Source of the DNA: Flavobacteriales bacterium
GTDB taxonomy: Bacteria; Bacteroidota; Bacteroidia; Flavobacteriales_E; Vicingaceae
Direction of reading: 5' to 3'
DNA: 64,000 bases
Assembly: GCA_015075325.1 (NCBI GenBank)
Contig: JABTUP010000014.1
Coordinates: 1-64,000, forward strand
The position numbers and the translations under genes were made by a program. Position 1 is the stretch's first letter, and each line of letters opens with the position of its first letter. The notes beneath the pieces are model-generated. The model did not search any database, was not told the DNA's origin, and saw nothing but the letters and a program-made list of their open reading frames with translations. This document shows positions 1-64,000 of the stretch, piece after piece.

Positions 1-729
1 GAAAGGGTCATTTAACCGGAAACAACGTCCAGACACCCTATCTGAAGAAACCGAAGTGCCAGACCATAAACTCAAATAGGTTTCAGCTTCTGAGCCATTG
101 TTGTATCTATTGAAATTTTTAATCCAGCCATTGAGCTCATCAACATAGATACATAAACCTCTTGGATTGTTATAATGTATTTGAATTAATGCTTCAGGAG
201 TAAAATCGCTTATAAGAGATTTTTTCATCACAGGTTTATTCATTCTATCAGCATTATCCTCTTTTAAAGATTTTTCAAATAAATTTAACTGATTTTGATA
301 TTCTTTGTACAGTAAATTATCTCTTTCTTCAATAGGTTTAAAACAGAACTTCAAAGCGTGAGATTTTGAATCACCAGGCTTCCCAACAATAACCATGTAA
401 TAGTTCACTTTCTCATTCCACAAATGCTTAACATGGGCTTTATGAGTTACACCAATACTCAAAGATGCAGCAGATAAAATTCCTGCACCGATATAGTCAA
501 TTGAGAATTGATATTTCTTTTCTGCTTCAAGTATTATTTCCTGATAAATCTTTGGGAAAATGGAAATCGGAAATGGGTTTTCTTCTTTACGGAATTTTAA
601 ATAATCGAGGTTTAAATCAATTAAATCAATGGAATTATTTTCTTTTTTAGTATCTTCGTGCTGCGAAACAGAAGTACTATTACCCTTTACAACATCTAAT
701 GTGTAAAGGGTTTTTTCTTCTAAGCCCAT
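1..729 (-). CDS. DUF3987 family protein, partial (C-terminus beyond window)
   Basis: This reading frame stays open from an ATG at 729 down to base 1, so only the first 243 residues are visible. A P-loop-like motif GKPGDSKS lies at residues 116-123, and a Walker-B-like stretch IYVDELNGW lies about 80 residues later. This pattern is typical of DUF3987 proteins, primase/helicase-like ATPases common on Bacteroidota integrative elements and prophages, where a replication role is assumed. Its ATG overlaps the stop codon of the upstream HTH gene (TAATG), which suggests translational coupling. It lies in an element with an integrase. Family assignment is from recognition of the motif and context, not from a search. 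Confidence 0.75.
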   Translation of the reverse strand, partial: MGLEEKTLYTLDVVKGNSTSVSQHEDTKKENNSIDLIDLNLDYLKFRKEENPFPISIFPKIYQEIILEAEKKYQFSIDYIGAGILSAASLSIGVTHKAHVKHLWNEKVNYYMVIVGKPGDSKSHALKFCFKPIEERDNLLYKEYQNQLNLFEKSLKEDNADRMNKPVMKKSLISDFTPEALIQIHYNNPRGLCIYVDELNGWIKNFNRYNNGSEAETYLSLWSGTSVSSDRVSGRCFRLNDPF

Positions 730-1007
730 TACCTTTTATATTTTAAGGATTTTACTTCGTTCAGTTTACTGAAAATCTCCGAATAAGGAATTAGCTTTTT
801 ATCTCCAGGATTAAGCTCATAGGCTTTAATTATTCCTTTCCTAATTTTTATTAGAATAGATTGTTTAGATAATTTAAGAAGTTTTGCAGCTTCCTCAATA
901 GTATAGAACTTATCAAGTTCTTCTTCTTTCTTTTGATTAATAATACAAGTAATCAAATTTTTGACTTCTTGAATTTCTGAATGAATTGTTTCAAATGGAT
1001 TTGTCAT
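729..1007 (-). CDS. Small helix-turn-helix protein, excisionase/MerR-like
   Basis: A 92-residue protein. The central part, residues about 36-75, reads FYTIEEAAKLLKLSKQSI followed by a basic helix and a KKLIPYSEI segment. This is the usual layout of the winged-helix DNA-binding domain of excisionases and MerR-like regulators. The N-terminal 30 residues look like a short coiled coil. The stop codon overlaps the start of the DUF3987 gene, so the two are probably one operon. In related Bacteroidota elements such proteins sit between the integrase and the replication gene and act as directionality factor or regulator; that role here is inferred. Confidence 0.75.
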   Translation of the reverse strand: MTNPFETIHSEIQEVKNLITCIINQKKEEELDKFYTIEEAAKLLKLSKQSILIKIRKGIIKAYELNPGDKKLIPYSEIFSKLNEVKSLKYKR

Positions 1008-1098
1008 TGTGTAATATTTTATTGTTTATTACACAAAAGAAGTATAGTTTGTTAGTGTGAATTTATTCGAACTTTATTCAATTTAATACAAAATATAA

Positions 1099-1872
1099 TT
1101 ATTTAATTGAATAAATAAATTCTTTTATATCGGGATAATCTTTAATCCAATTAGCATTTTTAAGGGAATTAAGAACATACTTTTTAGATGATAAATAAAG
1201 GGGTAAGTTTCTTTCATTTTTTATTTCACCATAAGCATTTCTAAAAGAAACATTGTTTAAAGAATATTTCGCTGCTATAAAATCATACCATTTCATAGCT
1301 CCATCTTTGAATTCTTCAGGATTATCTTTTTTATAAAATTTCAATAAAAGAATATACTTTGCAGCTATTGTTTTAGGGCTTATTTTCTCATTCTTAAAAT
1401 TAGAATTTGTATGAAGTGCTTTTAAGAATTCATTAACACCTTTTTTGGTTTTTGATATTTTGGTTTTAAGTTTTCTTTCGATAAATAAATAACGCCTTCT
1501 ATCATTTTGCTCATATTCATTTAACAAACTTAATTCTATAAAGTACTCTTCAAATTCCTTTTCAATCAGGTATAAAAAATTGAGTTTTCTTTCCTTTAAA
1601 TCCTTAATTTCTGTTTCGTTTTTTTTTAGATTGTAATAAAAAGTAGATTCATGAATATATAAATTTAGTAGCATTTCATTTCTAATGAATTCATCATGAC
1701 TATCAATTGTATTGTTTTGACTAGAAATATTTAGGTGTATTTCATCATATTGCTCAGAGAAATTATTGAGTAGTTTTTTATCTTTCGTTGTCATTATATC
1801 GTACATAAAAGCTTCAAATCCTCTTTTTAATATACGCCTTGTTTCAGTTCTAATTTTATCTAAAAACATCAT
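1099..1872 (-). CDS. Unknown protein of the integrative element
   Basis: A 257-residue protein rich in Lys, Glu, Asn and Phe that I do not recognise. It has no signal peptide and no membrane segment. It is mostly predicted helix, with a long charged stretch around residues 75-140. A more ordered C-terminal part includes AAKYILLLKFYKKDNPEEF and a WYDFIAAKYSL segment. Its first 17 bases overlap the end of the integrase gene, so the two are co-translated. Two Met codons start it (MMFLDK). The position between integrase and excisionase-like gene suggests a role in excision, element regulation or mobilisation, but nothing in the sequence proves it. I compared it mentally with RteC and see no match. 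Confidence 0.65.
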   Translation of the reverse strand: MMFLDKIRTETRRILKRGFEAFMYDIMTTKDKKLLNNFSEQYDEIHLNISSQNNTIDSHDEFIRNEMLLNLYIHESTFYYNLKKNETEIKDLKERKLNFLYLIEKEFEEYFIELSLLNEYEQNDRRRYLFIERKLKTKISKTKKGVNEFLKALHTNSNFKNEKISPKTIAAKYILLLKFYKKDNPEEFKDGAMKWYDFIAAKYSLNNVSFRNAYGEIKNERNLPLYLSSKKYVLNSLKNANWIKDYPDIKEFIYSIK

Positions 1873-3100
1873 TCATGAAATTTATTTTGTGATTTTCATT
1901 TGGTCGATAGTAGTTATTAAATACTTCTAAGCTCTTATGACCGGTATAACTCATTATTACTTTATCAGGTACATTTTTATTTTTCATAATTGTTATAAAG
2001 CTTCTTCTTGCAGTATGCGAACTTATTCTTTCATAAAAATGTGATTCAGATTCAATTATATCATTGCCGTATCTCATTGTTTTTTTTATCGAATCTGTAA
2101 ATCCAATCTTTTGAAATAATTCTTTTAGGTACTCATTAAATTTCTGATTGGATATGTTAGGTAGCTCGTAATCATATTTTTCTAGAATTTCCGAAGAATA
2201 TTTATTTAAAGGGATTGATAGAGATTTAGATTTATCTTTTCTATCATAAACTTTTATGAACCCATTGATAATGTCTTTTTTTCGGACTTGTGAATAGTTT
2301 GAATATCTCATTCCTGTAACACAACCAAACACAAACAAATCTCTTATTCTGATTAGTTTTTGATTATCCTCCAGGTCAAAGTTGTAAACTTCTATTACAT
2401 CATCAAATGTAAGAGCAACTTCATCGGTTGTATATCGCTTAATATTTTTAAACTCTTTAAAATCAATATTGTAAGTGAATTTGTTTTCAATAGCCCAAAA
2501 CATGAATGTTTTAAATAAACCTACATTTCTACTTAATGTATTAGCTGAGTGTTTTTTTACATCTACACAATATTTAATAAATGAATTGTAGAACTCTTTA
2601 TTTATATTCTTGAATCTAAGATTAGAATTTGTGTCTATTTGATAATCTTCTAATAGATTTTTATTGTATTCATACCTTTTTATTGTAGAATCACTATTAG
2701 CTTCATCTGTATTGTTATCTCTTTTTTCATTAAGAAATAATTCATAAACTGTAAAAAAATCATTGATAGCTTTGTTTACTTTTTTAAACTCAACATCAAA
2801 TTCGCTTCGTACTTTCTCAACTGTTAGATTTTCGCCAATTAACTTGTATCTTGTAGCTAACTCCTTGTAAAATGTAGCATACCTTGATAGTTGTGCGTCA
2901 ATTGACCGACGTTGTTCAGCATCATTTTTTCTCCCCGATAAATTTTGTGGTCGTTTGTTTTTAAAGTCCCAATCTCTAGGATTTATTTTTTCTCCAGTTG
3001 AATAAATAAAATATTTTCCTTCATCCTTAAAAGATGAAGTGAAGTAAATCAAGGTTTCTTTATCTTTATTAGGCTCTTTAAGTTTAAATGAATAATTCAT
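1856..3100 (-). CDS. Tyrosine recombinase (phage-type integrase)
   Basis: A 414-residue site-specific recombinase. It begins with an arm-binding-type N-terminal region (about 1-100) and a SAM-like core-binding domain (about 110-215). The catalytic domain follows, with residues Arg265 (TGMRYSNY), His362 and Arg365 (SHTARRSF), His388 (TGHKS) and the nucleophile Tyr397 (NNYY). All canonical residues are present, so the enzyme should be active. It reads away from the probable tRNA attachment site just upstream, the standard arrangement for tRNA-integrating elements. The ATG at 3100 is preceded by two direct copies of an octamer that could be arm sites. The length matches Bacteroidota element integrases. 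Confidence 0.93.
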   Translation of the reverse strand: MNYSFKLKEPNKDKETLIYFTSSFKDEGKYFIYSTGEKINPRDWDFKNKRPQNLSGRKNDAEQRRSIDAQLSRYATFYKELATRYKLIGENLTVEKVRSEFDVEFKKVNKAINDFFTVYELFLNEKRDNNTDEANSDSTIKRYEYNKNLLEDYQIDTNSNLRFKNINKEFYNSFIKYCVDVKKHSANTLSRNVGLFKTFMFWAIENKFTYNIDFKEFKNIKRYTTDEVALTFDDVIEVYNFDLEDNQKLIRIRDLFVFGCVTGMRYSNYSQVRKKDIINGFIKVYDRKDKSKSLSIPLNKYSSEILEKYDYELPNISNQKFNEYLKELFQKIGFTDSIKKTMRYGNDIIESESHFYERISSHTARRSFITIMKNKNVPDKVIMSYTGHKSLEVFNNYYRPNENHKINFMNDVFR

Positions 3101-3103
3101 AAC

Positions 3104-3123
3104 TAGGTGCTGTATTAGGTGCT
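3104..3123. repeat. Direct octamer repeat upstream of the integrase
   Basis: The octamer TAGGTGCT occurs at 3104-3111 and again at 3116-3123, a 12-bp period, directly in front of the integrase start and about 120 bp from the probable attachment site. Integrases of this class bind short direct repeats (arm sites) flanking the core site. The arrangement fits, but two octamers could also arise by chance. Confidence 0.4.
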
Positions 3124-3242
3124 TTAAATGTTGTTTTTAAATACAAAAATTGAAATATTTTGATAAAACATTATAGAGCAAATGTATGAATTATATAGGA
3201 TTTTATTGGGTTTAGTATAGTTTAATATAGTTAGGTTCAAAA

Positions 3243-3258
3243 ACCTCTTTCTCCGCCA
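3243..3258 (+). other. Probable attachment site: 3' end of a tRNA-Ser gene
   Basis: The bases read CCTCTTTCTCCGCCA. This is what the 3' end of a tRNA-Ser looks like: a 7-nt acceptor strand TTTCTCC, discriminator G and an encoded CCA. The upstream GGTTCAAAA resembles a T loop, but the T stem does not pair, and no tRNA body precedes it. It lies between the integrase and the first chromosomal gene. This is the expected result of integration into a tRNA 3' end, with the intact tRNA-Ser expected at the other end of the element, left of this window. The identification as a tRNA remnant is inference. Confidence 0.5.
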
Positions 3259-3286
3259 AGCGGAAACAAAAATGATGCTTAAAATT

Positions 3287-3324
3287 AAAACCCCTTAAAA
3301 CACTATAGTTTTAAGGGGTTTTTC
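3287..3324. terminator. Rho-independent terminator, bidirectional
   Basis: A perfect hairpin has arms AAAACCCCTTAAAAC and GTTTTAAGGGGTTTT, a 6-nt loop, and T-runs on either strand. It lies downstream of the cold-shock gene (minus strand) and of the putative tRNA end (plus strand), so it could stop both transcripts. Confidence 0.85.
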
Positions 3325-3355
3325 ATTTTTTTATGGTATAATTTTATTATCGGTT

Positions 3356-3811
3356 TTATTTGTCAATTTTCACATCTACAGCAACAGGCCCTTTTTGACC
3401 ATTTTCTAATGAGAAAGTAACCGTATTACCTTCTTTAATTTCGTCTAAATGCCTATTAATATGTGTAAAATAGCTTTCTTGGCTGTCTTTAGCTTTTATA
3501 AAACCATAACCTTTTGAAGCATCAAAGAAAGTAACTGTTCCCCTTTTTACTTGATCTTCTTCAATTATATCTTCACGTTTAGAAACACCTATTTGAATGT
3601 CGTCTAAACTAATGTCTTTTTTCTTTTTGGTTGGATCTGGTGGTGTATCGGTAATGTTGCCAAACTCATCAACATAAGCAAGCATACTATTTAAATCAGA
3701 ACTAGAAGCCGTAGATTTACGTTCTTCTTTTCTTAAAGCTTTATCTTCTCTTTTTTTTTGTCTGTTTTTTTCTTTTTCTTTTTTGTTCCAGGTTTGTTGC
3801 GATTTTGCCAT
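3356..3811 (-). CDS. Cold-shock domain protein with basic N-terminal extension
   Basis: A 151-residue protein. The C-terminal ~65 residues form a cold-shock domain: GTVTFFDASKGYGFI contains the RNP1-type KGYGFI, SYFTHI is the RNP2-type motif, and the domain ends near GPVAVDVKI. The first ~40 residues are very rich in Lys, Arg and Glu, and an acidic linker joins the two parts. Proteins of this build are common in Bacteroidota and bind single-stranded RNA or DNA as chaperones. The gene stands alone, with a TAAATTTG promoter element about 35 bp upstream and a strong terminator behind it. The exact RNA targets are unknown. Confidence 0.92.
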   Translation of the reverse strand: MAKSQQTWNKKEKEKNRQKKREDKALRKEERKSTASSSDLNSMLAYVDEFGNITDTPPDPTKKKKDISLDDIQIGVSKREDIIEEDQVKRGTVTFFDASKGYGFIKAKDSQESYFTHINRHLDEIKEGNTVTFSLENGQKGPVAVDVKIDK

Positions 3812-3846
3812 AAGTAGTTTTAGTAGTTAATAAAATGGCAAGAAAA

Positions 3847-3854
3847 CAAATTTA
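3847..3854 (-). promoter_or_regulatory. Promoter -7 element TAAATTTG for the cold-shock gene
   Basis: On the minus strand the sequence reads TAAATTTG, an exact match to the Bacteroidota -7 consensus TAnnTTTG. It is placed to give a leader of roughly 30 nt before the ATG at 3811. The -33 box is not clear. Confidence 0.55.
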
Positions 3855-3910
3855 TAGAAAGTCTGAAAAGATGAAAAATTACCGCGGCAAATGTACGAGA
3901 TTTATCTCGA

Positions 3911-5173
3911 TTAATTTGCTTTATCTTCGTCTTTACTTAGTAAATCTAGTTTTCGAAGCTTTGGAGAGAATATTCCTGTTGCTAGAACAATTAACAGCGT
4001 CATACTTCCACCAAAAACAACCGACCTAACTGTTCCCAATAATTTTGCTGCAACACCACTTTCAAAAGCTCCCAATTCGTTCGATGAACCCACAAACATC
4101 GAATTAACCGATGCTACCCTACCCCTCATGTTATCAGGTGTTTTAATTTGCAAAATGGTTTGGCGAATAACAACGGAAACCCCATCAAATACACCACTTA
4201 AAAATAAAGCAATTAACGAAATCCAAAAAATGGTTGAAACACCAAACAGAATAATACTTAAACCAAATCCGAAAATGGACACCAAAAGCTTAATACCTGC
4301 ATTTTTGGTTAACGGAAAATAGGCAACAGCTAAAATAGTAATAAAAGAGCCAATAGCTGGAGCAGCACGTAAAACACCAAATCCTTTTGGACCAACCTCT
4401 AAAATGTCTTGAGCATAAATAGGCAACAGTGCTATTGCTCCACCAAAAAGAACAGCAACCATGTCGAGTGTTATTGCTCCCAAAATTTCTTTGGTATTGT
4501 AAACAAACTTAATTCCTTCGGTAAGGCTCTTTAAAATTGGTTCACCAAGTTTTGGATTTAAAATGGGTTTCTTTTCAATTTTAAAAAGGAAAAATAACGC
4601 AATTAATGCAAACAACAATACAATAAACATTGCTCCATTTACTCCTACCCATAATATAGCAAAACCTGCAATAGTTGGGCCTAGAACAGAACCAATTTGC
4701 CATACCGAACTACTCCATGTAGCAGCATTGGCATATTCGCTTTTGGGTATGACTTGTGCAAACAGCGAAAATACTGTTGGACCAATAAAAGCTCGAACAA
4801 CTCCACCAAAAAACACCAATAAATACATCATCCAAACCACACTGTTTTTAGTTAATAATGCCTGAATGGTTTGATTGGTAATGAGAAATAATCCCAAACA
4901 AATGAGAATAAAACCTAAAATACATTTGATGAGTAACCCTCTTTTTTCTTTTTGATCGACCACATGACCTGCAAATAAGGCGAATGAGAGAGCTGGAATA
5001 ACCTCCATTAATCCAATTAACCCAAGCGAAAGAGGGTCTTTGGTTAAACTATATACCTCCCACTCTATTACAATAAATTGCATACTCCAGGCAAAAACCA
5101 AAGCAAATCGAACAATTAAAAAGATATTAAATTCTTTGAAGCGTAATGCTGCGTAGGGGTCTTTTTTCGACAT
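3911..5173 (-). CDS. MFS transporter, drug-exporter type
   Basis: A 420-residue integral membrane protein with about 12 hydrophobic segments and the two-bundle layout of the major facilitator superfamily. The loop after the second helix reads AGHVVDQKEKRG, the motif A position, and a longer central loop near residues 195-225 separates the halves. The FNIFLIVRF start and the later DNMRGRVASVNSMFVG segment are typical of the EntS-like MFS_3 exporters. The substrate cannot be told. It is monocistronic, with the promoter element only a few bases from the start, so the transcript may be nearly leaderless. Confidence 0.88.
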   Translation of the reverse strand: MSKKDPYAALRFKEFNIFLIVRFALVFAWSMQFIVIEWEVYSLTKDPLSLGLIGLMEVIPALSFALFAGHVVDQKEKRGLLIKCILGFILICLGLFLITNQTIQALLTKNSVVWMMYLLVFFGGVVRAFIGPTVFSLFAQVIPKSEYANAATWSSSVWQIGSVLGPTIAGFAILWVGVNGAMFIVLLFALIALFFLFKIEKKPILNPKLGEPILKSLTEGIKFVYNTKEILGAITLDMVAVLFGGAIALLPIYAQDILEVGPKGFGVLRAAPAIGSFITILAVAYFPLTKNAGIKLLVSIFGFGLSIILFGVSTIFWISLIALFLSGVFDGVSVVIRQTILQIKTPDNMRGRVASVNSMFVGSSNELGAFESGVAAKLLGTVRSVVFGGSMTLLIVLATGIFSPKLRKLDLLSKDEDKAN

Positions 5174-5177
5174 GAAG

Positions 5178-5185
5178 CAAAAGTA
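5178..5185 (-). promoter_or_regulatory. Promoter -7 element TACTTTTG for the MFS gene
   Basis: The minus strand reads TACTTTTG immediately upstream of the ATG at 5173. With a transcription start about 5-7 bp downstream, the mRNA would begin at or very near the start codon. Confidence 0.45.
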
Positions 5186-5229
5186 ATGGTATTATAACCA
5201 TTTGTAATTAGCTTAATTAAAAAAATAGC

Positions 5230-5237
5230 TAACTTCG
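5230..5237 (+). promoter_or_regulatory. Promoter -7 element TAACTTCG for the DUF2461 gene
   Basis: TAACTTCG is a common variant of the Bacteroidota -7 element. It lies 28 bp before the ATG at 5265 in the divergent intergenic region. Confidence 0.5.
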
Positions 5238-5264
5238 ATTTGTTAATTTAAAACCAACAAAAGT

Positions 5265-5954
5265 ATGTCAACATTTTCCAAATCGAACCTCGAATTTTTA
5301 AAAAATCTTCAGCAAAACAATAACAGGGATTGGTTTACAGCAAACAAATCGGTTTACGAAAAGCATCATGCAGAAACCATTGCCTTTGCTGTTGCTGTGT
5401 TGAATGAGATGAGAAAACACGATAACATTGAAACACAATCTGGCAAAAAAGCATTGATGAGAATTTACAGAGATGTTCGTTTTTCTAAAGATAAAGCACC
5501 ATACAAAACCAATTGGGGAATGGGGTTTACCCGAGCAACCAAATTATTACGTGGCGGATACTATGTACATATTGCTCCAGGTGAGTCGTTTGTTGGTGGT
5601 GGTTTTTGGGCTCCTGAACCAGCTGATTTGCAACGCATGAGAAAAGAAATTGCAAATAATGTAGATGAATTTAGACAACTACTCAATAACAAAATGTTTA
5701 AAAGCACCTTTGGTGAATTGCAAGGAGATAAACTAAAAACAGTTCCGAAAGGATATGAAAAAGACCATCCTGCTTTAGATTTATTGCAATTTAAGCAATA
5801 CTTAATTTCTAAGAAATTTTCTGATAAAGAAGTGTTAGAACCTGATTTTTACAAAAAAGTAAACGAAACATTTAAAGCCATGCGTCCATTTTTTGATTTC
5901 ATGAGCTTGGCCTTAACTACTGATGAGAATGGGGAGCTGTTACCCAACTTATAA
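5265..5954 (+). CDS. DUF2461 family protein
   Basis: A 229-residue soluble protein matching the DUF2461 (TIGR02453) pattern. It opens with LEFLKNLQQNNNRDWF, has RIYRDVRFSKDKAPYKTNWG near residue 70, and a glycine-rich GGYYVHIAPGESFVGGG segment near residue 100. The function of the family is unknown; members occur widely in bacteria and fungi. It stands alone on the plus strand and converges with ttcA, with only 5 bp between the stop codons. Confidence 0.92.
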   Translation: MSTFSKSNLEFLKNLQQNNNRDWFTANKSVYEKHHAETIAFAVAVLNEMRKHDNIETQSGKKALMRIYRDVRFSKDKAPYKTNWGMGFTRATKLLRGGYYVHIAPGESFVGGGFWAPEPADLQRMRKEIANNVDEFRQLLNNKMFKSTFGELQGDKLKTVPKGYEKDHPALDLLQFKQYLISKKFSDKEVLEPDFYKKVNETFKAMRPFFDFMSLALTTDENGELLPNL

Positions 5955-5959
5955 TAAGA

Positions 5960-6733
5960 TTAGCTAAAATCGAACAAGTTTTTATCCAACAAATGTGAAG
6001 GAGAAACATTTTTAAGAGCTGTTAAGATAATTGATGAACGATCAGGGTATTTTTCTTCCCATTGTTTTAGCATATTTTTAATCTCTTGTCGTTGCAATTT
6101 GGGTTGAGTACCACATAAATTACAAGGGATTATCGGAAACGCTTTATAATTGGAATAAACTTCAATATCGTCTTCTTTACAATAAGCCAAAGGTCGAATT
6201 ACTTCAAACCTACCATCATCAGTAGTATATTTTGGAGGCATTGCTTCCAACTTTCCACCAAAAAATAGGTTCAACAAAAAGGTTTCTATTACATCATCGC
6301 GATGATGACCTAACGCTAATTTATTACACTTAAGTTCTTCTGCTGTAGCATATAAGCGACCTCTTCTTAAACGAGAACATAAACTACATGTGGTTTTACC
6401 TTCAGCAATTTTTTCTTTCACTACCGAATAGGTATCTTGTTCTACAATTTTAAATTCAACACCAAGTTCGGTAAGGTATTTTGGCAAAACTTCTGCAGGA
6501 AAACCGGGTTGTTTTTGGTCTAAATTAACTGCTACCAATTCAAATTTTAAATCGCTTGTTTTTTTGTAATGCAACAAAATGTCGAGTAGCGTATAACTAT
6601 CTTTTCCGCCTGACAAACATACCATGATTCTATCGCCATCTTTAATGAGATGGTAATCAACTATGGCATTCCAAGTTGCTGCACGAAGCTTTTTAGTGAT
6701 TTTTTGATAATCTATTTGTTCTACCATTTGCAT
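5960..6733 (-). CDS. ttcA: tRNA 2-thiocytidine synthetase TtcA
   Basis: A 257-residue PP-loop ATPase. The PP-loop motif SGGKDS is at residues 41-46. Two CxxC pairs (CSLC near residue 116 and CNLC near 205) match the Cys residues that hold the [4Fe-4S] cluster of TtcA, and [13 protein letters not shown] follows the first pair. TtcA makes 2-thiocytidine at position 32 of some tRNAs. A TAATTTTG promoter element sits so close to the ATG that the second Met (6727, MVEQIDYQ) may be the true start. The 9-bp gap to the upstream gene also allows co-transcription. Confidence 0.9.
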
Positions 6734-6737
6734 CGTG

Positions 6738-6745
6738 CAAAATTA
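6738..6745 (-). promoter_or_regulatory. Promoter -7 element TAATTTTG for ttcA
   Basis: The minus strand reads TAATTTTG, an exact consensus match overlapping the last codon of the upstream membrane-protein gene. It would start a transcript close to the ttcA start codon. Confidence 0.45.
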
Positions 6746-7210
6746 GAACATTTTTATACCCATTAAGCTAAAATGAGTACCTGTTGCTATAATTATTGAA
6801 GAAATAATAGTTCCAACACTTACTGCAATAAAAGCTTCTCGTTTTCTAATATTAAAAAGCGAAGCTGCAATGGTTCCCATATAAGCCCCAGTTCCAGGCA
6901 ATGGAATCATTACAAAAACCATTAAGCCCCAAACTCCATACTTTTGAAGATTGTCGCCCATTAATTTTTTTGATCGACGAGCCAATTTGATAACATATTT
7001 TCGGTAAAAGTGAAAGTTCCAAAGTTTCTTGTTAAACACCTCAATTAACATATAAAGAATTGGAAAAACCAATAAGTTTGCAGCTGTACCAACAAAAAAT
7101 GCAACAAAAGGATGAATGTCGTTAATTATTCCATAAGGAATACCAACCCTAGCTTCTCCTAAAGGAGAAATACTTAGTAAAAAGGTAACGATAATATCGA
7201 TAAACATCAT
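6743..7210 (-). CDS. COG2426 / small multidrug export family membrane protein
   Basis: A 155-residue protein with four or five hydrophobic segments. The SPLGEARVGIPYGI motif near residue 17 and the FVMIPLPGTGAYMGTIAASLF motif near residue 100 mark the PF06695 (COG2426) family. These are named putative small multidrug exporters, but their transport substrate is not established. The central loop is strongly basic (YRKYVIKLARRSKK). It lies between nspC and ttcA in a minus-strand series with gaps of 31 and 9 bp, so it is probably co-transcribed with them. Confidence 0.82.
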   Translation of the reverse strand: MMFIDIIVTFLLSISPLGEARVGIPYGIINDIHPFVAFFVGTAANLLVFPILYMLIEVFNKKLWNFHFYRKYVIKLARRSKKLMGDNLQKYGVWGLMVFVMIPLPGTGAYMGTIAASLFNIRKREAFIAVSVGTIISSIIIATGTHFSLMGIKMF

Positions 7211-7241
7211 TTTATTTAAAGGAGAGTAAATTTAACTACTT

Positions 7242-8378
7242 TTACGATAACCTTGATTTATAATCGACGTAACCAAACTTTCTAACCAACTGAAACTGAT
7301 TTTCTTTCGTCCAAATGGCAATTGAGGGGTGCGAAACTCCATTAAACATGTTCGATTTTACCATGGTGTAATGTATCATGTCGTCAAAGACTACTCTATC
7401 ACCCACTTTTAATTCATTTTCAAACGAATATTCAAACATGTAATCGCCAGACAAACAACTTGTTCCTCCAATACGGTAAGTTGGTTTGCCTTTTATTGGG
7501 TCGGTTGCTCCCCATATTTTTGGTCGATATGGCATTTCTAAGCAATCGGGCATGTGTGCAGTAAATGAAATATCGAGCATGGCTGTTTTTACTCCATTAC
7601 TTTCCACAACATCTAAAACCTGAGAAACCAAATAACCCGTCTGCCAAGCAAAAGCAGAGCCTGGCTCTAAAATCACATGAATATGATTGTAACGTGATTT
7701 AAACGCTTTTAAAACACTGATTAAATGCTCCACATCGTAACCTTTTCTGGTCATTAAATGTCCGCCACCAAAGTTTACCCATTTGGCTTGTTTAATCAAG
7801 TGTCCGAACTTTCTTTCAAAAGCTTCTAAAGTTTTTTCTAATGTGTACGAATCATTTTCGCACAATGCATGAAAATGAATCCCATCAATTCCTTCAGGTA
7901 ATTTGTCTCCAAAATGTTCAGCTGTAACGCCTAATCGAGAGTTTGGTGAGCAAGGATTGTATAATTCGGTTGTAACTTCAGAGTATTCAGGATTAACTCG
8001 AACACCCATGCTTACGCCTTTTGCTTTACATTTATCTTTATACAATTCGAATTGAGAAAGTGAATTAAAGGTTAAAACCGATGAATAATCAAGCAATTCA
8101 TCAATTTCATTTGGAGCAATGGCTACCACATAAGAGTGAGCTTTGGTTTTCATTTCCTCAAAACACAAACGGGCTTCAAACAACGAACTTGCTGTAGCTC
8201 CTTTTATGTACTCTCTAACAATGGGAAATGTGCTCCACATGGCAAAACCTTTAAAAGCTAATATAATCTCCACATCAGCTCGTTCTGCAACACTTTTAAT
8301 CAACGCTAAATTTCGTCGAAGCAATTCTTCTTCGATAATATAGCATGTTTCTGGTATTTTATTTAAATCTATAGACAA
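7242..8378 (-). CDS. nspC: Carboxynorspermidine decarboxylase
   Basis: A 378-residue fold-type III PLP decarboxylase. The PLP lysine is Lys43 in LAFKGFAMWS, and HFHALCEND, WVNFGGGH and EPGSAFAW follow in family order. A conserved CLSGDYM segment carries the catalytic Cys contributed to the partner subunit. The family decarboxylates carboxynorspermidine or carboxyspermidine to the triamine, the last step of an aspartate-semialdehyde-based polyamine route that bypasses S-adenosylmethionine decarboxylase. The partner dehydrogenase gene lies just upstream. Which triamine is made cannot be read from sequence. A hairpin and a palindromic repeat separate the two genes. Confidence 0.93.
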   Translation of the reverse strand: MSIDLNKIPETCYIIEEELLRRNLALIKSVAERADVEIILAFKGFAMWSTFPIVREYIKGATASSLFEARLCFEEMKTKAHSYVVAIAPNEIDELLDYSSVLTFNSLSQFELYKDKCKAKGVSMGVRVNPEYSEVTTELYNPCSPNSRLGVTAEHFGDKLPEGIDGIHFHALCENDSYTLEKTLEAFERKFGHLIKQAKWVNFGGGHLMTRKGYDVEHLISVLKAFKSRYNHIHVILEPGSAFAWQTGYLVSQVLDVVESNGVKTAMLDISFTAHMPDCLEMPYRPKIWGATDPIKGKPTYRIGGTSCLSGDYMFEYSFENELKVGDRVVFDDMIHYTMVKSNMFNGVSHPSIAIWTKENQFQLVRKFGYVDYKSRLS

Positions 8379-8420
8379 GATTAATTTGAAAATTTGAAGA
8401 ATAATTTAATTTGAAAATTA

Positions 8421-8462
8421 TAAGCAAACAACTTTGTTTTACTGCACAAAGTTGTTTGCTTA
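8421..8462. repeat. 16-bp perfect inverted repeat between the polyamine genes
   Basis: Arms TAAGCAAACAACTTTG (8421-8436) and CAAAGTTGTTTGCTTA (8447-8462) surround a 10-nt loop. No long T-run follows on the minus strand, so it may be an mRNA stability or partial termination element between the synthase gene and nspC rather than a full terminator. Confidence 0.75.
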
Positions 8463-8490
8463 GCCCCTCCTTCGGAGGGATTGGGGAAGC
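8463..8490 (-). repeat. Interspersed CCCCTCC...GGAGGG palindromic repeat
   Basis: The sequence holds CCCCTCC, a TTCG loop and GGAGGGATTGGGG. It is the same kind of repeat as the two copies near 57534 and 57621, in the orientation of the second. It starts directly after the inverted repeat and stops just before the synthase stop codon. Confidence 0.7.
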
Positions 8491-8492
8491 TC

Positions 8493-9695
8493 TTAAACCT
8501 CTAAATCAATGTTGTGAAGTTCGTGCCAAGGCAAACCCTGTACATTTAATTCAGCCATAAATGGGTCTGGATTAAATTCTTCTACATTAAATACTCCAGC
8601 TCCTTTCCATTCGCCTTTTAAGAACATCATTGCTCCAATCATTGCAGGAACACCTGTGGTATAAGAAACACCTTGAGTACCAGTTTCTTTGTATGCTACC
8701 TCGTGTTGACAGTTGTTGTAAACGTAATAGGTTTTTTCTTTTCCGTCTTTTATTCCTTTAATTCTACAACCAATTGAAGTCTCGCCAGTATAGTTTTCAC
8801 CTAAATCGCCAGGATTTGGAAGTACCGCTTTTAAAAATTGAATTGGAACTATTTCTTTTCCTTCATACATAATTGGGTCGATACGCGACATACCAATGTT
8901 TTGAATTACTCTTAAGTGAGTTAAATATTCTTGACCAAAAGTCATCCAAAAACGAGCTCTTTTTAGTGTAGGGAAGTTTTTTACCAATGACTCTAACTCT
9001 TCGTGGTAAATCACATACGATTCTTTTGGTCCGATGTTAGGATAATTAATTGGTTGGTGAATTTGGTGCGGTTCAGTTTCTACCCATTTACCATTTTCCC
9101 AATATTTACCTTTTTGAGTAACCTCTCTAATGTTAATTTCTGGGTTAAAGTTGGTTGCAAAAGCTTTACCATGGTCGCCTGCATTACAGTCAACAATATC
9201 TAAATAATGGATTTCATCAAAATGATGTTTAGCAGCATAAGCAGTAAAAATTGCTGAAACACCTGGATCGAAACCACAACCTAAAATAGCTGTTAAACCT
9301 GCTTGTTTAAAACGGTCTTGGTAAGCCCATTGCCAGCTGTATTCAAATTTTGCTTCATCAATTGGCTCATAGTTGGCTGTATCTAAATAATGAACACCTG
9401 CTTCTAAACAAGCATCCATAATGGTTAAATCTTGGTATGGCAACGCCAAATTCATACAAATTACAGGTTTGTGTTTTTTAAACAACGCTACCAATTCAGG
9501 TACATTATCAGCATCCACTTGGTCGGTTGTAATGTTTACACCTAAATCTTTTTTAATTGATTCTGCAATTTTATCGCATTTCGATTTTGTTCTACTTGCT
9601 AAAACAATATCAGTAAAAATTGCAGGGTTCATTGCACATTTGTAAGTAGCTACTTGCCCTACTCCTCCTGCTCCAATAATAAGTACTTTTGACAT
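8493..9695 (-). CDS. Carboxynorspermidine synthase (saccharopine dehydrogenase family)
   Basis: A 400-residue NAD(P)-dependent enzyme. A Rossmann motif VLIIGAGGVGQVATYK opens the protein, DTANYEP lies near residue 105 and GCGFDPGVSAIFTAYA near 150. This is the layout of carboxynorspermidine/carboxyspermidine dehydrogenases, which condense aspartate semialdehyde with a diamine. NspC, encoded 115 bp downstream on the same strand, would decarboxylate the product. Together they form a short triamine pathway. A TAATTTCG promoter element lies 26 bp before the ATG. Without genetics a lysine-pathway saccharopine dehydrogenase cannot be excluded, but the nspC neighbour makes that unlikely. Confidence 0.9.
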   Translation of the reverse strand: MSKVLIIGAGGVGQVATYKCAMNPAIFTDIVLASRTKSKCDKIAESIKKDLGVNITTDQVDADNVPELVALFKKHKPVICMNLALPYQDLTIMDACLEAGVHYLDTANYEPIDEAKFEYSWQWAYQDRFKQAGLTAILGCGFDPGVSAIFTAYAAKHHFDEIHYLDIVDCNAGDHGKAFATNFNPEINIREVTQKGKYWENGKWVETEPHQIHQPINYPNIGPKESYVIYHEELESLVKNFPTLKRARFWMTFGQEYLTHLRVIQNIGMSRIDPIMYEGKEIVPIQFLKAVLPNPGDLGENYTGETSIGCRIKGIKDGKEKTYYVYNNCQHEVAYKETGTQGVSYTTGVPAMIGAMMFLKGEWKGAGVFNVEEFNPDPFMAELNVQGLPWHELHNIDLEV

Positions 9696-9720
9696 ATTTT
9701 TATAAATTTTATTTAGGCTA

Positions 9721-9728
9721 CGAAATTA
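9721..9728 (-). promoter_or_regulatory. Promoter -7 element TAATTTCG for the polyamine genes
   Basis: The minus strand reads TAATTTCG 26 bp upstream of the synthase ATG, a variant of the Bacteroidota consensus. It probably drives the synthase and, by read-through, nspC and the genes behind it. Confidence 0.5.
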
Positions 9729-9778
9729 CTTGTTTTTAATCAAAACTAAAGTTTTGTAATTGTTAAATGATTCTTTTT

Positions 9779-11392
<1,614 letters not shown>

Positions 11393-11404
11393 TTATAAGG
11401 GCTG

Positions 11405-11412
11405 CGAAGTTA
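11405..11412 (-). promoter_or_regulatory. Promoter -7 element TAACTTCG for the ABC-F gene
   Basis: The minus strand reads TAACTTCG 25 bp before the ATG at 11380, in the 64-bp gap behind the DUF2237 gene. Confidence 0.5.
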
Positions 11413-11444
11413 AGGATTTTAAGGGAATTTTTATGATTTTCTTT

Positions 11445-11825
11445 TTACATCTCCTGCTTACTATAATAAGCATGTTTAATTAACACCTCCATTGGGACAA
11501 TGCTTAACGTTTTTTCGTTGGTAGCTTCTAACACCACCTTTGGAGCGCAACCATTTTCGTGGGCTTCTAAAAACCTAGAAGCACACAAACACCATTTATC
11601 GCCCGCTTTTAAACCCGGAAAATCCCACTCAGGTATTGGTGTTATTAAATTGTTGCCCATTTGATAAGAGAAATCTAAAAATTCGGCAGTAGCAACAACA
11701 CAAACAGTATGCACACCGAAATCAGTTCCGTCGGTATTGCAACAGCCGTCTCTAAAAAAACCTGTTAACGGTTGGTTGCTACAAGCAATTAAGGGTTCAC
11801 CGAAAATATTGTATTGTTGTTCCAT
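11445..11825 (-). CDS. DUF2237 family protein
   Basis: A 126-residue soluble protein with the full DUF2237 pattern: NIFGEPL, GFFRDGCCNT with paired cysteines near residue 28, HTVCVVAT, FPGLKAGDKWCLCASRF near residue 75, and the ending VVLEATNEKTL. The conserved Cys residues suggest metal binding or redox chemistry, but the family has no known function. The start is preceded by a short palindrome (11867-11885) and a long AT-rich gap. It is the last ordinary chromosomal gene before the OLD-type gene. Confidence 0.92.
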   Translation of the reverse strand: MEQQYNIFGEPLIACSNQPLTGFFRDGCCNTDGTDFGVHTVCVVATAEFLDFSYQMGNNLITPIPEWDFPGLKAGDKWCLCASRFLEAHENGCAPKVVLEATNEKTLSIVPMEVLIKHAYYSKQEM

Positions 11826-11866
11826 AGTTATTTTTATTATTTCTTGTAGTTAAAACTTACTAAACG

Positions 11867-11885
11867 ATAGCTGATTTGCAGCTAT
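11867..11885. promoter_or_regulatory. Palindrome upstream of the DUF2237 gene
   Basis: ATAGCTG, a 5-nt spacer and CAGCTAT form a perfect 7-bp inverted repeat 42 bp upstream of the DUF2237 start. It could be an operator or an mRNA leader hairpin. No regulator can be assigned. Confidence 0.4.
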
Positions 11886-12242
11886 TCAGTTGCTAAATTA
11901 CTCGATTAAAGGCAAAATAAGTAAAATTTACCACAGATTTCATTCATTTTTACAGTTTACTTTCCCCCATTTTTTTTCTAAAAAAATGTATAACGTGTGT
12001 TTAATAACAAAAAAGTGCTTGAATAGTTACCAAAAATAGTAGGCTTGTTAAAAACTTTTAATTAAAAACACCCTTAATCAATTGACTTTGTGGTAGAAAA
12101 AAGCGAATTTCGTTTTACATAGTGTAAAAAATACCTCTCCTGAGTTTTTCTAGGGATTAAAACGATTTCTTACACAGATGTTACTGCCAACCATATAGCA
12201 GAATCAAATAATTAACTCATTTTTTTAAAAATCAATCGACTC
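11886..12242. other. Non-coding AT-rich gap before the OLD-type gene
   Basis: About 360 bases without a credible reading frame. It contains A/T runs, a 7+7 bp palindrome at 12113-12129 and no clear TAnnTTTG element close to the OLD-type start. A small RNA or a regulated promoter could lie here, but I see no direct evidence. Confidence 0.5.
12113..12129. promoter_or_regulatory. Palindrome TTTTACA-TAG-TGTAAAA
   Basis: Perfect 7-bp arms around a 3-nt centre lie 113 bp before the OLD-type ATG. The form is that of an operator for a dimeric repressor. No repressor gene is adjacent, so the role is only suggested. Confidence 0.4.
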
Positions 12243-13832
12243 ATGTTAAGTTTACAAAATATAGAAGCTGCAAAAAACAAACTGTTGTATTGTGACTCAA
12301 CTACCTTTGTTAACAATGATAACAGCTTCCGTTATTTTATAAATCAGATAAAAATTAATGATTTTAGACATATAACAAATCTTGATTTAACTTTTGAACA
12401 TCCAGTTACAGTAATTTCAGGGACAAATAAAATTGGCAAAACAAGTCTACTATTGTTAATTGCTTGTAGTCATGAGAATTTTCAAAAGTATGATTCTACA
12501 AAACCTGAAACTGTTTTAAGAAATCATATCTGGCGTGATGTATTTAATTTTACATCTTACGAAACTGCTACTAGAAATTATTCTTATGAATTATTTTGGA
12601 GAGTTGGTAATCAAAATAGAAATGGTGAAGGAAAAAGAAGAGTAGGAAGTCAATCGTGGACAGGTTTAGGAAAAGGAAGTAGTGATGTTAATCGAATTAA
12701 TGCAAAAATTAGAGATAAGCAAGTTAGGCTTATTGACTTGGAAAGATTACTGCCTGCTAGAAATTTTTCTAACAGTTTAAGAAGAAAGGTTGACATTGCA
12801 GGGAGAGTAAGATTGCATGAAGATATTGAACATGCTTTTAATTATATTTTTGAAAATGCAGTTCCGTTTGAAATCTATAGTATTGGATCTCACATTAATA
12901 AAATGGCTTACCTACTTTCTCCATCAGGAACTCAATTAGTAGCTGGACAAGAATCGTATTCTAGTTTTAATGCAGCATCAGGTGAAGAATCACTAATTAA
13001 TATTTTAGTTGACATATTTGAAGCCCCACAAGATTCCTTAATTATGATTGATGAGCTTGAAGCAGGAATTCATCCTAATATTCAAAGAAGACTTGCTGAT
13101 ATAATTCAATATATATCATGGCAACATAAAAAACAATTTATCTTAACAACACATTCTCCTTCACTACTTGCTGCGTTTCCTCAAAAATCTAGAAAATTTA
13201 TAGATAAAAAAATGAATGGCGAATTTGAGGTAATTTCAAGTATTTCTGTTAATGCGGCATTTTCTAAAATGGACTCTAAAGGATATCCATTAGTTCAATT
13301 ATACTGTGAAGATAATGAAGCAGAATTTATTATTAGGAATATTTTGATTTCAATAAATCAAACAAAAAAGCATTTTGATAGGCTTGTAAACATTGTAATT
13401 TCTGGTCCTATAGATCAAGTTAAAAATGATTACCAAAGACATAAAAAAAATTATCGTCAAATGAGATTAAAAATAGGATTCTGTTGTGTATTTGATGGAG
13501 ACCATATTAATCATCCAAACTATTCAATATTCCATGAGAACCCAGACGAGCATACTTTTTTTCTATATCCTTACACTGCACCAGAAAAGTTTCTAGTTAG
13601 TTCTTATTTAAATGCTCATACGAATGCACAGCTAACTACCGCATTAAATCATTCTGATCACCATGCATTATTTCAAGAAATGGTTAATTTAGGTTTAGCA
13701 GTTGATTCAGCTCAAGCTAGACAATTATGTTGGCAAACATTTGAAAATACCCCAGAATTTAACAAGCTTAAAAATGATTTAACATTATTCTTAATTAAAA
13801 CAGTAACACATTTTTCAAAATTAAGTGACTAA
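12243..13832 (+). CDS. OLD-type ATPase with C-terminal TOPRIM-like nuclease domain
   Basis: A 529-residue fusion. The ABC/SMC-type ATPase has Walker A GTNKIGKTS (60-68), signature SGEES (246-250), Walker B LIMIDE (266-271) and switch His304 (LTTHSPS). From about residue 345 a TOPRIM-like domain follows, with a likely catalytic Glu356 (LYCEDNEAE) and a DGD pair at 418-420, then a helical tail. This is the build of OLD nucleases, several of which are phage-defence effectors alone or with a partner such as a UvrD-like helicase. No partner lies beside it. A Gly/Arg/Ser-rich insert spans residues 121-150. Flanks are 400-bp gaps, which suggests acquisition as a single gene. Confidence 0.85.
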   Translation: MLSLQNIEAAKNKLLYCDSTTFVNNDNSFRYFINQIKINDFRHITNLDLTFEHPVTVISGTNKIGKTSLLLLIACSHENFQKYDSTKPETVLRNHIWRDVFNFTSYETATRNYSYELFWRVGNQNRNGEGKRRVGSQSWTGLGKGSSDVNRINAKIRDKQVRLIDLERLLPARNFSNSLRRKVDIAGRVRLHEDIEHAFNYIFENAVPFEIYSIGSHINKMAYLLSPSGTQLVAGQESYSSFNAASGEESLINILVDIFEAPQDSLIMIDELEAGIHPNIQRRLADIIQYISWQHKKQFILTTHSPSLLAAFPQKSRKFIDKKMNGEFEVISSISVNAAFSKMDSKGYPLVQLYCEDNEAEFIIRNILISINQTKKHFDRLVNIVISGPIDQVKNDYQRHKKNYRQMRLKIGFCCVFDGDHINHPNYSIFHENPDEHTFFLYPYTAPEKFLVSSYLNAHTNAQLTTALNHSDHHALFQEMVNLGLAVDSAQARQLCWQTFENTPEFNKLKNDLTLFLIKTVTHFSKLSD

Positions 13833-13858
13833 ATTAATGGCAGTAAGTAACAACGGGT

Positions 13859-14100
13859 AGCAAATATTGCTCGTCTGTTGCTAGTGGAAAATATATTATC
13901 TTAACTTCCTTACTCCCTCGCTATTACAAGTTTAGCGAAGCGTAACTTGTGGTAAATGAATACATCACTACACTACTTAATTACATTTTTTCTCTTGTAT
14001 TGCCACTGATTTTTCACAAATTAACTTGGAAACAGCACAACTACTCACGCCTTTGGCGTGATTTCAATCTGTGTAAATCTGTGTAATCTGTGGCTAAAAC
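13859..14100. repeat. Cluster of interspersed repeats and hairpins
   Basis: The 412-bp gap between the OLD-type gene and htrA carries no gene. It holds AGCAA-ATA-TTGCT at 13859-13871, an imperfect hairpin ACAAGTT...AACTTGT with a GCGAAGCG core at 13925-13950, TCACGCC-TTT-GGCGTGA at 14045-14061, and three tandem ATCTGTG units at about 14067-14093. Similar degenerate sequences fill other gaps in this window. They look like chromosomal repeat debris. Some may act as terminators for the OLD-type gene. Confidence 0.6.
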
Positions 14101-14205
14101 TTATAAAAAAAATTATGGTTCTGAATTTAATATTTTTTAAGAATTTGCTTAACATTTTTTAACACCAAGTGGGCATTACCCTCTTTAAAAACAGCGTTTT
14201 TGTGC

Positions 14206-14214
14206 TAAATTTTG
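14206..14214 (+). promoter_or_regulatory. Promoter -7 element TAAATTTTG for htrA
   Basis: TAAATTTTG lies 30 bp before the ATG at 14245. It differs from TAnnTTTG by one extra base in the spacer. Confidence 0.4.
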
Positions 14215-14244
14215 TAGTTGTAAATCTTTTAAAACTTAAACGTC

Positions 14245-15708
14245 ATGAAAAATTCAGTCAAACAATTTAGTTCAATGCTTTTTATAGCATTATTAAGTGG
14301 TATTTTTTCTGTATTTATTTACCAAAAATTAGTTAACCCCAGCACCATTACTGTGGTTGAAAACAAAACCCCAACAAACCAAGGTGTTTTAACCAACCTT
14401 AATATTAAAGATGGTAGTTTAACCAATTTTGAATATGCTGCCGAAGTTTCTACCAATGCCGTGGTGCACATCAAAACCGAATCGGTTTACCAGCAACAAG
14501 TAGATCCGTTGTTTGAGTTTTTCTACGGTCGTTCGTTTAAACAAAACCCACAAGTGGTGCAAGGAGCTGGCTCTGGGGTAATTTTATCGGAAGATGGTTA
14601 CATTGTTACCAACAACCACGTAATAGACCGAACAAGCACCATTAATGTAACACTAAACAACAAAAAAACATACCAAGCCGAACTGATTGGAACCGACCCA
14701 AGCACCGATTTAGCATTACTAAAAATTAATGCAAACGGTTTACCTTCGGTAAGTTTCGGTAACTCTAACGAGTTAAATGTTGGGCAATGGGTATTGGCAG
14801 TTGGAAATCCATTTAACCTAACATCAACCGTTACTGCAGGAATTATTAGTGCAAAAGCCCGAAACATTAATATTTTAAGCGGTAACAACAGCAATGGCTT
14901 ACCTCCTATCGAATCATTCATCCAAACCGATGCAGCAGTAAATCCGGGTAACAGTGGCGGTGCATTGGTAAATGCAAATGGCGAATTAATTGGAATTAAC
15001 ACAGCCATTCAATCCAACACCGGTTCTTATACTGGTTATTCGTTTGCAATTCCATCAAACATTGTTCAAAAAGTGGTTAACGATTTAAAAGAGTTTGGAA
15101 CTGTACAACGTGCGTTTATTGGCGTTAGCATTCAAAATATTGACGAAAATGTTGCTAAAGAATTAAATTTAAAAGATTTAACAGGAGTTTATGTAAACAG
15201 TGTTACCAAAAATGGTTCTGCTGCCAAATCAGGCATTAAATCGGGCGATATCATTAAAAAAGTGGGCAATAAAAAGGTTACTGATGTTCCTGAATTGCAA
15301 GAACAAATTAGCCAATTTAGACCGGGCGACAAAGTAAACATTACCATTTACCGCGACGAAAAAGAAATGGAAATTCCGGTTACCCTTAAAAACCTTAATG
15401 GTGAAGAAGATTTAATTTCTTACGAAGAAAACAAGATACACCGTTTGTTGGGTGCTCGTTTGGGCGATTTGGATTCGAAAGAAAAAAAGGAATTAAACAT
15501 TGAAAACGGCATAAAAGTAGAAGAAGTTTTTGCAGGTAAATTGAGAAGTGTTGGTATTCGAGAAGGCTTTATCATTACCAAAATAAACCAAACTCCTGTA
15601 AAAAATGTAAAAGATTTTACCAATACCATCAGTAGTTTAAAAGGTGGCGTTTTAATTGAAGGTTTTTACGAAAACGGTAAACGAGAGTTTTATGGCTTTG
15701 GTGTTTAG
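14245..15708 (+). CDS. htrA: HtrA/DegP-type periplasmic serine protease
   Basis: A 487-residue Do-like protease. An N-terminal hydrophobic segment (about 9-27) serves as signal or anchor. The trypsin-like domain has catalytic His125 (TNNHVID), Asp155 (STDLALLK) and Ser237 (NPGNSGGA). Two PDZ domains follow at roughly 275-375 and 390-487. These proteases and chaperones degrade or refold damaged envelope proteins. The gene is monocistronic, with its own promoter element and a strong terminator. The GVLTNLN-rich stretch after the anchor resembles Bacteroidota homologues. Whether it belongs to the DegP or DegQ type cannot be decided. Confidence 0.95.
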   Translation: MKNSVKQFSSMLFIALLSGIFSVFIYQKLVNPSTITVVENKTPTNQGVLTNLNIKDGSLTNFEYAAEVSTNAVVHIKTESVYQQQVDPLFEFFYGRSFKQNPQVVQGAGSGVILSEDGYIVTNNHVIDRTSTINVTLNNKKTYQAELIGTDPSTDLALLKINANGLPSVSFGNSNELNVGQWVLAVGNPFNLTSTVTAGIISAKARNINILSGNNSNGLPPIESFIQTDAAVNPGNSGGALVNANGELIGINTAIQSNTGSYTGYSFAIPSNIVQKVVNDLKEFGTVQRAFIGVSIQNIDENVAKELNLKDLTGVYVNSVTKNGSAAKSGIKSGDIIKKVGNKKVTDVPELQEQISQFRPGDKVNITIYRDEKEMEIPVTLKNLNGEEDLISYEENKIHRLLGARLGDLDSKEKKELNIENGIKVEEVFAGKLRSVGIREGFIITKINQTPVKNVKDFTNTISSLKGGVLIEGFYENGKREFYGFGV

Positions 15709-15733
15709 TTTTATTTAGTTTAGTTAATAACTA

Positions 15734-15761
15734 GCCGTAGGTAAACCTACGGCTTTTTTTT
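15734..15761 (+). terminator. Rho-independent terminator of htrA
   Basis: GCCGTAGG, a TAAA loop and CCTACGGC are followed by eight T residues. This is a textbook terminator 26 bp after the htrA stop. Confidence 0.93.
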
Positions 15762-15767
15762 GCAAAA

Positions 15768-15799
15768 AAAAGTCCTCTATCAATTGATGGAGGACTTTT
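15768..15799 (-). terminator. Terminator of the alpha-oxoamine synthase gene
   Basis: Arms AAAAGTCCTC and GAGGACTTTT enclose ATCAATTGAT with flanking mismatches. Read on the minus strand it gives a hairpin followed by a T-run, right behind the synthase gene. It may work in both directions. Confidence 0.85.
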
Positions 15800-15820
15800 C
15801 GATTATAATAAAACGTACTG

Positions 15821-17071
15821 TTATCTCGAAACAGCAGCTATTTGTTCTGATTTATACTCGCCTTTTTCTAGTTTTACTTTAATAGCTTTAAAAGTATCAA
15901 TGGTGTAATTTACATCATCCATGCTATGAACAGCTGTAGGAATAATTCTTAACATAATAATTCCTTTTGGAACAACAGGATAAACCACAATTGAACAAAA
16001 CAAGTTATAATTTTCGCGTAAGTCGATAATTAAGTTTGTTGCCTCAGGTATATCGCCATTTAAAATAACGGGAGTAACTTGAGTATTTGTTGTTCCAATG
16101 TTAAATCCATTGTCTTTAAATCCTTTTTGAATTGCATGAGCAATAGTCCAAAGTTTTTCGCGTAATTCTGGTTTTGAACGAAGCAATTCTAATCTTTTTA
16201 AATTACCAACAACTAAAGGCATAGGCATTGATTTAGCGAAGATTTGAGAACGCATGTTGTAACGCAAATAGTCAATAACTTGTTCGTCGGCAGCAATAAA
16301 ACCACCCACACTGCCCATAGCTTTGGCAAATGTTCCAAAATAAACATCGATTCCAGCTTGGCAACCTTGTGCTTCACCTGTTCCAATACCAGTAGCACCC
16401 ATTGTTCCAAAACCGTGTGCATCATCTACAAATAATCTAAACTGGTATTTCGATTTTAAGTCAACTATTTCTTTTAATTTACCTTGATTACCCGACATTC
16501 CAAAAACACCTTCGGTAATAACTAAAATACCTCCATTGGTTTTTTCAACAATACGGGTTGCTTTATCAAGCATGCTTGCCAAACTTTCCATGTTATTGTG
16601 CTGATAAACAAATCGTTTACCTTGGTGCAATCTAACGCCATCTAAAATACAAGCGTGAGATTCAGCATCATAAACAATAACATCATTTCTGTCAACTAAA
16701 CTATCAATGGCAGAAACCATTCCTTGGTAGCCATAATTTAATAAAATAGCATCTTGTTTTTGTTCAAACGCTGCCAATTCGGCTTCTAATTGTTCGTGTA
16801 AATTTGAATTACCCGACATCATTCTAGCTCCCATTGGATAGCCTAAACCCCACTGTGCCGAAGCCTCAGCATCAGCTTTTCTAACTTCTGGATGATTAGC
16901 CAAGCCTAAATAATTATTCAAACTCCATTGTAAAACTTCTTTTCCTCGAAATTTCATTCGAGCATTCAGTTCTCCTTCTAATTTTGGGAACGCAAAGTAA
17001 CCATGAGCTTCTTTAGAGTATTTACCTAAAGGACCTCTATTGTTTTTAATTTTTTCAAATAAATCTGTCAT
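15821..17071 (-). CDS. Alpha-oxoamine synthase, probably serine palmitoyltransferase or cysteate acyltransferase
   Basis: A 416-residue fold-type I PLP enzyme. Lys250 (FGTFAKAMG) is the PLP lysine, His219 lies in VDDAHGFGTMG, and His139 in DAESHAC stacks on the cofactor. The family joins an amino acid to an acyl thioester. The length and the N-terminal GPLGKYSKEAHGYF segment fit the Bacteroidota enzymes that start sphingolipid or sulfonolipid synthesis. Serine versus cysteate as substrate cannot be read from sequence, and KBL or BioF activity is a weaker option because no biotin or threonine genes are nearby. The gene stands alone with its own promoter and terminator. Confidence 0.82.
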   Translation of the reverse strand: MTDLFEKIKNNRGPLGKYSKEAHGYFAFPKLEGELNARMKFRGKEVLQWSLNNYLGLANHPEVRKADAEASAQWGLGYPMGARMMSGNSNLHEQLEAELAAFEQKQDAILLNYGYQGMVSAIDSLVDRNDVIVYDAESHACILDGVRLHQGKRFVYQHNNMESLASMLDKATRIVEKTNGGILVITEGVFGMSGNQGKLKEIVDLKSKYQFRLFVDDAHGFGTMGATGIGTGEAQGCQAGIDVYFGTFAKAMGSVGGFIAADEQVIDYLRYNMRSQIFAKSMPMPLVVGNLKRLELLRSKPELREKLWTIAHAIQKGFKDNGFNIGTTNTQVTPVILNGDIPEATNLIIDLRENYNLFCSIVVYPVVPKGIIMLRIIPTAVHSMDDVNYTIDTFKAIKVKLEKGEYKSEQIAAVSR

Positions 17072-17094
17072 ATTCGTTTGTTTTTAAACAGCGA

Positions 17095-17102
17095 CAAATT
17101 TA
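17095..17102 (-). promoter_or_regulatory. Promoter -7 element TAAATTTG for the alpha-oxoamine synthase
   Basis: The minus strand reads TAAATTTG, an exact consensus match 24 bp upstream of the ATG at 17071. Confidence 0.6.
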
Positions 17103-17307
17103 GATATATTATACGATTTTTTAAAGATATAACTGTTTTGTTTTAAATAATTATTAACCGTTGGAGCAATCACAATTGTTAATTTATAATTCCCTGTTCA
17201 TTTTTTTTATTTCTAACTGATATAAATCATAAATTTTATTGAATGTTTTATTGATATTTGCTGCGTGTTACAAGAACATAAATATTATTACCTGTCTAGG
17301 ATTAAAG

Positions 17308-17350
17308 CTCTTTCTTATTTGAGAAATATTAAGGAAAGAGATTCTTTTTT
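17308..17350 (+). promoter_or_regulatory. Attenuator-like hairpin in the tryptophanase leader
   Basis: CTCTTTC at 17308-17314 pairs with GAAAGAG at 17334-17340, the stem is extended by TT/AA across a one-base bulge, and a T-rich run follows at 17342-17350. It sits 100 bp before tnaA in a 379-bp gap that has no other gene. The form is that of an intrinsic terminator or attenuator. I find no leader peptide with a key tryptophan codon, unlike E. coli tnaC, so tryptophan sensing is not shown. Confidence 0.5.
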
Positions 17351-17450
17351 ATAAAAAAACTACTGAATTTATTGAGTTTTTGAATTTAGAAATTTCATTT
17401 CTTCAAATTCTTGCATTTACACATTTACAACTATTTAAATTATTATAAAA

Positions 17451-18827
17451 ATGAAACACAAAGTAATTATTGAACCATTTAAAATTAAATCGGTTGAACC
17501 TATTTTTATGAGTACAGAAACTCAACGAAAAGCGTTTTTAGAAAAAGCCAATTTCAATACCTTTTTATTAAAATCCGATCAAGTTATTATTGATTTTTTA
17601 ACCGATAGTGGAACATCGGCAATGAGTGCCGAACAATGGGCTGGCGTAATGCGTGGTGATGAATCTTATGCAGGTTCTAAATCGTGGGAAAGAATGGAAA
17701 ATGCAGTAAAACACTTAACCGGAATGGAGTATGTTTTACCAACCCACCAAGGGAGAGCTGCCGAACGAATTATTTATGGTTATTTAGGTGGAAAAGGAAA
17801 AACATTTATCAGCAACACTCATTTTGACACCACAAGGGCAAACATCGAATTTTCAGGTGCCGAAGCCATTGATATTGCTATCGACGAATCAAATGATTCA
17901 GCTCTTATTCATCCTTTTAAAGGAAATATTAATACAACTCGTTTAGAAAGTTTGATTAACGAAAAAGGTGCAAAAAACATTGGTGCTGTAATTTTAACCG
18001 TAACCAACAATAGCGGTGGCGGACAACCAGTTAGCATGCAAAACACCAAAGAAGTGAGTGCAATTTGTAAAAAGTATGGTGTTATGCTTTTATTAGACTG
18101 TTGTAGAGTTGCTGAAAATGCCTATTTTATTAAGCATCGTGAAGCTGGTTATGAAAACAAAACCTACGAAGAAATTGCTCAAGAAATGTTTTCATTAACT
18201 GATGGTGCTGCTATGAGTTCTAAAAAAGATGCCTTGGTTAACATGGGTGGTTTTTTAGCTCTTAGAGACAAAGAAATTGCTGAAGCATGTACCAACTTGT
18301 TAATTATTACCGAAGGGTTTACCACTTATGGAGGCTTATCGGGAAGAGATATGGAAGCTTTGGCTATCGGTTTAAAAGAGGTTTTTGAACCTGCTTATTT
18401 GGAATACCGAATTAAAAGTACTGCCTATTTAGGAGAACATTTACATAAAATGGGCGTTCCGGTTATGTTGCCAATTGGCGGACACGCTGTATATGTCGAT
18501 GCTAAAAAATTGTATTCACATATTCCAGTTGACCAATATCCTGGTCAGGCTTTAGCTTGTGAACTTTACTTAAAAGGTGGAATTAGAACGGTTGAAATTG
18601 GTTCGGTAATGTTTGGTAAATACGATGAAAACGGGAAACTAATTCCTGCACCTATGGAATTGGTTCGATTAGCTATTCCGAGAAGAGTTTATACACAAAG
18701 CCACATCGAATATGTAATTGAAACTTTTGAAGAAGTTTTAAAAACTAAAAACGAGGCAAAAGGTTATAAAATAACAAAAGAGCCTCAGTTTTTACGTCAT
18801 TTCACTTCACATTTCAAACCACTTTAA
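17451..18827 (+). CDS. tnaA: Tryptophanase
   Basis: A 458-residue PLP beta-lyase that splits L-tryptophan to indole, pyruvate and ammonia. LTDSGTSAMS (50-59), PTHQGRAAE (97-105), FDTTRANIEF, and SSKKDAL with the PLP Lys at 258-259 follow the tryptophanase/tyrosine phenol-lyase order. The C-terminal GIRTVEIGSVMFG has Ile where tyrosine phenol-lyase has the substrate-binding Arg of its MERG motif, and ALACELYLKGG also matches tryptophanase. Tyrosine phenol-lyase is therefore less likely. No transporter gene adjoins it. A hairpin upstream and a strong terminator downstream make it a single-gene unit. Confidence 0.92.
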   Translation: MKHKVIIEPFKIKSVEPIFMSTETQRKAFLEKANFNTFLLKSDQVIIDFLTDSGTSAMSAEQWAGVMRGDESYAGSKSWERMENAVKHLTGMEYVLPTHQGRAAERIIYGYLGGKGKTFISNTHFDTTRANIEFSGAEAIDIAIDESNDSALIHPFKGNINTTRLESLINEKGAKNIGAVILTVTNNSGGGQPVSMQNTKEVSAICKKYGVMLLLDCCRVAENAYFIKHREAGYENKTYEEIAQEMFSLTDGAAMSSKKDALVNMGGFLALRDKEIAEACTNLLIITEGFTTYGGLSGRDMEALAIGLKEVFEPAYLEYRIKSTAYLGEHLHKMGVPVMLPIGGHAVYVDAKKLYSHIPVDQYPGQALACELYLKGGIRTVEIGSVMFGKYDENGKLIPAPMELVRLAIPRRVYTQSHIEYVIETFEEVLKTKNEAKGYKITKEPQFLRHFTSHFKPL

Positions 18828-18843
18828 TTCAATTTTTTTTTTT

Positions 18844-18880
18844 AAAGCAGGTTAACTAAAAAAGTTAACCTGCTTTTTTA
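18844..18880 (+). terminator. Terminator of tnaA
   Basis: AAAGCAGGTTAACT and AGTTAACCTGCTTT form a perfect hairpin with an A-rich loop and a T-run, 16 bp behind the stop codon. Confidence 0.92.
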
Positions 18881-18924
18881 TTTCTAAAAACATCCATTTT
18901 CAATCCATAACTAACTTTCTTTAG

Positions 18925-18932
18925 TAATTTTG
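18925..18932 (+). promoter_or_regulatory. Promoter -7 element TAATTTTG for pyrD
   Basis: This is an exact TAnnTTTG match 19 bp before the pyrD ATG. It probably drives the genes through 22114. Confidence 0.6.
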
Positions 18933-18950
18933 TACAAACCACAATAAGGA

Positions 18951-19985
18951 ATGTATAAATTATTCATTAAACCTCTTTTATTTTCATTTCAGCCCGAAAA
19001 AGCTCATTACATGGCTACTGGTTGGTTAACTTTTTTATGTAAACTACCTGGTGGTGCTGCTCTACTTCGAGCATTATTTAACTTCGAAGACAAAAAACTC
19101 GAACGTAAATTATTTGGATTAACCTTTAAAAACCCAGTTGGTTTAGCTGCTGGATTCGATAAAGATGCCCGATGGTTTAACGAATTAGCTAACCTTGGTT
19201 TTGGTTTTATTGAAATTGGTACGCTAACACCAAAAGCTCAAGTTGGAAATCCACAACCGCGTTTATTTAGAATACCAAAAGACCACGGTTTAATTAACCG
19301 AATGGGATTCAATAATTTGGGAGCCGAAGACGCAGTAAAAAGACTTAAAAACAGAAAAACCAACTTGATTATAGGTGGAAACATTGGCAAAAATACGGCT
19401 ACGAGTAACGACGATGCTTTAGAAGACTATGTTTTTAACTTTAATACGCTACACGATTATGTTGATTATTTTGTGGTAAACGTAAGTTGTCCGAATGTAA
19501 AAGACTTAACAAAGTTACAAGACACGCCATTTCTATTATCGTTATTAGGAGAATTAAAACGAATAAACGAAACCAAACAAAAGCCAAAACCAATTTTGTT
19601 AAAAATTGCTCCAGATTTAAACAACAGCCAATTAGATGAAATTATTGAAATTGTAGCTCAAACCAAAATCGATGGAATTATTGCAACCAACACCACCACT
19701 TCTCGTGAAGGGCTTAAAACCGATAAAAAACAAATTGAAGAAATTGCTAATGGAGGTTTAAGTGGTTTACCCGTTAAAGAACGCTCTACCGAAGTTATTC
19801 GATATTTAGCAGAAAAATCAAACAAAGCATTTCCAATTATTGGAGTTGGAGGCATTCATTCGCCCGAAGATGCTTTAGAAAAAATAAAAGCTGGAGCTGA
19901 CTTGGTTCAAATTTATACTGGATTTATTTATGAAGGTCCAGGATTAATAAAAGCGATTAATAAACGAATTTTAAACTCGATTTAA
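18951..19985 (+). CDS. pyrD: Dihydroorotate dehydrogenase (quinone)
   Basis: A 344-residue class 2 enzyme that oxidises dihydroorotate to orotate in pyrimidine synthesis, at the membrane. The N-terminal helix pair ([16 protein letters not shown]) is the quinone tunnel extension that class 1 enzymes lack. [15 protein letters not shown] binds FMN, NRMGFNN follows near residue 117, and [10 protein letters not shown] carries the catalytic Ser. [13 protein letters not shown] near the end binds the FMN phosphate. It is the first gene of a plus-strand series; a 15-bp gap separates it from the toxin-antitoxin-like pair. Confidence 0.95.
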
Positions 19986-20000
19986 TCTTATTTTTACACG

Positions 20001-20291
20001 ATGAGTTTTCCTTTTAATTCACGCTTATTTTGGGATGTTGATTTAAATCAAATAGATGTAAATCAATACCATGATTTTATTATTGTTAGAATATTTGAAA
20101 GAGGTGATGTTGAAGACATTAGACAATGTAGAAGATTTTATAATAACAGCAAAATTAAATCGGCATTGTTAAACACTAAGCACTTTCTTCAAAACAGATT
20201 ACACTTGGCAGCTGCCATTATTGATGAACCTATCGAAAAATTTAAATGCTTCACTATTCAACAGTCGACTCCACAACACTTTCCTTACTAA
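20001..20291 (+). CDS. DUF6922-like protein, putative antitoxin
   Basis: A 96-residue protein with a SRLFWDVD start, FIIVRIFERGDVEDI near residue 45 and a Lys/Phe-rich C-terminus. I recognise it as the small partner often found directly before AbiEii-type nucleotidyltransferases in Bacteroidota (DUF6922-like). It overlaps the toxin gene by 46 bp, a sign of tight translational coupling. The antitoxin role is inferred from this pairing. It has no classic DNA-binding motif that I can see. Confidence 0.7.
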   Translation: MSFPFNSRLFWDVDLNQIDVNQYHDFIIVRIFERGDVEDIRQCRRFYNNSKIKSALLNTKHFLQNRLHLAAAIIDEPIEKFKCFTIQQSTPQHFPY

Positions 20292-20872
20292 ACAAACTAA
20301 TGGATTTAAAGGAGTTATCAACTTGTTCTCTTGTTGGTGGCACCGCATTATCATTAAAATATGGGCATCGTAAATCTATTGATATTGATTTGTTTTCTAC
20401 TGAAGAAATTGCTATTGAGCCACTAGTTAACCGACTAATTAATGAGTTTAAACTCGATTTTACTTACGAAAAACAACAACCTAAATTTGGGTTGTTTTGC
20501 TACATTAAAAACGTAAAAGTTGACATTATCCATTATCCACATCCATTACTTAAACCAATTGAAGTTATTGATAATATTAAACTATTTAGTGAACTCGATA
20601 TTGCTGCCATGAAAATTAATGCAATATTAGGTAGAGGTGTTAAAAAAGATTATTTTGATTTAGCAGAACTCCTTAAACATTTTAGCCTAGAAGATATTAT
20701 AAATGCTTATCAAACAAAATACCCCAATCAATACTATTTAATTTCAATACCTAACGCTCTTACTTACTTTGTTGATGCTGAAAATAGTCCAAATCCTATA
20801 AGTTTAAACAATACTTCATGGGAGGAAGTAAAAAACACTTTAAAAATTGCTGTTAGAAATTATTTAATATAA
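20246..20872 (+). CDS. AbiEii/AbiGii-type nucleotidyltransferase, putative toxin
   Basis: A 208-residue protein. The nucleotidyltransferase signature is complete: GGT at 31-33, Asp46 and Asp48 in SIDIDLF, and a third acidic residue, Asp93, in KVDIIHY. A KKDYFDLAELL segment near residue 130 is also usual. AbiEii-type enzymes are toxins of type IV toxin-antitoxin or abortive-infection systems that modify tRNA with nucleotides. The start overlaps the upstream DUF6922-like gene, and the stop lies 1 bp before the lyase gene, so the pair is embedded in what looks like a metabolic operon. Confidence 0.85.
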   Translation: MLHYSTVDSTTLSLLNKLMDLKELSTCSLVGGTALSLKYGHRKSIDIDLFSTEEIAIEPLVNRLINEFKLDFTYEKQQPKFGLFCYIKNVKVDIIHYPHPLLKPIEVIDNIKLFSELDIAAMKINAILGRGVKKDYFDLAELLKHFSLEDIINAYQTKYPNQYYLISIPNALTYFVDAENSPNPISLNNTSWEEVKNTLKIAVRNYLI

Positions 20873-20873
20873 A

Positions 20874-21725
20874 ATGATAAAATTAATTGAATGCCCAAGA
20901 GATGCTATGCAAGGTTTGCATGATTTTATTCCAACAGAGCATAAAGCTGCATACATCAATCAATTACTAAAAGTAGGTTTCGACACCATTGATTTTGGAA
21001 GTTTTGTATCTCCAAAAGCCATTCCACAATTAAGAGATACTGCAGAAGTACTCAATAAATTGGATTTAAGCACCACAAAAAGTAAACTCTTAGCCATTAT
21101 TGCCAATACTAGAGGTGCCGAAGATGCTGTAAAATTTGAAGAAATTAGTTATTTAGGGTTTCCTTTTTCTATTTCAGAAACCTTTCAGCAACGCAATACC
21201 AATTCAAGTATAATGCAGTCGTTAAAATCGGTTGAAGAAATTCAACACCTTTGTATAAACAACAAAAAAAAGCTGGTGGTTTATATTTCAATGGCTTTTG
21301 GTAATCCGTATGGTGATGATTGGAATAGCGATATAGTGATTGAATGGACTAAAAAACTTGCCGATTTAGGCATCGAAATCATTGCTTTATCCGACACCAT
21401 TGGAGTTTCTAACCAAGAAAATATCAGTTATTTGTTTAAAAACATTATACCCGAATTTTCAAAAGTAGAAATTGGTGCTCATTTGCACACAACTCCAACA
21501 ACTTGGTACGAAAAAGTTGATGCCGCATACCAAAACGGTTGCCGCCGATTTGATGGAGCAATAAAAGGTTTTGGTGGCTGCCCAATGGCTACCGATAAAT
21601 TAACTGGCAACATGTCAACCGAAAATTTAATCAGCTATTTTGCTGAAAAAAACATAAATAACACCATTAATCAGGATGAATTTAATACAGCCGTTTTAAA
21701 AGCAGTTCAAATTTTTCCACAATAA
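20874..21725 (+). CDS. Hydroxymethylglutaryl-CoA lyase family protein
   Basis: A 283-residue TIM-barrel lyase of the DRE family. The catalytic Arg9-Asp10 sit in PRDAMQG, where the family more often has RDGLQ. Metal-binding His203 and His205 are in GAHLHT, and the catalytic Cys236 is in GFGGCPMA. FGNPYGDDW and ALSDTIGVSN are also present. HMG-CoA lyase cleaves HMG-CoA to acetoacetate and acetyl-CoA in leucine breakdown. The RDAMQG variant and lack of other leucine genes leave a related substrate possible. It begins 1 bp after the toxin gene stop. Confidence 0.87.
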   Translation: MIKLIECPRDAMQGLHDFIPTEHKAAYINQLLKVGFDTIDFGSFVSPKAIPQLRDTAEVLNKLDLSTTKSKLLAIIANTRGAEDAVKFEEISYLGFPFSISETFQQRNTNSSIMQSLKSVEEIQHLCINNKKKLVVYISMAFGNPYGDDWNSDIVIEWTKKLADLGIEIIALSDTIGVSNQENISYLFKNIIPEFSKVEIGAHLHTTPTTWYEKVDAAYQNGCRRFDGAIKGFGGCPMATDKLTGNMSTENLISYFAEKNINNTINQDEFNTAVLKAVQIFPQ

Positions 21726-21736
21726 ATTAAAGATAA

Positions 21737-22114
21737 ATGTTAGCAAACGAATTTAGCGAAACTTGTTTCCAGTACGAAAACTTTATGGTATGGGAAATTG
21801 AAAATATGGATGCTTTTTTTAAAGGCAACGAAGTATTAAAAACCATTTTTGAAGATTGTTATAAAATTCCCTTTAAAGATTTTAAAGAACGTAGAAAAGA
21901 AATTCAGGAAACCGACTTGCAAATGATGACTAAATTGCTTAACTACGTTGACGACAAACATTTTTTCATTTTTACTATTCACGACGAAAATCATCTGGAA
22001 TTAGTAAAAATGCAACGAATGAAAATCATGGATTTTGGTTTAAACATAGAAGATATTCGTAAAGACAGGGTTTATGTAATGATAATGGATAAAAAAACAG
22101 CTAGTTTTAGTTGA
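21737..22114 (+). CDS. Hypothetical protein, unknown family
   Basis: A 125-residue soluble protein I do not recognise. It is rich in Met, Phe, Lys and Glu, with KDFKERRKEIQETDLQMM near the middle and FFIFTIHDENHLELVK after it. There are no membrane segments, signal or cysteine motif (one Cys only at each of two places). It follows the lyase gene by 11 bp and is probably the last gene of the pyrD series. It converges on the HD-domain gene with 6 bp between the stops. No function is proposed. Confidence 0.75.
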   Translation: MLANEFSETCFQYENFMVWEIENMDAFFKGNEVLKTIFEDCYKIPFKDFKERRKEIQETDLQMMTKLLNYVDDKHFFIFTIHDENHLELVKMQRMKIMDFGLNIEDIRKDRVYVMIMDKKTASFS

Positions 22115-22120
22115 TTTTTT

Positions 22121-23350
22121 TTACACTTTTGGACTACACAAAAACCATTTTTTAACGGGTTTAGATATTTCCGTAATGCTTAACGTATCGGCAGCTTCCG
22201 TAATATCAAGCATGGTATTGTTTTTAAGTAAAATGTTAATTTTATCCATTTTAGAGTTGTAGGCATTATTAACTATGCTTCCTTGAAATACAAAATAACT
22301 GGCTTCTTGTTTAGTTAAATTCAGTTTTTCTGCCACTTTAATTAATAACTCTTCTTGTTCCGACTTATCGAAGCGTTTGTTTTGAATAGTTATTCGGTAT
22401 AATTTACGGTTTACCATCATTTTACAAAGCATGTTCAACACTTTGTCATTGTGGGTTTGCCATGCTTTAACCGAAGTCATAATATCATAATCATCCAATT
22501 CGGCAAAGGTTTTTAGCAATTTAGCTTCTTTCTGAAAATCGGATAAAGTATAATTGTTGTATAAAAACGAATGTAAAGCAGGTGTACAAAACAATTCGGT
22601 ATTACTGGCAGCCAATTCTTTTGCACGTTTTAAAATGTTTACCAACAAATTTTCGGCAGATAGCACCGTTTTGTGTAAATACACTTGCCAGTACATTAAA
22701 CGGCGAGCAATAATAAATTTTTCAATCGAATAAATGCCTTTTTCTTCAATTGCCAATTCGTCTTTTTTAACGGTAAGCATTTTAATTATTCGGTCGGTAC
22801 TAATGACTCCTTCCGATACTCCTGTAAAAAAACTGTCTCTTCGCAAATAATCCAACCTGTCCATATCGAGCTGGCTCGAAACCAATTGGTGCAAAAACTT
22901 TTTGTGGTATTCGTTTCTAAAAATTTGTAACGCTAAATTTAATTTTCCTTTAAATTCTTTGTTCAACTCGTCCATAAAAAGAGTAGAAATTTCTTCGTGC
23001 GAAACACCACTAACAATACTATGCTCTAAGGCATGAGAAAAAGGACCGTGACCAATATCGTGCAACAAAATAGCAATACACACGCCTTTAGCTTCATCTT
23101 CGGTAATGTCAATTCCTTTAGAACGAATAACTTCAACTGCTTTGGTCATTAAATACATGGTTCCCATGGCATGATGAAATCGAGTATGCAAAGCACCTGG
23201 ATAAACCAAGTGAGTTAACCCTAATTGTTTTATTCTTCTTAATCGTTGAAAATAAGGATGTTCTATTAAATCAAAAATGATATCGTACGGAATTGTAATA
23301 AAACCATAGATGGGGTCGTTAAATATTTTCTTTTTGTTCTGAGCGGTCAT
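22121..23350 (-). CDS. HD-domain phosphohydrolase, dGTPase/SAMHD1-like
   Basis: A 409-residue protein of the COG1078 type. The metal site is visible as HTRFHHAMG (first His), ILLHDIGHGPFSHALEH (HD motif), and an Asp in LDMDRLDYLRRD. Regions after residue 230 are helical, with no other domain. Relatives hydrolyse dNTPs or other nucleotides; the substrate here is unknown. It lies back to back with porX, and a shared 83-bp intergenic region holds the promoter for porX. This neighbourhood (HD protein, porX, tsaE, ald) appears familiar from other Flavobacteriales. Confidence 0.88.
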   Translation of the reverse strand: MTAQNKKKIFNDPIYGFITIPYDIIFDLIEHPYFQRLRRIKQLGLTHLVYPGALHTRFHHAMGTMYLMTKAVEVIRSKGIDITEDEAKGVCIAILLHDIGHGPFSHALEHSIVSGVSHEEISTLFMDELNKEFKGKLNLALQIFRNEYHKKFLHQLVSSQLDMDRLDYLRRDSFFTGVSEGVISTDRIIKMLTVKKDELAIEEKGIYSIEKFIIARRLMYWQVYLHKTVLSAENLLVNILKRAKELAASNTELFCTPALHSFLYNNYTLSDFQKEAKLLKTFAELDDYDIMTSVKAWQTHNDKVLNMLCKMMVNRKLYRITIQNKRFDKSEQEELLIKVAEKLNLTKQEASYFVFQGSIVNNAYNSKMDKINILLKNNTMLDITEAADTLSITEISKPVKKWFLCSPKV

Positions 23351-23394
23351 AAATTTTAGTTAAATAACAAAAAAATTAACTGCTTCAAAAGTAG

Positions 23395-23402
23395 TAATTT
23401 TG
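23395..23402 (+). promoter_or_regulatory. Promoter -7 element TAATTTTG for porX
   Basis: An exact consensus match 32 bp upstream of the porX ATG, in the divergent region with the HD-domain gene. Confidence 0.6.
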
Positions 23403-23433
23403 AAGTGTTGACAAACCCTTTTAAAATAAAAAC

Positions 23434-24990
23434 ATGGATAAAATAACGATACTTTGGGCTGATGATGAAATTGACTTGTTGAAACCACACATTTTATTTT
23501 TACAAGAAAAGGGTTATCATGTTTTGTCAACCCAAAGTGGTGATGATGCATTAGAAATTTTAGAAACCAACAGAGTTGACATTGTGTTTTTAGATGAAAA
23601 CATGCCGGGTTTAAGTGGGTTGGAAACTTTGGAAGTTATAAAAACCAACGACCCTACTCTACCTGTTATAATGATTACCAAAAGCGAAGAAGAGCATATT
23701 ATGGAAGATGCCATTGGGTCAAAAATTTCCGATTATTTAATTAAACCTGTTAATCCCAATCAAATTTTACTTTCGATAAAGAAAAACCTAAACACCAACC
23801 GTTTAGTTAGTGAAAAATCGAGTTCGAAATACCAGCAAGAGTTTCGTCAAATAGGAATGATGCTAAACGACCGACTAGATGCTGAAGAATGGACCGAACT
23901 CTATAAAAAATTAGTTTATTGGGAGTTAGAACTTGATCAATCAAAAGAAACAGGCATGGACGAAATTTTGCAAATGCAAAAAAGTGAAGCCAACAATCAA
24001 TTTGGAAAATATGTTGAACAAAACTATTTCGATTGGTTAGCACATCCAGAGGATGCTCCGGTAATGTCTCAAAATGTATTTAAAAACTATGTTATTCCTG
24101 AAATAAAAAAAGGAGATGCTTCGGTATTTTTTATTTTAATCGACAACCTACGAATGGATCAATGGAAAACACTAAAACCATTTATATCAGAGCATTTTTG
24201 GGTTGACAAAGAAGAAACCTATTATAGCATTTTACCAACCACTACACAATACGCAAGAAATGCCATTTTTTCTGGTATGATGCCTAGCGAAATTGCCAAA
24301 CGATTTCCTGATAAATGGTCGAACGATGATGAAGACGGAGGAAAAAACCTTGAAGAGCAATTTTTTATTGAAGACCAATTAAAACGAAACCAATTAAACA
24401 TTAAATTCTCGTACAACAAAGTATTGAATTTGAGTTACGGAAACAAAGTTTTAAGCGATGTTCCAGGGATGTTCAACAATCCGTTAAATGTAATTGTATA
24501 TAATTTTGTCGACATGCTTTCTCATGCTCGAACCGACACTCAAATTATTAAAGAAATTGCAGCAGACGAATCGGCTTACCGTTCGGTAGTAAAATCGTGG
24601 TTCGAACATTCACCACTTATTTCAACACTTAAAGAAATTGCTGCTAGAGGAGGAAAATTAGTTATAACTACCGACCATGGTTCTATTCGGGTAAAAGAGC
24701 CTATAAAAATTGTGGGCGACAAAGAAGTAAATACCAACCTTCGATACAAACAAGGAAAAACGTTGAGTTATAATGCCAAAGAAGTTTTTGAGGTTAAAAA
24801 CCCTGAAACAGCACATTTACCAAAGGTAAATGTTAGTCAGGCATTTGTATTTGCAAAAGGCGATTCGTTTTTTGCTTATCCAAACAATTACAACCATTAT
24901 GTAAAATATTATAAAGACACTTTTCAGCATGGAGGAATTTCGTTGGAAGAAATGTTATTACCCATTGTAGTGCTTTCAGCAAAAAAATAG
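23434..24990 (+). CDS. porX: PorX, type IX secretion response regulator with PglZ domain
   Basis: A 518-residue protein. A receiver domain fills residues 1-120, with phosphoacceptor Asp54 in VFLDENMPG and an acidic pair at 10-11. A helical linker follows, then an alkaline-phosphatase-fold PglZ domain from about 200, with DNLRMDQW, TTTQYARNAIFSGM and a metal-binding TTDHGS. This combination defines PorX, which works with the PorY sensor to control type IX secretion genes and hydrolyses oligonucleotides. No porY gene is in the window. Presence of PorX implies a type IX secretion system. The downstream gene is tsaE after an 86-bp repeat-containing gap. Confidence 0.95.
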   Translation: MDKITILWADDEIDLLKPHILFLQEKGYHVLSTQSGDDALEILETNRVDIVFLDENMPGLSGLETLEVIKTNDPTLPVIMITKSEEEHIMEDAIGSKISDYLIKPVNPNQILLSIKKNLNTNRLVSEKSSSKYQQEFRQIGMMLNDRLDAEEWTELYKKLVYWELELDQSKETGMDEILQMQKSEANNQFGKYVEQNYFDWLAHPEDAPVMSQNVFKNYVIPEIKKGDASVFFILIDNLRMDQWKTLKPFISEHFWVDKEETYYSILPTTTQYARNAIFSGMMPSEIAKRFPDKWSNDDEDGGKNLEEQFFIEDQLKRNQLNIKFSYNKVLNLSYGNKVLSDVPGMFNNPLNVIVYNFVDMLSHARTDTQIIKEIAADESAYRSVVKSWFEHSPLISTLKEIAARGGKLVITTDHGSIRVKEPIKIVGDKEVNTNLRYKQGKTLSYNAKEVFEVKNPETAHLPKVNVSQAFVFAKGDSFFAYPNNYNHYVKYYKDTFQHGGISLEEMLLPIVVLSAKK

Positions 24991-25017
24991 AGAAAAGTTA
25001 GAGGTGGATGTCCGACC

Positions 25018-25069
25018 CCGAAAGCTTTCGGAGGTGAACTGAATACTGTAGACTGTGAACTGAATACTG
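25018..25069. repeat. Palindrome and tandem 15-mer between porX and tsaE
   Basis: CCGAAAGCTTTCGG (25018-25031) is a perfect palindrome. It is followed by two copies of GTGAACTGAATACTG at 25034-25048 and 25055-25069. This is repeat debris of the kind seen elsewhere between genes in this window. It carries no gene. Confidence 0.75.
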
Positions 25070-25076
25070 AAAAAAA

Positions 25077-25487
25077 ATGGAATTTATTGCAAAAAATACT
25101 GCCGACTTAGACCAAATTTGTGAAAAATTAATTGAACAATTTCATCATAAAGTAATTCTTTTTTATGGCGAAATGGGCAATGGAAAAACAACATTAATTA
25201 AGCAATTGTGTAAAAAATTAGGAGTTACTGAACCAACCTCCTCGCCTACTTTTTCTATTGTAAACGAATATAAAACCAACGATAACAAAACCATTTATCA
25301 TTTTGATTTTTATCGAATAAAAAATGAAACCGAAGTATTGGATTTTGGTTACGAAGAATACTTATACAGCAACAATTTCTGTTTTATAGAGTGGCCCGAA
25401 AAAATCCCTAATATGTTGCCAGAAGATGTTGTTAAGGTTTACATCACTTTGGATAAAGATAACCATCGAGTGATTAAGGTTAATTAA
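25077..25487 (+). CDS. tsaE: tRNA threonylcarbamoyladenosine synthesis ATPase TsaE
   Basis: A 136-residue P-loop ATPase (YjeE). Walker A GEMGNGKTT is at 31-39, SSPTFSIVNEY follows near residue 57, and IYHFDFYRIK and the CFIEWPEKI end complete the family pattern. TsaE works with TsaB and TsaD to make t6A37 on tRNAs that read ANN codons; those partners are not in this window. The full length is normal. It lies between porX and ald on the same strand, but the repeat-filled gap suggests it may have its own start of transcription. Confidence 0.94.
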   Translation: MEFIAKNTADLDQICEKLIEQFHHKVILFYGEMGNGKTTLIKQLCKKLGVTEPTSSPTFSIVNEYKTNDNKTIYHFDFYRIKNETEVLDFGYEEYLYSNNFCFIEWPEKIPNMLPEDVVKVYITLDKDNHRVIKVN

Positions 25488-25584
25488 GAAGTAGAATGTT
25501 TCTTAATTCATAATTAATTACGGATACTAACAATGAATTACTGATAACTATCAACAATTTTATTTTTTAGTAAGGAGTATTTTT

Positions 25585-25592
25585 TATCTTTG
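25585..25592 (+). promoter_or_regulatory. Promoter -7 element TATCTTTG for ald
   Basis: TATCTTTG is an exact TAnnTTTG match 23 bp upstream of the ald ATG. Confidence 0.65.
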
Positions 25593-25615
25593 TAGTTAAT
25601 CATAAAATTAACTCA

Positions 25616-26830
25616 ATGGCTACCTCAGACGAATTGTTAAAATCCCTTGCACAAGGTTTTTTACCTCAAGAAGAAATGTTAGAAGTTGCAAAGAAAAAAA
25701 GCAACCTACAAATTGGTATTCCTAAAGAACGTTCTTTACAAGAAAGACGTATTCCATTAGTTCCAGACGCAGTAGCTGTTTTAGTAAATAATGGACATGA
25801 AGTTATTATGGAAACTGGTGCTGGTGAAGGCTCTAGTTTTAGCGACAAAGATTACAGCGAAGTTGGTGCTCAAATTGTTTATAGCACACAAGAAATATAT
25901 AAATCCAATTTAATTTTAAAAGTAGAACCACCTACTTTAGAAGAAATTGACATGATGCAAACAGGTCAGTTATTGATTTCTGCTCTTCAACTACCAATTC
26001 AACCAAAAGATTTTTTAAAGAAATTAATTTCTAAACGTATTACAGCTATTGCTTTTGATTACATAAAAGACGCCGAAGGAGTTTTACCAATTGTAAATGC
26101 AATGAGTGAAATTGCTGGAAATGCTTCAATTTTAATAGCCTCGGAATACTTGAGTAACTCTACCAACGGTAAAGGTCAATTGTTTGGAGGTATTTCTGGA
26201 GTTTCTCCAACCGATGTAGTTATTTTAGGTGCTGGAACAGTTGGCGAATTTGCTACAAAATCTGCTTTAGGATTAGGTGCTTCGGTAAAAGTGTTTGATA
26301 ACAACACACAAAAATTAAGACGTTTACAAGACGCTTGTGGTCAACGAGTTTATACTTCCGTTATTCAACCCAATGTATTATCAAACGCATTACGTACCGC
26401 CGATGTAGTAATTGGAGCTATCAGCAACAAAATTGGTAGAGCCCCAATTATTGTAACCGAAGACATGGTAAGTAACATGAAAGACCGTTCTGTTATTGTT
26501 GATGTAAGTATAGATAAAGGTGGTTGTATAGAAACATCTGAAGTTACCAACCACAAAAATCCAACCTTTGTAAAACATGGCGTAATTCATTATTGTGTTC
26601 CGAATATTGCTTCTCGTTTTTCAAGAACTGCCTCAAATGCATTAAGCAATGTAATTGCTCCAACTTTAATTGACACTGGTGATTTTGGAGGTTTAGAAGC
26701 CATGATAAAATCTTATTCTGGTATACAAAACGGAGTGTACTTATACAAAGGAGTGTTAACCAATAAATACTTAGCAGAAACGTTTAGTTTACCTTACAAA
26801 GACATTAATTTGTTGTTAATGGCAATGTGA
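25616..26830 (+). CDS. ald: Alanine dehydrogenase
   Basis: A 404-residue NAD-dependent enzyme of the AlaDH/PNT family, interconverting alanine with pyruvate and ammonia. After an N-terminal extension of about 30 residues come GIPKERSLQERRIPLVP, METGAGEGSSFSD, and the Rossmann motif VVILGAGTVGEFATKSALGLG near residue 200, followed by the DVSIDKGGCIETSE active-site region. The extension makes it longer than the ~370-residue Bacillus enzymes and is usual in Bacteroidota. It has a clear promoter of its own. Confidence 0.92.
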   Translation: MATSDELLKSLAQGFLPQEEMLEVAKKKSNLQIGIPKERSLQERRIPLVPDAVAVLVNNGHEVIMETGAGEGSSFSDKDYSEVGAQIVYSTQEIYKSNLILKVEPPTLEEIDMMQTGQLLISALQLPIQPKDFLKKLISKRITAIAFDYIKDAEGVLPIVNAMSEIAGNASILIASEYLSNSTNGKGQLFGGISGVSPTDVVILGAGTVGEFATKSALGLGASVKVFDNNTQKLRRLQDACGQRVYTSVIQPNVLSNALRTADVVIGAISNKIGRAPIIVTEDMVSNMKDRSVIVDVSIDKGGCIETSEVTNHKNPTFVKHGVIHYCVPNIASRFSRTASNALSNVIAPTLIDTGDFGGLEAMIKSYSGIQNGVYLYKGVLTNKYLAETFSLPYKDINLLLMAM

Positions 26831-26899
26831 TTCAGTTCACAAGCATCTATTAACAATAAATCAACAACTAAACTTTAATAAACTTCTAAACTTTAAAAA

Positions 26900-27331
26900 T
26901 TGAATTTTGCAGGAAGATTAAAATATTATTTACTAGGATTTGGCTTGGGTTGTGTAATTGTTTGGGCAACACTATATCGAAATCACGACCGCCCATCATG
27001 GTTGCCAAAAGGTAGAATTGTAGAGTTTTTAGAGAAAACTGATGTAATTGTTAGCGAACAACTTAAGTGCAAATTAACGTGTAACAATATTCCGTTAGAC
27101 TTTATGAATAAAGCCTTTTGGGATAAAGTTGAAGTAGATTTTGAAAAGAGTGCTACCAAAAGAAAACCTTGCCCTGAATATTACATAACAGGCACCTTAG
27201 CAAACAATCAAAAAATTGTACTTTATATTGAAAACTGTGAGTTGTGTGAAAACTGCTCCCAAGAAGGAACAGCTACACTTCGAAACTTTGAAATAGAAAA
27301 TCCATCAACAAACTGTGAGTGTGGTAATTAA
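26900..27331 (+). CDS. DUF4258-like membrane-anchored protein (TTG start)
   Basis: A 143-residue protein starting at TTG. An N-terminal membrane helix (LKYYLLGFGLGCVIVWATLY) anchors it. The rest lies outside or inside the membrane with a VEVDFEKSATKRKPCPEYYITG segment and Cys clusters (CELCENC and CECGN) near the C-terminus. The pattern resembles DUF4258 proteins of Bacteroidota, which often follow ald. The function is unknown, and the cysteine cluster could bind a metal. TTG is the only in-frame start that keeps the hydrophobic helix. Confidence 0.75.
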   Translation: MNFAGRLKYYLLGFGLGCVIVWATLYRNHDRPSWLPKGRIVEFLEKTDVIVSEQLKCKLTCNNIPLDFMNKAFWDKVEVDFEKSATKRKPCPEYYITGTLANNQKIVLYIENCELCENCSQEGTATLRNFEIENPSTNCECGN

Positions 27332-27360
27332 CTATACCATTATTTGAACTACAAAAGCTA

Positions 27361-28638
27361 TTGAAACGTTTTTTTATCAAATCTGATTTTTCCAAAAACA
27401 CCCTAATTTTAGTTAGCGGAACCATTGCTGCACAAGCAATTCCTCTTGCACTTCATCCATTTTTACGACACATTTATACTCCAGAAGATTTTGGTGCTAT
27501 GGCTGTATTCTTAAGCATCTTTAGTATGGTAACTATTGTTTCTGCACTAAGATATGAAGCAACCATTGTACTTCCAAAAGAAAACAACGAGGCTGCAAAC
27601 ATTCTAGCGTTAACATTCATCATCAGTTTTCTATTCAATATACTTATGATGTTGGTTTTGCTGCTTTTTAAAACACCAATTGTTGAGTTTATTGGGCTAC
27701 CTTTAAAATATGTAAATTTTATTTTTATACTACCTATCACCAGCTTTTTGTTTAGTTTATATCAATCAATAAATTATTGGCTCATTCGTCAAAAAGCTTT
27801 TAAAGCAAGTTCGATAAATAAAATTGTTAGAAGAACGGTTGAAGGAGCTACGCAACTCACTTTGGGTCTATTAAAGATCCCTGGAGGATTATTTGTTGGT
27901 GATTTTTTTGGGAATTTCTCCAATGTTATTAGTGGTGTTCGTCAACTTTTTAAAAATAACTTTAGCCTAAACACCATTACAAAAAGCGAAATTGTTCTTG
28001 TTTTAAAAAGGTATATCGATTATCCAAAATACAATGTAATACCCACCCTGTTGAGTAGTGCCGCAAGTTTTTTGCCTTTTTTGTTTATTAATAAGTTTTA
28101 TTCTACAGAAATGGTTGGTTACATAGATTTATCAAAAATGGTATTGTCTATTCCTTTAATATTTATTTCGGCTACTATTTCTCAAGTATTGTTTCAACAA
28201 ATAACTGAGAAAAAACATAATTTGATTAGTATAAAAAATGATTTATTAAATGTATTTTATTTACTAATTGCTATAATTAGTATTGAAGCAATCGTATTAT
28301 TTTTGTTTGGAGATGAATTATTTAAACTAATTTTTGGAGATAAATACATCCTATCAAGTAGCTTTTCAAAAATTTTAATTTTTAGTTTTTCATTAAATTT
28401 TATAACCTCTACTTTTTCTACTATTTACATTACATTTAATAAAATAAAAATAAATAGCATTTGGCAAGTCGCATACTTTGCTTCTATTTGCAGTTTATTG
28501 TTTTTTACAAAAATTGAATTAATTGATTTTATTAAGATATACGTATGTATTGAAATAATTATGAGTTTAATAAATTGTTTAATGCTTTTTAGTATAGTAA
28601 AAAAGTACGAAACAAAAATGATCAACCCAACAACTTAG
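27361..28638 (+). CDS. Oligosaccharide flippase (Wzx-type)
   Basis: A 425-residue membrane protein with about 12 hydrophobic segments, starting at TTG. SGTIAAQAIPLALHPFLRHIYTPEDFGAMAVFLS at the N-terminus is the usual start of polysaccharide-biosynthesis flippases of the MOP superfamily, which carry lipid-linked repeat units across the inner membrane. It opens the surface polysaccharide locus, 29 bp after the DUF4258-like gene. The AT-rich codons of its C-terminal half differ from the neighbours upstream. A promoter was not found, so read-through from ald is possible. Confidence 0.87.
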   Translation: MKRFFIKSDFSKNTLILVSGTIAAQAIPLALHPFLRHIYTPEDFGAMAVFLSIFSMVTIVSALRYEATIVLPKENNEAANILALTFIISFLFNILMMLVLLLFKTPIVEFIGLPLKYVNFIFILPITSFLFSLYQSINYWLIRQKAFKASSINKIVRRTVEGATQLTLGLLKIPGGLFVGDFFGNFSNVISGVRQLFKNNFSLNTITKSEIVLVLKRYIDYPKYNVIPTLLSSAASFLPFLFINKFYSTEMVGYIDLSKMVLSIPLIFISATISQVLFQQITEKKHNLISIKNDLLNVFYLLIAIISIEAIVLFLFGDELFKLIFGDKYILSSSFSKILIFSFSLNFITSTFSTIYITFNKIKINSIWQVAYFASICSLLFFTKIELIDFIKIYVCIEIIMSLINCLMLFSIVKKYETKMINPTT

Positions 28639-28644
28639 AAAAAA

Positions 28645-29904
28645 ATGTTTCTAACCTTAAAAAATTACATCATATCAGATAACAAAGGCAAACGTAATGC
28701 GATTTTCGTTTTATTACTCGTATTTGGTTTTCCAACCATTGCTATTATTAATTATGCAACTGAAATACAAAGTGGAATAATTAGTCAGGCTTACCGTATG
28801 CTTAATTTAATAATTTCAGGTATTTTGATATTAGAATTTTTAGTTAAAACAAACTTTAAACTAAATTCTAAAATTAGTTTCAACAAAGATTTTTTAATTA
28901 AAAAAGCTCCGTTTATCTTGTTTTTAATATTTTGGATGGCATACTTACTTCGATTGTATATCGATTTAGAAATTAATCATATTACTAACGCTTTCAATTA
29001 TTCTAATAGCTACTATTTCTTATTTGCTATAGGAGTAACCATAATTCCAATGCTTGCTGTTGCAAGTATTAAAGAATTTGATGTTGATTTTTTTCAGCTA
29101 TCATTACATCGATATTTAGTTGTTTTAAACATTGGTTTGGTTATTATTTTCTTTTTAGGAAAACTATTCAACCCAGCTCCAGACTATCGATTTTTTATTA
29201 TAAGAGACGAATTTTATTACCTTGATGCCATTACCATTGCTATTTATGGTAGCCTTTTAGTATTAACCAGCTTTTTAAGTAAGAAAAAGAATTTATTTAC
29301 CTATTTACTTATTGCATTAGGTTTCTTTATAGTTTTAACAACAGCATCAAGAGGCCCGATTTTATCTTTATTATTAGCCTTATTTTTTATTTTTATTTTT
29401 ATTGACAAAAAAATAAGCTTTAAATATCTATACCTGACTATAGCTTTAATCTTCTCCATGATAGCAAATTATGTTACATCATTAATATTTGTTAAAGAGT
29501 TTATAGTTGGTAACCCAATGCTTTATCGTATAAATAACATGGAGGAAGATCAAAGTACTGTTAGCAGATTAGATGTACTCAACGAAGGGATACAGCAATT
29601 TTTAGAAGGCCCTATTTTTGGATCTCATTTTTTGGTAGTTAAATCAAGTATGTACGCACACAATATCTTTTTTGATGTTCTATTAACTACCGGAATTTTT
29701 GGGTTACTTTTAATTATTCCTATATTTTTAATTTTTGCAAAAAAAATGCTATCACCAACAAAAACTATAATTTTAAGTGTTTTAGGATTTTATTTGTTTT
29801 TAAATACTTTAACATCTGGAGCCTGTTATAACATGACTGAATTCTGGATTATTTTTGCTTTAACAATCGTATATAAAAAAGACTTAATAAATAACCCTGT
29901 TTAA
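28645..29904 (+). CDS. O-antigen polymerase-like membrane protein (Wzy-type candidate)
   Basis: A 419-residue protein with about 11 hydrophobic segments and one larger loop near residues 285-330 (VGNPMLYRINNMEEDQSTVSR region). This is the layout of the O-antigen polymerase/ligase superfamily. TTASRGPILSLLLALF near residue 230 is typical. It starts 6 bp after the flippase gene and its stop overlaps the next glycosyltransferase start. Polymerase is favoured because it is paired with the flippase, while a second such protein at 40773 may be the ligase. The split of roles is an inference. Confidence 0.78.
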   Translation: MFLTLKNYIISDNKGKRNAIFVLLLVFGFPTIAIINYATEIQSGIISQAYRMLNLIISGILILEFLVKTNFKLNSKISFNKDFLIKKAPFILFLIFWMAYLLRLYIDLEINHITNAFNYSNSYYFLFAIGVTIIPMLAVASIKEFDVDFFQLSLHRYLVVLNIGLVIIFFLGKLFNPAPDYRFFIIRDEFYYLDAITIAIYGSLLVLTSFLSKKKNLFTYLLIALGFFIVLTTASRGPILSLLLALFFIFIFIDKKISFKYLYLTIALIFSMIANYVTSLIFVKEFIVGNPMLYRINNMEEDQSTVSRLDVLNEGIQQFLEGPIFGSHFLVVKSSMYAHNIFFDVLLTTGIFGLLLIIPIFLIFAKKMLSPTKTIILSVLGFYLFLNTLTSGACYNMTEFWIIFALTIVYKKDLINNPV

Positions 29905-31097
29905 TGAAAATTGTTATTCTTAGTGTATGGTATTCTGAAAAAATGGGGTATATCGAAAATTGTTTGCCTAAATCGTTAGCAAAGCAAGGTCACGAAGTTC
30001 ATGTGATTAGTTCTACCGCACAAGTTTATTATAATGACCCTAATTACAGTAAAATTTATGAACCTTATATAGGTAAAAATATTCAACCAGAAGGAGTTAA
30101 AGAGATTGATGGATTTTATTTACATCGAATTAGTTTTGGATACTTTTTAAATAAAATGTATTTAAAAAATTTAAACCAAAAACTTAATGAAATACAACCA
30201 GATATCGTACAAACTTTTGATGTATTCTCATTTTTAACACTTCAATCAGCATATTATAAAATATTTAAAGGGTACAAATTATTTACGGCAAATCATACCG
30301 TAGCATCTGTTTTCCCTTTGTTATTAGATAAAAAAAATTCTCCATTATATAAGCTAAACTTTTTTATTACTCGTACAATTCCAGGAAGAATTATTAGCTG
30401 GCTAACATCGAGATGCTATCCTGCAACCATTGATGCATTAGAGATTGCCGTTAAATATTATGGTATTCCAAAAAGGAAAGTACAATTAGCTTGTTTGGGA
30501 GTAGATACAGACTTTTTTCACCCATACACCCAAGAGGATGAATTAAAAATTAGAAATAAAATACGTTCTGAATTAGGTTTTACTAAAGAGGATATTGTGT
30601 GCATTTATACAGGAAGATATACCAATGAAAAAAATCCACTATGCTTAGCAAAAGCTATTGAAAAGCTTTCCGAATTTGAACCTAATTTTAAAGCATTTTT
30701 TATGGGAAATGGTCCTCAACTAAATGATATAAAAATTTCGAAAAACTGCGTTTTACATGATTTTGTACCTTATCATCAACTACCCGTATACTATGCAATT
30801 GCTGATATTGGAGTATGGCCAAGACAAGAATCTACAAGTATGATTGATGCCGCAGCTTGTGGTTTACCCATAATAATAAGCAACAAGGTACAAGCTACAG
30901 AAAGAGTTGAAGGAAATGGTTTAACATACATTGAAAATGATGTTGAAGATTTATCAAACACCATTCTAAAATTAAAAGATAAAAGTTTAAGAACTAAACT
31001 TGGAAATATAGGTAAAACAAAGATTCAAGATAATTTTAGTTGGGACAAAATTGCAAAAGAACGTATAATCGATTACTCAAATTTTATTGATTCATAA
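29904..31097 (+). CDS. Glycosyltransferase, GT4 type
   Basis: A 397-residue GT-B glycosyltransferase. The N-terminal acceptor domain has PKSLAKQGHEVHVIS. The donor domain has CIYTGRYTNEKNP near residue 233, and ADIGVWPRQESTSMIDAAACGLPII near 300 contains the EX7E-like site with its Glu/Asp contact to the sugar nucleotide. It shares one base with the upstream stop (TAATG), so the two are co-translated. Donor and acceptor sugars cannot be read. Confidence 0.87.
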   Translation: MKIVILSVWYSEKMGYIENCLPKSLAKQGHEVHVISSTAQVYYNDPNYSKIYEPYIGKNIQPEGVKEIDGFYLHRISFGYFLNKMYLKNLNQKLNEIQPDIVQTFDVFSFLTLQSAYYKIFKGYKLFTANHTVASVFPLLLDKKNSPLYKLNFFITRTIPGRIISWLTSRCYPATIDALEIAVKYYGIPKRKVQLACLGVDTDFFHPYTQEDELKIRNKIRSELGFTKEDIVCIYTGRYTNEKNPLCLAKAIEKLSEFEPNFKAFFMGNGPQLNDIKISKNCVLHDFVPYHQLPVYYAIADIGVWPRQESTSMIDAAACGLPIIISNKVQATERVEGNGLTYIENDVEDLSNTILKLKDKSLRTKLGNIGKTKIQDNFSWDKIAKERIIDYSNFIDS

Positions 31098-31100
31098 ACC

Positions 31101-32174
31101 ATGAAGATTTTAACTATTCTTGGAGCTAGACCACAGTTTATTAAAGCCGCTGCTTTAAGCAGAGAATTTAAAAAACATCATGAAATAACTGAAATAATTG
31201 TTCATACAGGGCAACATTTTGATAAAAACATGTCTGACATATTTTTTGAAGAAATGGAAATTCCAAAACCAAATTATTTTTTAGACATCAATTCGCTCAA
31301 CCATGGTGCAATGACTGGTAGAATGATGGAAAAAATAGAATATGTAATTGAAATAGAAAAGCCTGACTATGTAATGGTTTATGGCGATACTAACTCCACT
31401 TTAGCCGGAGCTATAACAGCAAAGAAAAAACACATAAAACTTATTCATGTAGAAGCTGGACTAAGAAGTTTTAACATGAACATGCCTGAGGAAATTAATA
31501 GAATATTAACAGATAGAATTTCTGATTATTTATTTTGTCCAACACCACAAGCTTATAAAAACTTAATGGCAGAAGGCTTTGCTAATTTTCAATGTAAAAC
31601 AGAAATTGTTGGTGATGTAATGGAAGATGCCATTCTTTTTTATAGTGAAAAGGCTATACAAAAATCAACTATCTTAACTGACAATAATATTGATAATTAT
31701 ATATTGTGCACCATACATCGACAAGAAAATACAGACAATATTGAACGATTAACACAACTGGTTGATGCCATCAATAAAATTAACTCTATTATTCAAGTCG
31801 TTATACCTTTACACCCAAGAACTAAGTCTATAATTTCTAAAAATAATTTGCAGTTAAACGCCAAAATAATAAATCCGGTTGGATATTTAGACATGCTTAA
31901 CCTTACAAAAAATTCAAAATTGGTATTAACCGACAGTGGAGGATTGCAAAAAGAAGCATTTATTCTTAAAAAATTCTGTATAACACTCCGTGATGAAACA
32001 GAATGGGTTGAACTAGTGGAAAACAAGGTTAATTTTTTAGTAGGATCCAATTCTTCAGCTATTATTGAAACTACTAAAAAGATGTTAAACACAACATTTA
32101 CTTGTTCATTAAGCCTTTATGGTAATGGAAAAGCATCAGCAAATATCGTAGCATTTTTATTTCAACATCAATAG
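31101..32174 (+). CDS. wecB: UDP-N-acetylglucosamine 2-epimerase, non-hydrolysing
   Basis: A 357-residue enzyme converting UDP-GlcNAc to UDP-ManNAc. GARPQFIKAA (8-17), HTGQHFDKNMSD, VYGDTNSTLAG, HVEAGLRSFNMNMPEE and the later TIHRQENTDN and TDSGGLQKEAF are all in the expected order. A WbpI-type enzyme for the 2,3-diacetamido analogue cannot be excluded. No UDP-ManNAc dehydrogenase (wecC) gene lies in the window. Start is 3 bp after the GT4 gene. Confidence 0.92.
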   Translation: MKILTILGARPQFIKAAALSREFKKHHEITEIIVHTGQHFDKNMSDIFFEEMEIPKPNYFLDINSLNHGAMTGRMMEKIEYVIEIEKPDYVMVYGDTNSTLAGAITAKKKHIKLIHVEAGLRSFNMNMPEEINRILTDRISDYLFCPTPQAYKNLMAEGFANFQCKTEIVGDVMEDAILFYSEKAIQKSTILTDNNIDNYILCTIHRQENTDNIERLTQLVDAINKINSIIQVVIPLHPRTKSIISKNNLQLNAKIINPVGYLDMLNLTKNSKLVLTDSGGLQKEAFILKKFCITLRDETEWVELVENKVNFLVGSNSSAIIETTKKMLNTTFTCSLSLYGNGKASANIVAFLFQHQ

Positions 32175-32197
32175 CTCTAATTTTACTAAAAACAATT

Positions 32198-32326
32198 GTG
32201 ATTAAACTCAATATAAATATCAATACAATAAAAATAGTTTATGATGAAAAAGATTATTCATTTAACAAATTGAATGATGATGAACAAACGATAATAATTA
32301 ATGAGTTTCAGAATAATAATGCATAA
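32198..32326 (+). CDS. Possible 42-residue protein in a gap (GTG start)
   Basis: A frame from GTG at 32198 to TAA at 32326 encodes 42 residues, mainly Asn, Ile, Lys and Asp (KIVYDEKDYSFNKL in the middle). It fills most of the 158-bp gap between wecB and the next glycosyltransferase and ends 6 bp before that start. It has no recognisable motif. It may be a real small protein, a remnant or chance in AT-rich DNA. Confidence 0.3.
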   Translation: MIKLNININTIKIVYDEKDYSFNKLNDDEQTIIINEFQNNNA

Positions 32327-32332
32327 GATAAA

Positions 32333-33454
32333 ATGAGCATGAAAATTATTATATTAGAGCATGCTCTTGCTCACTATAGGAAAGACGTCTTTGAGAAACT
32401 TATCAATCACCCTGATTTTTCTATTGAAATAATTGGAGGAGAGGATTTTAAAGAGATAAAAAGTTTAGGTAAGCCATACACTTCATTTCCCTATAAAAAA
32501 ACTAGTTTTTTAGGTCATGAATTTTATTATCTCAAAGGAATTATCAATTATATCTCTACAAAAAAACCTGATGTTATTATTTGTACAGGTTTTGACCCGC
32601 ATCTTATTCATACTATTTTATTGTTTATTGCACACAAAATAATTTTAAGTAAAAAATTTATTTGGTGGTCGCACGGAACCACTGGCAACCAAGGACGTTT
32701 AGGCTTTATTTTTAGAAGATTTTTTTATAAAAATTCTGATGGAGTTTTAGTTTATAGCCAAAAAGGAAGAGATAATTTACGTAACATGAATGTAGATACC
32801 GATAATATTAAAATTGTTGGTAACTCTCTAAACAATGAAGATTATGGTTTTCTAAATCTTAATTTACCAACTTCAGCTGTCAATCCTCATAAAAAATTTA
32901 CCATTCTATTTTGTGGCAGAATCACTCCTAGTAAAAAAATTGATGTTTTAATTCAATCTTTAAGTATTCTTAAAATCAACCATCAAATAGATTTGAAATG
33001 TATAATAATAGGCGGTGGTGATTCTTCGGCACTTAAAACGTTAACCAAACAACTACAACTCGAAGATGTTGTAGAATTTACTGGTGCAAAGTATGGAAAT
33101 GAAACATTTCCGTATTTTTTAAATGCTGATTTATTTGTATATCCTGGTGGTGTAGGTCTTTCTTTATTACAAGCATTTTCATTTGGATTACCAGTAATAA
33201 CAACTGACAACCTTATATTACATGGACCAGAAATTGAGCTTTTAAGCCCTGGTAAAAATGGTGATTTATGTAAAGATGAAGATACGGAAGATTTTGCCAG
33301 AACAATTTTAACTTGGCATAAAAAAATAATTGAAAACAAATTGCAAATACGAGTAAACTGTATTGAATCTATAAAAGAAAAACGATATTTACCAAATGAT
33401 ATGTATCAAACTATCATTGACTTTCTGAACAAAAAACTAATAAAACATTCCTAA
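32333..33454 (+). CDS. Glycosyltransferase, GT4 type
   Basis: A 373-residue GT-B glycosyltransferase. FIWWSHGTTGNQGRLG near residue 110 belongs to the acceptor domain. ILFCGRITPSKKIDVLIQSL (near 185) and YPGGVGLSLLQAFSFGLPVITTDN (near 265) mark the nucleotide-sugar domain. Two Met codons start it (MSMKII), the second being as likely. The sugar transferred is unknown. A 74-bp gap follows before the first methyltransferase. Confidence 0.85.
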   Translation: MSMKIIILEHALAHYRKDVFEKLINHPDFSIEIIGGEDFKEIKSLGKPYTSFPYKKTSFLGHEFYYLKGIINYISTKKPDVIICTGFDPHLIHTILLFIAHKIILSKKFIWWSHGTTGNQGRLGFIFRRFFYKNSDGVLVYSQKGRDNLRNMNVDTDNIKIVGNSLNNEDYGFLNLNLPTSAVNPHKKFTILFCGRITPSKKIDVLIQSLSILKINHQIDLKCIIIGGGDSSALKTLTKQLQLEDVVEFTGAKYGNETFPYFLNADLFVYPGGVGLSLLQAFSFGLPVITTDNLILHGPEIELLSPGKNGDLCKDEDTEDFARTILTWHKKIIENKLQIRVNCIESIKEKRYLPNDMYQTIIDFLNKKLIKHS

Positions 33455-33528
33455 TTTATCAAAAAAGGTAATTTAGAGTCTTCAATACCATTTATGGTTA
33501 CTTTAGTTAACTTTACAAAAATTATAAG

Positions 33529-34260
33529 ATGTCCAATCTCAAAAAAGCTATTCTACAACAACTCTTTAAACCCACGTTTATCAGTTTTTGTATCAACCCA
33601 TTTTTTTGGGGAAGAGCCGCCATTTATTTAAGTGTGAAGAAATTCGCACCGCATATTTCTGGAAAAACAGTTGATGTTGGTAGCGGTAGCAAACCTTACA
33701 AAGATTTGTTTAAAAAAGTAACCGAATACATTGGTATTGATATTGAACAATCTGGCCATAACCATGATACATCAAATATTGATTTATTTTACGATGGGAA
33801 AACATTTCCGTTTGAAAATAGTACTGTAGATTCATTGGTATTTTTTGAAGTTTTAGAACATGTTTTTAATCCAGATGAATTTCTATCAGAAATTGCTAGA
33901 GTAGTAAAACCTAATGGAAAATGTGTGGTTACTATTCCTTTTTTGTGGGGAGAACATGAACAACCATACGATTTTGCAAGATACTCCTCTTTTGGACTAA
34001 AACACTTGTTTAACCAACACGGCTTAGAAATTATAGAACACAAAAAATACTTGTCTGATTTTAGAATATTTCCATTATTGGTAAACAGTTACATTTATAC
34101 CATTTCTAAAAAATTTCTACCTGGACTAGTAGCTTGGGCATTAATTATTCCTTTCTCATTTTTAAATAATTTTATTGGACTAATACTTTACATGCTCCCA
34201 AAAAATGAGGAAATGTATTTTGGTAATATTTATGTTCTAAAAAACACAAAAACCAACTAA
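33529..34260 (+). CDS. Class I SAM-dependent methyltransferase, membrane-associated
   Basis: A 243-residue protein. Motif I is VDVGSGSKPYKDLF (about 46-59), IGIDIEQSG forms motif II, and FFEVLEHVFNP (near 105) is the usual motif IV region, followed by KPNGKCVVTIPF. The C-terminal third has hydrophobic segments (WALIIPFSFLNNFIGLILYML) that suggest membrane attachment, which some sugar methyltransferases of surface glycan loci show. It probably methylates a sugar or lipid-linked glycan; the acceptor is unknown. Confidence 0.83.
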   Translation: MSNLKKAILQQLFKPTFISFCINPFFWGRAAIYLSVKKFAPHISGKTVDVGSGSKPYKDLFKKVTEYIGIDIEQSGHNHDTSNIDLFYDGKTFPFENSTVDSLVFFEVLEHVFNPDEFLSEIARVVKPNGKCVVTIPFLWGEHEQPYDFARYSSFGLKHLFNQHGLEIIEHKKYLSDFRIFPLLVNSYIYTISKKFLPGLVAWALIIPFSFLNNFIGLILYMLPKNEEMYFGNIYVLKNTKTN

Positions 34261-35045
34261 TGCTTAAAGAACTACTTCCTCCCATTTTAGTTAAATATTT
34301 GTCTAGTTTTTTTTACGGCTGGTCAGGCAACTACAATTTGTGGGATGACGCAAAAAAAAAATGTTCGGGTTATGATAGTGAAATCATCTTTAATAAAGTA
34401 AAAAATGCTTTATTAAAAGTAAAAAATGGTGAAGCTATTTTTGAAAGAGATTCGGTTATTTTTGATAAAATTCACTACTCATTTCCTTTGCTTTCCGCTT
34501 TAAGTCAAACCGCACTAAATTCCTCACAAAAACTACATGTATTAGATTTTGGAGGCTCAATGGGAAGCAGCTATTATCAAAACAGAAAATTGTTCAATAA
34601 CTTAACTAGCTTTTCATGGAACATTATTGAGCAAGAACATTTTGTTAAAGAAGGAAAACTAACCTTTGCCGACGAGCATTTACAATTTTATTACACCATT
34701 GATGATTGTTTAAAAGAACAACATATTAATTTATTTTTGTTAGGCTCAGTTTTGCAATACATCGAAAAACCTTACGAATTGTTAGACATTATTTTATCAA
34801 AAAAAATAGCATTTATTCATCTAGATCGTACACCAATATTTAAGCACAATAAGGACAGAATAACTGTTCAAAAAGTTCATAAATCGATTTATAACGCTCA
34901 ATATCCTTGCTGGATTTTTAATGAAACTAAATTAATAAACTACATTTGTAATGCTGGATATGAATTAGTTTTTGATGCCGAACCAATTGAACGAATCAAT
35001 GTTACTGACGCATATTTAAAAGGATATTACTTTAAACTTAAATAA
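34260..35045 (+). CDS. Methyltransferase, TIGR04325 family
   Basis: A 261-residue protein with the TIGR04325 pattern: FFYGWSGNYNLWDDAKKKCSGYD at the N-terminus, FPLLSALSQTAL near 76, and a SAM-binding VLDFGGSMGSSYYQNRK near 95. These are found in polysaccharide loci and presumed to methylate sugars or glycan intermediates, though this is not proven. It shares its start codon with the upstream stop (TAATG). The C-terminal part (HKSIYNAQYPCWIFNE) also fits the family. Confidence 0.85.
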   Translation: MLKELLPPILVKYLSSFFYGWSGNYNLWDDAKKKCSGYDSEIIFNKVKNALLKVKNGEAIFERDSVIFDKIHYSFPLLSALSQTALNSSQKLHVLDFGGSMGSSYYQNRKLFNNLTSFSWNIIEQEHFVKEGKLTFADEHLQFYYTIDDCLKEQHINLFLLGSVLQYIEKPYELLDIILSKKIAFIHLDRTPIFKHNKDRITVQKVHKSIYNAQYPCWIFNETKLINYICNAGYELVFDAEPIERINVTDAYLKGYYFKLK

Positions 35046-35049
35046 TAGT

Positions 35050-35418
35050 ATGGCTTATTTATTAAACTTAAAAACATTTACTGATAAAAGAGGAAACTTA
35101 ACAGTTATTGAAAAAGTAATTCCGTTTGATATTAAGCGAATTTTTTACATTTATGGAGTTGATGATTCTGTTAGAGGCGGACACCGACATGTTAAAACTA
35201 TTCAAGCCGCAATATGTTTAAAAGGAAGTTGTATTATATCTAACGACGACAATGAAACACAACAAGAATTTGTTTTAGATTCGCCTGATAAATGTTTAAT
35301 TTTAGAACCAAAAGACTGGCACCAAATGTATAACTTTACAGAAGATGCAATACTAATGGTACTTGCTTCTGAACACTTTGAACCAGAGGATTATATCTAT
35401 GAAAAATACAACCATTGA
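35050..35418 (+). CDS. Sugar 3,4-ketoisomerase, FdtA/QdtA family
   Basis: A 122-residue cupin. [23 protein letters not shown] near residue 15, [19 protein letters not shown] (active-site His residues) and [12 protein letters not shown] are the FdtA/QdtA motifs. The enzyme isomerises dTDP-4-keto-6-deoxyglucose to the 3-keto sugar. The downstream aminotransferase then makes a 3-amino-3,6-dideoxyhexose (Fuc3N or Qui3N). The two genes overlap by 20 bp. Stereochemistry at C4 cannot be decided from sequence. The RmlA and RmlB genes that supply the substrate are not in this window. Confidence 0.88.
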
Positions 35419-36496
35419 TTATGAAAATCTTCAAAAATTAAATGCTCCCTTTTTTGAAGAATACACCAAAAAATTTGAAACTGTATTAAAATCAGGTTGG
35501 TACATTTTAGGTCAAAGTGTAAAAAGCTTTGAAGAAGAATTTGCCGAATATAATAATGCTAAACATTGTGTTGGATTAGCTTCTGGTTTAGATGCCATTA
35601 CACTTTCGTTAGCTGCTTTTAATTTTGAAAAAAATAGTGAAGTTATAGTGCCTTCAAACACTTACATTGCTACTATTTTAAGTGTGTTACAAAACAATTT
35701 GAAACCTGTTTTAGTTGAACCAAATATTTCTACTTACAATATCGATCCTTATAAAATTGAAGCCGCAATAACTCCTAAAACAAAAGCAATTGTTGTTGTA
35801 CATTTATACGGAAAATCGTGCGATATGGATCCCATTCTCGCTCTTTGTAAAAAATACAACTTAAAGCTTATTGAAGATTGTGCTCAATCTCACGGAGCAA
35901 CTTACAAAAGTATTAAAACAGGAACTTTTGGCGAATTCGGGGCATTTAGTTTTTATCCAACTAAAAATCTTGGAGCTTTAGGAGATGCAGGAGCTATTTT
36001 GTGTAACGACAATGATTTAGAAAAGAAAATTCGTCGGTTACGAAACTATGGTTCTGATGTAAAATATTATAATGAAGTAGTTGGTTACAACTCTAGATTG
36101 GATGAACTACAAGCAGCTTTTTTATCAATAAAACTAAAAAAGTTAGATGAGATAAATACACACAAAAGAAATTTAGCAAGCATCTATTTAAATGAACTAA
36201 AATCTGACTTCATAAAACCTGTTGTACATACTGATTACGTTGATGTTTACCATATTTTTAATATCCGCCATCAAAAGCGTGATGAATTGAAAGAATATTT
36301 ACTGAAAAACGATATCAAAACAGAAGTTCATTACCCAGTATCGCCAAGTAAACAAAAGGCTTTACAAGGTTTATTAGACCAATATGAATTTCCAATAAGT
36401 GAAGAAGTTCATCGAACAACGCTAAGTTTACCTATCTCCTACTTCCATACCGAAGAAAACGTAAACCGAGTTGTTGAAGTAATGAATAAATTTTAA
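35399..36496 (+). CDS. Sugar aminotransferase, DegT/DnrJ/EryC1 family (FdtB-like)
   Basis: A 365-residue PLP enzyme when read from the ATG at 35399 ([12 protein letters not shown]). A longer frame from 35363 exists but runs deep into the upstream cupin gene, so the later start is chosen. [37 protein letters not shown] and [18 protein letters not shown] with the PLP lysine follow in family order. Next to FdtA it most likely aminates the C3 keto sugar. An acetyltransferase (FdtC/QdtC) gene for the next step is not visible here. Confidence 0.9.
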
Positions 36497-36501
36497 ACCG
36501 C

Positions 36502-37494
36502 ATGTATAATTTTTGTACCCTTTTCGATTCGTTTTATTTAACTCGCGGTATTACCATGTACCAATCGTTAGAAAAAACTGGTATTAATTTCCATTTATAC
36601 ATTTTTGCTTTCGACGATGCTAGCTTTAAAATATTGAAACAGCTAAATTTTAAGCACGCCACCATTGTTTCATTAAAAGAGTTTGAGAACGACAAATTGT
36701 TGGCGGTAAAACCTACAAGAAGTAAAGCAGAATATTGCTGGACTTGCACCTCTTCAACTATTTTGCATGTGTTAACCCATTTTAATGTTGATAATTGCAC
36801 CTACGTTGATGCTGATTTATTTTTTTATAGTTCGCCAGCAGTTTTAATAACCGAAATGGGCGAAAAGTCGGTATTAATTACTGAGCACCGATATACTCCA
36901 AAATACGATCGTTCGGCTATTGCTGGAACTTATTGTGTTCAGTTTATCACCTTTAAAAAAAATAAAGAAGGATTAACTGCACTCAATTGGTGGGTAAATT
37001 CTTGTTTAGAATGGTGTTTCGATAGATACGAAGACGGAAAGTTTGGCGACCAAAAATATTTAGATGATTGGACTACTCGATTTAGAGGTGTTCATGTATT
37101 ACAACATTTAGGTGGGGGATTGGCTCCATGGAACATTCAGCAATACAAGATATTAAAGAATAAGGATTCTCAAATAGAGCTGATTGAAAATAGCACTAAT
37201 AAAAAATTTAATGCTGTGTTTTATCATTATCATTATGTTCGTTTTTATAGTAACCAATTGGTAGATTTAGGATGGTTTAAGCTACAAAGAAATGTAGTAA
37301 AAACCTTTTATGCAAATTACATTAAAGAACTGAATAATGCGTTAGTTTTAGTTCAAAGTATTGAATCTAGTTTTAAAGAAGGGTTACGACCTTTTTCTCT
37401 TAAAAATGCAGGCACGATAAAAGATAAATTGAAAATCGTTTTTAAAATGGTAACCAAATACAATTTGTATAGTTTATCTAGATTCCTGAAATAA
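36502..37494 (+). CDS. Glycosyltransferase-like protein, GT8-type fold
   Basis: A 330-residue protein. The start NFCTLFDSFYLTRGITMYQSL resembles GT-A enzymes of the GT8 group, and YVDADLFFYSSP (near residue 105) has the DxD metal site. ERR-free but acid-rich QKYLDDW follows near 195, and HLGGGLAPWNIQQY near 215. It has no membrane segment. It is likely to add a sugar to the polysaccharide repeat. It starts 5 bp after the aminotransferase and is followed by the triple-repeat protein. Confidence 0.75.
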   Translation: MYNFCTLFDSFYLTRGITMYQSLEKTGINFHLYIFAFDDASFKILKQLNFKHATIVSLKEFENDKLLAVKPTRSKAEYCWTCTSSTILHVLTHFNVDNCTYVDADLFFYSSPAVLITEMGEKSVLITEHRYTPKYDRSAIAGTYCVQFITFKKNKEGLTALNWWVNSCLEWCFDRYEDGKFGDQKYLDDWTTRFRGVHVLQHLGGGLAPWNIQQYKILKNKDSQIELIENSTNKKFNAVFYHYHYVRFYSNQLVDLGWFKLQRNVVKTFYANYIKELNNALVLVQSIESSFKEGLRPFSLKNAGTIKDKLKIVFKMVTKYNLYSLSRFLK

Positions 37495-37528
37495 GGAATT
37501 TATAACCAAATTTTTCTTTTTATAAAAA

Positions 37529-38101
37529 ATGCAAAACTTAAAAAAATACAAAACCCTACTTTTAGTTTTAGGGGCTGTTATTGCTTTATTTTTAGGAGGA
37601 AAAGATGTAAATTATTGGGGTTTAAAAGACCCAACAGGTGAACAAATTTTAAAAAAGGTTGAAGCAAGAAAAATTGACCCCGAAAAAATCATACTCACAC
37701 CAAAACAAGAAAATGAAATAAAAGAACTCATCAATAAGAAACCAACAGAATATAGTGATTTACAACAATCGTTAATCTCAACAAAAACTGGTAAAGAAAT
37801 TTTAGATGAAATAGAAACCAAAAGTTTAGACCCCAGAACTGTTTTACTAAATGCCCAACAATTAAAAGAAATTATAGCACTAATAAATGTAAATCCAACT
37901 ATCTATTCAGAAAAACAACATTATTTGGTTAGAGAAAAAACTGCTAAAGAGATTTTAGATTTAGTTGGTTTAGGTTTTAAATCACCAAACTTAATCACAT
38001 TAACACCAAAACAACATCAAGATATAAAGGTTTTAATACAGGCAAATCCAACGCAATACAATACAAGTCAAAAAGCTTTAATTCCCGAATTAAACAAGTA
38101 A
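37529..38101 (+). CDS. Unknown membrane-anchored protein with three ~50-residue repeats
   Basis: A 190-residue protein not recognised as any family. An N-terminal membrane helix (KTLLLVLGAVIALFLGG, about 8-24) is followed by three tandem repeats at about 36-85, 87-136 and 138-186. Each repeat reads T-G/A-x-E/Q-I-L ... (D/S)P ... L-x3-Q-x3-I-x2-L-I ... N/K-P-T-x-Y-x3-Q-x2-L. The spacing is almost constant, so the repeats arose by duplication. No Cys or catalytic residue is conserved, so a structural or binding role is more likely than catalysis. It lies between two glycosyltransferases in the polysaccharide locus, perhaps as an export or chain-length factor. That is speculative. Confidence 0.7.
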   Translation: MQNLKKYKTLLLVLGAVIALFLGGKDVNYWGLKDPTGEQILKKVEARKIDPEKIILTPKQENEIKELINKKPTEYSDLQQSLISTKTGKEILDEIETKSLDPRTVLLNAQQLKEIIALINVNPTIYSEKQHYLVREKTAKEILDLVGLGFKSPNLITLTPKQHQDIKVLIQANPTQYNTSQKALIPELNK

Positions 38102-38130
38102 ATTAGCATTTAACAAAAACACTTATAACA

Positions 38131-38877
38131 TTGAAAATTAGCATTATAACCGTTTGTTACAACAGCGAAAAGCACATTAAAACTGCCATTGAATCAGTAA
38201 TTAACCAAACTTATAAAAACATTGAATACATCGTTATTGATGGAGCTTCAAAAGACAACACTGTAAGTATTGTGAAATCTTATGGTGATAAGATTACAAA
38301 ATTTATAAGTGAACCCGATAAAGGTATTTATGATGCCATGAACAAAGGTTTTAAATTAGCTACAGGTGATTATTTAGCCGTTATCAATTCGGATGATTTT
38401 TACATTTGTAACGATGCTATTGAATCTGTTGTAAATGAATTAAATAAAAAACAAACAGATAGTTTGTTTGCTGATTTAATTTATGTTGATGAAAACAATA
38501 CCGACAAACAAGTAAGGTATTGGAAGTCTAATGAATTTATAAAGGGTTCATTTAAAAAAGGTTGGCATCCAGCCCACCCTACTTTTTTTGTAAAAAATGA
38601 AATTTATAAAAAATACGGTTATTTCGATTTATCGTTTAAACTTGCTGCCGATTTTGAATTAATGCTTAGATTTTTAGAGAAACATCAAATATCTTCGTGT
38701 TACTTACCAAAACCTATAATTAAAATGAGATTAGGTGGAGCAACAAACAAAAACATTAAAAATATTTACAACCAGAATATTGAATGCTACAGAGCTTTTA
38801 AAGTAAACCACCTAAGTGTTTCCATTTTTTATCTTCTATATCGATTACTTCCTAAACTAGTTCAATTTTTTAAATAA
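38131..38877 (+). CDS. Glycosyltransferase, GT2 family (TTG start)
   Basis: A 248-residue GT-A enzyme. It opens with KISIITVCYNSEKHIKTAIESVINQTYKNIEYIVIDGASKDNT, typical of GT2, and has the DxD-type INSDD (near 92). A later HPAHPTFFVKNEIYKKYGYFD segment is characteristic of the WcaA-like group. It starts at TTG after a 29-bp gap. Sugar specificity is unknown. It is followed at 4 bp by the SDR gene. Confidence 0.9.
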   Translation: MKISIITVCYNSEKHIKTAIESVINQTYKNIEYIVIDGASKDNTVSIVKSYGDKITKFISEPDKGIYDAMNKGFKLATGDYLAVINSDDFYICNDAIESVVNELNKKQTDSLFADLIYVDENNTDKQVRYWKSNEFIKGSFKKGWHPAHPTFFVKNEIYKKYGYFDLSFKLAADFELMLRFLEKHQISSCYLPKPIIKMRLGGATNKNIKNIYNQNIECYRAFKVNHLSVSIFYLLYRLLPKLVQFFK

Positions 38878-38881
38878 TAAA

Positions 38882-39790
38882 ATGTTAGACAAACAACATG
38901 TTTTAATTATTGGTGGTAGTAGTTTTGTGGCTCGAAATTTTATTCGAATTCACCACAACAACTATTCAATTAAAACAATAAATAGAACAAGCATTGGTTT
39001 TGATAACGAATTAATTACACCCGATTTCAGTACTCTTTCAAGTGATGTATTTAAAAACATTGATATAGTAATTAATTGTACCGCCATTGTTCATCAGCAG
39101 AAAAAAATTGATGACAACATTTATTTCAACATAAACCATAAACTTGCTGTTGAATTAGCAAAAAAAGCTAAACTCGCTGGTGTTAAAAGTTTTATTCAAC
39201 TAAGTACAATTGCTGTTTATGGAAAAACAACACATGTATCTAATAGTAGTATTGAAAACCCAGTAAATCCGTATGGAAAATCAAAATTATTAGCTGATAA
39301 TTCATTAAAAGAATTGTGTGATTCTAATTTTAATGTAATTATTTTTAGACCACCCATGATATATGGTAGCTCTGATGCTCCTGGCAACATGATGAGACTT
39401 ATTAAGCTAATTTCCAAAGGATTACCTTTACCTTTTAAAGGATTACAAAACAAACGAGATTTTATTCATATTGATAATTTAATTGGTTTTATTGATGCAT
39501 CCATCAAAAAAAATAGTTCAGGAATATATCTTGTTAGCGACAACTCACCAGTGCTTATTTCTGAATTGTACTCCATAATTATAAATTGTTTGAATAAACA
39601 AAACAAAGCTTTTCAACTGCCTGTTTTCTGTTTTAGTTTGATTAAAAAAATTATACCTGAGATTTATGATAAACTCTTTGGTAATTTAACTATTGATATT
39701 TCAAATACACTATCAGTTTTAGAATATAAACCTGTAAATTTACTTCAACAAGGAATAATAGAAATGGTCGATAATGTTAAAACGAAATAA
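38882..39790 (+). CDS. NAD-dependent epimerase/reductase (SDR), WbpV-like
   Basis: A 302-residue extended SDR. The N-terminal Rossmann motif is IIGGSSFVARNF (a variant of GxxGxxG), STIAVYG and NPYGKSK give the active-site YxxxK, and NKRDFIHIDNLI fits the sugar nucleotide SDR pattern. With the MraY-like transferase and the CapD/WbpM-like dehydratase in the same locus, it could reduce the C4 keto group of UDP-4-keto-6-deoxy-GlcNAc (as WbpV does) to UDP-QuiNAc. This assignment rests on gene order and is not certain. Confidence 0.82.
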   Translation: MLDKQHVLIIGGSSFVARNFIRIHHNNYSIKTINRTSIGFDNELITPDFSTLSSDVFKNIDIVINCTAIVHQQKKIDDNIYFNINHKLAVELAKKAKLAGVKSFIQLSTIAVYGKTTHVSNSSIENPVNPYGKSKLLADNSLKELCDSNFNVIIFRPPMIYGSSDAPGNMMRLIKLISKGLPLPFKGLQNKRDFIHIDNLIGFIDASIKKNSSGIYLVSDNSPVLISELYSIIINCLNKQNKAFQLPVFCFSLIKKIIPEIYDKLFGNLTIDISNTLSVLEYKPVNLLQQGIIEMVDNVKTK

Positions 39791-39799
39791 GCAGAAATT

Positions 39800-40780
39800 A
39801 TGATATTATTTTTAATCATATTAACAGCTTCATTTTCTTTAACTTTTTTAGTTAAAGTTATTACAAAAAAAAAATTACTAGATATACCAAACGAACGAAG
39901 CTCTCATGTTACACCAACACCTAGAGGCGGTGGATTAGCTATTGCTATTACATGGTTTGCTGGGATCATCTACTTAAAAATTACTGGAAATATTGATGAG
40001 AATCTCTTCTACGCCCTGCTTTCAGGCGTATTAATTTCAAGTATTAGTTTTTTAGACGATATTTATACATTAAAATCGTTACCAAGAATAATAATTCATG
40101 TTATTTCAACCATTATTGCTTTGTATTTTATTGGTGGATTAAATAAAATCGATTTAGGGTTCTTTTCTATTGAGAACAAAATTATACTGAATATACTAGC
40201 CTTTGTTGGTATCATTTGGTTTATCAACCTTTTCAATTTTATCGACGGCATTGATGGTCATTCCAGTAGCGGAGCTCTGTTTATTTCTTTAGCACTTTTT
40301 TTCTTTGTTAAAGATACCGTGTTACTTACATTAGCGGCATCTGTGCTTGGTTTTTTACCATGGAATTGGCAAAAAGCTAAAATTTTTATGGGCGATATCG
40401 GAAGTACTTTACTTGGTTTTACTATTGCAGTACTTCTCATATACTACAATAATAATGAGCAATTCTCAATTGTTAACGGTTTAATAATTACAGCAGTATT
40501 TTGGTTTGATGCAACTTTTACTTTAATTAGGCGTTTTTTAAACAAAGAAAACATCGGTCAAGCACATAGAAAACATGCGTACCAACGTATTGTTCAATAT
40601 GGTTTTAGTCATCAAAAAACAGTATTACTAGTAGCTTTTATTAATTTATTACTATTTTCTTTAGTTTATTTTTCCATTTATGTGGAAATCAATAACATAG
40701 CTTTATTAACAATGACAATTCTTCTTTTATTCTCTATTTATAAATTAGTTGATAACAAAACTCCGTTTAAAGTTGACTAG
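39800..40780 (+). CDS. MraY/WecA-type polyprenyl-phosphate sugar-1-phosphate transferase
   Basis: A 326-residue membrane protein with about ten hydrophobic segments. SSHVTPTPRGGGLAIAI near residue 35, FLDDIYTLKSLPR, NFIDGIDG (near 147), FMGDIGSTLLGF and GQAHRKHAYQR are the hallmarks of the family. It moves a sugar-1-phosphate from a UDP-sugar to undecaprenyl phosphate, starting repeat-unit assembly. The neighbouring SDR and dehydratase genes suggest the donor is a UDP-6-deoxy-HexNAc, as for WbpL; UDP-GlcNAc is the alternative. Confidence 0.9.
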   Translation: MILFLIILTASFSLTFLVKVITKKKLLDIPNERSSHVTPTPRGGGLAIAITWFAGIIYLKITGNIDENLFYALLSGVLISSISFLDDIYTLKSLPRIIIHVISTIIALYFIGGLNKIDLGFFSIENKIILNILAFVGIIWFINLFNFIDGIDGHSSSGALFISLALFFFVKDTVLLTLAASVLGFLPWNWQKAKIFMGDIGSTLLGFTIAVLLIYYNNNEQFSIVNGLIITAVFWFDATFTLIRRFLNKENIGQAHRKHAYQRIVQYGFSHQKTVLLVAFINLLLFSLVYFSIYVEINNIALLTMTILLLFSIYKLVDNKTPFKVD

Positions 40781-41987
40781 AATCGCATTTCATAAAAAAG
40801 CTCACTATTTTATAGCTATACTCATTGCTTTTACTCTACCTTTTGGAAAGCTTACTCCTCTATTTATTGGGTTATTGTTAATTAATTGGTTGGTTGAAGG
40901 AAATTTAATATCAAAACTTAAATCATTAGTAAATAACAAATTAGCAATTCTGTTTACTTTACTCTACCTTGTTCATTTGATTGGTTTATTTTATACCAAC
41001 AATATGGAATCAGGACTTTTTGATATTCAGGTTAAACTTTCTTTATTAATATTTCCTTTAATTTTTGTTAGCAATCCACTATCTAAAAGCGAGTTATCAA
41101 CGGTTTTTTTTGCATTTACAATTGGATTATTATACGCTTCAATTTATTTGATTACAAGAGCTGTTTCTTTATACTTTATTGAAAATGAAATGGCCTTTTT
41201 CTATCAAGAATTTTCAGCATTACTTCATACAAGCTACATGTCGATGTACTTAAATTTTGCAATTGTTTGGTTAATTATAAACATGTTTAATACTGTTGAA
41301 AATTTTCCATTTTCAAAAATTTCATCTTCACTATTAATCGTATTATTCTCTTTAATTATCATATTACTTGCCTCAAAAAGTGGTATTTTAACCCTTTTGC
41401 TAATTTATATTGTGGCATTATTCTATTTAATTATAGTTCAAAAAAAAGTTATTATTGGAACCGTTTCTGTAATACTAATTGTTCTAGGCTTATTTTTTAC
41501 ACAACGCTATGCTCCAACTGTTACAAGTAGATTAGATAATTTTATAGAAGCAATTTACTCTGAAAGTAGCACTGAAACTACAGAAAGTACTTCTGTAAGA
41601 ATGTTAATTTGGAAATCTTCAAATAATATAATTAAAGAAAATTTTTTATTAGGTGTTGGCACTGGCGATGCTAAAGATGCTTTAAATGTTGAGTATAGTA
41701 AAAACAATATTACTAATGCACTAAAAAACAATTTAAACGCACACAACGAATTTTATCAAATATTTATATGTCTCGGATTTTTTGGTTTTGTGATTCTGAT
41801 GCTAAATATATTTTATCCAATAATTTTTTATAGAGAAAAAAACAATTTATTGTATACTTATTTCTTGATTATTATAGCGTTTAATTTTCTATCAGAATCA
41901 ATGTTAGAAACTCAAGCTGGCGTATTATTTTATGCTTTTTTTAATTCTATTATGGGATTAAAAACCAATGAAAAAAGCGAGTATTAA
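40773..41987 (+). CDS. O-antigen ligase/polymerase-like membrane protein (TTG start)
   Basis: A protein of about 404 residues with 10-11 hydrophobic segments and a large loop near the C-terminal third (SSTETTESTSVRMLIWKSS region). It belongs to the O-antigen ligase (WaaL/Wzy_C) superfamily. A longer frame begins at TTG 40749, inside the upstream gene; TTG 40773 gives an 8-bp overlap and is chosen, but neither has a clear ribosome site. GVGTGDAKDAL and NNLNAHNEFYQIFICLGFFGF match the family. It may join finished glycan to lipid A or a carrier. Confidence 0.78.
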   Translation: MTRIAFHKKAHYFIAILIAFTLPFGKLTPLFIGLLLINWLVEGNLISKLKSLVNNKLAILFTLLYLVHLIGLFYTNNMESGLFDIQVKLSLLIFPLIFVSNPLSKSELSTVFFAFTIGLLYASIYLITRAVSLYFIENEMAFFYQEFSALLHTSYMSMYLNFAIVWLIINMFNTVENFPFSKISSSLLIVLFSLIIILLASKSGILTLLLIYIVALFYLIIVQKKVIIGTVSVILIVLGLFFTQRYAPTVTSRLDNFIEAIYSESSTETTESTSVRMLIWKSSNNIIKENFLLGVGTGDAKDALNVEYSKNNITNALKNNLNAHNEFYQIFICLGFFGFVILMLNIFYPIIFYREKNNLLYTYFLIIIAFNFLSESMLETQAGVLFYAFFNSIMGLKTNEKSEY

Positions 41988-42041
41988 AAAATATAATAAT
42001 AATAGTACCTTTACAATAATTTAAAAAAAACATCATTAGAA

Positions 42042-43922
42042 GTGAAACTTATTCAACTACTATTTCAAACCAACATCCCACGTTGGATTATTTTTTTCAT
42101 TGATTTAGTCATTTGTTTTTTTTCTATAGTTATTGCTTTTTTGGTACGATTTAATTTTTCTGTTCCAAAAGAATTATCAACTGAGGCAATATATTTTGTT
42201 TTTTATACCATATTAGGAATTCGATTTATCAGTTTTTTAATTTCAGGCACATATAAAGGCATAATAAAACATACCAGTTCAAAAGATTCACAACGTATTT
42301 TTATTACCATCACCTCTGGAAGTTTACTTTTTGTTATCATCAATTTAATTTTCTTTTATGGTATAAATGAAACTTTTCCACTGCCTTTTTCCATTATTAT
42401 TATCGACTACATGTCGACTTTATTTTTAATGATAACACTACGGCTATTATTTAAAGCCCTCTATTCTGAAATTATTAATCCGTACAGAGAAAAAAGAAGT
42501 GTAATAATTTTTGGTGCAGGAGAATCGGGTATTATAACAAAACGTACTTTAGATAGAGATGCTGGTCTTAAATACAAAGTATTAGCCTTTATTGATGATG
42601 ACCAAAAAAAAGAAGGAAAAATATTAGAAGGCATACATATCTTTGGTTTTGATAAATTAGATGAACTACTCAGTAAAAATGATGTTGCACAACTAATTAT
42701 ATCTGTACAAAACCTAACACCCGAACGCAAGAAAAAATTAGTCGACAGTTGTTTAAACTACGATACCAAAGTTTTAAATGTACCTCCTGTATCTGATTGG
42801 ATTAATGGTGAGTTAAGTTTTAAACAAATTAAAAAAATTCAAATTGAAGAATTGTTGGAACGTGATCCAATTTCATTAAATATTGAAAAAATTAAATCAC
42901 AATTAACCAACAAAACCATTTTAATTACTGGAGCTGCTGGAAGCATAGGAAGTGAAATTGTTCGTCAAGTAATCCAATTTCACCCAAAAAAAATCATATT
43001 ACTCGATCAAGCAGAGTCGCCATTATACGATATGGAAATGGAATTAAAAGATGGTTTTGATAGTTTATCTTATGAAATTGTAATTGGTGATATTAGAAAT
43101 ATTGAAAGAATGGAGAATGTATTCAGAAGTTTTAAACCTGAATTAGTTTTTCACGCTGCTGCTTATAAACACGTTCCTATGATGGAAAACAACCCATCTG
43201 AATCAATTTTAACAAACGTGTTAGGCACAAAAAATTTAGCAGATTTAGCAGTTAAATATCAGGTAGAAAAATTTGTAATGATTTCGACCGATAAGGCTGT
43301 AAACCCAACTAACGTAATGGGTGCAAGCAAACGAATTGCTGAAATTTACACTCAATCTCTTGGTAAAACTGTTTCAACTAAATTTATTACCACTCGTTTT
43401 GGAAATGTATTGGGTTCAAACGGTTCTGTTATTCCTCGTTTCCGACAACAGATTGAAAACGGAGGACCTGTTACCATTACTCACCCAGAAATTACACGCT
43501 TTTTCATGACCATACCCGAGGCTTGTCAGTTAGTTTTAGAAGCAGGTACATCTGGTAATGGTGGTGAAATATTTATTTTCGACATGGGAGAATCAGTTAA
43601 AATAGTTGATCTTGCAAAAAAGATGATAAAACTATCTGGTTTAACACTCGATAAGGATATTAAAATAACTTTTACAGGACTTAGACCGGGAGAAAAATTG
43701 TATGAAGAACTTTTAGCCAACGAAGAAAACACTTTGCCAACACATCATAAACAAATAATGGTTGCCAAGGTTAAGGAATATGATTTCGATTTTATCAACG
43801 CTCAAATTAAAACTTTAATAAACAGCTTCGATAAACAAGATAATAAACTTATTGTAAAACAAATGAAGCAGTTGGTTCCTGAATTTAAAAGCAACAACTC
43901 TATTTACGAAGAGCTTGATTAG
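42042..43922 (+). CDS. Nucleotide-sugar 4,6-dehydratase, CapD/WbpM-like (GTG start)
   Basis: A 626-residue membrane enzyme starting at GTG. Four hydrophobic segments fill residues 1-140, a Rossmann-like domain with SVIIFGAGESG follows, and the catalytic SDR domain begins at about 288 with ILITGAAGSIGSEI. STDKAVNPTNVMGASKR replaces the usual Tyr with Met, as in WbpM and PglF. RFFMTIPEA and FTGLRPGEKLYEELL are also present. The family dehydrates UDP-GlcNAc to UDP-4-keto-6-deoxy-GlcNAc. It is the last gene of the polysaccharide locus, followed by the long inverted repeat. Confidence 0.92.
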   Translation: MKLIQLLFQTNIPRWIIFFIDLVICFFSIVIAFLVRFNFSVPKELSTEAIYFVFYTILGIRFISFLISGTYKGIIKHTSSKDSQRIFITITSGSLLFVIINLIFFYGINETFPLPFSIIIIDYMSTLFLMITLRLLFKALYSEIINPYREKRSVIIFGAGESGIITKRTLDRDAGLKYKVLAFIDDDQKKEGKILEGIHIFGFDKLDELLSKNDVAQLIISVQNLTPERKKKLVDSCLNYDTKVLNVPPVSDWINGELSFKQIKKIQIEELLERDPISLNIEKIKSQLTNKTILITGAAGSIGSEIVRQVIQFHPKKIILLDQAESPLYDMEMELKDGFDSLSYEIVIGDIRNIERMENVFRSFKPELVFHAAAYKHVPMMENNPSESILTNVLGTKNLADLAVKYQVEKFVMISTDKAVNPTNVMGASKRIAEIYTQSLGKTVSTKFITTRFGNVLGSNGSVIPRFRQQIENGGPVTITHPEITRFFMTIPEACQLVLEAGTSGNGGEIFIFDMGESVKIVDLAKKMIKLSGLTLDKDIKITFTGLRPGEKLYEELLANEENTLPTHHKQIMVAKVKEYDFDFINAQIKTLINSFDKQDNKLIVKQMKQLVPEFKSNNSIYEELD

Positions 43923-43943
43923 ATTATAATCTGAAATGATATG

Positions 43944-43990
43944 AATAGCAATAAAAAACCCTCCTTAAAGGAGGGTTTTTTATTGCTATT
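43944..43990. terminator. Perfect 23-bp inverted repeat, bidirectional terminator
   Basis: Arms starting AATAGCAATAAAAAACCC at 43944 are perfectly mirrored to 43990 around base 43967, with T-runs inside the stem on both strands. It lies between the dehydratase gene and nhaD, whose stop is 13 bp further on. It should stop both convergent transcripts. Confidence 0.9.
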
Positions 43991-44002
43991 CTATTTGGTA
44001 TA

Positions 44003-45373
44003 TTATGAGTGTATCAACATCATAAATCCAAAACCTGCTAAATAACCAATTAAAGCTAAACCAGCAATGTTTTTCAAGTACCAAAAGAACGATATTTTTT
44101 CCATTCCCATTGCTACAACGCCTGCTGCAGAACCTATAATTAACATACTTCCTCCTGTTCCTGCTGCATAAGCAATAAAGTGCCACACATGGTCATCTAT
44201 TGGAAATTGTGTCATATCATACATACCCATACTTGCAGCAACTAAAGGTACGTTATCTATAACCGCCGAAGCTGCTCCTAAAATTAGAATAAATACCTCA
44301 TTATTCATTGATGCTTGTACAAGCTGACCGAAATTGAATATTAATCCTAATGTTTCTAAAGCCGCAACAGTCATTAATATACCTAAGAAAAATAATATAG
44401 AAGGTAATTCTATTCTAGATAATGCTCTAAATGTGGGGCTAATATGATGATGAGCAGATTCAATTGAATGATCCATTTCATCAGCGACATTGGTAATATT
44501 AAATTTTGTATTAGTTATCAGTTCTGCAACCATTGAGATAATAGCTAAAGATAACATCATACCAACATAAGGAGGTAAATGAGTTATCGTTTTAAAAACA
44601 GGAACAAATACGATTAATCCTAAACCCAAGTAGAACATTAACTTACTGTGTTTATTTTCTTTTTCGTCATGTTTTACTGATTCAAAAGTTCCTTTAAATG
44701 CAGGCAAGAAACTAGCTGCTAATAATGGAACAATTAAACAAAGTACTGATGGAATTACTAAATATTCCATTAACATACCCGCAGTTACTTTTTTCCCCAT
44801 CCAAAGCATGGTGGTAGTAACATCACCAATTGGAGACCAAGCTCCACCAGCATTAGCGGCAATAATAATTAAACCAGCATACCACATTCTGTCTTTCGCT
44901 TCTGGTAATAGTTTTCTTAAAATAGTAATTAATACAATAGTTGCAGTAAGGTTATCAATTATTGCTGATAATAAAAAGCCTAAAATACAAACAATCCAAA
45001 GTAGTGTTCTTTTTTTATTGGTCTTAACAAAACTTTTTATGGTAGAAAAAGCATCAAAATGATCGATTATTTCTACAATGGTCATTGCTCCAATTAAGAA
45101 AACTAAAATTTCAGCCGTTTTACCAAAATGGTGAAGCAATGTTCCTTCTAGTAAATGAAGTCTTTCTTCATGTAACATGCCAGAAAATCCTTCAAGCATT
45201 TTACCTGCATGAGAGTCGAACCAATTGGTAAAACCATCTAAACCAAAAGCTACACCAGTCCAAGCTAATACCATCATTAATAAAGCTGGTATTAATTTAT
45301 CCAACTTAAACGTGTGTTCCATAGTAATGGCAACATAGCCTAATACAAAAACTAATACTACAAATATTTCCAT
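44003..45373 (-). CDS. nhaD: Na+/H+ antiporter NhaD
   Basis: A 456-residue membrane protein with about 12 hydrophobic segments. Conserved ion-site regions are IIDNLTATIVLI, NAGGAWSPIGDVTTTMLW and VIDNVPLVAASMGMY. NhaD exchanges sodium for protons across the inner membrane and is common in marine and saline bacteria. A His-rich stretch (ESAHHHIS) sits in a loop near residue 312. It follows the amino-acid dehydrogenase gene by 34 bp on the same strand, so the two may be co-transcribed. Confidence 0.9.
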   Translation of the reverse strand: MEIFVVLVFVLGYVAITMEHTFKLDKLIPALLMMVLAWTGVAFGLDGFTNWFDSHAGKMLEGFSGMLHEERLHLLEGTLLHHFGKTAEILVFLIGAMTIVEIIDHFDAFSTIKSFVKTNKKRTLLWIVCILGFLLSAIIDNLTATIVLITILRKLLPEAKDRMWYAGLIIIAANAGGAWSPIGDVTTTMLWMGKKVTAGMLMEYLVIPSVLCLIVPLLAASFLPAFKGTFESVKHDEKENKHSKLMFYLGLGLIVFVPVFKTITHLPPYVGMMLSLAIISMVAELITNTKFNITNVADEMDHSIESAHHHISPTFRALSRIELPSILFFLGILMTVAALETLGLIFNFGQLVQASMNNEVFILILGAASAVIDNVPLVAASMGMYDMTQFPIDDHVWHFIAYAAGTGGSMLIIGSAAGVVAMGMEKISFFWYLKNIAGLALIGYLAGFGFMMLIHS

Positions 45374-45407
45374 GTTTTTTAAAGATTAAATTATTTGACG
45401 AATGTAT

Positions 45408-46643
45408 TTAAATTAATTGTTTTAATGCAATTCCGAAAGCTGTTTTTGCAATATTATTTTTTGATGTATTTAACTGATGTGCAGAAACTATTGCTTTTTT
45501 AATTATTTCTGAGGTATCAGAAAAAATAGCTTCATCTTCCAGTTTCTTTAAATCGTTACTCATTAAATAAGCAAACACACGAGCCATACCACAATTGGAA
45601 ATAAAATCGGGTATCACACTAATTTTACTATCGGTGTATTCAGCAATTGGTCCAAAAAATATTTCTTTGTCGGCAAATGGCACATTGGCACCACAAGCTA
45701 TCACTTCCATTCCTGCTGCAATCATTCTATCAACCTGGTTTTGTGTTACCAAACGAGATGCTGCACAAGGAATAAATACTTCGGCTTTTACATCCCAAAT
45801 TTTTGCATTTATTTCGTCAAACGTAAGCATTGTATCTGCTTTCAATTTGTTTCCATCTTTGTTTAAAAACAAGGTTCTAATCTCTTCTAAGGTAAATCCT
45901 TCTTCTTTAATTAACCCTCCAACAGCATCAATAATACCAACTACTTTTGCTCCTTGTTGTGCTAAATAAAATGCTCCTGCAGAGCCCACATTTCCCCAAC
46001 CTTGAACGATTACTCGTTTACCTACAACAGAACCTCCATAAACACAATAAAAGTGCTTAACCGATTCGGCAACTCCAAAACCAGTAATCATATCAGCAAC
46101 TACATATTTTCTAGTGGTATCAGGACTGTATTTGCTGTCCTCAATAACTTTTAAAACACCATTTCTTAACTGACCAATTCGATGAATTTTTTGTGCTTCA
46201 CGTGGCTGAAAATGTCCGTTAAAAACACCTTCTTGCGGATGCCAAACACCACAATCTTCGGTTATTGGAATAACTTCATGAATTTCATCCACATTTAAAT
46301 CTCCACCTGTTCCATAATAGTGTTTCAACAATGGCGTAACCGCAGCATACCATCTTCTCAAAACACCTTCTTTACGTGGGTCGTTTGGGTCGAAATTAAT
46401 ACCTGATTTTGCTCCACCAATTGGCGGACCAGCAACGGTAAATTTAACTTCCATGGTTTTTGCTAATGATTCCACTTCACGTTTATCTAATCCTTTTCTC
46501 ATTCGGGTTCCACCGCCTGCAGCTCCACCTCTAAGCGAATTTATTACCACCCAACCTTGTGCTTCGGTTTGAGAATCGTTCCATTCAAATACTATTTCTG
46601 GAGTTTTATGCTCGTATTTTTCTAATAAATCTTTCATTTTCAA
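45408..46643 (-). CDS. Glu/Leu/Phe/Val dehydrogenase
   Basis: A 411-residue NAD(P)-dependent amino-acid dehydrogenase. LRGGAAGGGTRMRKG near residue 38, VAGPPIGGAKSGINFD with the catalytic Lys region (about 70-85), and the Rossmann motif VIVQGWGNVGSAGAFYLA near 210 are clear. CGANVPFADKEI and ISNCGMARVFAYL are further family marks. Glutamate dehydrogenase is the most common activity in Bacteroidota with this build, but leucine or valine dehydrogenase is possible. A strong TACTTTTG element lies 22 bp upstream. Confidence 0.88.
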   Translation of the reverse strand: MKMKDLLEKYEHKTPEIVFEWNDSQTEAQGWVVINSLRGGAAGGGTRMRKGLDKREVESLAKTMEVKFTVAGPPIGGAKSGINFDPNDPRKEGVLRRWYAAVTPLLKHYYGTGGDLNVDEIHEVIPITEDCGVWHPQEGVFNGHFQPREAQKIHRIGQLRNGVLKVIEDSKYSPDTTRKYVVADMITGFGVAESVKHFYCVYGGSVVGKRVIVQGWGNVGSAGAFYLAQQGAKVVGIIDAVGGLIKEEGFTLEEIRTLFLNKDGNKLKADTMLTFDEINAKIWDVKAEVFIPCAASRLVTQNQVDRMIAAGMEVIACGANVPFADKEIFFGPIAEYTDSKISVIPDFISNCGMARVFAYLMSNDLKKLEDEAIFSDTSEIIKKAIVSAHQLNTSKNNIAKTAFGIALKQLI

Positions 46644-46664
46644 TTACTTTTTTTTGAGTGCAGA

Positions 46665-46672
46665 CAAAAGTA
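46665..46672 (-). promoter_or_regulatory. Promoter -7 element TACTTTTG for the amino-acid dehydrogenase
   Basis: The minus strand reads TACTTTTG, an exact consensus match 22 bp before the ATG at 46643. Confidence 0.55.
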
Positions 46673-46851
46673 AAAAATAAGCTGATTAAAGCTAATGAAT
46701 ATCATAAAAAATAGACCAATATGGTGCTTTTATCGATACATTTTTTTTAAAAATTCTATTCCTTGATTTATTGTAGGTAAACAGATTTTTTTTAATAACT
46801 TAGCGTTCCAAAAACATCAATATTATTTACTTAAAAAAAATCTTATAAATT

Positions 46852-47787
46852 ATGAAAGTTACTGTTGTAGGAGCAGGTGCTGTAGGTGCTAGTTGTGCTG
46901 AGTACATTGCTATTAAAAATTTTGCATCAGAAGTGGTGTTGGTTGACATTAAAGAAAATTTTGCTGAAGGTAAAGCAATGGATTTAATGCAATGTGCTTC
47001 GTTAAATGGTTTTGATACCAAAATTACGGGTTCTACAAACGACTATACAAAAACTGCTGGTAGTCATATTGCTGTTATAACAAGTGGTATTCCTCGTAAG
47101 CCAGGTATGACCCGCGAAGAGCTAATTGGTATTAACGCCGGTATTGTTCGTTCGGTAGCTGAAAACTTAATTAAACATTCTCCAAACGTTATATTAATTG
47201 TTGTTAGTAATCCAATGGATACTATGACTTATTTAGTTCATAAAGCAACAAATCATCCTGCAAACAAAATTATTGGAATGGGTGGTGCTTTAGATAGCGC
47301 TCGTTTCAACTACCGATTGAGCGAAGCATTAGGTTGCCCAGCTTCAGACGTTGACGGAATGGTAATAGCAGCTCATAGTGATACTGGTATGTTACCTTTA
47401 ACACGTTTAGCAACTAGAAGAGGTGTTCCTGTTAGTCAATTTTTAGCTACTGATGCATTAGACAAAGTTTCTCACGAAACTAAAGTTGGAGGTGCAACAC
47501 TTACTGCATTTTTAGGAACAAGTGCTTGGTATGCTCCAGGTGCAGCTGTTTCTCAAATTGTACAAGCTATTGCATGCGACCAAAAGAAAATGGTTCCTTG
47601 CTCGGTAATGTTAAACGGCGAATACGGACAAAAAGACATTTGTCTTGGCACTCCAGTTATTTTAGGTAAAAATGGTATTGAAAAAATAGTTGAAGTTGAA
47701 TTAAACGATGCTGAAAAAGCTAAATTTAAAGAAAGTGCTGATGCTGTTAGAGTTGTTAATGGCGATTTAGCAGCTGTTTTAGCTTAA
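46852..47787 (+). CDS. mdh: Malate dehydrogenase
   Basis: A 311-residue LDH-like malate dehydrogenase of the citric acid cycle. VTVVGAGAVGASCAEYIA is the NAD-binding motif, VLVDIKENFAEGKAMDL follows, ITSGIPRKPGMTREEL contains the substrate-loop Arg, and VVSNPMDTMTYL comes near residue 120. The catalytic His lies in the MVIAAHSDTGMLPL region (about 180). It is divergently placed from the amino-acid dehydrogenase, with a 208-bp gap that holds no other gene. A repeat hairpin follows the stop. Confidence 0.94.
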   Translation: MKVTVVGAGAVGASCAEYIAIKNFASEVVLVDIKENFAEGKAMDLMQCASLNGFDTKITGSTNDYTKTAGSHIAVITSGIPRKPGMTREELIGINAGIVRSVAENLIKHSPNVILIVVSNPMDTMTYLVHKATNHPANKIIGMGGALDSARFNYRLSEALGCPASDVDGMVIAAHSDTGMLPLTRLATRRGVPVSQFLATDALDKVSHETKVGGATLTAFLGTSAWYAPGAAVSQIVQAIACDQKKMVPCSVMLNGEYGQKDICLGTPVILGKNGIEKIVEVELNDAEKAKFKESADAVRVVNGDLAAVLA

Positions 47788-47795
47788 AAAGAGCT

Positions 47796-47861
47796 GGAAG
47801 CTAGAAGTCCGAAGACGGAAGTTAAAAAAATGATACTTCGGACTTCGGACTTCCAACTTCT
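47796..47861. repeat. Imperfect inverted repeat after mdh
   Basis: A GAAGTCCGAAG-rich arm at 47796-47822 is mirrored by ACTTCGGACTTCGGACTTCC and following bases at 47835-47861. Within each arm the unit CGGAAGT or GAAGTC repeats. It resembles the repeat debris seen in other gaps and could act as a terminator for mdh, although no T-run follows. Confidence 0.65.
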
Positions 47862-47872
47862 AACCCCTTAAT

Positions 47873-48298
47873 ATGACAATCAACCTACCTCTTACCATAC
47901 AAGCCATAGAAAATGATGGTTATCATTTGTTAACTACTATTTTAATTAATGGTAAAAATGCCTTAATTATTATTGATACAGGAGCAAGTCGTTCGGTATT
48001 TGATGAAACCCGAATTATTGATTTTATTGGCCATAATAACCTTTCCGAACACGATAAACTTTCTTCTGGTTTAGGAACCAACACCATGACTAGCAAAAAA
48101 GTAGTGCTAGATACTTTAAATTTAAACGGATTAGTTTTAAACCACTACGAAGCTACTATTTTAAACCTCCACCACGTAAACCAATCTTACCAAAAAATTG
48201 GATTAAATCCTATTGACGGTATTTTAGGTGGTGATGTTTTAAACGATTATCACGCAATTATTGATTATAAAAATTCAATTCTAACTTTGAGTTTTTAA
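47873..48298 (+). CDS. Retropepsin-like aspartic protease family protein
   Basis: A 141-residue single-domain protein with the retropepsin motif LIIIDTGASRSVFD (DTG at 35-37), followed by the second-half signature IDGILGGDVLNDY near 119. One active-site Asp per chain implies a dimer, as for retroviral proteases. No signal peptide is visible, so it is probably cytoplasmic. Its substrate is unknown. Relatives are found widely in bacteria. It ends 18 bp before the end of the convergent RND gene. Confidence 0.85.
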   Translation: MTINLPLTIQAIENDGYHLLTTILINGKNALIIIDTGASRSVFDETRIIDFIGHNNLSEHDKLSSGLGTNTMTSKKVVLDTLNLNGLVLNHYEATILNLHHVNQSYQKIGLNPIDGILGGDVLNDYHAIIDYKNSILTLSF

Positions 48299-48316
48299 TT
48301 TAGTATTTTAAGTTAA

Positions 48317-51300
48317 TCAACTCAACTCCTTTTCTCTTTTTAAATCCATCAAAGTAGGTTCTACTTCATATTGCATTGGTTTTTTACCTTCCCAAAACCA
48401 TTTAAAAGTTTTTCTGACATCATTGAATAATAGTATTAACAAAGGAAAGAAAAGTAATATAAAAATAGTTCCAAACAAGACTCCGTAAGCCACAGAAATT
48501 GCCATTGGCACTAAAAATTGAGCTTGAAAAGACGGTTCGAGTATTAATGGATATAAACCTGCTATGGTTGTAATAGATGTTAACATAATTGCTCTAAATC
48601 GTGATGTTCCTGCATCTACCACAGCATCTTCAATGCACATTCCATCTCTTAAATTTCGATTGTATTTATCTAAAAATACAATTGCATCATTTACCAATAC
48701 CCCTATTAATGCAATTACACCCCAAACACTCAATAAAGAAAATGGTGCGTGCTCAATACCATGTCCTAAAATGGCAAAAAATGGTCCACTAAGTATAATT
48801 GGAAAAAACATTAATCCTTGCCATAAAGAATTAAAGTTCAAAGAAAGAATTAACAACATTAATAAAACTAAAACAATACCAATTATTGCCATTGAAGAAC
48901 CTGATTTTTCAGCTGCTTCGGCTTGACCCCTAAATTCAACAGTAATACCAGGAAAATTAGCATACAACTTTGGTATAATTTGTTCTTTAATTTTAAGATT
49001 AATATCTGAAGTTGAAGCATAGGCATCAACTTGAGCTGCATCAACCCTAATTTCTCGTTCACCATCAAAATGTTTAATATTAACAACTCCTCTTTCTATG
49101 TCGTACTTAACCAATTCTTTTAAAGGAATTAATTGACCTGTTATGGTTTTTATACGGACGTCATCCAATTGCCCAATCGATTTTCTATCCGATTCAGGAT
49201 AGCGAACCCAAACTTTAATTTCTTCTGTTCCAATAATTAATCGTTGAACTTCTTCTCCAAAAAATCCCTGTCTAATTTGTTTAGTAATATCTAAATGGGT
49301 TAATCCTAAAAGTTTTGCTTTTTCAGTTAATCGTATCAAAATTTCTCTATTTCCCTGCCCTCCATCATCAGTAATATCTTTTAACTCAGGCATTTTACTT
49401 AATGCTAACTTCAAATAATCTTTGGCCTCTTTAATTTCTCTGTAATCATCGCCTTTTATAGCAATTTCAACAGGTTTTCCCCAGCGATTTCCACCACCAA
49501 TCATAAATTTTTCTAAAGATGGGTCTTTTTTAATTTTATCTTCAACTCTTTTAGCAATATCAAAACTAGAAATTGCTGCACCTTCAACATCTAAATTAAC
49601 CCGAACCATTCCAGCATGCGAACCACTTTCTCCTAATTCTTCAGTTCCGCCAACTACAGCCGACACATAAGTAATTAAAGTATCACCAAATTCTTCTTCC
49701 AATTCTTTTTTTACTTCAACAACTTTATCGTAGCAGTACCACATGTATTCGGTAGTTTTTTCTTTAGGTTCGCCCGATTTAAATGCAAACTCTATTTTAA
49801 AATCATCAAATGGTATTGCAGGAAAAAATGTGGATTGAATAATTCCTGAGCCTATTAAAACACTAACGATAATCATAAACAATAATGGGAAAAAAACTAT
49901 TGTTCTTCTTAGCCATTTTTTATATACTATTGATTTTAGTACTTCTCCATAGAATTTCTCTTTTACATAATCGATTCCTTTTTCAATTTGCTGCTTAAAC
50001 TTATCAAACCCGTTTAGTTTTTTCCCTTCTATTTGCTGAAGTTTTTTTGAATTTAAATGTGATGGAAGAACCAAAAATGCTTCAATCATGGAAAATAGTA
50101 GAGAAGCAATAACTACAAATGCCATTTCTTCCATTTGCTCCATTCCTTCAATAAACATTAATACACTAAAAGCAATAACTGTAGTTAATACTGATGTAAA
50201 TACAGATGAAATTACCTCCATTGTTCCATCAATAGTTGCTTGCATCGGGCTTTTTCCTTTTTCATAATGTGCATAAATATTTTCGGCAATTACAATTCCG
50301 TCATCTACAATAATACCAACCACTAGTATCATTCCAAACAACGAAATCATGTTAATAGTCATTCCATAAAAAGAACCAACGATAAACATACCTAAAAAAG
50401 AAATGGGAATACCTGCTGCTACCCAAACTGAAAGTCGAAGATTTAAAAATAATCCTAAAATAATTAAAACCAATAACAACCCCATTATTCCGTTTTCAAC
50501 CAACATATCAATACGTTGCTTTAACATATCGTAAAATTGAAACATAATGGTAAGTTTCATGTCATCATGTTTAGCATTAAAATCGGCGACATATTTTTCA
50601 ACTTCTTTTGAAATTTTACCCAAATCTTCATCTTCTAATTTCATGATGGTAAGGGTTACATTTCGCTTTCCATCAACATAGCTTTTAATTGGTGAATCAG
50701 CAAATTGGTATTTTACACTAGCAATATCTCCAACAGTAACAATACTTCCATTAGGAAGAGTTCTTACCACTATATCTTCAATACCAATTTCTGTATTTTG
50801 TTTTGCTTTTGCTCTAATAATAAATTCTTCCCCTTCTGTTTTTACTGAACCAGCCGACACATCTCTATTATTTAAGCGTATGGCATTTGCCACATCATCA
50901 AACTTTAAATTATATCTTAAAAGCTGTTCTTCTTTTACTTCAACCGAAAACTCAGTTGCTGGATAACCATCTTTTAGAACTTGGCTGATGGCTTCGGTAT
51001 TTAATAAGTCTTCTTCAATTTTAATGGCCGTTTCTTTTAATTTAACAGCATCAACATTTCCTGAAAGAGAAATAAAAGAAGCTCTACTGTTCATAAAACT
51101 TCTTTGTTTAACTACTGTAGGTTTTTCGGCTCCATCAGGAAAACTATTTATACTATTAACTGCGTTTTCAACATCTCTAAGTACTTCATCTAAATCAACA
51201 TCTTTATAAGCTACAATACTTACAGAGGCTATGTTTTCTGATGAAGTTGAATAAATTTCTTCAATACCTGAAATTCCTTTTAATGCTTGTTCTATTTTAA

Positions 51301-51496
51301 TAGTTACTCCTTCTTCCATTTCTATTGGTGAAGCTCCATTGTAAAACACACTAATTCCAATTCTGTTTGGTTCTTGCTCAGGAAAAAATGAGCGATCCAT
51401 TGTTGCAATAGAAATTGCCCCAAACATTATGGTTACAATAATTATGGCATTTGCCCAAATTGGATTTTTTATAAAAAATGAAATCAGTTGTCTCAT
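48317..51496 (-). CDS. RND efflux transporter permease
   Basis: A 1059-residue inner-membrane pump subunit. It opens with FFIKNPIWANAIIIVTIMFG as TM1, a large periplasmic loop follows, and TM4 has the proton-relay VGIIVDDGIVIAENI with the Asp pair. A second loop, then WGVIALIGVLVNDAIVFLDKYNRN (near residue 950), complete the 12-TM duplicated design. The C-terminus is charged. The membrane-fusion adaptor gene lies 44 bp upstream. No outer-membrane TolC-type gene is next to them. The substrate class is unknown, and HAE-type rather than metal-specific is favoured. Confidence 0.92.
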   Translation of the reverse strand: MRQLISFFIKNPIWANAIIIVTIMFGAISIATMDRSFFPEQEPNRIGISVFYNGASPIEMEEGVTIKIEQALKGISGIEEIYSTSSENIASVSIVAYKDVDLDEVLRDVENAVNSINSFPDGAEKPTVVKQRSFMNSRASFISLSGNVDAVKLKETAIKIEEDLLNTEAISQVLKDGYPATEFSVEVKEEQLLRYNLKFDDVANAIRLNNRDVSAGSVKTEGEEFIIRAKAKQNTEIGIEDIVVRTLPNGSIVTVGDIASVKYQFADSPIKSYVDGKRNVTLTIMKLEDEDLGKISKEVEKYVADFNAKHDDMKLTIMFQFYDMLKQRIDMLVENGIMGLLLVLIILGLFLNLRLSVWVAAGIPISFLGMFIVGSFYGMTINMISLFGMILVVGIIVDDGIVIAENIYAHYEKGKSPMQATIDGTMEVISSVFTSVLTTVIAFSVLMFIEGMEQMEEMAFVVIASLLFSMIEAFLVLPSHLNSKKLQQIEGKKLNGFDKFKQQIEKGIDYVKEKFYGEVLKSIVYKKWLRRTIVFFPLLFMIIVSVLIGSGIIQSTFFPAIPFDDFKIEFAFKSGEPKEKTTEYMWYCYDKVVEVKKELEEEFGDTLITYVSAVVGGTEELGESGSHAGMVRVNLDVEGAAISSFDIAKRVEDKIKKDPSLEKFMIGGGNRWGKPVEIAIKGDDYREIKEAKDYLKLALSKMPELKDITDDGGQGNREILIRLTEKAKLLGLTHLDITKQIRQGFFGEEVQRLIIGTEEIKVWVRYPESDRKSIGQLDDVRIKTITGQLIPLKELVKYDIERGVVNIKHFDGEREIRVDAAQVDAYASTSDINLKIKEQIIPKLYANFPGITVEFRGQAEAAEKSGSSMAIIGIVLVLLMLLILSLNFNSLWQGLMFFPIILSGPFFAILGHGIEHAPFSLLSVWGVIALIGVLVNDAIVFLDKYNRNLRDGMCIEDAVVDAGTSRFRAIMLTSITTIAGLYPLILEPSFQAQFLVPMAISVAYGVLFGTIFILLFFPLLILLFNDVRKTFKWFWEGKKPMQYEVEPTLMDLKREKELS

Positions 51497-51540
51497 GTAT
51501 TTTTAAAATTATATTTTGAAACCAAAAAGATTAAACTATT

Positions 51541-52665
51541 TTAATTTTTAATTGGAATAACAACCATGCTGTCTATAGCTCCAGGTACAGGCTCTACAAT
51601 TACTAAATCATTAGTGGTAAGTTTTTTAACAACAACAGTATTTTTGTTCTTTTTAATTATTTCTATTTCTTTTTTAATCATAATAGAATCCTGAACAACA
51701 TATACTTTTCCATCGTTTAAAAGAGCTCTTCTCGGAATTTCATCTGCACCATATACTTGTCCGGCATAAATATCGGCTTCGAGGTACATTCCGTTATAAA
51801 GTACTGATTTTACATCCGCATCTATGCTAATAAAAACATCTATTAATTGTGTGTTTGGATTAATATTTTGAGCTATTCGAACTACTTTTCCAGAAAATAC
51901 AGCTGTTTTATCTTGATTATGTAAATCAACTTTATCTCCAATTTTTATTAATGAAATATCGATTGCATTAATAGGAATTGCAACTTCAAGTCCCATCGTT
52001 TTTATTATGGTTGCAATTGGGGTTCCAGGGTTTACAGCCGCACCAATCTCAGAGGTTACATCAACTATACTTCCATTAAAAGGAGCATAAATTTGATATT
52101 TTTTTAACCGTTCTTCGTCTCCTTTTATGGTATAATATTCTGAAAGCACGTTTCTTGATGCTAAAAACGTACGTTCTTTTGATGTTTTAATTTCAGGTAA
52201 TTCTGGTAGTGAAGAGTGTACATCTATTTTATCAAGAAAATTTTGCCATTTGGAGTAACTATCAGGAAAATCAATCTTTACATCGGCTAATGCTGATGCA
52301 ACCAAATTTAAATAAATACTTTTTCGTGCTTTAAGAGCCAGTTGTGCTTCGTTATCGTTAACCTTAAAAAGCAACTGACCTTGTGAAAAAGTCCCTCCAG
52401 GTTTCAAGTCAGAACTTCCTGACTGTAAAATTCCTTGAACTTCAGATGTTAAGGTAATATTTCTTGAAGAAGAAACTCTACCGTAACCATTAACTAAAAT
52501 GGTTATGGTATCATTTTTAATTTCTTGAACTTTAACAAACTTTTTGTTTTCGTTTGAGGTTTCTGTAGGCTTTTCAGCATCCTTTTTTCCAGTTGCTAAT
52601 CTAAAAGCTATTGATAAAACAATAATTGATGTAATTGATAAAATAATTACTTGTCTCTTTTTCAT
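51541..52665 (-). CDS. RND efflux periplasmic adaptor (HlyD/MFP type)
   Basis: A 374-residue protein. An N-terminal hydrophobic segment (VIILSITSIIVLSIAFRLA) anchors it in the inner membrane. The lipoyl-like half GRVSSSRNITLTSEVQGIL is followed by a short coiled-coil hairpin and the second lipoyl half YQIYAPFNGSIVDVTSEIGAAVNPGTPIATI. The beta-barrel and membrane-proximal domains follow. It joins the RND pump to an outer-membrane channel. It is transcribed with the permease (44-bp gap). It is shorter in the hairpin than AcrA, which suggests a different channel contact. Confidence 0.9.
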   Translation of the reverse strand: MKKRQVIILSITSIIVLSIAFRLATGKKDAEKPTETSNENKKFVKVQEIKNDTITILVNGYGRVSSSRNITLTSEVQGILQSGSSDLKPGGTFSQGQLLFKVNDNEAQLALKARKSIYLNLVASALADVKIDFPDSYSKWQNFLDKIDVHSSLPELPEIKTSKERTFLASRNVLSEYYTIKGDEERLKKYQIYAPFNGSIVDVTSEIGAAVNPGTPIATIIKTMGLEVAIPINAIDISLIKIGDKVDLHNQDKTAVFSGKVVRIAQNINPNTQLIDVFISIDADVKSVLYNGMYLEADIYAGQVYGADEIPRRALLNDGKVYVVQDSIMIKKEIEIIKKNKNTVVVKKLTTNDLVIVEPVPGAIDSMVVIPIKN

Positions 52666-52773
52666 AAAAAATGCCCAATTTAATAACGAACAAATTTATG
52701 TTTACTTAAAGAAACATGATATAGTATTACACCAAAGGAAAAGATTAATGATGAATGGCTTACTCAATAAACC

Positions 52774-52899
52774 TTAATTTTGAGTAGAGTTTCTTTTTTT
52801 CTTTTTATAATCTTTACCTATTACATAAGTAATTCCAAAAATAACAATGAGTACACCCATTGTTGCTAAAAATAATATAAAGTCGCTATCGATATCCAT
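52774..52899 (-). CDS. Small membrane protein, 41 residues
   Basis: A frame from ATG 52899 to TAA 52774 encodes 41 residues. After an acidic start (MDIDSD) comes one strong membrane helix, FILFLATMGVLIVIFGITYVIG, split here for length: it spans residues 7-28. A basic tail KDYKKKKRN follows, so the N-terminus is probably outside. The frame lies 108 bp upstream of the efflux adaptor on the same strand. The helix plus basic tail is unlikely as chance. I do not recognise a family. Confidence 0.6.
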   Translation of the reverse strand: MDIDSDFILFLATMGVLIVIFGITYVIGKDYKKKKRNSTQN

Positions 52900-53058
52900 G
52901 GTAATTTAGTTTAAGTGGTTAATAAAAAGTATTGGTTACATATTAAACGGTAGACAAAACAAAAAGTTGCCTCGACGAAAGCATATTTTTAACACACGAA
53001 TAAATAAAATTGTTTCTTAAGCTTTACTTTTATTACCTTTATAGCCACAAATTCTTCC
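52900..53058. other. Gap before meaB, no feature recognised
   Basis: 159 bases with no credible reading frame. A TACCTTTA stretch at about 53034 is a weak promoter candidate for meaB. Nothing else stands out. Confidence 0.5.
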
Positions 53059-54075
53059 ATGAAAAACATCAATAAAATAGCATTAAAAAAAAATCAAGAT
53101 TTTAATATTGACTATTACTTTAACGGAATAAAAAATAAAAACATCACAATTCTTAGTAGAGCGATAACCCTACTTGAAAGCACAAAAATTGAACACCAAC
53201 TATTAGCTGAAGAATTGGTTGATAAATGTCTTCCTTTTTCTGGAAATTCAATCAGAATAGGTATTACTGGGGTTCCGGGTGTTGGAAAAAGCACATTTAT
53301 TGAATCTTTTGGAAATTATATTACTGAAAATAAAAATAAAAGTATAGCTATATTAGCAATAGACCCTAGTAGCACCAAAAGTGGTGGCAGCATTTTAGGA
53401 GATAAAACCAGAATGAATGCTCTTTCTACCAACTCCAAAGCATTTATTAGACCTTCACCATCGGCAGGAACTTTAGGGGGAGTAGCAAAAGCAACACGCC
53501 AATCAATTGTTTTATGCGAAGCCTTTGGTTTTGACACCATTATAATTGAAACTGTTGGTGTTGGACAATCAGAAACAGAAGTTAATTCTATGGTAGATTT
53601 TTTTCTCTTGCTTATGCTTGCTGGTGCTGGAGATGAATTGCAAGGAATTAAACGTGGAATAATGGAAATGGCTGATGTTTTAATTATCAACAAAACAGAT
53701 ATTGAACAAACCGACAAAGTAAAACTTGCAAAACAACATTATAAAAACGCATTGCATCTTTTTCCGAGCAATCCCAATGGCTGGGTTCCTAAAGTAGAAA
53801 CCTGCTCAGCAATAAAAAACGAAAATATTTCTAAAGTTTGGGATATCATTTATGAATTTGTTTCTCTAACAAAAACAAATGGTTGGTTTGATGAAAAAAG
53901 AAAAATTCAATCAAAATATTGGTTATCAGAAACCATAAATAGTTCTATCTTAAATACTTTTTATAAAAATCCTAAGATTAAAGATTTATTAAAGGAACTA
54001 GAAGATAAAGTAATTACCAATCAAATTAGCCCATTTAAAGCTGCAAGAATTCTTTTAAAGGAATTTTGTGCTTAA
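53059..54075 (+). CDS. meaB: Methylmalonyl-CoA mutase-associated GTPase MeaB
   Basis: A 338-residue G3E-type GTPase. Walker A GVPGVGKS is at 71-78, LAIDPSSTKSGGSILGDKTRM carries the switch I region, ETVGVGQSETEV switch II, and NKTD the base-specificity motif. MeaB loads and protects adenosylcobalamin-dependent methylmalonyl-CoA mutase, whose genes are not in this window. Presence implies propionyl-CoA/methylmalonyl-CoA metabolism. The C-terminal helical part is complete. It is followed by an outer-membrane-type gene. Confidence 0.93.
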   Translation: MKNINKIALKKNQDFNIDYYFNGIKNKNITILSRAITLLESTKIEHQLLAEELVDKCLPFSGNSIRIGITGVPGVGKSTFIESFGNYITENKNKSIAILAIDPSSTKSGGSILGDKTRMNALSTNSKAFIRPSPSAGTLGGVAKATRQSIVLCEAFGFDTIIIETVGVGQSETEVNSMVDFFLLLMLAGAGDELQGIKRGIMEMADVLIINKTDIEQTDKVKLAKQHYKNALHLFPSNPNGWVPKVETCSAIKNENISKVWDIIYEFVSLTKTNGWFDEKRKIQSKYWLSETINSSILNTFYKNPKIKDLLKELEDKVITNQISPFKAARILLKEFCA

Positions 54076-54126
54076 TGTTTCTATTTTAAACAATAGTTCT
54101 ACATTCGCAAAAATTTCCTTTTCGAT

Positions 54127-54972
54127 ATGATTAAATATTTTTTGATTACAATTAGCATTCTTACTTCTATTATTGGAAAGAGTGAAAACAATGAACCATT
54201 AAACAAAAAATCGAACAAAGGTAGAATGTATGCCTTTTGGGGTTGGAACAGAGAATGGTATACTAATTCCGATATTCATTTTACGGGTAAAAATTATAAT
54301 TTTACGCTAAGTGATGTTGAAGCAACTGATAGACAAAGTAAATTTAATGTTAACCCTTATTTTAACTTAGGAAACTTAACTATTCCTCAAACAAACCTTA
54401 GAGTTGGTTATTTTATTTCAGACAAATACGATATTTCTATTGGATACGACCACATGAAATATGTAATGAAAAATTTTCAAACAGTTAAAATTAATGGTAA
54501 CATCCACTCTGGAACACCTTTTGACAACCAATTTATTAATGATGAAATATTACTCGACTACAAATTTTTATTATTTGAGCACACCGATGGATTAAATTAC
54601 ATTAATACCGAAATTACTAGAAACGACGACTTGCTTACTTATTTGAAAGCTACCATTAACCCTAACAAACTAAAAATTCATACTTTATTAGGATTTGGAA
54701 CTGGAATTATGTTGCCTCGTTCAAATGTATTATTATTTAACGGAACAAGGTACGATGAATTTCATTTAGCGGGATTTGGAATTTCAGCAAAAGCAGGTGT
54801 TGATGTTATTTTGTTTAAATATTTTCTATTACGAAGTGAATACCGAACTGGTTTTATAGGTATGCCAAGCATTAGAACAACGCCAAACAAAGAAGATAAC
54901 GCGAGTCAAAGTTTTTTCTTTTCGCAGATAAACATTTGTTTTGGTTTTACCCTATATCCTTTCCAAAAATAA
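54127..54972 (+). CDS. Putative outer-membrane beta-barrel protein
   Basis: A 281-residue protein of unknown function. An N-terminal signal (KYFLITISILTSIIGKS) is followed by alternating aromatic strands such as NLRVGYFISDKYDISIGYDHMKY and YFLLRSEYRTGF, and it ends with FFFSQINICFGFTLYPFQK, an outer-membrane-like terminus. It is thus likely secreted and barrel-forming, perhaps 8-10 strands. I do not recognise a specific family. It lies 51 bp after meaB, possibly co-transcribed by read-through, and converges on the DUF7935-like gene. Confidence 0.75.
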   Translation: MIKYFLITISILTSIIGKSENNEPLNKKSNKGRMYAFWGWNREWYTNSDIHFTGKNYNFTLSDVEATDRQSKFNVNPYFNLGNLTIPQTNLRVGYFISDKYDISIGYDHMKYVMKNFQTVKINGNIHSGTPFDNQFINDEILLDYKFLLFEHTDGLNYINTEITRNDDLLTYLKATINPNKLKIHTLLGFGTGIMLPRSNVLLFNGTRYDEFHLAGFGISAKAGVDVILFKYFLLRSEYRTGFIGMPSIRTTPNKEDNASQSFFFSQINICFGFTLYPFQK

Positions 54973-54974
54973 TA

Positions 54975-55496
54975 CTAAAAAAACTGACGAACTTCTTTTT
55001 TTATTGATGTAATTGCAATTTGTGTTGGTGAAGTTTCTAACTTCAATAATAATTCAAATATTTTTTGACTTAACTCAACACCTTTGGCATCATCTTTAAC
55101 CTGAGTTGCCGCAATATTTATTACTTTAATAATTTCTTCTTTAGCTAATTTAACAGTGTCCCAAGCGGTAGTTGACACATAAATTTGCTGAGTTAAATTA
55201 TGTTCAAATTCGGTTCTGATGGTAATAATTAAATCCGATTGTAATTGTCTAGCACTCATTCCTTGCCTAGAAACCCTCGAAACAAGATTGTTTAACGACA
55301 CTCTTTCCAAGAACAAAATCATTCGTTCATAAGCTTGTAAACGTAATGGAGTTGTATAATTTTGATTTGCTTTTCTTAACTCCAACATTTGTTTCCTATA
55401 CTCATTATCCATAAATTTTTTAAGAATAAAAAAGCATGCAACAAAAACCACCAAAGCAGGAACGGTATATTTTAACAAATCTAAAAACTCATCCAT
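54975..55496 (-). CDS. DUF7935-like membrane-anchored protein
   Basis: A 173-residue protein when read from the Met at 55496 (MDEFLDLLKYTVPALV). A longer frame starts at 55565, but its extra 23 residues are low-complexity and unlike a leader. A single membrane helix (YTVPALVVFVACFFILKKF) is followed by ELRKANQNYTTPLRLQAYERMILFLERVS, then mostly helix, including RQGMSARQLQSDLI. I recognise this as the flavobacterial DUF7935 pattern; the function is unknown. It lies divergent to parE and ends 2 bp after the barrel protein stop. Confidence 0.75.
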   Translation of the reverse strand: MDEFLDLLKYTVPALVVFVACFFILKKFMDNEYRKQMLELRKANQNYTTPLRLQAYERMILFLERVSLNNLVSRVSRQGMSARQLQSDLIITIRTEFEHNLTQQIYVSTTAWDTVKLAKEEIIKVINIAATQVKDDAKGVELSQKIFELLLKLETSPTQIAITSIKKEVRQFF

Positions 55497-55673
55497 AATA
55501 CATTTTTTTATCACAAAGGTATTAATAAACATTATGGAAAATGAATTTATTATTTTAGAGAACACTAAAATTTCAACAATAAAACTGTTAATAAATCCTT
55601 TAAAAACCTTTATTTAGAAAGCAACATTTAAAAACTTTTATAGCTAATTTAGGGACTTTCAAAGCAAAATAAA

Positions 55674-57530
55674 ATGGCAGAAGAATCAAATTATACCGAC
55701 GACAGTATCCGCTCATTAGATTGGAAAGAACACATCCGATTGCGACCTGGTATGTACATCGGTAAGTTAGGCGATGGTGCTGCTTACGACGATGGTATTT
55801 ACATCTTACTCAAAGAGGTTGTCGATAACTGTATTGACGAATTTGTAATGGGCAATGGAAGAACTGTTGATATCTCAATAAAAGACCGCCAAGTTAAAGT
55901 TAGAGATTACGGTAGAGGTATTCCCCTAGGAAAAATGATTGATGCCGTATCGAAAATGAATACGGGTGGTAAATACGATTCAAAAGCGTTTAAAAAATCG
56001 GTTGGTTTAAATGGTGTTGGTACAAAAGCGGTAAATGCTTTATCAAGCCAGTTTATGGTGGAATCGGTTCGTGAAGGACAAATAAAAAAAGCAGAATTTG
56101 AACGCGGTGAATTGATTAATGATTATCCTGTTGAAGCTACTTCATACCGAAACGGAACCAAAGTTACCTTTATACCAGATGAAGCTATTTTTAAAAATTA
56201 CCAATTTCGTATGCAGTTTGTTGAGAAACTGCTGTGGAATTACGCATTTTTAAATACTGGACTTACCATTAACTTTAATGGTGAAAAAATCCAATCCGAA
56301 AACGGATTAAAAGATTTATTACAACAAAACTTATCTGACGAACCACTTTATCCGATCATCCACTTACATGGTGAAGATATTGAGGTTGCTATTTGCCACA
56401 CCCAAGCTTACGGCGAGGAATACCACTCGTTTGTTAACGGACAATTTACGCCTCAAGGCGGAACACATCAAAACGAATTTAGAGCTGCTTACGTAAAAAC
56501 CATTCGTGAATTTTATGGTAAAGATTATGACGCTTCCGATATTCGTTCTGGAATAATTGCAGCGGTGAGTGTAAAAGTAATGGAACCTGTTTTTGAATCG
56601 CAAACCAAAACAAAATTAGGTTCTACTGAGGTTGGTCCTGATGGACCTTCGATGCGTGCTTTTATCAACGATTTCTTAAAACGAGAGTTAGACAACTTTT
56701 TGCATAAAAACCCCGAAGTTGCAGAACAACTTCAGCGCCGAATTTTGCAGGCAGAACGTGAGCGTAAAGACATGGCTGGCATTAAACAATTAGCTAAAAA
56801 AAGAGCCAAAGAAGTTTCGTTACACAACAAAAAATTGAGAGACTGTCGCGTTCATTACAACGATGAAAAAGATAACGACAAAAAAATAGAAACCACTCTT
56901 TTTATTACTGAGGGTGATTCGGCTTCTGGTTCAATTACCAAATCGAGAGACGTAAACACACAAGCCGTTTTTAGCTTAAAAGGAAAACCGTTGAATGCTT
57001 ATGGTTTAACAAAAAAGGTAGTTTACGAAAACGAAGAATTTAACTTACTACAAGCTGCCTTAAACATTGAAGAAGGAATTGAATATTTGCGTTACAACAA
57101 CATTGTAATTGCTACCGATGCCGATGTGGATGGTATGCACATTCGTTTGTTGTTAATTACGTTTTTCTTACAGTTTTTTCCTGATGTAATAAAAAACGGG
57201 CATTTGTATGTATTGGAAACTCCTCTTTTTAGAGTTAGAGATAAACAACAAACGTTCTATTGTTACTCAGAAACAGAAAAAAGAGAAGCATTAGAAAAAT
57301 TAAAAGGAAAAGCAGAAATTACCCGATTTAAAGGTTTGGGGGAGATTTCCCCTAGTGAATTCAAGTATTTTATTGGTGATGACATAAGGTTAGCTCCAGT
57401 TATTATAGGTTCTGATACCCCTGTTCAGAAACTATTAGATTTTTATATGGGCAAAAATACTCCAGAACGACAAGAGTTTATTATCGACAACTTAAAGGTT
57501 GAAAAAGATTTAATTGAGGAAAGTTTATAA
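55674..57530 (+). CDS. parE: DNA topoisomerase IV subunit B
   Basis: A 618-residue type IIA topoisomerase ATPase subunit. The GHKL domain has [26 protein letters not shown] and [14 protein letters not shown]. The transducer follows, and the TOPRIM domain has [11 protein letters not shown] (near residue 418) and [15 protein letters not shown]. It ends at about the length usual for Bacteroidota ParE, shorter than GyrB. With ParC it decatenates daughter chromosomes. The parC gene follows after an inserted DUF559 gene, an unusual interruption. Confidence 0.92.
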
Positions 57531-57533
57531 CTA

Positions 57534-57566
57534 TACACTCCCCCTACCCCCTCTTTTTAGAGGGGA
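57534..57566 (+). repeat. Palindromic CCCCTAC...GAGGGG repeat, first copy
   Basis: TACACTCCCCCTACCCCCTC, a TTTTTA loop and GAGGGGA form a GC-rich hairpin directly after the parE stop. The second copy at 57621-57652 is in inverted orientation, so the two could also pair with each other. Confidence 0.75.
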
Positions 57567-57620
57567 AACAAGAGTGAAAAAAATATTAAATGTTAAAAGG
57601 TATCAAATAGCACGCTTTAT

Positions 57621-57652
57621 TCCCTCCTAACAAGGAGGGTTAGGGAGGTGTA
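57621..57652 (-). repeat. Palindromic CCCTCC repeat, second copy, inverted
   Basis: TCCCTCCTAACAAGGAGGGT and following TAGGGAGGTGTA match the reverse complement of the first copy with a few changes (TACACCTCCCTAACCCTCC read on the minus strand). It ends 13 bp before the DUF559 start and is the same repeat type as at 8463-8490. Confidence 0.75.
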
Positions 57653-57664
57653 CTTTGTTTGATT

Positions 57665-58048
57665 ATGAAAATATATTATAACCAGAACTTAAAACTATTA
57701 GCAAGAAACCACAGAAACGATTCTACAAAATCTGAAATTAAGCTTTGGCAAGAATTAAAAGGAAAAAAGATTTTAGGTTATAAGTTTTTAAGACAGAAAC
57801 CGATTGGGAACTATATAGTTGATTTTTTTTGTAACAAACTTAAATTAGTAATAGAATTAGATGGTTACACTCATCAATTTGAAGATGTGATTATTAAAGA
57901 TGAAAAAAAGGATTTATATTTAAATAGTATAGGAATTACAGTATTACGATTTAACGATAACGAAGTAATGAATGATATGAATAATGTACTACGTGGTATT
58001 GAAAGTTTCATTTTAGATTTTGAAAAAATCAATATAAAGGATTTATAA
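57665..58048 (+). CDS. DUF559 family protein (putative endonuclease)
   Basis: A 127-residue protein from ATG 57665 (KIYYNQNLKLLARN); a TTG two codons earlier is less likely. TKSEIKLWQELKGKKILGYKFLRQKPIGNYIVDFFC spans residues about 20-57 and is interrupted here only for length: the marks are ELKGKK, FLRQKPIGNYIVDF, then VIELDGYTHQ. This is the DUF559 pattern, a Vsr-like PD-(D/E)XK fold predicted to cut DNA. It sits between parE and parC, ending 3 bp before parC, with an inverted repeat pair just upstream. Its role is unknown. Confidence 0.87.
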   Translation: MKIYYNQNLKLLARNHRNDSTKSEIKLWQELKGKKILGYKFLRQKPIGNYIVDFFCNKLKLVIELDGYTHQFEDVIIKDEKKDLYLNSIGITVLRFNDNEVMNDMNNVLRGIESFILDFEKINIKDL

Positions 58049-58051
58049 AAA

Positions 58052-60799
58052 ATGGAAGAAAACGAAGACGATAACATAGAAAGAGACGAAGAGTTTGAAG
58101 GTAACGAAGGTGAACAGTTAGAAAACGTTATTCAAGTTTCGGGCATGTACCAAGAATGGTTCTTGGATTATGCCTCTTATGTAATATTAGAACGTGCCGT
58201 ACCTCATTTAAATGATGGATTAAAACCTGTTCAACGTCGAATTCTTCACTCCATGAAAGAATTGGATGATGGTCGTTACCACAAAGTAGCCAACCTTATC
58301 GGAAACACCATGAAATATCACCCACATGGTGATGCTTCTATTGGAGATGCTATGGTACAAATCGGACAGAAAGATTTGTTAATTGATTGTCAAGGAAACT
58401 GGGGAAATATTTACACTGGCGATAGAGCTGCGGCTCCTCGATACATTGAAGCACGTCTTACTAAATTTGCCTTAGACGTTGTTTTTAATGCAAAAACAAC
58501 CACTTGGCTTTCCTCTTACGATGGAAGAAACCAAGAACCTGAAACTCTGCCTATTAAATTTCCATTATTATTAGCTCAAGGAGTTGAAGGAATTGCTGTT
58601 GGTTTGGCATGTAAAACATTGCCTCACAATTTTAATGAACTGATTGATGGGTCTATAGCCATTCTAAAAGGAAAAAAAACCAATATTTTACCCGATTTTC
58701 CAACGGGTGGTTTAGCAGATTTTTCGGGTTACAACGAGGGTTTAAGAGGTAGTAGAGTTAAAATTAGAGCAAGAATTGTAGCTGAAGATAAAAAAACATT
58801 AAAAGTAACTGAATTACCTTTCGGAGTTACTACCGATAAATTAATTGAATCTATTTTAAAAGCAAACAGTAAGAACAAAATTAAGGTTCGTCAAATTGAG
58901 GATAATACAGCCGAAAATGTTGAAATTCTAATTCATTTACCAGCAGGCGTTTCTCCCGACAAAACCATTGATGCCTTGTATGCTTTTACCGACTGTGAAA
59001 TTTCTATATCACCAAACAGCACCGTAATTCATGAAGACAAACCCAAATTTATTGGCGTAAATGAGTTGTTAGAAATTTCTACTCACAATACGGTTGATTT
59101 ACTTCGTAGAGAATTGGAAATCCGCAAAGGAGAATTAGAAGATCAATGGCATTTTTCGTCGTTAGAAAAAATATTTATCGAAAACAAAATCTATGTTAAG
59201 TTGCATGGATTGGGTTATGAAGAAGCTTTAGACTCTACACTTCAATTATTACAACCTTTTGTAAAACATTTACTAAGACCAGTTACAGCGGATGATGTTG
59301 TTCGATTGCTCGAAATAAGAATGCGAAGAATTACCAAGCACGATGCGGACAAAGCTGAAGAAAAATTACTTGCATTAGAAGATGAACTTCGAAAAGTAAA
59401 ATACAACCTCGAACACTTAATTGAATTTGCGATAGAATATTTCAAAGAAATTAAACGTAAATATGGTGAAGGTAGAGATAGAAAAACAGAAGTACGTTCG
59501 TTTGAAAGTATTGATGCTGCTGAAGTTGCCATAAACAACGTAAAACTCTACTTAAATAAGGAAGAAGGATTTATCGGTCATGGATTAAAACGTGGCGAAG
59601 GCGATTTTGTTTGCGATTGTTCTGATATTGATGACATTATTGTATTTAGAGAAGATGGTAAAATGTTAGTTACTAAAATCACACAAAAAGCTTTTGTTGG
59701 TAAAAATGTAATTTATGCTGGAGTATGGAAAAAGGATGATAAACGTACCATTTACAACTTAATTTATCAGGACGGAAAAACTGGTCCTGCCATGATGAAG
59801 CGTTTTCCTGTAACATCAATAACTAGAGATAAGGAATACGATTTAACCAAAGGAACTGCTGGATCAAAAATATTGTGGTTTACAGCAAATCCAAACGGTG
59901 AAGCAGAAACTATTTTAGTAAAACTTCGTCCAAAACCAGGTGTGCGTAAATTGAAATTTGAAGTGGAGTTCTCCGAACTTGCTATTAAAGGAAGAGCAGC
60001 TTTAGGTAACAGAGTTACCAAATACCCTATTGCCAAAATTGAATTGAAAGAAAAAGGAGTTTCTACCCTTTCTGCTCGTAAAATTTGGTTTGATGATACC
60101 GTTCAACGATTAAATGCAGAAGGTAGAGGCGATTATTTAGGAGAATTTAAACCTACCGACAAAATACTTACCATTATGCAAACAGGCGAGTATCATTTAA
60201 CAGGTTTCGATTTGTTTACCAAGTTTGACGAAAACATGATTGTAATTGAAAAATGGAATCCAAAAAAACCTGTTTCGGCAATTTACTTTGATGGAGATAA
60301 AAAACAATACAACGTAAAACGCTTTTTAATTGAACCTTCACCAAATAAAGTCTCATTCATTTCTGAACATCCCGATTCTTTCCTTGAAGTAGTTTCAACC
60401 GATTGGAAGCCTCAAATTCAACTGAATTTTGCTAAAGACAAAGGCATTGAACGTGCTTCTGAAGTAATTAATTTAGAAAATTTTATTGCTATTAAAGGAC
60501 TAAAAGCCATCGGCAATCGTTTAACTACTTATAAAGTAAAAAACATTGATTTATTAGAACCCCTTCCTTACGAAGAAATAGAAGAAATAAGCCACGAGTT
60601 GGAAGAGGAAGGTTTTGATTCGGAAGAAGATGTAGATGATTTATTAGATAATGATAATTTAGATTTAGATGATGAAACTTTAGAGGACGAAAAACCTGCA
60701 ACAGAAATAAAACTACCTTCGGAAGAAAAAAAAGAAAAAAAAGGACCAATAAAACCCATTATTGATGATGATGGAGAAAGTCAAATGACCCTATTTTAA
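58052..60799 (+). CDS. parC: DNA topoisomerase IV subunit A
   Basis: A 915-residue subunit. The winged-helix core has GLKPVQRRILHSM and the catalytic Tyr131 in AAAPRYIEARL. A long coiled-coil arm follows (about 340-480), then the beta-pinwheel C-terminal domain. The last ~70 residues are acidic and Lys-rich (HELEEEGFDSEEDVDDLL, later EEKKEKKGP) and end QMTLF, a pattern like the beta-clamp binding motif. A preceding acidic N-terminus (about 1-25) is also unusual. It forms the heterotetramer with ParE. Its stop overlaps the rhomboid gene start (TAATG). Confidence 0.92.
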   Translation: MEENEDDNIERDEEFEGNEGEQLENVIQVSGMYQEWFLDYASYVILERAVPHLNDGLKPVQRRILHSMKELDDGRYHKVANLIGNTMKYHPHGDASIGDAMVQIGQKDLLIDCQGNWGNIYTGDRAAAPRYIEARLTKFALDVVFNAKTTTWLSSYDGRNQEPETLPIKFPLLLAQGVEGIAVGLACKTLPHNFNELIDGSIAILKGKKTNILPDFPTGGLADFSGYNEGLRGSRVKIRARIVAEDKKTLKVTELPFGVTTDKLIESILKANSKNKIKVRQIEDNTAENVEILIHLPAGVSPDKTIDALYAFTDCEISISPNSTVIHEDKPKFIGVNELLEISTHNTVDLLRRELEIRKGELEDQWHFSSLEKIFIENKIYVKLHGLGYEEALDSTLQLLQPFVKHLLRPVTADDVVRLLEIRMRRITKHDADKAEEKLLALEDELRKVKYNLEHLIEFAIEYFKEIKRKYGEGRDRKTEVRSFESIDAAEVAINNVKLYLNKEEGFIGHGLKRGEGDFVCDCSDIDDIIVFREDGKMLVTKITQKAFVGKNVIYAGVWKKDDKRTIYNLIYQDGKTGPAMMKRFPVTSITRDKEYDLTKGTAGSKILWFTANPNGEAETILVKLRPKPGVRKLKFEVEFSELAIKGRAALGNRVTKYPIAKIELKEKGVSTLSARKIWFDDTVQRLNAEGRGDYLGEFKPTDKILTIMQTGEYHLTGFDLFTKFDENMIVIEKWNPKKPVSAIYFDGDKKQYNVKRFLIEPSPNKVSFISEHPDSFLEVVSTDWKPQIQLNFAKDKGIERASEVINLENFIAIKGLKAIGNRLTTYKVKNIDLLEPLPYEEIEEISHELEEEGFDSEEDVDDLLDNDNLDLDDETLEDEKPATEIKLPSEEKKEKKGPIKPIIDDDGESQMTLF

Positions 60800-61428
60800 T
60801 GAGCTTAACACTAATCATAATAATTATAACCGTTGCTGTTTCTCTTTCTGCAAACAACAACCAAGAGTTGTATAGTAAATTGTTATTCAATCCATACCAA
60901 GTAACCCAACGAAAAGAGTGGCACAGGCTTATTACCCACGCTTTTATTCACGACAGAGGAAACATATTTCATTTAATCTTTAATATGTATGTGTTATATT
61001 CCTTCGGAAAAGCAGTTGAAGGATTTCTTTCATACAGCTTAGGTTCTAAAGCAATACTCTATTATTTATTTATTTACATTGGCGGAATTTTAGCTGCCAC
61101 CCTACCCTCCTTAATTAAACACAAAGACAACTACGGTTACAACTCTGTTGGAGCTTCTGGAGCTGTTTCATCGGTATTGTTTTCAGCTATTGCTTTTATG
61201 CCATTAAGCGGAGGAATTGGTATTTTATTTATTCCAATCAGTATTCCTCCATTAGTGTTTGGTATCCTTTACATTGCTTACGAAATTTACATGGACAAAC
61301 GTGGAGGAACCAACATTGCTCACGATGCTCACATTGGAGGTGCTTTATTTGGATTTTTGTTCACCCTACTGTTTGTGCCTGGTGCTTTTATGAATTTTGT
61401 TAATCAAATCATTTCTTATTTTAATTAA
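60799..61428 (+). CDS. Rhomboid-family intramembrane serine protease
   Basis: A 209-residue membrane protein with about six hydrophobic segments. HLIFNMYVLYSFG near residue 58, the nucleophile Ser120 in NSVGASGAVSSV (GASG) and the partner His178 in AHDAHIGGALFGFLF complete the catalytic dyad. Rhomboids cut membrane proteins within or near their helices; the substrate is not known. It is translationally coupled to parC by the TAATG overlap. No extra domain is present. Confidence 0.93.
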   Translation: MSLTLIIIIITVAVSLSANNNQELYSKLLFNPYQVTQRKEWHRLITHAFIHDRGNIFHLIFNMYVLYSFGKAVEGFLSYSLGSKAILYYLFIYIGGILAATLPSLIKHKDNYGYNSVGASGAVSSVLFSAIAFMPLSGGIGILFIPISIPPLVFGILYIAYEIYMDKRGGTNIAHDAHIGGALFGFLFTLLFVPGAFMNFVNQIISYFN

Positions 61429-61445
61429 TGGTTTTCTCGAAAATA

Positions 61446-61497
61446 TCATTGATTTTCGCTGATTTTATTCTGCGTTTATTTGCGACATCTGCGAAAA
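61446..61497. repeat. Interspersed TCTGCG-type repeat before the HAD gene
   Basis: The stretch holds GATTTTCGCTGATTTTATTC, TGCGTTTATTTGCGACATCT and TGCGAAAAAT. It looks like the same repeat debris as the ATCTGTG units near 14070, with a variant unit. It creates an in-frame TTG upstream of the HAD gene that is not a credible start. Confidence 0.6.
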
Positions 61498-61512
61498 ATA
61501 AAAAATAAAATA

Positions 61513-61998
61513 ATGAGAAAAGTAATCTTTTTAGATAGAGACGGAGTAATAAACATAGAACGTGGCGATTATACGTTTAGGCTTGAAGATTTTGTTTTTG
61601 TTGACGGATTATTTGCTGCTTTAGCATTTCTAAAAAATCACGGATTTGAATTTATTGTAATTACCAATCAAGGCGGTATTTCAAAAGGAATTTATAATCA
61701 TGATTCGGTTATTGTGTTAAACAAATTAATTGAAACCGAATTTAAAAAACATCAACTAAATGTATTAGATATTTATTATTGTCCTCACCACAGCGATATA
61801 GAGAAATGTATTTGCAGAAAACCAAACTCTTTACTTTTAGAAAAAGCCATTGCAAAATACAACATCGACACAACTAAATCTTTTTTTATTGGTGATAGCG
61901 ACAGAGATATTAATGCAGCCCAAAAAGTTGGTGTAAAAGGAATAAAAGTGAACAAAAATTCTAATTTAAACGTATACCTCAACCAAATCATTACTTAA
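61513..61998 (+). CDS. HAD-IIIA phosphatase, GmhB-like
   Basis: A 161-residue enzyme from ATG 61513. A longer frame from 61480 begins in repeat DNA, and the chosen start leaves the catalytic LDRDGVIN (Asp8 and Asp10) at the usual position. VITNQGGISKG follows, YYCPHHSDIEKCICRKP has the Cys/His residues that bind zinc in GmhB, and GDSDRDINAAQKVGV comes near residue 128. GmhB removes the 7-phosphate from heptose bisphosphate for lipopolysaccharide. No heptose genes are nearby, so histidinol-phosphate phosphatase activity is a second option. Confidence 0.85.
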   Translation: MRKVIFLDRDGVINIERGDYTFRLEDFVFVDGLFAALAFLKNHGFEFIVITNQGGISKGIYNHDSVIVLNKLIETEFKKHQLNVLDIYYCPHHSDIEKCICRKPNSLLLEKAIAKYNIDTTKSFFIGDSDRDINAAQKVGVKGIKVNKNSNLNVYLNQIIT

Positions 61999-61999
61999 A

Positions 62000-62845
62000 T
62001 TGAATAAATCACTCTATATCAATTACAACGGAAAGTTGTTTTTAGAAACCGAAAAGATATTTTCGGTAAACAATAGAGCGTTTAAATATGGCGATGCCAT
62101 TTTCGAAACCATTCGAATTATGAATGGCAAATTGTGTTTTTTATCCGACCATTTTGAGCGATTAAAAAAAGGAATTGATTTTCTTCAGATGAAAGCCTGT
62201 AACCTCAATTTTGATGAGCTAACCAAACAAATGGAAGAACTTCTTGTAAAAAACAACATCAATAAAGGTGGTCGATTACGAATTACTGTTTTTAGAGAAG
62301 CCGATGGTTTTTATATACCATTGAACCAATCGTGTGCTTATGTAATTGAAGTAAAACCAATTGAATTAAATCAATACGAATTAAATGCAACTGGTTTAAA
62401 AATTGACATTTACAATACTTACAAACGCAGCACTTCCAAATTATCGAACATAAAAACGACCAACGATATTCCTCAAATATTAGCTGGATTATATACCATT
62501 GAAAACCAGTTAGATGATTGCATTGTTTTAAACAAACACAACAGAATTGTAGAAACCACCAGCTCCAATATTTTCTTATACAAAAAAAACAACATCTATA
62601 CCCCTAGCCTTGATGAAGGTTGTATGGATGGTGTAATGCGAAAACAAATTTTACGCATTGCAGAAAAGTTAAAAATCAACATTTTTGAAGGCATGCTCAA
62701 TGCCAACGTGTTATTGCAAACAGATGAAGTTTTTTTAACCAATGTGGTTAAAGGTGTACAGTGGGTTAAATCGTTTAAAGAAAAAACCTATACCAATGAG
62801 GCTGCTCAAGTTTTTGTGAATGAATTGAATAAAATCAATCCCTAA
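62000..62845 (+). CDS. Class IV aminotransferase (IlvE/PabC-type), TTG start
   Basis: A 281-residue PLP enzyme starting at TTG, 1 bp after the HAD stop. NNRAFKYGDAIFETIRIMNG near residue 24, the PLP Lys152 in LSNIKTTNDIPQ and VETTSSNIFLYKKN near 190 mark the class IV fold. It could be a branched-chain aminotransferase, D-amino acid aminotransferase or 4-amino-4-deoxychorismate lyase. The short length and KTTNDI favour the lyase or a general role over IlvE. The end overlaps the convergent RND gene by 11 bp. Confidence 0.85.
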   Translation: MNKSLYINYNGKLFLETEKIFSVNNRAFKYGDAIFETIRIMNGKLCFLSDHFERLKKGIDFLQMKACNLNFDELTKQMEELLVKNNINKGGRLRITVFREADGFYIPLNQSCAYVIEVKPIELNQYELNATGLKIDIYNTYKRSTSKLSNIKTTNDIPQILAGLYTIENQLDDCIVLNKHNRIVETTSSNIFLYKKNNIYTPSLDEGCMDGVMRKQILRIAEKLKINIFEGMLNANVLLQTDEVFLTNVVKGVQWVKSFKEKTYTNEAAQVFVNELNKINP

Positions 62846-64000
62846 TATTAAACTTTGCTTTAACACCATCCACCACAGCATAAACAACTGGTACCAAATA
62901 AACGGTTAAAATTAATGAAGAGAGCAATCCGCCAATAATTACCCATGCCAGTCCGTTTTTCCACTCACTTGCCGAACCTGTGGCTAAAGCAATCGGCAAC
63001 ATACCAATTACCATAGAAAGAGTAGTCATTAAAATTGGACGCATTCTTCCTTTTCCTGCTATAATTAAGGCTTCTTTGTAATTTTTTCCTTCTGCTTTAA
63101 GCTGATTGGTAAAATCTACAATTAAAATAGCGTTTTTGGTAACCAATCCCATCAACATAATTAATCCCAATAAGGCAAATAAACTTAAATGACTAAGGGT
63201 TAAGTTGAGTGCTAAAAATGCTCCAATTGCAGCAACAGGAATGGAAAACAATACCACAAAAGGATAAATAAAACTATCGTACAACGCTACCATAATTAGG
63301 TAAATCAATAAAAACGAAATAATTAAAACCGAACCCAATGCTCCAAAGCTATCATTTTGACGTTTAATGTCGCTACCCCAAGTCATTTGTATGTTTTCGG
63401 GTAAAGGATTTTCTTTAACATACGCCACCACTTCATCAGCAACTGTTCCAGAAGGTCGCCCTAATGAATTTGCAGTAATTGTTACAGCAGGTTGTCGGTC
63501 TAGTCGTTCTAACAATGATGGTGAATTGCTTTGTTTTACTTCGGCAAACTGAGCAATTTCTATCGGCATGCCCATTGGGTTTACAATAGGAAGTTTATTT
63601 ACATCGTTGAAATTTTTCCTATCAAAATCAGCCAACTGAATACGAACAGGATATTCCGTTCCATCTTCTGTTAAAGTAGCATCATCGTTTCCGCTAAAAG
63701 CAGTACGTAAATTCATTCCCACATATGCGGTGTTCAAACCCATTCGCTGCATTTTATCTTTATCGGGAATAACTTGGTACTCCGGACTACCTTCTTCTAC
63801 CGAAAGTTTTACATTATCAGCCCCGGGAGTTTTTTCAATAATGGATTTTAACTTATGAGCAGTTGCCATTACTTCCTCATTATTACTACCACTAAGTGTA
63901 ATTTCTATTGGTGCCGAACGTGGTATTAATCCTAAACCAGCAATACCATATTTTATTCCCGGAAACTTGCTTTGTAAATCGCTACGGAGATCTTGCATAA
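62835..64000 (-). CDS. RND efflux permease, C-terminal part (truncated by window edge)
   Basis: At least 387 residues of an RND pump are visible. The frame has a Met at 63998 but this is only an internal codon, because complete pumps are about 1000-1050 residues and the N-terminal half is missing. Visible parts are the second periplasmic loop (IQLADFDRKNFNDVNKLPIV region) and five or six C-terminal TM segments with FALLGLIMLMGLVTKNAILIVDFTN and RMRPILMTTLSMVIGMLPIAL. This is HAE1/AcrB-like. The adaptor gene would be expected further right, beyond the window. Confidence 0.9.
   Translation of the reverse strand, partial: MQDLRSDLQSKFPGIKYGIAGLGLIPRSAPIEITLSGSNNEEVMATAHKLKSIIEKTPGADNVKLSVEEGSPEYQVIPDKDKMQRMGLNTAYVGMNLRTAFSGNDDATLTEDGTEYPVRIQLADFDRKNFNDVNKLPIVNPMGMPIEIAQFAEVKQSNSPSLLERLDRQPAVTITANSLGRPSGTVADEVVAYVKENPLPENIQMTWGSDIKRQNDSFGALGSVLIISFLLIYLIMVALYDSFIYPFVVLFSIPVAAIGAFLALNLTLSHLSLFALLGLIMLMGLVTKNAILIVDFTNQLKAEGKNYKEALIIAGKGRMRPILMTTLSMVIGMLPIALATGSASEWKNGLAWVIIGGLLSSLILTVYLVPVVYAVVDGVKAKFNIRD

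Follow-up and report, generated by a model that had tools for sequence, protein, structure and literature searches.

The question raised by the window, a stretch of 64,000 nucleotides from a member of the Flavobacteriales, is how a nuclease gene and a pair of inverted palindromes came to lie between parE and parC, and whether they belong together. The features concerned are the following.

57535..57569, minus strand: REP-like palindrome, copy A (from the sequence; pattern match at 57542-57564, none in 100 shuffles)
57620..57654, plus strand: REP-like palindrome, copy B (from the sequence; pattern match at 57622-57645)
57665..58048, plus strand: intact free-standing DUF559 (EDxHD-like) nuclease gene (PF04480, conserved residues, AlphaFold2 model and fold)
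57531..58051, no strand: whole stretch from parE stop to parC start (DUF559 here only, among 30 ParC loci in 30 genomes)
8462..8491, plus strand: single REP-like palindrome, of the type that predominates among solo copies in the genome (sequence and pattern match)

Direct reading of the sequence shows copies A and B to be inverted with their tails outward; copy A combines the tail ACACTCCCCCTA, which points toward parE, with the hairpin CCCCTC-TTTTTA-GAGGGG, while copy B has the hairpin CCCTCC-TAACAA-GGAGGG followed by the tail TTAGGGAGGTGTA. The search pattern, CCCTCN{4,9}GAGGGN{3,4}GGG, fits only part of the palindromes; it matches the window at 8465 (+), 57542 (−) and 57622 (+). Both members of the pair lie to the left of the nuclease gene and none to its right. 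The open reading frame (57659-58048) encodes 127 residues from the ATG at 57665 or 129 from the TTG at 57659, and its product is a member of PF04480 (E 4.5e-33; 113.8 bits against a curated cut-off of 20.6). An earlier note on this DNA had described a GC-rich inverted pair ahead of a DUF559 gene and the same repeat standing alone near 8463, and both observations hold. A further hairpin at 43953-43981 was rejected as a family member; its flanking runs of A and T are those of an ordinary bidirectional terminator.

The parE stop codon ends at 57530 and parC starts at 58052, with both palindromes and the DUF559 gene in between. Among the 31 genomes searched (the source genome included), a ParC locus was found in 30 and ParE was also mapped in 26; DUF559 is absent from the ParC loci of all 29 other genomes. 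In the closest relative, G001 (ParC 92% identical), the gap between the two genes is 9 nt; two distant relatives have gaps of more than 1 kb. The loci without DUF559 and the 9-nt gap show the stretch in the window to be an inserted segment of roughly 0.5 kb, as the earlier note had supposed. The heptamer TTTATAA is present at both edges (57524-57530 and 58042-58048), in each case as the end of a stop codon in AT-rich DNA; that this pair represents a target duplication is possible but unproven.

In free-standing DUF559 proteins, E24, D53, E64, D66 and H70 are invariant in 19 rows, and in copies nested within other proteins the corresponding E44, D72, E83, D85 and H89 are invariant in nine rows, across hosts; we take the conserved E, D, ExD and H to be the catalytic residues. 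The AlphaFold2 model of the window protein (pLDDT 88.7) best matches 3hrl, followed by the catalytic domain of I-Bth0305I (Foldseek E 1.3e-5, TM 0.81 on the target), and a profile search also connects DUF559 with I-Bth0305I (E 9.6e-7). Predicted fold and profile thus place DUF559 with this EDxHD homing endonuclease. In the accessible text of the two sources, EDxHD is one of at least six homing endonuclease families (PMC3943268), and one DUF559 gene has already been filed under it (PMC9403480). The PDB entry describes I-Bth0305I as a mobile intron protein, whereas the nested DUF559 unit stays within the host protein and has REP-like ends. The resemblance to REP-associated transposases that had been suggested survives in that palindromes adjoin a nuclease, but among the nearest solved relatives of the enzyme there is a homing endonuclease and no REP transposase.

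Palindromes and DUF559 genes are associated well beyond this locus. The source genome contains 71 raw palindrome matches (none for the backwards control pattern), collapsed to 56 distinct sites on reading the list, and three DUF559 genes, each of them beside such palindromes. DUF559 is present in 22 of 46 genomes of the order; at 34 of 36 loci (one match each, from 47 matches) a palindrome adjoins on at least one side and at 22 on both, compared with 13 of 242 control windows (5.4%). For the phylum Bacteroidota, palindromes lie within about 280 bp of DUF559 at 72 of 77 named loci and flank it on both sides at 55, against 35 of 1954 control windows (1.8%); the remainder of the 80 named loci lie too close to a contig end. 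The proposed pairing of repeat and gene is in this way supported, and units occupy places where relatives show short empty sites. The idea of a small mobile unit whose enzyme moves the repeats is supported in outline for the unit but not for the enzyme as mover of the repeats: there are 56 sites for three genes, and the ends of the commonest solo repeat are found in identical form on none of the three DUF559 units. Two observations had been named in advance as speaking against the idea, DUF559 genes lacking the repeat and repeats far outnumbering the gene; none of the three genes lacks it, yet the excess of repeats is plain.

The numbers lead to the strongest competing explanation, in which Y1 (RAYT-like) transposases act in trans to move the palindromes, as REPs, and DUF559 is a passenger between two repeats. 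Repeat number per genome follows Y1 count (rho 0.67; within-genus permutation p 0.0002; partial 0.56 given DUF559) better than DUF559 count (rho 0.45; within-genus p 0.003; partial 0.16), and all five genomes with DUF559 but without Y1 have just one or two raw repeat matches. According to the part of PMC6006769 available, TnpA_REP is thought to move REPs, is present in Bacteroidetes, and can itself contain REPs in frame. However, the control pattern correlates with Y1 count as well (rho 0.39); palindromes are found near only 3 of 35 Y1 loci (3/15 and 0/20) and never on both sides, for which Y1 was rejected as the local partner of the repeats; the Y1 copies examined adjoin other palindromes; and the nuclease residues are under purifying selection, which a passenger would not need. 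We regard this explanation as unlikely. Since repeat number follows Y1 better than DUF559, a role of Y1 in spreading lone repeats is nevertheless kept as a possibility.

With REPtrons (REP/TnpA_REP/RAYT) the DUF559 units share palindromes with one-sided tails that can form inverted pairs, a nuclease gene that adjoins the palindromes or is enclosed by them, and dispersed lone copies; they differ in that the enzyme is DUF559, not Y1/HUH, and in that many core genes contain a unit in frame. At the base of the hairpin, the 5′ GT[AG]G foot that PMC6006769 gives for REPs is absent from the copies read by eye, and a Y1/HUH gene flanked by repeats was found at none of the 35 Y1 loci.

The nesting is seen in the source genome itself, where DUF559 is part of the 849-residue open frame of recG and is bordered by a palindrome on either side; this is the only RecG of the genome, the other match being a 41% relative taken for Mfd. 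When the Pfam family itself was the query, 15 of 47 order-level matches, and 37 of 150 among the matches listed for the phylum, lie in frames of at least 280 residues. In the scan that gave the 80 named loci, 66 lie in ORFs of at least 230 residues, a figure enriched for nested forms because the query was built from nested copies. Hosts named by library models are IleRS, LeuRS, RecG, MetH, MazG, a LegC-like aminotransferase and WecB; others are a CCA-adding-like polymerase, a two-domain ABC ATPase, guanylate kinase, HisD, MetRS, GH31, TsaB and an 8-amino-7-oxononanoate-synthase-like enzyme, with HisD, guanylate kinase and the synthase-like enzyme being end fusions rather than internal insertions. 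In nested proteins the host profile resumes on either side of DUF559, and the palindromes are translated as linkers. In G041 and G045 the LeuRS with the unit is the only one of its genome, and the unit lies directly before the EVFTTRPDT motif; at this place (site A) most relatives have an empty version of 21 residues. Insertion sites recur: RecG 20 of 20 (L176 on its left side only), MetH 7 of 7, LeuRS site A 14 and IleRS site A 13, not counting the low-scoring L181, L207 and L184 or L186, which lies elsewhere. On the DUF559 tree, inserts group according to their host gene (two changes for RecG, versus 18.6 shuffled). No intein splicing (Hint) domain was detected in 17 proteins scanned with Pfam; because of this, and because the frame runs through, the unit is taken to stay inside the host protein. 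The AlphaFold2 model of the RecG chimera (pLDDT 69.4, pTM 0.40) is too weak for use. Of the 80 named loci, a single one lies outside Bacteroidota: a LeuRS-nested DUF559 (L203) on a contig labelled Candidatus Paceibacterota, which reflects either transfer or a misbinned MAG contig.

Taken together, the data probably describe a unit of the homing type, made up of a nuclease and REP-like ends, which resides within proteins with neither an intron nor an intein, and the best explanation for the window copy is a free-standing member of this family of small mobile units. The unit would consist of a DUF559 nuclease and at least one REP-like palindrome at its edges, tails outward, placed between genes, as in the window, or in frame in conserved hosts, at loops tolerating extra residues; the palindromes of nested units would be read as linker peptides, with no removal as intron or intein. 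The nuclease may cut unoccupied sites (or the palindromes), whereupon repair would copy the unit into the cut site, as with homing endonucleases. Loss of the interior would leave palindrome pairs in frame, or scars, which would account for part of the lone repeats. It is likely the unit, and not the repeats at large, that is driven by its nuclease.

Inteins, too, bring a nuclease in frame into conserved genes at recurrent sites. The DUF559 unit resembles them in all of these respects and differs in lacking a splicing domain in the proteins scanned; the accessible part of PMC3943268 gives the same description for inteins with homing endonucleases. Rickettsia palindromic elements (RPE), of about 150 bp, are located in frame in unrelated genes and translated (PMC10969869, as far as its available text goes), and by placement the palindromes in metH, polA and metG of the source genome and in LeuRS of G037 are of the same kind. 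Unlike RPE, whose description in that text mentions no nuclease, full units here carry a conserved one, and some of the small forms look like deletions of the full DUF559 unit. The literature searched, which included few subscription papers, yielded no DUF559 with repeats at its boundaries and none nested in RecG, LeuRS, IleRS or MetH. A wider proposition, with the balance slightly against it, is that Bacteroidota harbor selfish elements in which a homing-type nuclease with palindromic ends settles in loops of essential single-copy enzymes as a permanent domain, spreads across species at fixed sites and decays to REP-like repeats and linkers; that tolerance of the reading frame does for these elements what splicing does for inteins is a conjecture of similar standing. 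The reading as a homing-type unit brings together in one story a nuclease family annotated as unknown, a family of REP-like repeats and in-frame insertions in core enzymes, and it offers an explanation of how some of the linker insertions of tRNA synthetases, RecG and MetH arose; it would amount to a homing strategy without splicing and would supply coding palindromes resembling those of Rickettsia.

The forms expected from loss of the interior are represented. The metH gene of the source genome (L017) keeps both unit ends, with the nuclease missing, at the position that nested MetH units occupy elsewhere; RecG of G051 has two unit ends joined; and in G037 a single palindrome lies in frame at site A of LeuRS. 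In the source genome, REP-like palindromes are also read in frame in polA (L014; DNA polymerase I) and metG (L007; MetRS). The best reading is that some lone palindromes are deletion remnants of the DUF559 unit. RecG loops of G042, G043, G015 and G003 are longer than those of empty relatives and may be older scars. A REP-like palindrome is also located near the end of a hydratase-like gene (L020) of the source genome. At LeuRS site A, leuS of G040, G036 and G001 (L323, L325 and L326) has a different, AT-richer palindrome in frame, like ACAATTCTCAGTC...GACTGAGAATTGTG; because an unrelated palindrome is also found there, the recurrence of sites may reflect permissive loops.

Nuclease Ka/Ks is 0.06-0.13 in the 12 of 17 pairs with measurable Ks, which is near saturation in most, and Ks could not be computed in the other five. 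In 20 recG units, the translated left hairpin shows 95.7% pairing, versus 51-71% for slid versions, and double changes fill 20 of 140 cells versus 6.1 in shuffled data, with none of 500 shuffles as high. The invariant residues, the low Ka/Ks and the hairpin covariation indicate that the enzyme and the hairpin, as DNA or RNA, are both being kept. Constraint on the enzyme would also be expected if nested DUF559 were a domesticated domain of benefit to its host, such as a nuclease serving RecG in repair, inherited mainly by descent, with the palindromes as relics of an old insertion. The Ka/Ks is near that of the host, and a Caulobacter DUF559 protein has been proposed, in the part of PMC12907096 available, as a Vsr-like repair enzyme. 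In the family of the source organism, the six RecG inserts form one clade whose distances parallel those of the hosts (Mantel r 0.73); a single gain followed by several losses may therefore account for much of the RecG pattern. Against domestication, the hosts are unrelated (aminoacyl-tRNA synthetases, MetH, GH31, MazG, WecB and more), the hairpins still covary, and empty, longer-looped and full recG alleles coexist within one genus. Presence is also patchy; on the RecG tree (42 rows, without L176 and L132, for which no spanning frame was found, and without four loci repeating rows already full), the full state requires seven changes, of which at least six are forced by starred branches. We give this explanation somewhat less credence still than transport by Y1. 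That the palindromes are terminators or regulatory hairpins near DUF559 by chance is very improbable; the hairpin at 43959 is such a terminator, but the enrichment of palindromes at the named loci and their translation inside genes contradict it for the repeats.

Descent and movement of the unit were examined with trees. The DUF559 tree, built on few columns, with many open forks and without a free-standing gene on C60 missed by the motif filter, separates a free-standing group, including the window gene, from nearly all nested copies together with free-standing genes of Bacteroidales. In insert trees the units of the source family join Polaribacter and Tenacibaculum, whereas host RecG unites all Flavobacteriaceae; the conflict is not significant (p-AU 0.134), and the trees give only a hint of possible allelic homing of the RecG unit. 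For one Tenacibaculum pair, insert Ks is 0.28 versus 0.79-0.84 for the host; judged by Ks, the insert is younger than its host. Third-position identity of this pair peaks over the insert and is high in the first 160 codons too.

Two other kinds of enzyme were encountered. GIY-YIG genes were rejected as partners of the repeats, palindromes being near one of five loci in the source genome; downstream of one such gene (L043, C1:59130), at about 140 bp, are two CCC-type palindromes. In three genomes, a Y1 (HUH) domain lies in frame inside a restriction-modification-like gene, the host being named by eye (L344, G040:C10; L345, G037:C102; L346, G041:C225; L347, G040:C12), with AAGGGAGCATGCTCCCTT palindromes at two of the four loci; nested Y1 is a second kind of enzyme that shares the nested lifestyle with DUF559.
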